Program-made: the position numbers and the translations under genes
From: a virus
Virus record (IMG/VR): IMGVR_UViG_3300035158_000908
Span: 1-28,689 of that record
Length of the DNA stretch: 28,689 bases
Strand: one strand, 5' to 3'
Notes under the pieces: generated by a model
Seen by the model: the letters and a program-made list of their open reading frames with translations, nothing else
Database searches by the model: none
Told to the model about the DNA's origin: nothing
Shown here: one piece after another, positions 1-28,689 of the stretch
How positions within the stretch are numbered: the stretch's first letter is position 1
How the letters are laid out: every line of letters begins with the position of its first letter

Positions 1-2025
1 CTTTATTATAGTGATGGATATTCTGGGTATTTTCCACTGACCAGTCGCGGCCAAGCTGCTGGCGGCGGAGGCGGCGGAACTGCTAGTAATTTGCAGCAAG
101 CCTATGATGGTGGTAAAACCATCGCAACCATACCTAATTATCCTGTTCACATTACATCTTCAGATGCCTATGATTCTTATGAATCTATAAGACTAGATGG
201 ATATTTAGGCTTCGATAATGTTCCAGATCATCCGTCTGGGGCAATTGATCGTGGTTTCATTTATGTAAAAGATGATTCTGGTGATACAGAACTGTTCTAC
301 ATGGATGATTCTGCAAGAATAGTTCAAATCACCAAGGACGGCTATATTAACGGAGATCTAGTCCCAATTCAGCAGGATGGTGTTGAAAAGGTTGGAATGC
401 CTCGGGCACTGAATTTTATTGGTGCTGGTGTGTACCAGGTGACTGAAGGCTATGGTGCGGATGCTGGTATAGCGAATATTGAGTTGAATCAGGTGATTAC
501 GGCACCTGGAGTTCAGATAGAGGTCAGCGAGGCGCAGCCAGCATCTGACATTAGCCTCGGCTCATCCTACACGCAGTTCGTCCCGTCTGTGGGGTCGAAA
601 AGCTTCGAAGCCACAGTCTCTGGTTCGTATGTTGTATTGGTGACCTTTCCGATATTCGGAGATACGCTATCGTCTGGAATGTTCAAGCTTGTTTTCGACG
701 AGGGAGAATCCAATGAACAGACAGTTGGCGATGATGACAAGTGGGCCACCAGGCTGACAGCATCATCTTACTCCTGGCTGACTTTCACAGGGACTGTCGA
801 TCTTGATGCCGGGCCGCACACCGTCAAAGTATACGGAAAAGAGGTTAGCGGCAGCGGCATTCAATACCTCGGAACTGGCACCGTTCCAGTTGGAGGGTGC
901 CGGATCATGCTGCTCAATTCATCTGGCTCTGGAGCGGGTGGAGCATTGACAGACACTGCTGTTCTGTCTGGCGACTACGCGATCACAGGGGCATGGGCTG
1001 ACGTGGACAACGGTGGAGGTGACGAGCTTACTGTTACAGTTACTGTAGCACAAGATGAACAGTTACTGTTATCTTTGGTTGGTTGGGTATCTCAAACTTT
1101 AGCAGGAAGCACATTTATTCGTTGGGTGATAGATTCAGATAACTATGCCACTGTAACAGAATCAAACAATGCTGGTTATGGCTCTAATATGAGCCATACT
1201 TGGATATCTCCAGCATTAGACGCTGGATCGCATACTATTAAGATACAAGCATATAGAAGTGCTGCATCTTTGTTAAATGCTGGAGCCAGACTATCTGTTA
1301 CAAGATATCGCGGCGGCCAGGTGCCGATCCGAAACAGCGGCGAGACCATTGTGGACAAGCCAGCGGCTTTCGATTTCATAGCGCCTGGCTTCAGCGTGTC
1401 GAATTCGGGCGGGACGGCGCGCGTCTCTCTGCTTGCCCAGGATGGCTACATGAAGTTGCCAGAGGCAACTACAGACCCGACAGTTAGCTCAACAGATGGC
1501 TATCTATATTCAAAGGATGATGCTGGAGACATAGAGTTGTTCTATATGGATGATTCTAGTAATACAGTACAAATCACTAAAGATGGATATGTTAACAGCC
1601 ATTGCTCTTATGGTGAAATGTATATTTCTTCTTCATCGGCAACTGCAACATCTCAAACTCCTACATATACAAAAGTATTAGGTACATATGCCGATGGATA
1701 TTTATCTGATTTTACACACAGTAATGGCACTCTAACATACACAAGCCCTATAACAAGAATGTTCAGTTTTAATGCACAAATATCTGCCATATCCAGTTCT
1801 GCTGATGTGTTCTATTTTAGGGTAGCAGTAAATGGAACTACTATTGCTAAGAGTGAAGGTAGAAGAAGAATAAGCAGTGTTGCTAACGAAATTGGTAGTA
1901 TAAGTTTGGTATGTATACTTGAGTTAACACAGAATGACGAAATAGAGATATATGTTACAAGAGAAAGTGCTTCAGCTGTTAATGTGACGGCTGAAAAGAT
2001 GTCTATAGTTCTACGTTCTATGTAA
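1..2025 (+). CDS. Tail-fibre-like structural protein (5' end outside window)
   Basis: The frame is open from base 1, so this is the 3' part of a longer gene. The first in-frame ATG is well inside, and a TTG at 91 is not a convincing start. The 674 visible codons begin with a Gly-rich linker (GGGGGGTAS) followed by Gly/Ser/Thr-rich, beta-strand-like modules. Recognisable are two 33-residue copies of a module with the core ELFYMDDS...VQITKDGY, and two looser copies of a module starting VPI and containing AL/AFDFI. The triplet DGY recurs at module junctions. No enzymatic motif was seen. Modular, repetitive, beta-rich proteins of this kind are typical of phage tail fibres, tip or decoration proteins; that role is inferred. 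The G+C content changes abruptly inside the gene (richer at about 480-1010 and 1308-1440), which suggests module exchange. The next gene starts 9 nt after the stop. Confidence 0.6.
   Translation, partial: LYYSDGYSGYFPLTSRGQAAGGGGGGTASNLQQAYDGGKTIATIPNYPVHITSSDAYDSYESIRLDGYLGFDNVPDHPSGAIDRGFIYVKDDSGDTELFYMDDSARIVQITKDGYINGDLVPIQQDGVEKVGMPRALNFIGAGVYQVTEGYGADAGIANIELNQVITAPGVQIEVSEAQPASDISLGSSYTQFVPSVGSKSFEATVSGSYVVLVTFPIFGDTLSSGMFKLVFDEGESNEQTVGDDDKWATRLTASSYSWLTFTGTVDLDAGPHTVKVYGKEVSGSGIQYLGTGTVPVGGCRIMLLNSSGSGAGGALTDTAVLSGDYAITGAWADVDNGGGDELTVTVTVAQDEQLLLSLVGWVSQTLAGSTFIRWVIDSDNYATVTESNNAGYGSNMSHTWISPALDAGSHTIKIQAYRSAASLLNAGARLSVTRYRGGQVPIRNSGETIVDKPAAFDFIAPGFSVSNSGGTARVSLLAQDGYMKLPEATTDPTVSSTDGYLYSKDDAGDIELFYMDDSSNTVQITKDGYVNSHCSYGEMYISSSSATATSQTPTYTKVLGTYADGYLSDFTHSNGTLTYTSPITRMFSFNAQISAISSSADVFYFRVAVNGTTIAKSEGRRRISSVANEIGSISLVCILELTQNDEIEIYVTRESASAVNVTAEKMSIVLRSM
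253..351 (+). repeat. 33-codon tail module, copy 1
   Basis: Encodes a 33-residue module beginning GFIYVKDDSG and ending KDGYIN. It matches the copy at 1498-1596 at 24 of 33 residues by hand alignment, with no gaps. The DNA is clearly related but diverged mostly at third positions, so the duplication is old or maintained by protein-level selection. Confidence 0.85.
1498..1596 (+). repeat. 33-codon tail module, copy 2
   Basis: Encodes a module beginning GYLYSKDDAG and ending KDGYVN, the same length as the copy at 253-351 and identical at 24 of 33 positions. The shared core is ELFYMDDS followed after three residues by VQITKDGY. Confidence 0.85.
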
Positions 2026-2034
2026 AGGTTTAAA

Positions 2035-3150
2035 ATGATATATTTAGATCATCATGCTACAACTCCAATAGACCCAAGAGTTCTAGAAGCTATGATGCCG
2101 TATTTGAAGGGAATGTACGGGAATCCATCTAGTAGAACACATAAGTTTGGCTGGGATGCAGAAGATGCTATAGAGACTGCAAGAAATTCTGTAGCGAGTT
2201 TGATAAATTGTGATTCACATCAAATTATTTTTACAAGTGGAGCCACAGAGTCAAATAATACCATCCTAAAACAAAAAAGATTTAAATCTATAATCACGAG
2301 CTTAATAGAACATAGTTCTATAATTGATACATGCAAGTATCTTAAAGACGAAAGACACCTTGCCTTTTTACGCCCAAATTCCAATAATGTGATAGACGTA
2401 GATCATCTAAAAACATTACCCCAGCCAGATCTTATTTCCCTAATGTTAGTGAATAATGAGACTGGTACAATTCAAGATGTCGCAAGAATAGGTAATGTTT
2501 TGAAAGAACCTGATACTCTACTACATTCAGATATGGCACAGGCGGCGGGGAAAATTTCCATCGATGTCGAAAAATTAAATGTCGACTTTGCATCGCTTTC
2601 GGCACATAAAATCTATGGTCCCAAGGGCGTTGGAGCCTTATATATTAGAGAGTTTAGTTCATTGGAGCCACTTATACATGGTGGTAAACAGGAATATGGG
2701 AAAAGAGCGGGAACTCTTAATGTTCCAGCGATTGTGGGGTTTGGTAAGGCTTGCGAAATTGCTAATGATGAGTTAAGTTATATAAGAAAAAAGCTTTACG
2801 AAAATGCAGAGTGTCTATACGAAAAGTTGGTCATGCATTTGCCAGGCATAAAACACCATGATTTTTATCCGCAAGTTCCAGGGACGTTACATATTTCTCT
2901 TCCATGTGATGATATGACTCATTTACTGGGAATACTTAGTAATGATGTTGCAATATCTATGGCAAGTGCGTGCATGTCTATCAATAATGAGCCATCAAGA
3001 GTGTTGAAGGCAGTAGGAATGCCAGATGAAGAATCTAAGAGGTCAGTAAGAATCTGCGTAGGAAAATATAATACATTTGATGAACTGCAGAAAGCCGCAG
3101 ACTTTATAATAAAAGCAATTCATGTCGTTAACATGGAGGTTAAAAAATGA
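2035..3150 (+). CDS. Cysteine desulfurase (NifS/IscS family)
   Basis: A 371-aa, full-length, PLP-dependent aminotransferase class V enzyme. The family converts L-cysteine to alanine and passes the sulfur, as a Cys persulfide, to acceptors for Fe-S clusters, thiolated tRNA or DNA phosphorothioation. Visible signatures in order are YLDHHATTP at the N-terminus, GNPSS, FTSGATESNN, the LVNNETGT motif, HSDMAQAAGK, the PLP-lysine motif SAHKIYGPKG (Lys192), GTLNVP, and the catalytic-loop Cys in ASACMS (Cys313), followed by RICVGKYNT. All key residues appear present, so it is probably active. It lies between a tail gene and envelope-type small proteins and overlaps the next gene by 4 nt (ATGA). No scaffold (IscU), tRNA thiolase or dnd partner is visible, so the sulfur acceptor is unknown. 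The family call is firm; the physiological role is not. Confidence 0.93.
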   Translation: MIYLDHHATTPIDPRVLEAMMPYLKGMYGNPSSRTHKFGWDAEDAIETARNSVASLINCDSHQIIFTSGATESNNTILKQKRFKSIITSLIEHSSIIDTCKYLKDERHLAFLRPNSNNVIDVDHLKTLPQPDLISLMLVNNETGTIQDVARIGNVLKEPDTLLHSDMAQAAGKISIDVEKLNVDFASLSAHKIYGPKGVGALYIREFSSLEPLIHGGKQEYGKRAGTLNVPAIVGFGKACEIANDELSYIRKKLYENAECLYEKLVMHLPGIKHHDFYPQVPGTLHISLPCDDMTHLLGILSNDVAISMASACMSINNEPSRVLKAVGMPDEESKRSVRICVGKYNTFDELQKAADFIIKAIHVVNMEVKK

Positions 3151-3539
3151 GAAAGATATTTGTCGTTCTAGGGTTGTTGGTCGCTGTCCTGTGTGCTGGT
3201 TGTGCAACTAGTAAGCCCGCTTTTCATTCGAAAATGCCAGCTGATTCTGTTTATGTTGACCCTCATAACTCTTGGGCCAATCAGTGTCCTGTAAAGAGTT
3301 TTCCATCTTATGGAAAATGTGATTCTCCTTGGAGAAGTATTACTGTTAGAGTAGTTAATAACAAGTATAGAGATGTTAGGGTAACCGTCAAGTGTCATTT
3401 TCTACCAGGAGAAATAGAGTTTGGTAGGCAAACAAAGGTTGTTAAGAAGCGCGACGACGCCACCTTTTTAGTTTGGGGCACGGCTAGAACAACTCCAGAT
3501 TCAGAAACAGTACGTTGTAAAATTAGCGATGTGAGGTGA
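3147..3539 (+). CDS. Small putative lipoprotein
   Basis: A 130-aa protein with a classic N-terminal export signal: MRK, then a hydrophobic run (IFVVLGLLVAVL), then CAGC. This resembles a signal peptidase II lipobox, with lipidation expected at the second Cys, although the residue at -3 is Cys rather than the usual Leu. The mature part is short and has a likely beta-sandwich stretch (ITVRVVNNKYRDVRVTVKC), reminiscent of small Ig-like periplasmic lipoproteins. I do not recognise the family. The start overlaps the desulfurase stop as ATGA, so the two are probably co-translated. Phage lipoproteins of this size can act in superinfection exclusion or lysis. Neither role can be shown here. Confidence 0.6.
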   Translation: MRKIFVVLGLLVAVLCAGCATSKPAFHSKMPADSVYVDPHNSWANQCPVKSFPSYGKCDSPWRSITVRVVNNKYRDVRVTVKCHFLPGEIEFGRQTKVVKKRDDATFLVWGTARTTPDSETVRCKISDVR

Positions 3540-3548
3540 CCCACAATT

Positions 3549-4079
3549 ATGGGAACAGTCGAAATCATTATCATCATAGCTGCCTTGCTCGGCATTGCCG
3601 GAGTTGGCACTTATCTTCTAATTAGGCACTTTAAGAAAAAGAAGGAAGAGGAAGAGAAGTACGACTTTACGACCAAGTACGGTATTAGGGTTATGTTAAG
3701 TCCGCAAACAAAAGGAATTTCGGTTGATGTTTTCGATATGTGGTCAGATAGTGTAGTTGATTTTTGGCACGAAAAGAAGGGCTGGAGCAAGGAGAAATGC
3801 TATAAGAGACTTGCAAAAACAGAAATAGAAATATATGATAAAGAATATCTTGAAAGGGCAGGGTGGAAGGTGAACGGAATTATGTGGCCCAGCTCTTTTC
3901 TTATAGAAATGGCTAGTTTTCCCAAAGGTACAGAGCAAGCATCTGTAAAAAGAATAGCGTCTTTATTTAGACATGAAGTAAGTCATATTATAGCAGGATA
4001 TGTCGGGAATCTTGAAGCTGGCCCCAATGGGGGTGAATATCATCATAAGTTATTCGCAGAGGTTGGCTTGGGAGCATAA
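3549..4079 (+). CDS. Membrane-anchored putative zinc metallopeptidase (HExxH)
   Basis: A 176-aa protein. Residues about 4-26 form one hydrophobic segment (VEIIIIIAALLGIAGVGTYLL), followed by a basic/acidic stop-transfer stretch (RHFKKKKEEEEK), so an N-out, C-in anchor is likely. Near the C-terminus is RHEVSHII (HEVSH at residues 142-146), the zincin HExxH signature, followed about 20 residues later by GGEYHHKLFAEVG, which could supply the third zinc ligand. The protein ends shortly after. The family is not recognised beyond zincin-like. A Shine-Dalgarno-like GAGGTG precedes the ATG. It follows the lipoprotein gene by 9 nt, which suggests an envelope-directed pair. Proteolysis of an envelope or virion protein is an inference from the motif. 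Confidence 0.6.
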   Translation: MGTVEIIIIIAALLGIAGVGTYLLIRHFKKKKEEEEKYDFTTKYGIRVMLSPQTKGISVDVFDMWSDSVVDFWHEKKGWSKEKCYKRLAKTEIEIYDKEYLERAGWKVNGIMWPSSFLIEMASFPKGTEQASVKRIASLFRHEVSHIIAGYVGNLEAGPNGGEYHHKLFAEVGLGA

Positions 4080-4092
4080 AAGATAAGGAACC

Positions 4093-4818
4093 ATGGCAAG
4101 AAAAAAGAAAGCTCCACTTACAAAAAAGCAATTAGATATTTTATATGATTGCTGGAAAGAAGGAACTAATACAAAAGAGAGACTTGTGCTAATAGAAGAG
4201 CGCATGCCAAAAGTGCCCACACTGACTGCTCTTAAAATAATGCGCCGTATGGCCAAAACTGATAGTAAGTGGCTCCGATGGGCAACAAGACAGAAAAACT
4301 TAAAAGAAAAAGAAAAACTAGAAAAACAAAAGGAAAGAGAAAGAAAAAAGAAAGAGCGTGAGCAAAGAAGAAAAGAGCGTGAACAACGAAAGGAAGAAAG
4401 AAGAAAAAAGCAGCTTCACAAAAATGAAAGGGAATATATCTCTAAAAATATAGATCCCTCTCTATCAAAAGAGCTGGAAGATCATATTCCTACAGAATTC
4501 TTTTTCTGTCCAGCTATCCATCAATATGTAACTAACATATCATGCATTTTCAGGATTTTCGGTGAGGATTTCTCATTCGGCAGTTCCTGTGATAAGTGTA
4601 AGCGGATGGATAAATATATTCCAATACTTAAGGAGTTCATCGATGGAAGATCGTCCAAGAACACTAAAAGACAAAGACCTAAAAGAAATACGGCCAGCAA
4701 AGGGCGGAGTAAAACTAAAACCAAAAAATCCGCGTCCGCCAAAACCAAAACAGCAACAAGAAAGGCGAGTGGTTCAGGGCGTACAGCCACCTCCAGACGT
4801 GCCACTAGAAAACCTTGA
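4093..4818 (+). CDS. Charged coiled-coil protein with zinc motif and basic tail, unknown function
   Basis: A 241-aa protein with three parts. Residues 1-70 include a possible helix-turn-helix-like region (KKQLDILYDCW ... ALKIMRRMAK). Residues about 72-115 are an uninterrupted run of Lys, Arg and Glu, likely a long single or coiled-coil helix. Residues about 135-175 carry four Cys (FFCP, ISCIF, SSCDKC) that could bind zinc. The last 50 or so residues are Lys/Arg/Ser/Thr/Ala-rich, like a histone H1 tail, and this tail is encoded where another gene (start 4643) overlaps in the +1 frame. AAGGA precedes the ATG. The composition suggests nucleic-acid binding. I do not recognise the family. The basic tail may be partly a by-product of the overlap. 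Confidence 0.6.
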   Translation: MARKKKAPLTKKQLDILYDCWKEGTNTKERLVLIEERMPKVPTLTALKIMRRMAKTDSKWLRWATRQKNLKEKEKLEKQKERERKKKEREQRRKEREQRKEERRKKQLHKNEREYISKNIDPSLSKELEDHIPTEFFFCPAIHQYVTNISCIFRIFGEDFSFGSSCDKCKRMDKYIPILKEFIDGRSSKNTKRQRPKRNTASKGRSKTKTKKSASAKTKTATRKASGSGRTATSRRATRKP

Positions 4819-5248
4819 GCCGCCGACAGAAGAAGCGGCTAGGATGATTTCTCAAATTAATGAGGCTAAAAAGAATTTAATAGAGTCTATGCGAGGGTTT
4901 AGTCGTTTGTTAAATGATTCAAAATTGCCAGAAAATAGATCAGAAAGAGAGAAGCAGGAAGAAACACTAATCATTAACGAACTTATACGCTCGGCTCAAA
5001 CAGTAGAGCGTTTAGAGCCAGGTGAAGGTATGATGAGTTTATGTGTATTTGCCACTAGACTTTCCCTATCGCTACGAAATGCAGGAAATAAATTAGCACA
5101 TAAGAACCATTTGCTTGAAAGGCGTATTGAACAATTGGAGAAAGAAGCAGGCGTTGAGCCAATATTAGAAGATCCAAAAGCCAAAGAAAAGCAACTACTT
5201 CTTGAGCAAGCAGAAAAACTAGGCTTAAAAATAAATATTGAGGATTAA
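4643..5248 (+). CDS. Proline-rich/helical protein of unknown function, overlaps upstream gene by 176 nt
   Basis: I place the start at ATG 4643 because AAGGAG (4630-4635) sits 7 nt upstream. The frame is open back to an ATG at 4562, but that start lacks such a site. The product is 201 aa. The first 60 residues are Pro/Lys/Gln-rich and probably disordered (KNPRPPKPKQQQ, QPPPDVPLE). The rest is helical, with MISQINEAKKNLIESM and a C-terminal coiled-coil-like stretch (LLERRIEQLEKEAG). The first 176 nt are also coding in the upstream gene's frame. The function is unknown. A 1-nt gap separates its stop from the next gene's ATG context, so translation is probably coupled. Confidence 0.65.
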   Translation: MEDRPRTLKDKDLKEIRPAKGGVKLKPKNPRPPKPKQQQERRVVQGVQPPPDVPLENLEPPTEEAARMISQINEAKKNLIESMRGFSRLLNDSKLPENRSEREKQEETLIINELIRSAQTVERLEPGEGMMSLCVFATRLSLSLRNAGNKLAHKNHLLERRIEQLEKEAGVEPILEDPKAKEKQLLLEQAEKLGLKINIED

Positions 5249-5249
5249 G

Positions 5250-5447
5250 ATGGCTAAAAAATCACAGGTGTATGATGAGGTCATCTCTCGTATAATGGTG
5301 GAATTGGACGCTGAACAGGCAGAATATCAAAAGTTATACTACAATTGTAATGGCAGAACAGATATTATGGCCAAATTCCAACACCAACGGATGATTAAGT
5401 TGTGTGAGAAAATAAGAAAAGAAATAATGCTTGCAGAAAGGAAGTAA
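5250..5447 (+). CDS. Small helical protein, unknown function
   Basis: A 65-aa protein starting at ATG 5250 (MAKKSQVYDE), with GAGGAT just upstream. A TTG at 5238 in the same frame is less likely because it lies inside the preceding gene and before its stop. The product is mainly helical and charged, with no recognised domain. Its stop overlaps the FtsK-like gene's start as TAATG, which suggests translational coupling with the motor gene. Confidence 0.6.
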   Translation: MAKKSQVYDEVISRIMVELDAEQAEYQKLYYNCNGRTDIMAKFQHQRMIKLCEKIRKEIMLAERK

Positions 5448-7540
5448 TGAATAAAGTTAATGCAACGAAAGCCTTGGAAAAACTTTTTGAGCATCACAAA
5501 ATTAAGGCAAATGTTAAGCGATGTATACAGGAAGGCAACTTTCTAGTTTTTGACATAGTGTTAAAGCCAGGGGGCACGGTTAATAAGCTGGAGAAATTTT
5601 CGAAGGAAATTGCACTATTTTTAAAAGCACTGTCTGAACCGCTAATTTACACCGTAACAAAACAGGGTATTATTCGTATGGAGATTACGGTCTCTGAGGC
5701 GGTCAATGTGTGTTTTGAAGATGTTATCACTTCTGACACTTTCGAATCTTCTTCAGCAAATCTGCCGCTGGCACTTGGCAAAACTAGAGATGGAACTCCC
5801 CTTGTAGCAGACTTATCTACTATGCCTCACTTATTGGTGGGGGGCACAACTGGATGTCACGCAAGAGGAACAAAAATATTAATGTACGATGGCACTACTA
5901 AAAAAATTGAAAACATCAAAAAGAATGATATATTGATGGGACCAAATAGTATGCCAAGAAAGGTTTTAAGATTGTTTCGTGGTAGGGAAAAAATGTTTAA
6001 GATAATCCCTATAAAAGGAGACCCCTTTGTAGTTAATGGTAGTCATATACTATCACTTATGAAAACCAACCGTATATCTTCAGAACCTAGAAAAATAATT
6101 AATATATCTGTAAACGAGTACGTTGCTAAATCAAAAAATTTTAAACATATGTACAAATTGTACCGCTGTCCAGTTAAAAAATTTGGTAACGAAGCTTCAG
6201 TTAAAGAGCCTTATTTTGTAGGTGTTTTGTTGGGGGACGGGTCATTAAAAAATCAGTTATCAATTACGACACTAGACAGTGTAATTGTAAAAGAATGTGA
6301 TAAAAGTGCCCGTCTTTTTAATTCAGTGGTAAAAAAATGTGACGATTATGTTTACCACCTTTGTATGAATCGAAAAGGTAAGGGTTTTCAATGTAAAAGT
6401 GAACTAAGAAAGTTTTTGGAAGAAATAGGTATTTATGGGACAACATGTGGTGATAAGTTTATTCCACATATGTATAAAACCGCTTCTTGGGAGGATAGGT
6501 TGGAGATCTTGGCCGGCCTAATAGACACAGATGGTAGTTATGATGGTGGTGGCTTTGATTTTGTTTCAAAATCGGAAAGTCTGGCAAATGATGTTGTTTT
6601 TATAGCGAGAAGCTTAGGGCTTGCCTCCTATGTAAAAGAAACTTGGAAAGCAGCGACTAATGGAAAAACTCAAATTAAGCAGAAATACTATCGTGTTTAT
6701 ATTTCAGGTGATTGTTCTATAGTTCCTTGTAGAATTAGCAGAAAACAAGTATCAAAAAGGAAGCAGGTTAAAAATGTACTAAAAACTGGATTTTCTGTAA
6801 AACCGCTGGAAGAGGATGATTTTTATGGGGTAGAGGTCTCTGACGACAATCTGTATTTAATGGGAGATTTCACAGCAACTCATAATTCTGGAAAATCTAT
6901 AATGCTACAAACGATCATTAATAGTTTACTAATTAATGAAAAACAGTTTATAAATTTCGCACTAATTGACCCCAAACGAGTTGAGTTCTCATATTATAGT
7001 TCTCTTTCTCAACTTTATGGACCCGTATCAAGAGATGTTACTGGTGCGATGAACTTACTAGAGAGTTTGGTAGCAGAAATGGAAAATAGGTTTTCTAGGC
7101 TTGAAAGATCTGGTGCTAGAGATATAAATACATATAAAGGCAAAATGCCGTATATTGTAGTGGTGATAGATGAGCTTGCAGATTTAATGATGGTGTCCAA
7201 AAAAGTGACACAGGATTATATATGTCGATTGGCTCAAAAGTCAAGAGCTTGTGGAATTCATCTCGTAATCGCCACTCAGAGACCTTCAGTAGACGTGGTA
7301 ACAGGGCTTATTAAGGCAAACTTTCCTGCCAGGTTGAGCTGTCAAGTCAGTTCTGCGATTGATAGTAGAATTTTATTAGATAGAAATGGTGCGGAGCGTC
7401 TTTCTGGAAAAGGAGACGCTATTATTAATTGTAGTGAACATAACTTTGCTAGATTTAAGGGGTCATTTATATCCGAAAGGGATATAACTCTTAATGTTAA
7501 GAATAAGAAATCTTGGTGGAGTAGAATATGGAATTCTTAG
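5447..7540 (+). CDS. FtsK/SpoIIIE-type DNA translocase ATPase, interrupted by an intein
   Basis: The 697-aa precursor splits into a 353-aa ATPase and a 344-aa intein. The host part reads like the FtsK motor core: GKTRDGTPLVADLSTMPHLL, then the P-loop GTTG//SGKS (interrupted by the intein), ALIDPKRVEFS, Walker B VVVIDELADLMM, the sensor-like stretch HLVIATQRPSVDVVTG, and RILLDRNGAERLSGKGD. It has about 100 N-terminal residues before the motor and lacks the FtsK membrane domain and the gamma DNA-reading domain. It should therefore be a soluble, minimal dsDNA pump. A role in genome packaging, segregation or DNA clearing in the infected cell is inference. It starts in a TAATG overlap and overlaps the following CHC2 gene by 13 nt. 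Without splicing the ATPase should be inactive. Confidence 0.92.
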   Translation: MNKVNATKALEKLFEHHKIKANVKRCIQEGNFLVFDIVLKPGGTVNKLEKFSKEIALFLKALSEPLIYTVTKQGIIRMEITVSEAVNVCFEDVITSDTFESSSANLPLALGKTRDGTPLVADLSTMPHLLVGGTTGCHARGTKILMYDGTTKKIENIKKNDILMGPNSMPRKVLRLFRGREKMFKIIPIKGDPFVVNGSHILSLMKTNRISSEPRKIINISVNEYVAKSKNFKHMYKLYRCPVKKFGNEASVKEPYFVGVLLGDGSLKNQLSITTLDSVIVKECDKSARLFNSVVKKCDDYVYHLCMNRKGKGFQCKSELRKFLEEIGIYGTTCGDKFIPHMYKTASWEDRLEILAGLIDTDGSYDGGGFDFVSKSESLANDVVFIARSLGLASYVKETWKAATNGKTQIKQKYYRVYISGDCSIVPCRISRKQVSKRKQVKNVLKTGFSVKPLEEDDFYGVEVSDDNLYLMGDFTATHNSGKSIMLQTIINSLLINEKQFINFALIDPKRVEFSYYSSLSQLYGPVSRDVTGAMNLLESLVAEMENRFSRLERSGARDINTYKGKMPYIVVVIDELADLMMVSKKVTQDYICRLAQKSRACGIHLVIATQRPSVDVVTGLIKANFPARLSCQVSSAIDSRILLDRNGAERLSGKGDAIINCSEHNFARFKGSFISERDITLNVKNKKSWWSRIWNS
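5855..6886 (+). mobile_element. Intein with LAGLIDADG endonuclease in the FtsK P-loop
   Basis: Residues 137-480 of the precursor (344 aa). The N-terminal splice block starts with Cys (CHARGTKILMYDG). Block B is a variant, NGSHILSL. Two LAGLIDADG helices are visible (FVGVLLGDG and ILAGLIDTDG), so a homing endonuclease domain is present and looks intact. The C-terminal block is VEVSDDNLYLMGDFTATHN, ending His-Asn, with Ser as the +1 extein residue. Excision restores GTTGSGKS exactly, which fixes both boundaries. Cys1, the penultimate His and Asn, and Ser+1 are the standard class 1 set, so splicing is expected. The insertion point is the most conserved spot of the host protein, as is usual for inteins. 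Confidence 0.95.
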
Positions 7541-8166
7541 AACAAGATCCTAATAAAGCGTGGAAGTTTAAAAACATAGTAAACTCCAAGGTTTCTATCA
7601 TAGATTTAATGCGTAAATATAATCTCAAGTTAGAAGAAAAACAAACTGGCCAAGACTTCACTCATCGAACATATTGTCCTTTTCATAAAGGGAAAAATGG
7701 AGGCCGTGAACGTACTCCATCTATGTTTGTGTCAGCAAAAACCAATTCCTTTTTCTGCTTTGGATGTGGTGCCAGTGGCACTCCAATTCATTTTGTAAGC
7801 TTAATGGACGGCACTCCTCCTCTTATAGCCCTGCAAAAATTGGCAAAAGATATTGGTCTAATAAAGAAAAATGGGCAGTGGGATGAATTGCAATTAAATG
7901 CTCTAAATGATATGGAGTATGTGTTTGATTCATCAAAAAACATTGAGCCATATATACTCGAAATGAGCACAATAATTAGGTCGTATATTAAAGAGTTTGT
8001 AGGTACTGACGATTTTGAAAAAGAGTTGAAGTGGATAGAGAAAGTTGGCCGGCAACTTGACAGGTACCTCAATCAGATAGGCCATGAAGATTGGGAGGAT
8101 GCAATGAAAATACGAGACAAACTCTCAAAAAAGGTTAAAAGTAGGGTTAAGGCTGGTGAGAAATGA
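7528..8166 (+). CDS. CHC2 zinc-binding (DnaG N-terminal type) protein without primase catalytic domain
   Basis: A 212-aa protein. The N-terminal 100 residues match the zinc-binding domain of DnaG-type primases: a lead helix (SIIDLMRKYNLKL), then CPFH (Cys50, His53), the TPSMFV strand and CFGC (Cys77, Cys80), then GTPIHFV. In DnaG this domain recognises the template and helps start primers. The remaining 110 residues are helical and show no TOPRIM or RNA-polymerase-type catalytic motifs, so it cannot be a complete primase. It may work with a catalytic subunit encoded elsewhere. It overlaps the FtsK-like gene by 13 nt and the SbcD gene by 4 nt (ATGA). Confidence 0.85.
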   Translation: MEFLEQDPNKAWKFKNIVNSKVSIIDLMRKYNLKLEEKQTGQDFTHRTYCPFHKGKNGGRERTPSMFVSAKTNSFFCFGCGASGTPIHFVSLMDGTPPLIALQKLAKDIGLIKKNGQWDELQLNALNDMEYVFDSSKNIEPYILEMSTIIRSYIKEFVGTDDFEKELKWIEKVGRQLDRYLNQIGHEDWEDAMKIRDKLSKKVKSRVKAGEK

Positions 8167-9365
8167 AATTAGTTATTTTGGGAGATACTCATTTTGGTGG
8201 TGGATACTCACTAGGGACTATTAACTCTTACAGGCAACTTAATAGTCGCCTTATCGATTTTTCTAACACTTTCGATCACGTAATTGATTACATAAAGGCA
8301 AATGATGTAAAGCATTTTGCTCTTACTGGGGATGTGTTTGAATACAGGAGACCTCAGGCATCTGAACTCAGTCTTTTTTCGGAAAAACTTCAGCGTCTTT
8401 CTGAGATCGGAGTACACACTCATATTGTTGTGGGCAACCATGATATGATTAGAGATCAATGTGCCACTACAATAGATGTTCTTGAAAAATTAAAGTTGCC
8501 TATGGTTCATATTTACAAAGACATTGATAGCGTAACATGTGAAGATGGTACAGGAGATGTTATAAATCTTATCTTTTTCCCATTTAGAAAAAGACAAATG
8601 CTTAACTGTTCTACAAATGATGAAGCCATTGGACGCTTGTCGGACAGGCTACAATATGAAATACGTGGGATAGGAAAAGGACCTAAAATACTAATAGGTC
8701 ACTTTATGTTACAGGGCACAATGCTTGGTAGTGCCGTTATTGAAGGTCATGCTGGGGAGATATCGCTGCCCACAGAAATGTTCAAAGATCTTGACGGTGC
8801 AATTATGGGACACGTCCACCCCCATCATATTGTCCAGAAAACTCCCTTGGTGGCGTATGTTGGCTCCATGGAAAGGAAGGATTTTGGTGATAGTGGTCAT
8901 TTGAAATACTTTCTTACAGTTACCACAGAAAAGAATAAGTTGGTATATCAATTTGAAAAGCTTCCAGTAAGAGCACTATATGATGTTGAAATTGATCAGT
9001 CCGCTGCTAAAGACGGCAAAGTTGCCACAGAAAATTGCATAACTAAACTGAAGGAATTTGCCAAGACACACAAAACTGCTGACAGCATTGTTAGAATAAC
9101 CATTGCAGTTAATGAGCGTAGTCTATATGAGCTTGATAAGGACCGTATTAGAAATTTCCTTAAAAAAGATCTACAAATACACTATTGTGTAAGTATACAT
9201 ACTCAAGTTGTATCTAAAAGACAGTTAAGGAAAGCCTCAATCACTGAACGTATTAATCCAATTAAATCTTTTGAGGATTATCTTACCCTAATTGAAAATG
9301 AAGAAGTAAGGAGACTTATGAAAGAAAGAGGCACTAGAATTATTAATAGTAGGAGTAGGGGATGA
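8163..9365 (+). CDS. sbcD: SbcD/Mre11-like DNA repair nuclease subunit (gp47 type)
   Basis: A 400-aa calcineurin-like phosphoesterase with all family motifs: GDTHFG (Asp8, His10), GDVFE (Asp57), GNHD (residues 91-94), GHFM (His180) and GHVHPHH (His217, His219). These form the two-metal active site of Mre11/SbcD/T4 gp47. With the Rad50-like partner encoded immediately downstream (ATGA overlap at 9362) it should form an ATP-dependent exo/endonuclease. Such a complex opens hairpins and resects DNA ends for recombination-dependent replication. The C-terminal 130 residues fit the capping and partner-binding region and are less conserved. The length is normal for the family. Confidence 0.95.
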   Translation: MKLVILGDTHFGGGYSLGTINSYRQLNSRLIDFSNTFDHVIDYIKANDVKHFALTGDVFEYRRPQASELSLFSEKLQRLSEIGVHTHIVVGNHDMIRDQCATTIDVLEKLKLPMVHIYKDIDSVTCEDGTGDVINLIFFPFRKRQMLNCSTNDEAIGRLSDRLQYEIRGIGKGPKILIGHFMLQGTMLGSAVIEGHAGEISLPTEMFKDLDGAIMGHVHPHHIVQKTPLVAYVGSMERKDFGDSGHLKYFLTVTTEKNKLVYQFEKLPVRALYDVEIDQSAAKDGKVATENCITKLKEFAKTHKTADSIVRITIAVNERSLYELDKDRIRNFLKKDLQIHYCVSIHTQVVSKRQLRKASITERINPIKSFEDYLTLIENEEVRRLMKERGTRIINSRSRG

Positions 9366-11557
9366 TTCCATTAAGATTAGTTCTTGAGAATTTCATTTCC
9401 CATGTCAAGTCAGAGCTGGACTTCACAAAATTTGACGCCGCGCTACTTATAGGTGCTCATAGTGGAAATCCTTATGTGTCAAACGGTGTGGGTAAAAGTG
9501 CCGTGTTCGATGGTATGAGGTGGGCACTTACTAACAAAAGTAGATTTAGTACAAAAGATAAGGTTGTAAAGCGTGGAAAACCGTTATGTAAAGTTACTTT
9601 CGAGTTCATGATAGATAATGAGCAGTACAGAATAGTAAGGAAGCTTAATAAGCGCTCAAACCTAACGGACGTGGGGTTTTTTAGAAAGGTTGGAAACAAG
9701 TGGGAAGATGATGGTCTCACCTGTGACACTCCAACCATGACAAACAGGAAGATTATGGAAGTGATTCGTATGAGTGATGACACTTTTGTAAATTCTGTTT
9801 ATTTTAAACAAAATGATATTTCTGGGTTTGCATCCGCAACAACATCAAAACGTAAAGAAATACTTAAGGAAGTTCTTCAAATTGGTATATGGGATGAATT
9901 CCAACAGGTTGCTAAAAGCAGTGTGAAGCAGTTCGAGGATCAGCGAGCTAATCTTGAGGAAAGACTTAAAATAATAGGAGACATGACAGCCCAGAAAAAA
10001 GAGAATCAGGCAAAAATAAAGAAGTTGGAAGAGCAAATGGGGGTTTCCAAAGCGGATTTGGAAGAGATGGAGGAAGAGCTTGATGCTCAAAAACAGGTAA
10101 TAGGTGGCTTGGAGACAATTGTGGCTCAAAAGGGTGGCTTCAACTTGTCGGATCTAAAAGAAGAAAAGAAGAGTCTTTCTGCCAGAGCTAATGAGATAAA
10201 AGAAAAGCGTAAAGAGCTAACTGCTCAGGTGAAAGCCAATAATAAGATATTAGAAAATGAAAAATATGAAGAACTAGAAGAGCAGTTGCTTAATATTTCT
10301 GAAAGAATATTGAAAACCTCTAGAATTGGTGGGAAGAAAGCTAGAGAGGTTTTTACTAAATATAGCGATGACAAGCCGCCAGTTTGTCAGTATAGTCAGG
10401 CAGACTTGGATAGAAAAAAAGAGCAGCTTGAAATTCATCGTAATACACTAAATGGCTTAAAACAAGATCTCTCGAATCTAAAATCTGTAAGACCCGGAAA
10501 AGAATGTCCAACTTGTTTGTCGCAGATTAAAAATCCTAAAGATATTGCTCGCCGCCGTCGTGAAAGAAAAAAATCTCTACTGTCCCAGATAGAAGAGGCC
10601 GAGGCTTTTGTTAATGACCTTACCACTAGTGTTAAAAGAGAGCAGAACGCAATAGATCGGGCAAAAGAAGCATTGGTTGAGCTGGAAAGAACCGAACTAG
10701 CATTGTCTAGGAAGAAAAGTAAGGTTTCTGATGCGGTTCGTCGTAACGAAGTTATTCAAATTGAACTTAAAAATCTCAGAGCCGCTTGGGATAAGCTCAG
10801 AGAAGAGTACGATAAGGTTAAAGCAATTTTGGATAATGTAAAAGGAGATAAAAATATACACGCTGAACTTGACAGGGCCAAGGCAAAATACAATGGTTTG
10901 CTAGAGGGCTTTGAGAAAGCTAGGTCGGAGTTTTTAGAACTAAGTGTACAACATGGCATGTTAAAGGGCTATGGTGAGGAACTTGAACGCAGAGACTCCG
11001 AACGAAGTGTAATAAGTGGCCAACTATCCAAAGTTTCTAGAGAAGTCGATATTTATAAAAAGCTAGTAAAGGCATTTGGAAAAGATGGCATTCAGGCCAT
11101 TATAATGGAAAATATAACAGAGGATCTTAGGAAATACGCGAACTCTGTACTTAAGCAAATATGTAGTGATCCTATGACCATTGACTTTGTGACACAAAAG
11201 CAAACTGGCAGTGGATCATGGAAAGAGCAATTTGATATAAGGATATCAGTTGGGAGCAGTGAGCTTGATTTTGACGATCTTAGTGGCGGAGAACAGGTTA
11301 GAATATCTATTGCGTTAAGACTGGCATTAAGTCAATTATTGATGAGGCGTGTTGGAAGCAATGTAAAGTTCCTATTATTAGACGAGGTTGACCAAGCACT
11401 TGATCGTCATGGAATTGATGCTTTAGCCTCAGCGATACTTAATTTATCAAAGAATCTTAAAATATTGGTAATTACACACAATGAGGGTATGAAAGAGAAA
11501 TTTGAGAACATTATTACGATTCAGAAAGGAGCATCTGGCAGTGTTCTTAAGCAATAG
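9362..11557 (+). CDS. sbcC: SbcC/Rad50-like ATPase subunit (gp46 type)
   Basis: A 731-aa SMC-like ATPase. Near the N-terminus is FISHVKSELDF, then a P-loop with a longer lead-in than usual (GAHSGNPYVSNGVGKS, Lys45). The middle is about 500 residues of coiled coil interrupted by a Rad50 zinc hook, CPTC (residues 382-385). The C-terminal half has the ABC signature LSGGEQ (640-645), Walker B FLLLDEVDQALD (Asp674, Glu675) and the switch stretch LVITHNEG. It should pair with the SbcD product upstream to process DNA ends. The length fits phage gp46-type proteins, which have shorter coils than cellular SbcC. A 37-nt gap with AAAGGAG follows before the next gene. Confidence 0.95.
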   Translation: MIPLRLVLENFISHVKSELDFTKFDAALLIGAHSGNPYVSNGVGKSAVFDGMRWALTNKSRFSTKDKVVKRGKPLCKVTFEFMIDNEQYRIVRKLNKRSNLTDVGFFRKVGNKWEDDGLTCDTPTMTNRKIMEVIRMSDDTFVNSVYFKQNDISGFASATTSKRKEILKEVLQIGIWDEFQQVAKSSVKQFEDQRANLEERLKIIGDMTAQKKENQAKIKKLEEQMGVSKADLEEMEEELDAQKQVIGGLETIVAQKGGFNLSDLKEEKKSLSARANEIKEKRKELTAQVKANNKILENEKYEELEEQLLNISERILKTSRIGGKKAREVFTKYSDDKPPVCQYSQADLDRKKEQLEIHRNTLNGLKQDLSNLKSVRPGKECPTCLSQIKNPKDIARRRRERKKSLLSQIEEAEAFVNDLTTSVKREQNAIDRAKEALVELERTELALSRKKSKVSDAVRRNEVIQIELKNLRAAWDKLREEYDKVKAILDNVKGDKNIHAELDRAKAKYNGLLEGFEKARSEFLELSVQHGMLKGYGEELERRDSERSVISGQLSKVSREVDIYKKLVKAFGKDGIQAIIMENITEDLRKYANSVLKQICSDPMTIDFVTQKQTGSGSWKEQFDIRISVGSSELDFDDLSGGEQVRISIALRLALSQLLMRRVGSNVKFLLLDEVDQALDRHGIDALASAILNLSKNLKILVITHNEGMKEKFENIITIQKGASGSVLKQ

Positions 11558-11594
11558 AAAACTATCAATTTTCTGATATTTAAAGGAGTTTACC

Positions 11595-12131
11595 ATGATA
11601 ATTGGACTAGTTGGCGCTCCTGGAGCTGGGAAAGATGATGTGGTAGCACACGTATTACAATATCAATACGGATTCACACGCTTTGCGTTTGCAGATCAAA
11701 TAAAAAAATGTTACTACTATGAAATAGGCATTACAGATGAATATTTCAAATCTTGCAGAGGCACTCCAGAAGAAGAAAAAATTCGCAAAGGATTATGGGA
11801 GTTTAGCGATAAAAAGCGTGCTGAGCACGGCCCAATGTTTTTTATCGACCCCATGGTTAACGAAATGCTACGGCACAAAGATGCTGTGGTAACTGACATA
11901 AGAACAGAAGATGAGTTACAAAAAATATCAGAGATAACCAATGATATTATACTCGTTGTACGTGGTGATCCTCAATTTCTTTTTGACAAAAGTAACGAGT
12001 TGTTCCCAGAAACAAGGATCCCGCTAAACAAATTACTTAACTACTCGGTTTTTATGAATGTTTCCAGCAGCTTGGAAGAAGCACGGAAAGATTTTAACAA
12101 ATACTATCGAGAAATGATGGGAGGCAAATAA
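11595..12131 (+). CDS. Deoxynucleoside monophosphate kinase-like P-loop protein
   Basis: A 178-aa P-loop kinase. The N-terminus has Walker A GAPGAGKDD (residues 7-15), followed by FTRFAFADQIK, which is the phage dNMP kinase pattern (the A-D after FAF is also seen in T4 gene 1 type enzymes). Further motifs are VVTDIRTEDEL in the middle and VVRGD near the C-terminal third. The family phosphorylates dNMPs, often including modified or phage-specific nucleotides, to dNDPs. The length is somewhat short compared with T4 gene 1. The exact substrate cannot be read from sequence. AAAGGAG lies 8 nt upstream of the ATG. Confidence 0.75.
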   Translation: MIIGLVGAPGAGKDDVVAHVLQYQYGFTRFAFADQIKKCYYYEIGITDEYFKSCRGTPEEEKIRKGLWEFSDKKRAEHGPMFFIDPMVNEMLRHKDAVVTDIRTEDELQKISEITNDIILVVRGDPQFLFDKSNELFPETRIPLNKLLNYSVFMNVSSSLEEARKDFNKYYREMMGGK

Positions 12132-12138
12132 TGGACCC

Positions 12139-12153
12139 TGACAGTTATTGTCA
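12139..12153 (+). promoter_or_regulatory. Small inverted repeat in leader
   Basis: TGACA-GTTAT-TGTCA forms a perfect 5-bp stem with a 5-nt loop, directly after the dNMP kinase stop. It could be an operator half-site pair or a small RNA hairpin. It is short enough to have arisen by chance. Confidence 0.3.
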
Positions 12154-12162
12154 CTGTAGTTA

Positions 12163-12198
12163 GGGCATCCTGATGTCGAAAGCGGTCATCGGATGCCC
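12163..12198 (+). promoter_or_regulatory. Hairpin leader just upstream of a ribosome binding site
   Basis: GGGCATCC (12163-12170) pairs perfectly with GGATGCCC (12191-12198). An inner GATG/CATC adds four pairs after one bulged T, leaving an 11-nt loop. The hairpin is followed by GAAAAAAGGAGG and then the start codon at 12217, with no T-run. It therefore looks like an RNA structure in a translational leader or an RNA-processing site rather than an intrinsic terminator. Confidence 0.6.
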
Positions 12199-12216
12199 GA
12201 AAAAAGGAGGTATGCG

Positions 12217-12399
12217 ATGATCGTAAAAACTTTCATTGGTATTAACAAGCAAAAAGCTGTTCGAAGAGCAATGGACTACTGGTACAGATACTTTAAAGAC
12301 GACTGTGCCTTGATCAAATTTCTTTCAAGATGTGCGTGGAAGAAAAAAGGTAAAGATTACATAGTGATATATAGAGGACCCGCACCAAAGGATCATTAA
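12217..12399 (+). CDS. Small basic protein, unknown function
   Basis: A 60-aa protein. I choose ATG 12217 because AAGGAGG (12204-12210) lies 6 nt upstream. An in-frame ATG at 12193 lies inside the hairpin and would place this ribosome site in coding sequence. The product is basic and aromatic-rich (AMDYWYRYF, CAWKKKGKDYIVIYRG) with no recognised motif. Its stop overlaps the next start as TAATG. Confidence 0.6.
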   Translation: MIVKTFIGINKQKAVRRAMDYWYRYFKDDCALIKFLSRCAWKKKGKDYIVIYRGPAPKDH

Positions 12400-13292
12400 T
12401 GGCTGTTATTGCAGTAACTGCTACAGAATTAGGACCACAACTTATATCTGGGATACCATTTATGGTATCTTTATCAACAAATGTGCCAGCCACAATGTTT
12501 TATACATTGGATGGAAGTCAGCCTGGCATGTTGTCTCCAGTATATATTTCTCCAATTATAATGCCTACCGAGTCTCCAGTAAGACTTAGAGTGTGGGCTT
12601 TAAGTGGTTCAGATCGCGGCGGTTTGGATATAACTTTTCGCTCTGATTCTTCTGATACGCCATATTTCAGGAGAATCGATGGATATGGAATCGGCATAGC
12701 AGTTGATGCCTACGACGTAATCCCTGTCCTATTAGATGGGTATAAGCCAGATGAAAATCTTATGGTTGACATTCCAGCCAGGTATTCTGATTATGAGTTG
12801 GAAGACCTAGAGATACAGGATAAAAAATATGATCTTGAGGGCACGGGAACGGTGGTTATCACTACGCCAGTCATTGGAGGCCGAGGTTCATCTATTGATC
12901 CAACACCAAGTTCTCCTAACAATCAAAATGTATATTTTAATCCCCGATCTATGTATATTACCATAGACGGAACCGATGGTTATGAAGATCAGTCGGTTTA
13001 TATAATTAACAGACCTTACGGTAATACAATGGATATGACCAAGTATTTACAGGGCAAATCTATGTATGAGCCGCAACCTTATATTTCAGGGGGTCATGTA
13101 AGAACGTTTTACACTATAAAAGATGGATATGGCCTAGCATGTTCCTATTATTTCGATCATAACGAAACAAGATGGATAAAAAGCATACAAAGTTTTGATC
13201 CTGCTTCTATTCCAGAGGGTGTGGGAGATAGGAGACAGTTTGGGCCACCACTTGTATTCAAGTGGATTTACAACAAGAGATCTGCAATATAA
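12399..13292 (+). CDS. Tail/appendage-type protein with a CHB_HEX_C-like domain
   Basis: A 297-aa protein. The N-terminal 75 residues resemble the beta-sandwich found at the C-terminus of chitobiases and in many surface proteins: MFYTLDGSQPGMLSPVY, then PVRLRVWALSGSD. The rest is beta-rich, with repeated DGY triplets (RIDGYGIGI, LLDGYKPD, GTDGYEDQ, IKDGYGLA), the same triplet that punctuates the tail-fibre-like gene at the left edge. No catalytic motif was seen, so a virion appendage or adsorption-related role is likely but inferred. The start overlaps the previous stop, and the stop overlaps the HNH start as TAATG. AAAGGA precedes the ATG. Confidence 0.6.
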   Translation: MAVIAVTATELGPQLISGIPFMVSLSTNVPATMFYTLDGSQPGMLSPVYISPIIMPTESPVRLRVWALSGSDRGGLDITFRSDSSDTPYFRRIDGYGIGIAVDAYDVIPVLLDGYKPDENLMVDIPARYSDYELEDLEIQDKKYDLEGTGTVVITTPVIGGRGSSIDPTPSSPNNQNVYFNPRSMYITIDGTDGYEDQSVYIINRPYGNTMDMTKYLQGKSMYEPQPYISGGHVRTFYTIKDGYGLACSYYFDHNETRWIKSIQSFDPASIPEGVGDRRQFGPPLVFKWIYNKRSAI

Positions 13293-13885
13293 TGAAAAAG
13301 TGTAATATGTGTTCTGAAATAAAAGATGAAACAGAGTTTCATAAATGTAAAAGAAATAAAGATGGATTACAATATCATTGTAGAAAATGTAGCACAAAAT
13401 ATAGAAGAAAGTATGCTAAAAAGAAACCTGAGAAAATTAAAGAATGGAATAGAACATATAGAGAAAATCATTCTGATCAAATAAGAAGATATTATAGAGA
13501 TAACTCAGAGTATTTTAAGCAATATAGAATAGATCATGCTGAACACTATGAGGAATATTATAGAAAAAATGCTGATAGGTTAAAGGAATATCGAAAACAG
13601 TATTATAGAGAGAATCCTCATATATGTGCTAACGCCAAGGCAAAAAGAAGGGCCTTGGTTGGTGATCAATCGATTTCAAAAGAAGATTGGCTTCTCATAA
13701 TGGACTCTGGAGATTGGAGTTGTTTTTATTGTGGGGTGAAATTGAACGATAGCAACAGATCTATAGACCACTTTGTGGCTTTGGCGAAAGGTGGTGATCA
13801 TGCGGTTCATAACCTTGTTTCATGTTGTATTAGTTGCAACTTATCCAAGGGAGATAAGACATATCGTGAATGGAAAAAATTATGA
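13292..13885 (+). CDS. Free-standing HNH homing-type endonuclease
   Basis: A 197-aa protein from ATG 13292 (TAATG overlap with the tail-type gene). An ATG at 13262 is inside the upstream gene and adds only a weak extension. The N-terminus has a zinc-ribbon-like pattern (CNMC ... CRKC). The middle is made of repeated Tyr/Arg/Glu-rich helical units (RRYYRDNSEYFKQYR, YYRKNADRLKEYR). The C-terminus carries the HNH core: CFYCG, the catalytic SIDHFVALAKGG, HNLVSCC and CISCNLSKGDK. This architecture is common in mobile HNH endonucleases of phages. It sits between a tail-type gene and a DNA-repair nuclease, consistent with intergenic insertion. It overlaps the next gene by 4 nt. Confidence 0.9.
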   Translation: MKKCNMCSEIKDETEFHKCKRNKDGLQYHCRKCSTKYRRKYAKKKPEKIKEWNRTYRENHSDQIRRYYRDNSEYFKQYRIDHAEHYEEYYRKNADRLKEYRKQYYRENPHICANAKAKRRALVGDQSISKEDWLLIMDSGDWSCFYCGVKLNDSNRSIDHFVALAKGGDHAVHNLVSCCISCNLSKGDKTYREWKKL

Positions 13886-14628
13886 CAGAAAAAAAAGATA
13901 TTTTAGTTTTATCTGCGTCTAGAATTAAGACCTTCCAACAATGTCCCAGAAAATATTATTACAATTATATCGAAAAGTTGCCTAGAAAAGACTGGCCTCA
14001 TTTTGATTTAGGGACACTTGTGCACGGAGCCTTAGAAGGCTTCCACCAAGATTTTAAAAAGGATGGTTCCGACTTAAACCTAAAGAGAATAATGAAACTC
14101 TCGTTTAAGGCGCAGAGAGATGAGATGGAGAAAGAGAAGCCTTTGGATGACAAAGTTTTGCTAGAGGCTAGGGATCTTCTTTTGGAATACTTGCGATCTA
14201 TGGAAACAGAGGGAATAGGTTCTGAAATTGTTTCATTAGAAGAAGAATTTGAAATACCATTGGCAAAAGGCTTAAGTGTTAGAGGTTTTGTAGATAGAGT
14301 AGATCTTGATGCTGATGGCATTTATCATATTAAAGACTACAAAACCAACAAAAGTACCAAATATATGGAGCCATTTCAGCTTCGCATCTATGGTATATAT
14401 CTAGCGGATAAATACCCAGAGGCAGATCGCTTTAGAGGATCTTATATTATGATGCGTTTTGGAGGATCTTATATTAGTTATGATTTTAATATGGCAGATG
14501 TTGATAAGTGCAAAAAACAACTTATCGAATATGGAGAGCGTATTAAAGAAGAGGGTAAGTGGATTCCGAAGCCTTCACGCCTGTGTGATTGGTGCGATTT
14601 TAAGAACCCCTGTTTAACAACATGGTGA
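13882..14628 (+). CDS. Cas4/RecB-like PD-(D/E)XK nuclease with Fe-S cysteines
   Basis: A 248-aa protein. I take ATG 13882, which overlaps the HNH stop as ATGA; an in-frame ATG at 13870 is also possible. The N-terminus reads SASRIKTFQQCPRKYYY (Cys21), then LGTLVHGALEGF with the conserved His. The nuclease core is VRGFVDRVDLD, followed by HIKDYKTNK and the QLRIYG helix. Three further Cys lie at the C-terminus (Cys235, Cys238, Cys244). With Cys21 they match the [4Fe-4S] arrangement of Cas4 and AddB-type nucleases. The likely activity is ssDNA end resection in phage recombination. No cas1, cas2 or CRISPR array is present, so a CRISPR adaptation role is not supported. Confidence 0.9.
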   Translation: MTEKKDILVLSASRIKTFQQCPRKYYYNYIEKLPRKDWPHFDLGTLVHGALEGFHQDFKKDGSDLNLKRIMKLSFKAQRDEMEKEKPLDDKVLLEARDLLLEYLRSMETEGIGSEIVSLEEEFEIPLAKGLSVRGFVDRVDLDADGIYHIKDYKTNKSTKYMEPFQLRIYGIYLADKYPEADRFRGSYIMMRFGGSYISYDFNMADVDKCKKQLIEYGERIKEEGKWIPKPSRLCDWCDFKNPCLTTW

Positions 14629-14631
14629 TCA

Positions 14632-15204
14632 ATGCGGACTATTAATTCAAGAAAAAAACGATTTGCTGGTTCCGTTACGGTAAAAGATCAAAAAATATAT
14701 ATCGATACCAGTGATGGAACCGGTTTTCCTAAGGTTTTTGAACTCATGAAACCCCATATGTATATGTTGGTTCGTTTTGGATTGTCACTTTGTTCATGGT
14801 CTACGTTTGAAGATATAAAGCAAGATATATATATTCTTATGCTTGAGGGCATTCCAAAATACAATCCTGATAGGGGCGCATCGCTTTCCACTTTTCTTCA
14901 TAGATTTGTAAGGAATCGTCTAATAGATCAATCTCGAAAAAAGGATCCGTTACGTGGGAGGTGTAACTATGTCCAGATGTATGATGATATGGCTGGCTTT
15001 TATTATGATCCTTTGGATCCTGTTGAAAAAATAGATCTTCTAAGAAGAGTTCAATGTTGGGATGATAAATGGCGGCGCGTGATATTTAGGATATTTATTA
15101 GTGAAGATAAAATCGCTGACGTTGCTGGGGACGAGGGAATGTCACCATGGGGTTTAACAAGGGCTGTTCGTAAAAGACTTGCGGAGGTTCGAGAATTAGG
15201 GTAG
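14632..15204 (+). CDS. Sigma-70-like transcription factor
   Basis: A 190-aa protein. The middle has a sigma region 2 pattern: FEDIKQDIYILMLEGIPKY, then NPDRGASLSTFLHRFVRNRLIDQSR. This corresponds to the core-RNAP-binding and -10-recognition helices. The C-terminal 50 residues (WRRVIFRIFI ... IADVAGDEGMSPWGLTRAVRKRL) could be a region 4 helix-turn-helix. The size fits ECF-like or phage middle/late sigma factors. It may redirect host RNA polymerase to phage promoters; the promoters are not proven. A repeated 54-bp element begins at its stop codon. The start is 3 nt after the nuclease stop. Confidence 0.75.
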   Translation: MRTINSRKKRFAGSVTVKDQKIYIDTSDGTGFPKVFELMKPHMYMLVRFGLSLCSWSTFEDIKQDIYILMLEGIPKYNPDRGASLSTFLHRFVRNRLIDQSRKKDPLRGRCNYVQMYDDMAGFYYDPLDPVEKIDLLRRVQCWDDKWRRVIFRIFISEDKIADVAGDEGMSPWGLTRAVRKRLAEVRELG

Positions 15205-15251
15205 CCAGCAGTAGCCAATAAACTTGGACATTTTTAACCAAACTTGGAGAA
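15198..15251 (+). repeat. 54-bp dispersed element, copy 1
   Basis: Matches 28570-28623 at 53 of 54 positions. It begins AGGGTAGCCAGCAGTAG (its TAG includes the sigma-like gene's stop) and ends with two ACTTGGA-containing segments separated by CATTTTTAACCA. Both copies lie between genes, with the right end just upstream of an ATG, and include a TTGGAGAA that could serve as a ribosome site. A promoter or operator element is plausible. A 13-codon ORF begins at 15262 behind copy 1 and could be a leader peptide, though it is weak. Confidence 0.85.
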
Positions 15252-15273
15252 CTTGGTAAAAATGTCCAAGTTT
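15220..15273 (+). promoter_or_regulatory. Long imperfect palindrome in the leader of the 662-aa gene
   Basis: The 22-nt left arm (15220-15241, starting AAACTTGGACAT) pairs with the 21-nt right arm (15253-15273, ending ATGTCCAAGTTT), with one unpaired base and an 11-nt loop. The left arm is part of the 54-bp dispersed element. The right arm is absent at the second copy. No T-run follows, so an operator or an RNA structure controlling the downstream gene is more likely than an intrinsic terminator. Confidence 0.75.
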
Positions 15274-15289
15274 GAGGGAACGGTAAGAT

Positions 15290-17278
15290 ATGGAAGAAAC
15301 TAACGATCAGGTTAAGAAATGGCTAGCTGAACACGCTGATCAGTTAGAGCCAGAAGAAATAATACCCGAAGTTGAGAAGCAAAAACTACTTAATGGTAGT
15401 TGGCCTCAACCCAGTGAAGTAGAAAACTTAGGCGTATTCGTTGGTATAAAGGACCCTGATGGATTTAACGAAATTATAGGTAACCCAGATAATTGGCCTG
15501 TCATACTGACCAGGCCAAATCTTTTTGAAAAATGGGTTTTGCCATATGCTGTACTACATTTTGGAAAATTGTGGTTCGATAGGGTCAAGAGGCAGGCTTC
15601 AATTTCCAGAGGAGTTCCGTTTCCTTTGTTTTCTGAGGAAGAAAGACACGGAAACATAGAAAATACGCCATCTGGTAAAGCCAAAATTGCAAAAATTGTA
15701 GAAAAAATATCTGTAGTATTGCGAACCTATTTAGAGGGTAAGTGGTATGATGGTACGAGAAAAAACCCCAGTGGATATATTATAGAGTCTTTAAGAAATA
15801 AGTTTGTTAAAGAACTGGGTGTTGATATGGGCTATAAGTTTAAGGTCGCTTTAGCATGTCCGTATTGTCTAACATCAACTCCTTCTGCAAAAGTAGTCTT
15901 AGATAGTCACCCATATAGAATGTATTCCTGCTCACGGTGTGAGGCAGCGGCTAAGAATCTTTTTTTAGAGGTTGAAGCCCTAAAAGAGAAGAACAGCCCA
16001 GATCTTAATAGAATAAAAGACATGATGGAGAGAAGGAAAGCTTTCGAAAAGTTTTTGGGAATTACATGTATCTGTCCGTCTGATGATTGTGCTGGGCGCT
16101 TTGTTCCTCTTACATGTGTGGATAGTTCACGTCTGGGCAAAAGATACGTAAAAGGCGCACTTAAAAATCTGAGTATTAGCAAAAATACTCAAATATTTTG
16201 TAGGCCGCCTCCAACTTTATTAGATTTCCCCTTGACGTGCCCGTATTGTGGTACTAAGTTTACTCCTAGGAAAGCACTTCGAATGGCTTCTGGATTTAAG
16301 GGAAAATCTGGCCATTTCACGGGTCTTCCGTCCATAAGGGTTTGGGTTAAAAAAGAAGAAGCTATTTTAGATGAGCCTAAAATGATGAGAGATGGGTCTT
16401 TTTCTGGCACCTCTAAAGATGCGATAGCAGCTACACCAGATTATTCTGATAATCAAATAGTTATAAAGCAAAGACTAAATTTACTTATTGGTGAAATTAT
16501 AATACACATGAGCAGGGCAAATAAAAATACTGTGGCTGGACTTTCCACCTGGTATTTTCTATTAGCTACACTTCATTGGATTTCAAAGTATCCAGACGAT
16601 GCCCATAACTATCTTTTTAACTGGAAGGAAAAGGAGCGAGATCTTACGGAACTGGAAAAAGCCAGATATCCAGGTCAAACCAAGAGGAAAGTGGTCACAA
16701 AGACAAGAGGTGTTGAGGCTGCCGTGCACCAAGCAATATTTCATGAGTGGATAAAAGTATTAGAAGATAATATTGCAGAATTTACCGAACTAGACCGCAA
16801 AATCCGTTCCCTTAAAGATTTTAGATGGTTTGCCAGATGCCCTAGCTTTTCTGGGGGACCTGAAACCATATTTTATACAGTTGTTGATAGTGGTAGTAAG
16901 ATCCCCAATCAAACTCCTATTAGAAAACGTGGATCAAAGAAAATTCCTCGTTTGGCTAAAATTTGCTCCATACGTTTAGATGGGAAAGAGTGTATACAGG
17001 ATATGGAATCCAGCGAATGGCAGGCTATTAAATTAAAGCCTGATGCTAAATTAAAAACCGGAGATAAGGTTTTAGTAGAGGCTTTAGTGATGTCTAGCCA
17101 TCCCACTCATGCGCCAATACAACGCATTTTGCGTTTAAGATCCATGCTTTTAAAGGATATTATAAACAAGATTTTGTTAGAGGAAAGAACAGGCCAGACT
17201 AATAAAGAGTTCTGGCAAATTTGGAAAAGAAGAGTTAAAAATGCTAGGAAAAAGACTGGCATTACTTTTGCGCTATAG
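15290..17278 (+). CDS. Large protein with three putative zinc-binding modules, unknown function
   Basis: A 662-aa protein I do not recognise. Three Cys-rich modules lie in the first half: CPYC ... CSRC (about residues 190-220), CICPSDDC ... C (about 260-275), and CPYCGTKF after a further Cys (about 300-330). They look like zinc ribbons. The second half is mixed helix and strand, with a Trp-rich helical segment (STWYFLLATLHWISKY) and a basic C-terminus (QIWKRRVKNARKKTG). A stretch near residue 590 (LKPDAKLKTGDKVLVEAL) looks like a small beta-barrel. The zinc modules suggest a nucleic-acid or large-complex scaffold protein. The gene follows the palindromic 54-bp element and precedes trigger factor by 8 nt. 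Confidence 0.6.
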   Translation: MEETNDQVKKWLAEHADQLEPEEIIPEVEKQKLLNGSWPQPSEVENLGVFVGIKDPDGFNEIIGNPDNWPVILTRPNLFEKWVLPYAVLHFGKLWFDRVKRQASISRGVPFPLFSEEERHGNIENTPSGKAKIAKIVEKISVVLRTYLEGKWYDGTRKNPSGYIIESLRNKFVKELGVDMGYKFKVALACPYCLTSTPSAKVVLDSHPYRMYSCSRCEAAAKNLFLEVEALKEKNSPDLNRIKDMMERRKAFEKFLGITCICPSDDCAGRFVPLTCVDSSRLGKRYVKGALKNLSISKNTQIFCRPPPTLLDFPLTCPYCGTKFTPRKALRMASGFKGKSGHFTGLPSIRVWVKKEEAILDEPKMMRDGSFSGTSKDAIAATPDYSDNQIVIKQRLNLLIGEIIIHMSRANKNTVAGLSTWYFLLATLHWISKYPDDAHNYLFNWKEKERDLTELEKARYPGQTKRKVVTKTRGVEAAVHQAIFHEWIKVLEDNIAEFTELDRKIRSLKDFRWFARCPSFSGGPETIFYTVVDSGSKIPNQTPIRKRGSKKIPRLAKICSIRLDGKECIQDMESSEWQAIKLKPDAKLKTGDKVLVEALVMSSHPTHAPIQRILRLRSMLLKDIINKILLEERTGQTNKEFWQIWKRRVKNARKKTGITFAL

Positions 17279-17286
17279 GAGCAAGA

Positions 17287-18663
17287 ATGACTAAAAAGAA
17301 ACGTAAGAAGAGAAAAAAGTCTTCACCGCCAACAAAGATACAAACCACTCCCGTGAGCGAAACAAATACAGAAGAATGGCATCATGTTGTCACCATGGAA
17401 GATTTGGGCGGCCTTAAGAGAAAGCTTAATGTGGTATATGATACTACGGCGGTTCAAATGGCTTTGGACAAGTCATGTGAACTTATAGGAAAAAGGGTTC
17501 AAATAAAGGGTTATCGCAGGGGTAAAGCCCCTAAGCCTTTAGTAGAATCGTACTGCCGAGAGGAAATTGAGAAATCGGCCTCTTCTTTACTTACTCAAGA
17601 AGGGTTTCTGCACGCATGTTTTGAGCAGAAAATTCAGCCACTTGGCGAGCCTAAGACGGAAAACGCTGAATTTCATATCGACGGCACATTTAGTTGCGAT
17701 ATTATCCTAGATATTAAGCCTACTATTGAGGCTACGGGATACGTTGGACTACAACTAACCAAGCCAAAAATAGATAGAGAGGAACTTCTAAACAAAATCC
17801 TCGATGAGGCTAAAACTGAACACGCCGTAGAAAAGCCGCTTGAAGAGGTTAAGATAGGCTCGGTTGTTTCCTTGGATTTTACTGTGGTCGGAGAAGATGG
17901 AGAGCAAATTACCGATGGAAAAGACCACCATTTTATGGTAAATGAGGGTCAGGAGCCTCCTTTTGGCGAAAACCTAGTTGGTAAGGCTGTTGGTGAAAAC
18001 TTTACTGAAAGTGTAACCTTGCCAGAGGCAATGGAAGAACATGGTGGAAAGCCAGCCAGTGTAAATATCACAGTAAAGAATGTATTTGAGAAAGTTCCTC
18101 CCAAGGATGAAGAGTTGGTCAAATCTATGCAAGCTCCATCGTATGATGAGCTTATGGAAGCTTTCAAGAAGCGTGCTGAGTATGAGGCATCAATGAAAGA
18201 AAGTCAAGCAGTAGAGGAGGAAGTTGTTAATAAGTTGCTCGAACTTCATACTTTTGATGCTCCAGCAGAGTGGGTAAATGATGAAGAAAAATATATGTTT
18301 GCCCAATTGGGACTTCAGGGGGATGTAGATGAGAACATTAAGGGTCATATTAGGCAAATGGCTGAACGAAATGTAAAAAGAACATTTGTGTTGGAAGCCG
18401 TATATGATGCTGAACCTGGATTAAAGATAACTCCTGAAGAATTTGAGGCTTGGCTAGAAAAGGAAGCCGAGCACAAGCAGATAAGTCCAGCTGTCCTTAA
18501 GAAGGATTTAAAAGAACAAAACATGCTTGATGGAGTTATGGGCCTAATAAAGCATCGAAAAGTTATGGACTTTATAGTTAGTCAGGCTCAGATTACTGTA
18601 GAGGGCGAAGAACCTCAAACATTAGAGGAGCCATATGAGATCCCAGAGGATCCACTAGGATAA
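17287..18663 (+). CDS. tig: Trigger factor-like ribosome-associated chaperone
   Basis: A 458-aa protein close to the usual trigger factor length. After a Lys-rich N-terminal extension (MTKKKRKKRKKSSPP), the ribosome-binding domain includes GYRRGKAPKPLVESYC, which matches the GFRxGKxP ribosome-docking signature. The middle fits the FKBP-like PPIase domain (VKIGSVVSLDFTVVGEDG, then GQEPPFGENLVGKAVGE). The C-terminal half fits the helical substrate-cradle domain (VVNKLLELHTFDAPAEWV ... LKKDLKEQNMLDGVMGLI). The signature FRK of cellular trigger factors is YRR here. A TAGGAG site precedes the ATG. In cells the protein binds at the ribosome exit tunnel and shields nascent chains. Here it may support folding of phage proteins, which is inference. 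Confidence 0.9.
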   Translation: MTKKKRKKRKKSSPPTKIQTTPVSETNTEEWHHVVTMEDLGGLKRKLNVVYDTTAVQMALDKSCELIGKRVQIKGYRRGKAPKPLVESYCREEIEKSASSLLTQEGFLHACFEQKIQPLGEPKTENAEFHIDGTFSCDIILDIKPTIEATGYVGLQLTKPKIDREELLNKILDEAKTEHAVEKPLEEVKIGSVVSLDFTVVGEDGEQITDGKDHHFMVNEGQEPPFGENLVGKAVGENFTESVTLPEAMEEHGGKPASVNITVKNVFEKVPPKDEELVKSMQAPSYDELMEAFKKRAEYEASMKESQAVEEEVVNKLLELHTFDAPAEWVNDEEKYMFAQLGLQGDVDENIKGHIRQMAERNVKRTFVLEAVYDAEPGLKITPEEFEAWLEKEAEHKQISPAVLKKDLKEQNMLDGVMGLIKHRKVMDFIVSQAQITVEGEEPQTLEEPYEIPEDPLG

Positions 18664-18673
18664 GGAGTTAAAA

Positions 18674-19060
18674 ATGGCTGTTAGAGTAGTTCAAGGATTT
18701 GGAATTGTTAGCTTTACCTGTAAAGAAGAAAAGGTTAAGGTTACGTTAAGTGGAAGTAAAGATGATATTAGAGCAGGAGAGGGTGATATTGCCGATGTGT
18801 TAGAGTCACTAGAGTTACACTCTACGGCGGCTGATACGTCGGCGGTAAGTGTTGCTTTAAGAAACTCAGCAGATGCTGAGCAGTCTACATCTTACGAATT
18901 TACAGTTGCTAGCTTTGGAGTCAAACAAGACGAGATTAAAATGGTACTTCAAGCACAAACTTCTGATGTAGGTATGTCTGTTCTTGGAGCGCTTGGTACC
19001 CATGCTGCCGCAGAAGGAGAGCAAAGGCTCGTAGAGCTTACGATGCAACGACCTGACTGA
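18674..19060 (+). CDS. Small beta-rich protein, unknown function
   Basis: A 128-aa acidic, Ala/Ser/Val-rich protein with alternating hydrophobic strands (RVVQGFGIVSFTC, KVKVTLSG). No recognised motif. TAAGGAG lies a few bases upstream of the ATG, a strong site that suggests good expression. It sits between trigger factor and DnaE. The composition would suit a small structural or accessory protein, but nothing decides it. Confidence 0.55.
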   Translation: MAVRVVQGFGIVSFTCKEEKVKVTLSGSKDDIRAGEGDIADVLESLELHSTAADTSAVSVALRNSADAEQSTSYEFTVASFGVKQDEIKMVLQAQTSDVGMSVLGALGTHAAAEGEQRLVELTMQRPD

Positions 19061-19386
19061 TGGATATTACCACACCTAAATTAAAAAAATACGGTATTAC
19101 ACGTAGGAGTACGAAAAACTGTCAATGTAGTCAGAACGCATTTGTCTACCTAATTCCAGTAAAATTGGATGAAAAGGTGGTGAAGTTTATTGAACACATA
19201 GGAAAGCCTGCTTTCGATTTTAAAAAAACTTCCATTCTTAAAATAGAAAATCCAACTCTTATTATATCAGGGATTAGAAGGCTACGAGAAATAAGACTTA
19301 CATTGAAGAAAAATGTGAAAGGCGTTATAGATATTTTCGAAGACGCAATTATTAAGTATATAGAAAGTTTTAAGGAGAAAGAATGA
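19060..19386 (+). CDS. Small basic protein, unknown function
   Basis: A 108-aa Lys-rich protein. The N-terminus contains CQC (STKNCQCSQNAFVYLIPVKL) and the rest alternates strands and helices, ending in a charged helix (DIFEDAIIKYIESFKEKE). No family recognised. It overlaps the previous gene by one base (TGATG) and the DnaE start by four (ATGA), so it is likely co-translated with DnaE. Confidence 0.55.
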   Translation: MDITTPKLKKYGITRRSTKNCQCSQNAFVYLIPVKLDEKVVKFIEHIGKPAFDFKKTSILKIENPTLIISGIRRLREIRLTLKKNVKGVIDIFEDAIIKYIESFKEKE

Positions 19387-22300
19387 GGGACTTTGTACAT
19401 CTACATGCCCACACTAATCTTGGGTCCATGTTAGATGCCCTTCAGAGTGTAGACGATCTGTTCGATTTAGTTAACCTAAAAGGGCAAAAAGCATTGGCAA
19501 TCACGGATCATGGGACTCTGGCCGCGCTCTTTGATGCATACAAAGCATATAAAAGAACTGGTGTTAAGTTTATACCAGGCTGCGAGGCTTATTTTGTCCA
19601 CTCATATGATATTATTGAGCCAAAAAAAGGTGAAAAAGGTAGGAAAAAGACCGAGAAACGTAAGCATATGGTGTTGTTAGCTCAGAATGAAACTGGCTAT
19701 AAAAACCTGCTTAAGATTAATTATCTAGGATTTCAGCACTTTGTTGTTAGCATGGGCAGAGTTTTTCCAAGAATTAGTTGGGAGATTCTCGAAGAATATA
19801 ATGAGGGAATTATTGCCACGTCTGCCTGTGCTAATGGAATATTGGCAGAACCCATTTTCCAGGATGATTATAAAAAAGCGGTGGAATATGCTAAACGTTT
19901 CGCTGATATTTTCAAAGGAAGGTTTTATTTAGAAATTCAACCACATGCCCTTGAAGATGACAGACTTAGCCAGGTAAAGCTCAACAACCAACTAATCAAG
20001 ATGTCCAAAGAGCTAGATTTGCCTTTGGTAACTGCGGTTGATGCGCATTATCTTACGAAATCCGATGCGACTGTACATGATGTGCTGATGGCTATTAATG
20101 CTAAAAAGCCTGTGGACGATCCAGATCGACATCGCTATGGTATAAATGAGTTTTATGTGAAAGATGGAGACGAAGTATATGACTTTCTTGCTAAATTTCA
20201 CGGTGAAGAGGCAGCTGAAGAGGCCGTATCCAACACGGTAAAAATAGCAGATATGATAGAGCCACCAGACTATATGGAATCTAAGGGTAACCATTTGCCT
20301 GTGTTTGACCCATCTAAAGAGCCAGACTACAAAGAATTTTTAGAATGGCGCGAGAAATCGCACACTCCAGAAAATTTACCAATGGATAAAGCCTATATGA
20401 GGTTCCATATTATTGATGGCTTTAAAAGGAAGTTTGGACATCTTGGTCCTGCCGAGAGAAAAGAAAGGTGGGATCGTGTCAAAAATGAACTCAAAATATT
20501 GGAAGGCAATAATTTTTCATCATATATGTTGATTACAGCAGATATGATTAAATGGGCTAAGAAGAACGATATTCTTGTTGGCATTGGACGAGGGTGTTTA
20601 TCCGGAGACACTATGGTTTTTACCAGCGATGGGTTCAAAAGGTTAGATAAAATAGTAAAAGGCGATGTTGTCTTAACCCACAAAGGTAGGTTTAGATCTG
20701 TTAAAGATACATTTAAATATGATGTTTCAAATGAAGATTTAGTTCAGGTAAGAACGGATTACTCGTTTGGTCCAATTACATTAACAAATGATCACGAGGT
20801 TTATGGGACTAAAAAGCGCAAAACAAAATCGTATCAGCAATATTTAAATAATAACTGGAAGCCGCCATTTAAAAGAAGAAAATATTTTGTTAAAAATGAT
20901 CCATCATTTGTGGCCATTTCTGAACTGAATAAGGATGATTTTATATTTATGCCTTTTCCTGACAGGCCAGATCATGATATAGAAAGTTTAGATTTGGGAG
21001 AGTATTGTGGTCCTAATGATATACTTGATGGTAATAATATTATATCTATGATCCCACTAACAAATAATCTCTCTATTGGGGAGATTAGTAAAAAAACGGG
21101 TCTATCAAGAAACGCTGTACAAAGGGCTAAAAGAAATAATAAAATTTTAGTGAAGACAAGACTTGTTATTTCTGATTATTTAGCCCAATCTGGTGTGTCT
21201 TTCGACGATTGGCAAAACAGCACAAACACAGAGAACAGAGAGATTGGCAGATATTTAGAAATTGATGAAGATTTTTGTTATATGATAGGAAGGTGGATTG
21301 GAGATGGCTGGATACATGATAAAAACCAGTCATATAGTATAGGGTTCGCATTTCATAGAGACGATGTAAGTGGAAAAGAAAAACTATTTAATTATTTTAG
21401 TGAGTTGGGGTTTAAATGTACTATTGCTCCACATAAAGAAAAAAAAATAGACCAACTATATGTATATAGTTATATTTTAGCTAAACTTTTTAGAGATCTT
21501 TTCCCGAGTTATCAAGACACATCAAGTACTAAATCATTCGGTATTTTTTCTGGATTGCCGTCTAACAAAACAAAACAAATTATAATGGGAATTAAACATT
21601 CAGATGGCCATTATAACATAGAAAGAGACAAGCGTGAAAATATTGACTCTACAAGCATTAATCTTATTAATAATATTAGACAGGAACTACTGTATTTAAA
21701 AATACCCAGCAGTGTTTCAATAAGAAAAAGCTACAAATATGGAGAGTATGTTTGTAAAAAATCTTATAAATTGCGATTTAGAGGTATCGAGGGAGAGTTA
21801 TCAAATAGAATTGATCACCGTATTTTTGAAAATGGATATTATGTTACAATTTTAGATAAAAAGCAAATCAAAAAAGACTTTGTATATGATATTCACGTAG
21901 ATGAGGACAAGTCCTATGTGACACAAAATTATGCTGTACACAATAGTGTCGGCGGAAGTTTAATTGCTCATCTGTTAGGTATTCACAACGTAGATCCTCT
22001 TGAGTATGGATTATTATTTGAGAGATTCCAGAATGCATATAAAACAGATCTCCCAGATATAGATACAGATTTCACATCTAACGGCCGAGACAATGTTCAG
22101 GAATATGTAAGAGAAAAGTATGGCCGAGATAACTGTGCCCAGGTATCGAATATTAACACCTATACTCCCAAAAATGTGATCCCAGATCTTGTTAAATCTA
22201 TGAGAAATGTAATGCCAGGTTTAATTCCAGAGGGAGCCTATTATGTAAAAATCGCAGAGGCTATTAAGGCTGCCATTCCAGATCAAGATCCTGACGGCAA

Positions 22301-25256
22301 TAAGGTAAAGACTCTTGAGCGTGCTATGGAACTTTCTCCTAAATTACGTGATTTTGCTGATCGTTGCCCAGAACTAATGGAATGTGCTGATAAAATTGTT
22401 GGCATGCCAAAAGAGTATTCTACACACGCAGCTGGGATGGTAGTTTCAGATGTCCCAATTTATGAGTTTGCTCCGCTACGTATTGATAAAAACAGGGAAA
22501 TAGCAGTACAGTATGAGAAGAATCGCTGTGAGAGCGAGGGTTTGGTTAAGATGGATTTCCTGGCCATATCAACGTTGGATGTCATTGACGAGACATTTAA
22601 AAACATTAGAAGTCTTGGTATAGAAAATGCACCCAGACAAATGGAAGATATTCCACTGGATGACCCTGCCACATATGAGATGATTCAGCGCGGTCAAACC
22701 AAGTGTGTTTTCCAACTCGGCAAGTCAGGCATTATGGCGGCCCTATGTAAAAGGATTAAGCCAAAAAATATTTTGGATATTGCCATGGTAAATGCTCTTG
22801 GCAGGCCTGCAGCAAAAGGTAAGCCAGGAGAAAAAGGCACCAGAGAAGAGTATATAGATCGCAGAACAGGCAAGGATGAGGTTACCTATCCTCACATATC
22901 TTTAGAAAAGCCTCTTGGCGAGACGTATGGTTTAGCCATCACAGAAGAGCAACTTATGGGTGTAGCTGGCCATGTAGCTGGATGGGACCTAAACAAAGCA
23001 GATAAGCTCAGAAAGTTTACCAAGATTAAGGGTAAGGATCCAGATTTTGCTCTAAAACTAGAGGCGGAGTTTATTGAGGGGATGATGAACACCCATGGTG
23101 TAGATTATGAGTTGGCTAAGGGAGTTTGGGATAAGTATGTAGCTGGCTTCGGGGGGTACGGCTTCAATAAAACTATGCATAAAGATACATTAGTTTATAC
23201 CACATCAGGCACAAAGAAAATGTCAGAGTGTAAGGTGGGAGATAAACTGTATAGTTTAGATGACGGAAAAGTTGTTGTATCAAATATTACAAACATATAT
23301 GATCATGGTATAGTCCCTTTATGGAAATTAACATTCAACGATGGTTCTGTTGAAAGGTGCACATTAGATCATAAGTGGATTGTAAATGGGGAAAGGATAA
23401 CTACTAGGAGGATATTAGAAGAAAATGCCGAAATCGATTCCATCAGTGTGTCCGGGTTGCCATCAGGAATTTCCCTCAAAAGCGAAGTTAAATGCTCACA
23501 AAAAAATATGTGTAGAGTATTGTTCTCAAGTAAAAACGGGGATAAATGCGAAAAGAGTAAGAAAGTTTTATTGTGGAGAGGAAAAGGTTTGTACAAAAGT
23601 GGAATGGTCAGAACACTTCCAAAAATGTCAAATATGTCAGAAAGTAAGAAAAGAGGTTCGTCAACAGACCATGTCGAAGGTAAACAGGTCGGACACAATG
23701 AGAAAAAAAGCCTCAGTAACTGCGAAGAAAACATCCTCAAGAAGAGATATACAACTAAAGAGAGCAGAAGTTTTGAGGAAATGGAGACAAAACAATCCAG
23801 AGGAGTTTGCAAAAATATTGGCAAAGGCGCACAGTTCTCCAAAGAGATCAAAGATGGAAATGGAATTAGAGCCGCATTTGCAGAAAATAGGGTTCAAAAG
23901 AAACGGGACGATTTTGTGTGGCTCAAAACAGAAACAAGTAGATTTTGTCAACAAAGAGATAAGGTGTGTGATAGAGATAGATGGTCCTTGGCATTTCCTC
24001 CCAATCAAGGGAGAGGATCACTTGAAAACAGTACAGAGCAGAGATTGTATATTAGAGACGGAGATCAGCAAGAGGGAATGGAAGTTATTGAGGATCGCCA
24101 TGGATCAGTTCCCAAAATCTGGCAAACCATCAGAAAAACTCCTGGATATAATTATAAAAATTATACAAGAGAGGCCAAGCAAAATATACTATCTAGGAAA
24201 GTTATACAATTCAGTTTCGAGGGATTTGATAGGGGACTTGATATAGAAGTTGATAATGAATCTCATAATTTTCTTCTTGCATCTGGTATATTTACTTCAA
24301 ACTCGCATGCAGTATTCTATTCAATTAATGGATATATCACAGCTTATCTAAAATGTCACTATCCTGCAGCTTTTCTTGCAGCCTATCTTAAGGTTAAAAC
24401 TTCAAAGGGCGGCATTAACAAAGATGATGAGATTAATGGAGCGAAGGGTGAGTGCCGTAGGTTGGGAATTAGAATTATTCCTCCCGATATTAACAAAAGC
24501 AAAGCTGGATACGAGGTCTTGGATGATCAAACTGTCGTAATGGGCTTAGCGGCTATTAAGGGAATGGGAGCAAAGGCTCTAGATGAAGTTATAAGTAAAC
24601 AACCATTCTCATCGTTTGTTAATTTTCTCCACAAAGTAGACGGTAGAATTATTAATAAAAGTAAAATCGAAGCTTTAGCTAAGGCTGGGTGTTTCGATTC
24701 TTTCAAAGTAAACAGAAAAGATGTTCATGATGAGGGTAAAAAGATACGTGATAAGATGAACGCCTTCCTCAGAAAGAAGATCAAAGATGGTTATGATGCT
24801 GAAATGGCTATCGAAGATTTTCCTCTTAAATTCTCTGGAAATGAGTGGGGCCAACAGGAAAAACTTAGGTATGAGCAAGAGGTATTGGGCGAATTAGTAT
24901 CTGGAAATATCCACGACCTTTTTCCCAGATTCTTTACCAATAATGGAGTTACTTTAATCTCCAAGCTTCGAGTGCTACCAAATCGTCATAGAATTGTGGT
25001 AGAAGTTATTGTCAAGAGCTTTTTGCGTGAGTTTAAGATAAAAAATGGCAAATACGCTGGTCAGAAGATGGCCAAATACCTAGTGGAAGATGTCATGGGT
25101 ACGGAGGTTGAGCTTACAGTGTGGCCAACTGAGTATAAAACTGCCAAAGATTTAATGACTATTGGCAGGCCGGTTGGGGCCATCTGTGAGGTAAGTGACT
25201 TTAACGGTGCGAAAACATTAATGTTAAAAGAACTTCAAAAAGTTTATGGAAATTGA
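19383..25256 (+). CDS. dnaE: DNA polymerase III alpha subunit (DnaE) with two inteins
   Basis: A 1957-aa precursor; removing two inteins (residues 405-854 and 1264-1640) leaves a 1130-aa DnaE, a normal length. The N-terminus is a PHP domain with metal-type motifs (HLHAHTN, ITDHG, CEAYF, VDAHYL). The polymerase core has GIGRG//SVGGSLIAHLLGI, LPDIDTDF (precursor Asp894 and Asp896 by analogy with the catalytic pair), VKMDFL (Asp1058), and FGGYGFNK//SHAVFYS. A C-terminal region has a helix-hairpin-helix-like stretch (LAAIKGMGAKALDEV) and an OB-fold (VEVIVKSFLREFKIK). It is the likely phage replicative polymerase. AAGGAG precedes the ATG, which overlaps the previous stop. No epsilon proofreading subunit is seen here, so the PHP domain may matter. 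Confidence 0.96.
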   Translation: MRDFVHLHAHTNLGSMLDALQSVDDLFDLVNLKGQKALAITDHGTLAALFDAYKAYKRTGVKFIPGCEAYFVHSYDIIEPKKGEKGRKKTEKRKHMVLLAQNETGYKNLLKINYLGFQHFVVSMGRVFPRISWEILEEYNEGIIATSACANGILAEPIFQDDYKKAVEYAKRFADIFKGRFYLEIQPHALEDDRLSQVKLNNQLIKMSKELDLPLVTAVDAHYLTKSDATVHDVLMAINAKKPVDDPDRHRYGINEFYVKDGDEVYDFLAKFHGEEAAEEAVSNTVKIADMIEPPDYMESKGNHLPVFDPSKEPDYKEFLEWREKSHTPENLPMDKAYMRFHIIDGFKRKFGHLGPAERKERWDRVKNELKILEGNNFSSYMLITADMIKWAKKNDILVGIGRGCLSGDTMVFTSDGFKRLDKIVKGDVVLTHKGRFRSVKDTFKYDVSNEDLVQVRTDYSFGPITLTNDHEVYGTKKRKTKSYQQYLNNNWKPPFKRRKYFVKNDPSFVAISELNKDDFIFMPFPDRPDHDIESLDLGEYCGPNDILDGNNIISMIPLTNNLSIGEISKKTGLSRNAVQRAKRNNKILVKTRLVISDYLAQSGVSFDDWQNSTNTENREIGRYLEIDEDFCYMIGRWIGDGWIHDKNQSYSIGFAFHRDDVSGKEKLFNYFSELGFKCTIAPHKEKKIDQLYVYSYILAKLFRDLFPSYQDTSSTKSFGIFSGLPSNKTKQIIMGIKHSDGHYNIERDKRENIDSTSINLINNIRQELLYLKIPSSVSIRKSYKYGEYVCKKSYKLRFRGIEGELSNRIDHRIFENGYYVTILDKKQIKKDFVYDIHVDEDKSYVTQNYAVHNSVGGSLIAHLLGIHNVDPLEYGLLFERFQNAYKTDLPDIDTDFTSNGRDNVQEYVREKYGRDNCAQVSNINTYTPKNVIPDLVKSMRNVMPGLIPEGAYYVKIAEAIKAAIPDQDPDGNKVKTLERAMELSPKLRDFADRCPELMECADKIVGMPKEYSTHAAGMVVSDVPIYEFAPLRIDKNREIAVQYEKNRCESEGLVKMDFLAISTLDVIDETFKNIRSLGIENAPRQMEDIPLDDPATYEMIQRGQTKCVFQLGKSGIMAALCKRIKPKNILDIAMVNALGRPAAKGKPGEKGTREEYIDRRTGKDEVTYPHISLEKPLGETYGLAITEEQLMGVAGHVAGWDLNKADKLRKFTKIKGKDPDFALKLEAEFIEGMMNTHGVDYELAKGVWDKYVAGFGGYGFNKTMHKDTLVYTTSGTKKMSECKVGDKLYSLDDGKVVVSNITNIYDHGIVPLWKLTFNDGSVERCTLDHKWIVNGERITTRRILEENAEIDSISVSGLPSGISLKSEVKCSQKNMCRVLFSSKNGDKCEKSKKVLLWRGKGLYKSGMVRTLPKMSNMSESKKRGSSTDHVEGKQVGHNEKKSLSNCEENILKKRYTTKESRSFEEMETKQSRGVCKNIGKGAQFSKEIKDGNGIRAAFAENRVQKKRDDFVWLKTETSRFCQQRDKVCDRDRWSLAFPPNQGRGSLENSTEQRLYIRDGDQQEGMEVIEDRHGSVPKIWQTIRKTPGYNYKNYTREAKQNILSRKVIQFSFEGFDRGLDIEVDNESHNFLLASGIFTSNSHAVFYSINGYITAYLKCHYPAAFLAAYLKVKTSKGGINKDDEINGAKGECRRLGIRIIPPDINKSKAGYEVLDDQTVVMGLAAIKGMGAKALDEVISKQPFSSFVNFLHKVDGRIINKSKIEALAKAGCFDSFKVNRKDVHDEGKKIRDKMNAFLRKKIKDGYDAEMAIEDFPLKFSGNEWGQQEKLRYEQEVLGELVSGNIHDLFPRFFTNNGVTLISKLRVLPNRHRIVVEVIVKSFLREFKIKNGKYAGQKMAKYLVEDVMGTEVELTVWPTEYKTAKDLMTIGRPVGAICEVSDFNGAKTLMLKELQKVYGN
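20595..21944 (+). mobile_element. DnaE intein 1 (LAGLIDADG, with an HTH insert)
   Basis: Precursor residues 405-854 (450 aa). The N-terminal block is CLSGDTMVFTSDGFKRLDKI, starting with Cys1. Block B is TLTNDHEVYG. Two LAGLIDADG-type helices are visible (MIGRWIGDG and IIMGIKHSDG). Between block B and the first helix lies a helix-turn-helix-like segment (SIGEISKKTGLSRNAVQR). The C-terminal blocks are VYDIHVDEDKSYVTQNYAVHN, with Ser+1. Removal restores GRGSVGGS, the DnaE polymerase motif. All class 1 splicing residues are present, so it should splice. In the second LAGLIDADG helix the usual acidic residue pattern is HSDG, so nuclease activity is likely but not certain. Confidence 0.95.
23172..24302 (+). 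mobile_element. DnaE intein 2, hosting an overprinted endonuclease gene
   Basis: Precursor residues 1264-1640 (377 aa), bounded by restoration of GFNK/SHAVFYS. The N-terminal block A is TMHKDTLVYTTSGTKKM, with Thr at position 1 instead of Cys or Ser. Block B is CTLDHKWIV. The C-terminal blocks are LDIEVDNESHNFLLASGIFTSN, ending Ser-Asn instead of His-Asn, with Ser+1. In the DnaE frame the roughly 270 residues between the splicing blocks have no recognisable domain. In the +1 frame the same bases encode a homing endonuclease (23425-24246). The first intein half is about 85 residues and the last about 20 to 30, which is a mini-intein-sized splicing domain. Splicing is plausible but not assured. 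Confidence 0.9.
23425..24246 (+). CDS. Vsr/PD-(D/E)XK-like homing endonuclease nested out of frame inside DnaE intein 2
   Basis: A 273-aa protein in the +1 frame relative to DnaE. An in-frame TAG (23416-23418) precedes the ATG, and AGGAGG lies at 23406-23411, 13 nt upstream, so independent translation is likely. The N-terminus has a C2HC zinc finger (CPGC ... HKKIC) and a second Cys/His cluster (FYCGEEKVC ... HFQKCQIC). A basic linker follows (MRKKASVTAKKTSSRRD, then NNPEEFAKILAKAHSS). The nuclease domain reads VDFVNKEIRCVIEIDGPWHF (Asp173, Glu184, Asp186, His190), then SRDCILETEISKREWKLLRIA. This is the Vsr-like fold used by free-standing homing nucleases such as the I-Bth0305I family. Its stop codon lies within block F of the host intein. 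The minus-strand frames here are shadows. Confidence 0.9.
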   Translation: MPKSIPSVCPGCHQEFPSKAKLNAHKKICVEYCSQVKTGINAKRVRKFYCGEEKVCTKVEWSEHFQKCQICQKVRKEVRQQTMSKVNRSDTMRKKASVTAKKTSSRRDIQLKRAEVLRKWRQNNPEEFAKILAKAHSSPKRSKMEMELEPHLQKIGFKRNGTILCGSKQKQVDFVNKEIRCVIEIDGPWHFLPIKGEDHLKTVQSRDCILETEISKREWKLLRIAMDQFPKSGKPSEKLLDIIIKIIQERPSKIYYLGKLYNSVSRDLIGDLI

Positions 25257-25265
25257 GAAAAACCC

Positions 25266-25293
25266 TTGACAATCTATCAATAAGGTTTAAATT
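25266..25293 (+). promoter_or_regulatory. Sigma70-type promoter candidate
   Basis: TTGACA (25266-25271) is a perfect -35 box. TAAATT (25288-25293), 16 nt further on, is a moderate -10 candidate. It lies just after the DnaE stop and 25 nt before the next ATG, in the 61-nt gap, and would drive the small-gene cluster downstream with the host RNA polymerase. Confidence 0.55.
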
Positions 25294-25317
25294 AATAGTT
25301 AGAGAGGTGGAAATTTC

Positions 25318-25959
25318 ATGCAATGCAGATCTTGTGGAACTCCGATACTTGCCACATTTAAACACGCGATAGCACAGAATATATGCCCAGCATGTGGTGG
25401 CCAAATTATGGATGAGGAATCCCTAGCCTTAATAGAGGATGTGGGCAATACCATTCGTAATGAGGCTGCTGTACGTGGAGAAACGGCTCACAATCTGGCT
25501 GTTGCGTTAGTGGCAAGATATGACATTACCCTTCGTAATAATGAGCAGATGTCTCAAATGCCTGTTCAACGAGTGCCAGCACAACCTGCTAGCCCTCAGT
25601 CTACAGCACAACAGCCTGTTACACAACATAAGGTTGCTCCACCAAGCGCCATGAAACAGGCTATGACTCAAGATGTTATGTCAGCTCCAGAAATGCCAGA
25701 TGGTATTTCTGAACGAGAGCGCGAGCAAATGCTTGAAGAGGCTGTACGTAGTAGATATAATATGGTAGACCAGATACAGGCAGATACAATGACCAATGAG
25801 GATTTTGCTGACGAACAGGCTTTAGTTCCTGCGGAAGAGTCGGTTTTTTCTGAAGGCACCCCTAATCCTATTTTAGAACGAGAGCGTTTGGCCAGATTGG
25901 CTAAACAGCAACAAGCTATGAACGGTGGGGGACAGGGAGTGTTCCGTAGAGGTAGTTAA
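25318..25959 (+). CDS. Zinc-ribbon protein with disordered middle, unknown function
   Basis: A 213-aa protein. The N-terminus is a short zinc ribbon (CRSCG ... CPACGG). A Pro/Gln/Ala-rich, probably disordered stretch follows (VQRVPAQPASPQSTAQQP), then an acidic helical C-terminal part ending in a Gly-rich, basic tail. No family recognised. The zinc ribbon suggests a nucleic-acid or protein-interaction role. AGAGAGGTGG precedes the ATG. It is the first gene after the candidate promoter and overlaps the next start as TAATG. Confidence 0.6.
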   Translation: MQCRSCGTPILATFKHAIAQNICPACGGQIMDEESLALIEDVGNTIRNEAAVRGETAHNLAVALVARYDITLRNNEQMSQMPVQRVPAQPASPQSTAQQPVTQHKVAPPSAMKQAMTQDVMSAPEMPDGISEREREQMLEEAVRSRYNMVDQIQADTMTNEDFADEQALVPAEESVFSEGTPNPILERERLARLAKQQQAMNGGGQGVFRRGS

Positions 25960-26252
25960 TGCCCATTAGAATCATAGATTATAAAGAAGTTGATATGACT
26001 AATGAGGAATATGGTTACTATCAGCGAATTGTAGAAGAGTTTTCTAGTGGAATGTATTCTGGTAAAGAACAGTTTCGTGACACGTTTGATGTAGATGAAG
26101 ATGGTTGTATTACCTTAATCAGGCCTCCACTAAAAAAACAAACAGCATGGGCTGTTATTGTTTTTCTACAAAATCTAATGATTAACCAAAGATTAAGACG
26201 TGCGGAGCGATGGATTACGGAGATTACTAATGACAGAAAAACTGACGGTTAG
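25959..26252 (+). CDS. Small protein, unknown function
   Basis: A 97-aa protein with an acidic first half (MTNEEYGYYQRIVEEF ... DVDEDGC) and a helical, hydrophobic-to-basic second half (TAWAVIVFLQNLMINQRLRRAERW). The C-terminal 23 nt overlap the next gene in another frame. No motif was recognised. The start is in a TAATG overlap. Confidence 0.6.
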   Translation: MPIRIIDYKEVDMTNEEYGYYQRIVEEFSSGMYSGKEQFRDTFDVDEDGCITLIRPPLKKQTAWAVIVFLQNLMINQRLRRAERWITEITNDRKTDG

Positions 26253-26748
26253 AAGACAGCTTGACCTTGAACATTTCAATCCATTGGATATTGAAATTGA
26301 AGAATTTAAGGGTCTTGCTGATGCTATGCCCAGAGATGCTAATATAGATATAGCCAATGCTGAAAAGCTTGCGGCTAGATTTTTAAGAGCGGCTGACCGG
26401 TGTAGTGAAATTTTATCCACTTTAATTTTAGTAGAAAACAAAGCTAAGTCGAGGCTTAGTGCAACAAAGAATAGATTGTATTTATCAGCAAGTGAAGAGG
26501 GCCATAGAACCGTAAAAGCACGTGAGGCTTACGCTGAAAGTCATGAAGAGTTTGTTGCCGCAACAGATAAATACAATGAAGCGTATGCAGTTCGTAAGTT
26601 TTTTGAAGCAAAGCAAAAATGGTTTATTGATGCGCATTATTTAATGAAACAGAGACTAAAAGGTGAATACGGACACCAGAAAGCCTCTGGTTTTTCTGAA
26701 ACCTCTGGCCAGGAAAGGACCTGGGGAGAGAAGTCCTGGAACGACTAG
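26230..26748 (+). CDS. Helical protein, possibly UvsY-like recombination mediator
   Basis: A 172-aa protein from ATG 26230, which has GGAG 7 nt upstream. A GTG at 26200 in the same frame would enlarge the overlap with the previous gene and lacks such a site. The product is almost wholly helical: a chain of Ala/Glu/Arg-rich helices (NAEKLAARFLRAADRCSEIL, KAREAYAESHEEFVAATDKY) and a last helix (KFFEAKQKWFIDAHYLMKQR), then a polar tail. This pattern and the gene's position near the ssDNA-binding protein resemble phage UvsY-type recombination mediators. The similarity is architectural only, and the assignment is tentative. Confidence 0.6.
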   Translation: MTEKLTVRRQLDLEHFNPLDIEIEEFKGLADAMPRDANIDIANAEKLAARFLRAADRCSEILSTLILVENKAKSRLSATKNRLYLSASEEGHRTVKAREAYAESHEEFVAATDKYNEAYAVRKFFEAKQKWFIDAHYLMKQRLKGEYGHQKASGFSETSGQERTWGEKSWND

Positions 26749-26757
26749 GAGAGAAAT

Positions 26758-27060
26758 ATGTCAACTTTTGATATGGATATGCATGTTAAGAAAGGTCAGT
26801 CTGATAAACCCTTATATGCAGTTTTTTTAAAGAAAAAGACTGCAAGATCACCAGACCGATATTTTATTGTAACTAAAAAGGCAGAGTATTTTCTCCCCAA
26901 CGCTTTTCACGGTATTGGTTTTTGGGCTGATCAGATTCCAGAACTAGATCCAGAAACCACTGCATCGAAACAGTACTTAGAGGATCAGAAATATTCAGAA
27001 GTATGGATTCCATACGAGAACATTGAGTTTATAGAAAGTTTAGTTTATATAAAAAGATAG
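26758..27060 (+). CDS. Small protein, unknown function
   Basis: A 100-aa protein with mixed strands (KPLYAVFLKKK, RYFIVTKKAEYF) and a C-terminal strand (IEFIESLVYIKR). No family recognised. GAGAG precedes the ATG after a 9-nt gap. It is the last gene before the leader of the ssDNA-binding protein. Confidence 0.55.
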   Translation: MSTFDMDMHVKKGQSDKPLYAVFLKKKTARSPDRYFIVTKKAEYFLPNAFHGIGFWADQIPELDPETTASKQYLEDQKYSEVWIPYENIEFIESLVYIKR

Positions 27061-27099
27061 GCCACGTTGGCTGGATGTCGTGACAGTCGATTCATCGTC

Positions 27100-27127
27100 T
27101 TGACAACAAACATCCGAAAATAATTAT
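27100..27127 (+). promoter_or_regulatory. Sigma70-type promoter candidate for the ssDNA-binding protein
   Basis: TTGACA (27100-27105) is a perfect -35 box. AATTAT (27122-27127) at 16-nt spacing is a moderate -10 candidate. They lie in the 114-nt gap 27061-27174, the longest gene-free stretch in the window. An AGGAGG site at its end (27163-27168) precedes the ATG at 27175. Confidence 0.5.
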
Positions 27128-27174
27128 CCCGCTATGTACAATGCGTACCAGGGAACACACACAGGAGGATTGAT

Positions 27175-27879
27175 ATGTCTGAAGTAAAATATGGAGAACT
27201 TGCAAGTTGGGATGACGGAGATGTTTCCGGACCAAATGATTTCATGAACCTAGAACAAGGTGATAATAAGGTAAGGATTGTTACAAATCCTTATCAGTTC
27301 GTAGTCCATTGGGTAAAGGACGAAAGTGGTAAGAATCGCAAGATTCGTTGTGCTATTAACGATTGTCCACTTTGCCGTCAGGGAGTTGATGCTCAAACTC
27401 GCTGGTATGTTGGCGTACTAGATTATAAGAGTGGCAGACCTAAAATCTTGGAGATTGGGAGCCAGATTTTCAGGGGCATTCGCGGTTACGTGAACAACCC
27501 TGACTGGAATGAAACAATCAAAAAGCCTTGGGGCCAGATCTTAGCCTATGACGTCAACATCACTCGTGGGCCAAAGGGTACTCAGCCTCTTTATCAGGTT
27601 ATGCCTAGCCCCAAGATGAAGGACATCACCGAAGAAGAAACTGCTCTTACAGAGGGTTTCTTGAAGAGGGTAAACATTACAAAGTTTACCCAACCTCCAA
27701 CACCTGCAGAGGTTGAGGAGAAATTGGGCGTTTCTAGTGACAGCGGCGCAACGCCAGCTGGCCAGCAGTACGCTGTTGGAACCCAAACTGTCACTAACAC
27801 TGAGGCTGGTGTGAAACCGGCTATCGGAGATGATGAGTTCGAGTTTGGCGACGAAGGTTTGGAAGGGGACGACGAGTAA
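27175..27879 (+). CDS. Single-stranded DNA-binding protein (phage gp32-like)
   Basis: A 234-aa protein. The core (NKVRIVTNPYQFVVHWV, then IRCAINDCPLCRQG, then RWYVGVLDYKSGRPKILEIG) fits phage OB-fold ssDNA-binding proteins, in which a Cys-rich zinc site is inserted in the fold. The C-terminus is strongly acidic (DDEFEFGDEGLEGDDE), the usual partner-docking tail of SSB proteins. It would coat ssDNA made by DnaE replication and SbcCD/Cas4-like resection. A strong ribosome site (AGGAGG), its own candidate promoter and a terminator right after the gene suggest high, separate expression. Confidence 0.85.
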   Translation: MSEVKYGELASWDDGDVSGPNDFMNLEQGDNKVRIVTNPYQFVVHWVKDESGKNRKIRCAINDCPLCRQGVDAQTRWYVGVLDYKSGRPKILEIGSQIFRGIRGYVNNPDWNETIKKPWGQILAYDVNITRGPKGTQPLYQVMPSPKMKDITEEETALTEGFLKRVNITKFTQPPTPAEVEEKLGVSSDSGATPAGQQYAVGTQTVTNTEAGVKPAIGDDEFEFGDEGLEGDDE

Positions 27880-27886
27880 TCAATTT

Positions 27887-27935
27887 GCCGGTGGGTCTCA
27901 CAATCAACGTGGCCTGAGGCCCACCGGCTTTTTTT
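27887..27935 (+). terminator. Rho-independent terminator after the ssDNA-binding protein gene
   Basis: A 14-bp stem (27887-27900 pairs with 27915-27928, one G-T wobble) with the GC-rich end GCCGGTGGG/CCCACCGGC and a 14-nt loop is followed by seven T. It lies 8 nt after the stop codon and is the clearest terminator in the window. Confidence 0.93.
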
Positions 27936-27947
27936 CTGGATGTGTAA

Positions 27948-28559
27948 ATGAGCAAAAGCGAATACAAGATCGATCTTTTAGATGTAGAGGATTTTAAAGT
28001 ACTTCTTATTAATTCTAAGCCTCCAAGAATTGAGGCTAAGGTCATATTTGATCGTGACCATATTAGCCAAAAGCTAATATTTACACTTATGGAGATTACT
28101 CATGAACATGGTTTTGGGTGCTCACCGCCCCATTTTAATGGGCCTGATGACTCATCCATGACCTTTCTTATAGGATATATTCTTCCCAGCAAGAGATCAC
28201 TTAAAAAGCACCTTGAGCGTATTAGGGAGTGTTTAGACGAAGTGAAAACGTTTGCAAACGATTTTACTCAGCAACTAGATTTTAGTCAGCTGGATATATC
28301 GATGTTTCATAAAATAGGGCTTAGTGGGTTTTATCCAGAGCATTTAGCAGCCGTAAGAGATCAAAATTATAATGGATCTTGGAAAGAATTTTATGAGGCG
28401 ATGGTTTCAGAAGATAGGGAAGACGAAGCTGAGATAGTTCAGCGATGTATGGAATTCGAAGAAATAAATTCCAAGGACATGGGGCTTGTGGGACATAAAT
28501 TAGGGTTTATGCTTCACATGCTAGAGCAGGTTCCGCCAATAAGTAGTGATGCCAACTAA
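27948..28559 (+). CDS. Protein of unknown function
   Basis: A 203-aa protein with a possible ferredoxin-like or beta/alpha first half (FKVLLINSKPPRIEAKVIFD, FLIGYILPSKRSLKKHLERI) and a helical acidic second half (WKEFYEAMVSEDREDEAEIV). No motif recognised. It starts 12 nt after the terminator's T-run, so its expression probably depends on read-through or an unseen promoter. Its stop is 10 nt before the second copy of the 54-bp element. Confidence 0.6.
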   Translation: MSKSEYKIDLLDVEDFKVLLINSKPPRIEAKVIFDRDHISQKLIFTLMEITHEHGFGCSPPHFNGPDDSSMTFLIGYILPSKRSLKKHLERIRECLDEVKTFANDFTQQLDFSQLDISMFHKIGLSGFYPEHLAAVRDQNYNGSWKEFYEAMVSEDREDEAEIVQRCMEFEEINSKDMGLVGHKLGFMLHMLEQVPPISSDAN

Positions 28560-28569
28560 AAAAAAATCA

Positions 28570-28623
28570 AGGGTAGCCAGCAGTAGTCAATAAACTTGGA
28601 CATTTTTAACCAAACTTGGAGAA
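28570..28623 (+). repeat. 54-bp dispersed element, copy 2
   Basis: Matches 15198-15251 at 53 of 54 positions (one C to T change in GTAGCC/GTAGTC). It lies in the gap before the partial gene at the right edge and supplies TTGGAGA in front of its ATG. Unlike copy 1, no matching right arm follows, so it cannot form the long hairpin. Confidence 0.85.
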
Positions 28624-28626
28624 ATT

Positions 28627-28689
28627 ATGAAATTCAAACGCTCTACCAAATGTAGCACTAAGTTTGCTACAAAACATAAAAAAGAAGAA
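28627..28689 (+). CDS. Partial small basic ORF at right edge
   Basis: An ATG with GGAGA 5 nt upstream opens a frame (MKFKRSTKCSTKF...) that runs to the window's end without a stop (21 codons). It is Lys-rich. The product cannot be named from so little sequence. The start is supported mainly by its position behind the 54-bp element. Confidence 0.45.
   Translation, partial: MKFKRSTKCSTKFATKHKKEE

Follow-up and report, generated by a model that had tools for sequence, protein, structure and literature searches.

We identified, within a phage DnaE-type polymerase gene, an intein whose DNA appears to serve in two reading frames: the host frame would splice, while the shifted frame would home. We put the probability of this reading, a dual-coding mobile intein, at about 0.85. 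The window, i.e., the whole stretch of DNA analyzed, spans 28,689 nt (positions 1 to 28,689 of IMG/VR virus record IMGVR_UViG_3300035158_000908), and its features are listed in Table 1. An earlier note made from these letters had claimed that a complete nuclease gene is nested, in the +1 frame, within an intein that stays open in its own frame. This holds for the open reading frame itself, a matching contig and codon shuffles, and the nesting is a real, recurrent arrangement and not a sequencing error. The computational evidence extends to both frames, the constraints on them, the folds, the recurrence and horizontal spread of the element, and a series of decaying copies; from it we infer splicing, nuclease expression, the nuclease target and its cutting.

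Inteins are usually described as carrying the endonuclease as an in-frame domain, as having lost it, or as being split around a separate gene. The arrangement reported here would be a fourth way, in which one stretch of a replicative polymerase gene encodes a splicing protein in one frame and a mobility enzyme in another. It offers a concrete stage for the entry of free-standing nucleases into inteins and a possible origin of split inteins. As a natural system of overlapping genes it is also sizeable: about 12 diverged copies are intact, others form a graded decay series, and constraint can be measured per frame. Annotation pipelines are prone to overlook such a nested gene or to call it a sequencing error.

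Table 1 Features of the dnaE region in the window (a slash marks the splice or insertion point)
Feature	Position	Strand	Remarks
Phage DnaE-type DNA polymerase III alpha gene	19383..25256	+	Single open frame, 1957 codons, two inteins
Intein 2, DnaE frame	23172..24302	+	377 aa, Thr1 ... Ser-Asn/Ser+1; insertion site GFNK/SHA
Hint block B, TLDHKW (Thr B:7, His B:10)	23361..23378	+	Sequence; alignment
AGGAGG, putative Shine-Dalgarno for nested gene	23406..23411	+	Arg-Arg codons of Hint N part in DnaE frame
TAG, nuclease frame, shortly 5' of ATG	23416..23418	+	Speaks against entry by frameshifting further 5'
Nested putative homing endonuclease gene	23425..24246	+	ATG, 273 aa, stop TAG 24244-24246; zinc-finger-like N part and Vsr-like core
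Intein linker, DnaE frame	23460..24182	+	Open; no domain recognized; predicted disordered
Nuclease core, +1 frame	23836..24111	+	SPKRSKME ... KQVDFVN ... IEIDGPWHF ... RD; alignments
Hint block F, GLDIEV (Asp F:4)	24234..24251	+	ATA GAA codons hold nuclease stop TAG 24244-24246

The host frame encodes a continuous intein

The dnaE frame, in which PHP, DNA_pol3_alpha, finger and HHH_6 domains were found, is open throughout, as the earlier note had stated. A Hint fold and the splicing blocks A, B, F and G are all present in intein 2. In the predicted structure of the host-frame product both Hint halves fold, with the Npu DnaE intein as top structural match, and the linker (model residues 103-343) has a pLDDT of about 30. 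The Pfam Intein_splicing match to the window DnaE (1.2e-06) lies under the curated cut-off of that family.

Block B is identical across 12/12 aligned relatives, with residue roles taken from PMC4031507. The terminal Asn and Ser+1 were found at 22/22 loci, of which 16 have Thr and 6 have Ser as the first intein residue. Intein 2 of the window begins with Thr, not Cys. This is unusual, as intein reviews give Cys or Ser as the position-1 nucleophile; a figure legend in PMC4031507 also permits Thr. A class 3 mechanism, which calls for Cys at F:4, was rejected, as Asp occupies F:4 in all relatives; of the other class 3 residues, Trp B:12 is present and Thr G:5 occurs in the window and L003 only. 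A search for group I/II introns gave no Rfam match across the window at the gathering threshold.

The shifted frame encodes a putative endonuclease with a predicted Vsr fold

The nested gene lies entirely within the dnaE frame. The zinc-finger motifs and Vsr/PD-(D/E)XK-like core proposed for its product agree with an AlphaFold model (mean pLDDT 84), for which Foldseek gave the Vsr structures 1cw0 and 1vsr as top matches (probability 1.00; E 1.2e-04 for 1cw0). This would place the protein in the Vsr-like (EDxHD) endonuclease family, an assignment that depends on the predicted model. Residues E145, D173, E184, D186, H190 and D207 are invariant in 10 aligned copies. Sequence profiles returned sub-threshold Pfam matches only (DUF559 and zf-C2H2) and a weak match to PHROG 559, labelled HNH, and a sequence search of solved structures matched zinc fingers only. 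The annotated phage and plasmid collections hold no close named relative, as tblastn gave zero matches when annotated phages were searched with the window nuclease or a bacterial copy, and plasmids with the bacterial copy.

The ATG, upstream AGGAGG and preceding in-frame stop noted earlier are all present, with a distance of 13 nt from AGGAGG to ATG, above the usual. Eight copies have GGGAG, built from Trp-Glu codons, 6-12 nt 5' of an ATG or TTG, while L015 and L009 have no clear Shine-Dalgarno. These Shine-Dalgarno codons differ weakly between intact and decayed copies (Fisher P 0.035, for copies that are related by descent). In most relatives the nuclease start is inside the Hint N-domain, and the nuclease stop TAG falls within the block F codons in 12/12 copies. 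The proposal that the nuclease is overprinted on the linker thus stands as regards an open, domain-free linker, but the overlap extends beyond the linker into block F.

Both frames are constrained

The nuclease protein was held fixed, its codons were shuffled synonymously 20,000 times and stops in the host frame were counted. The window has 0 such stops, against a mean of 10.5 and a minimum of 3 in the shuffles; with DnaE-extein codon usage, the probability of 0 stops is 8.6e-15. The third frame has 24 stops. All 12 near full-length copies have zero host-frame stops, against shuffle means of 7.1-17.8. For 11 of the 12 the shuffle minimum was at least 2 and none of the 20,000 was stop-free; for the GC-rich L007, P was 0.0002. 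Chance openness of the host frame is therefore excluded.

Between pairs of copies, identity at the first, second and third nuclease codon positions is 0.60, 0.67 and 0.41, respectively. At the protein level it is 0.50 for the nuclease frame (0.40-0.66) versus 0.28 for the host frame (about 0.20-0.37). The protein constraint sits on the nuclease frame.

Recurrence, mobility and decay

The set of 22 close relatives comprises 12 near full-length nuclease copies and 10 decayed or mini versions. The search for related phages with the same overlap, which the earlier note had suggested, was successful: the +1 nesting recurs, at one shared DnaE site and with an open host frame, in viral contigs L003, L004, L006 and L015 and, with a shortened nuclease, in viral contig L005. 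Nesting at this site with the host frame open was also found in the chromosomal dnaE of seven gammaproteobacteria (L007-L010, L031, L040 and L042). Ten further inteins have a truncated nuclease or none, and the host frame is open in 10/10.

Hint identity exceeds DnaE extein identity (69% vs 34% for L006 and L008), and tree lengths agree. Since the Hint sequences resemble one another much more closely than the host DnaEs do, the element moves; it occupies one site in diverged hosts, the pattern of homing-type mobility. The nesting is maintained among phages and bacteria with DnaE extein identities as low as 20-45%. Of the two possibilities raised earlier, an intermediate between invaded and split inteins or a stable new arrangement, the second therefore fits better than a transient state.

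Other candidates were set aside. L017, L018 and L019, found as Hint-N matches, are terminase inteins in which the nested nuclease is absent; L047, which shares the insertion site, is a mini-intein of the ordinary Cys1 kind; and L061 is a distant free-standing nuclease that is not nested.

Alternative explanations

The window and many of its relatives are metagenome contigs, and several copies derive from metagenome bins, so sequencing or assembly frameshifts might have moved an ordinary in-frame intein endonuclease to the +1 frame. However, contig IMGVR_UViG_3300034152_001126 (L002) and the window align over 11,150 bp without a gap and differ at 11 positions, and the two nucleases are identical (100%), which makes a local frameshift error very unlikely. 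The +1 phase is also identical at 12 loci, with one gammaproteobacterial copy on a 4.28-Mb contig, the nuclease ends within conserved Hint codons in every copy, and a pair of indels would be unable to leave about 250-290 host-frame codons stop-free each time. We give this explanation almost no credence. It is very improbable, too, that DnaE is really made as two halves of a split intein from internal starts, with an accidentally open linker and an unused host frame. Fractured genes with Vsr-related endonucleases reportedly exist, and stop codons separate Hint-N from Hint-C in L046, a distant same-site relative; this contig, with its fractured-DnaE look, also carries a frameshift in DnaE-C and was left out as evidence. 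Yet stops are absent from the host frame in 22/22 close relatives, including the 10 with a shortened or lost nuclease, where shuffles of intact copies predict 7-18, and at none of these loci is the host gene divided into two ORFs around the nuclease. As accidental openness is excluded, continuous translation is under selection. Neither frameshift errors nor homologs with a closed DnaE frame, both named earlier as grounds against a free-standing type of nuclease overprinted on a continuous intein, were found among the close relatives, which keep the +1 nesting or its remains.

The nested frame could instead be a dead relic, the endonuclease no longer being made and the intein being kept vertically. 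The start signals in the window are weak, L009 has no ATG near the beginning of its open nuclease frame and carries G187R and P139A, and many relatives have lost the nuclease. The window frame is nevertheless complete, with the conserved acidic and His positions intact and 41-47% identity to other copies; substitutions across the set cluster at nuclease third positions, and relics among the relatives accumulate stops or deletions. We consider a relic improbable. As for how the nuclease is made, the +1 relation in all copies and the tandem AGG AGG codons just 5' in the window would suit programmed +1 frameshifting from the DnaE frame in place of internal initiation. A frameshift at AGG AGG would terminate immediately, however, because the nuclease-frame TAG at 23416 follows; how far the nuclease frame stays open in the 5' direction varies between copies, and the eight relatives with GGGAG and a suitably spaced start codon also speak for initiation. 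Frameshifting seems to us quite improbable.

A model for the dual-coding intein

In the dual-coding reading, the DnaE frame would give a continuous intein, with two Hint halves and a long, probably disordered linker. It would be removed from the polymerase precursor by splicing, with Thr1 or Ser1 acting as the initial nucleophile and Asp F:4, Thr B:7 and His B:10 as helpers; Asn would cyclize and Ser+1 serve as acceptor. From an internal +1-frame start, the linker DNA, together with portions of the Hint coding ends, would yield a distinct zinc-finger endonuclease of Vsr fold. As other homing endonucleases do, this enzyme may cut intein-free dnaE at the GFNK/SHS codons, and the whole element would be copied into new alleles. 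Selection on the essential polymerase would hold the host frame open and selection for mobility the nuclease frame; the overprinted segment would be tolerated since it is removed along with the intein. Once mobility is lost, the nuclease would be deleted or gather stops while the host frame stays.

More tentatively, and at somewhat under even odds, these elements may form a long-lived class of dual-coding, Thr1-splicing inteins circulating between phage and bacterial chromosomes. A Vsr-type homing endonuclease gene and the splicing linker would share DNA, with start and stop signals in Hint codons, and closure of the host frame would offer a direct path to fractured genes and to split inteins that occur naturally.

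Relation to known systems

Canonical large inteins carry an in-frame LAGLIDADG or HNH domain. The window element shares with them a Hint splicing domain, an endonuclease and a homing cycle that decays to mini-inteins; it differs in placing the endonuclease in the +1 frame, under separate start and stop codons, and in having an in-frame linker of predicted disorder. The cyanobacterial DnaE split intein (Npu, Ssp) is the top structural match of the Hint halves and resides in the same polymerase. It is split, has no endonuclease and is inserted at Y/CFNKSH, a few residues upstream, whereas the insertion here is after FNK with Thr or Ser as first residue. Compared with the Vsr very-short-patch repair endonuclease, whose core fold (1cw0, 1vsr) is predicted here, the window nuclease adds zinc-finger-like and helical N-terminal parts, with about 20% identity and no mismatch-repair context.

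The closest published relatives are fractured split-intein genes and out-of-frame HNH insertions without an intein (ShiLan). The former, split inteins with Vsr-related endonucleases, were reportedly described by Dassa and colleagues in NAR in 2009. They are said to combine, as here, a replication-gene intein with a separately translated Vsr-related endonuclease gene between the Hint halves, but with host gene and intein broken in two; here the frame is continuous in 22/22 close relatives. The ShiLan domain and similar insertions are found in actinobacteriophage DNA methylase genes (Arsenault, Gosselin and Gogarten 2025, PMC11855218). They too are mobile and hide a homing-type endonuclease, with zinc fingers, in another frame of an insertion that leaves the host frame open (PMC11855218). 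The ShiLan nuclease, however, is an HNH enzyme in the third frame with a GTG start and no detectable ribosome-binding site, and the insertion, having no Hint domain and no splicing, remains in a methylase that the authors deem dispensable (PMC11855218). The window element, by contrast, combines a complete intein, a replicative polymerase and a nuclease with a predicted Vsr fold.

An intein with a nuclease ORF in a second frame

The window is a virus record of 28,689 bases from IMG/VR. Its dnaE gene carries two inteins, one conventional-looking and one overprinted; the latter holds a nuclease ORF in its +1 frame, with AGGAGG located 13 nt upstream of the ATG in the window sequence. A second viral contig (L002) aligned with 11,150 bp of the window, showing 11 mismatches and 0 gaps.

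Coordinates of the dnaE locus and other features of the window
Feature	Position	Remarks
Class-V aminotransferase	2035-3150	in a phage genome; sequence resembles IscS/NifS-type cysteine desulfurase
FtsK/SpoIIIE-like ATPase	5447-7540	in-frame LAGLIDADG intein in P-loop region (Hom_end_hint, LAGLIDADG_3 matches)
Free-standing HNH endonuclease ORF	13262-13885	overlaps the preceding gene's end by about 30 bases
Trigger factor-like chaperone	17287-18663	phage-encoded (Trigger_N, Trigger_C)
DnaE-type polymerase gene	19383-25256	open, 1957 codons
First intein of DnaE	about 20600-21920	starts with Cys (CLSGDT); long in-frame middle part
Intein 2 of DnaE	23172-24302	
TAG closing the nuclease frame just upstream of the nested ORF	23416	
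Nested nuclease ORF, +1 frame of intein 2	23425-24246	ATG start, 273 aa

Family searches used the nuclease and the N part of the Hint (splicing) domain as queries. The relatives found share the site FNK|S/T...SN|S and the +1 nesting. Nested copies occur in four other viral contigs (L003, L004, L006, and L015), with a shortened nuclease in L005, and in the bacterial dnaE genes of Candidatus Thiosymbion (L007), a Thiotrichaceae member (L008), Parabeggiatoa (L009), Thiomargarita (L010), and three further loci (L031, on a 4.28-Mb contig, L040, and L042). In ten relatives (L005, L026, L034-L037, L041, and L043-L045), the nuclease is shortened, broken or absent. In a longer stretch around L026 (L032), dnaE is followed by a gene that, read from its sequence, appears accA-like; dnaE then accA is the usual chromosomal order.

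Both frames are constrained

The nested frame encodes a protein. When ten copies were compared pairwise, identity was 0.60 at the first nuclease codon position, 0.67 at the second, and 0.41 at the third, and the same columns were 50% identical as nuclease protein versus 28% as host-frame (DnaE/intein) translation, the latter climbing to 90% only at the beginning of block F. The AlphaFold model of the nuclease, with eight homologues supplied, had a mean pLDDT of 84 and matched Vsr endonuclease in Foldseek (1cw0 and 1vsr, probability 1.00), with no other match at E < 0.001; Pfam gave sub-threshold matches only. Zinc-finger profile matches and Cys/His pairs conserved across the aligned copies support a zinc-binding N part.

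The host frame is under selection to stay open. We held the nuclease protein fixed, shuffled its own synonymous codons 20,000 times per copy and counted host-frame stops. All twelve near full-length copies (the window, four viral, seven bacterial) have 0 stops versus shuffle means of 7-18; none of the 20,000 shuffles was stop-free in 11 copies, and P was 0.0002 in the GC-rich L007. The third frame of these copies contains 8-31 stops. This openness is not an effect of search selection, as the nuclease queries are independent of it. The host frame is also open in 10/10 relatives with a shortened, broken or absent nuclease.

Splicing residues and embedded signals

In the AlphaFold model of the DnaE frame, the Hint halves are confident and the linker has a pLDDT of about 30; the Npu DnaE intein is the best structural match. 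Every aligned copy has Thr B:7, His B:10, Asp F:4, the block F His, Ser G:6, Asn G:7, and Ser+1. Among 22 inteins (the window's, at 23172, and 21 related ones), position 1 is Thr in 16 and Ser in 6; Ser replaces His ahead of the final Asn, preceded mostly by Cys-Cys. Reviews give Cys or Ser at position 1, one figure legend also allowing Thr. A residue other than Cys at F:4 rules out a class 3 intein.

In 12/12 near full-length copies, the nuclease frame ends at a TAG within block F codons. This TAG derives from a GTA valine codon in ten, in whose exteins (DnaE without intein) GTA is a minority valine codon (fraction 0.03-0.33); in the window and L004, it is formed by ATA or TTA together with the Glu codon that comes next. 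Upstream, the Trp-Glu codons TGG GAG create GGGAG in eight copies (L003, L004, L006, L008, L010, L031, L040, and L042), and the Phe-Asp-Asp region supplies an ATG or TTG 6-12 nt downstream of it; the window uses a later ATG. Glu at this site is GAG in 9/10 intact copies having Glu there versus 2/7 decayed ones (Fisher P 0.035), which is only suggestive, as the copies are related. No clear Shine-Dalgarno precedes the nuclease starts of L015 and L009, and the L009 nuclease is probably failing.

Mobility and proposed mechanism

Between copies, identity is 39-78% for Hint domains versus only 25-45% for DnaE exteins compared between viral and bacterial hosts (for L006 and L008, 69% versus 34%). Tree branch lengths give the same contrast, which is independent of topology; the exact topology is unsafe owing to long branches. 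Viral L015 lies near bacterial Hints (92/99 support) while its polymerase is distant.

The overprinted intein is best read as a dual-coding mobile intein. Its overlap, constraint, fold, recurrence, decay, and spread were obtained by computation. We infer that the host frame would yield the splicing product and that internal initiation in the +1 frame would yield a homing endonuclease able to cut. Fractured genes, reportedly described by Dassa in 2009, are said to have the same ingredients, but with a broken host gene. Our literature search found no intein whose endonuclease lies in an overlapping frame; a similar case may be described in a 2025 preprint, outside that search, on non-canonical inteins of actinobacteriophages.

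Other arrangements were also seen. A distant DnaE with the same intein site (L046; G612 C154), in which stops and a further ORF separate Hint-N from Hint-C, is perhaps a fractured gene; its contig is also frameshifted in DnaE-C. The exact FNK|SHS site of a bacterial DnaE (L047; G581 C1) holds a different intein, a Cys1 mini-intein with His-Asn at its end. A phage terminase-like gene (L017, around 6001-8100) apparently contains two inteins separated by only about three residues, one following GRR and the other SGK.
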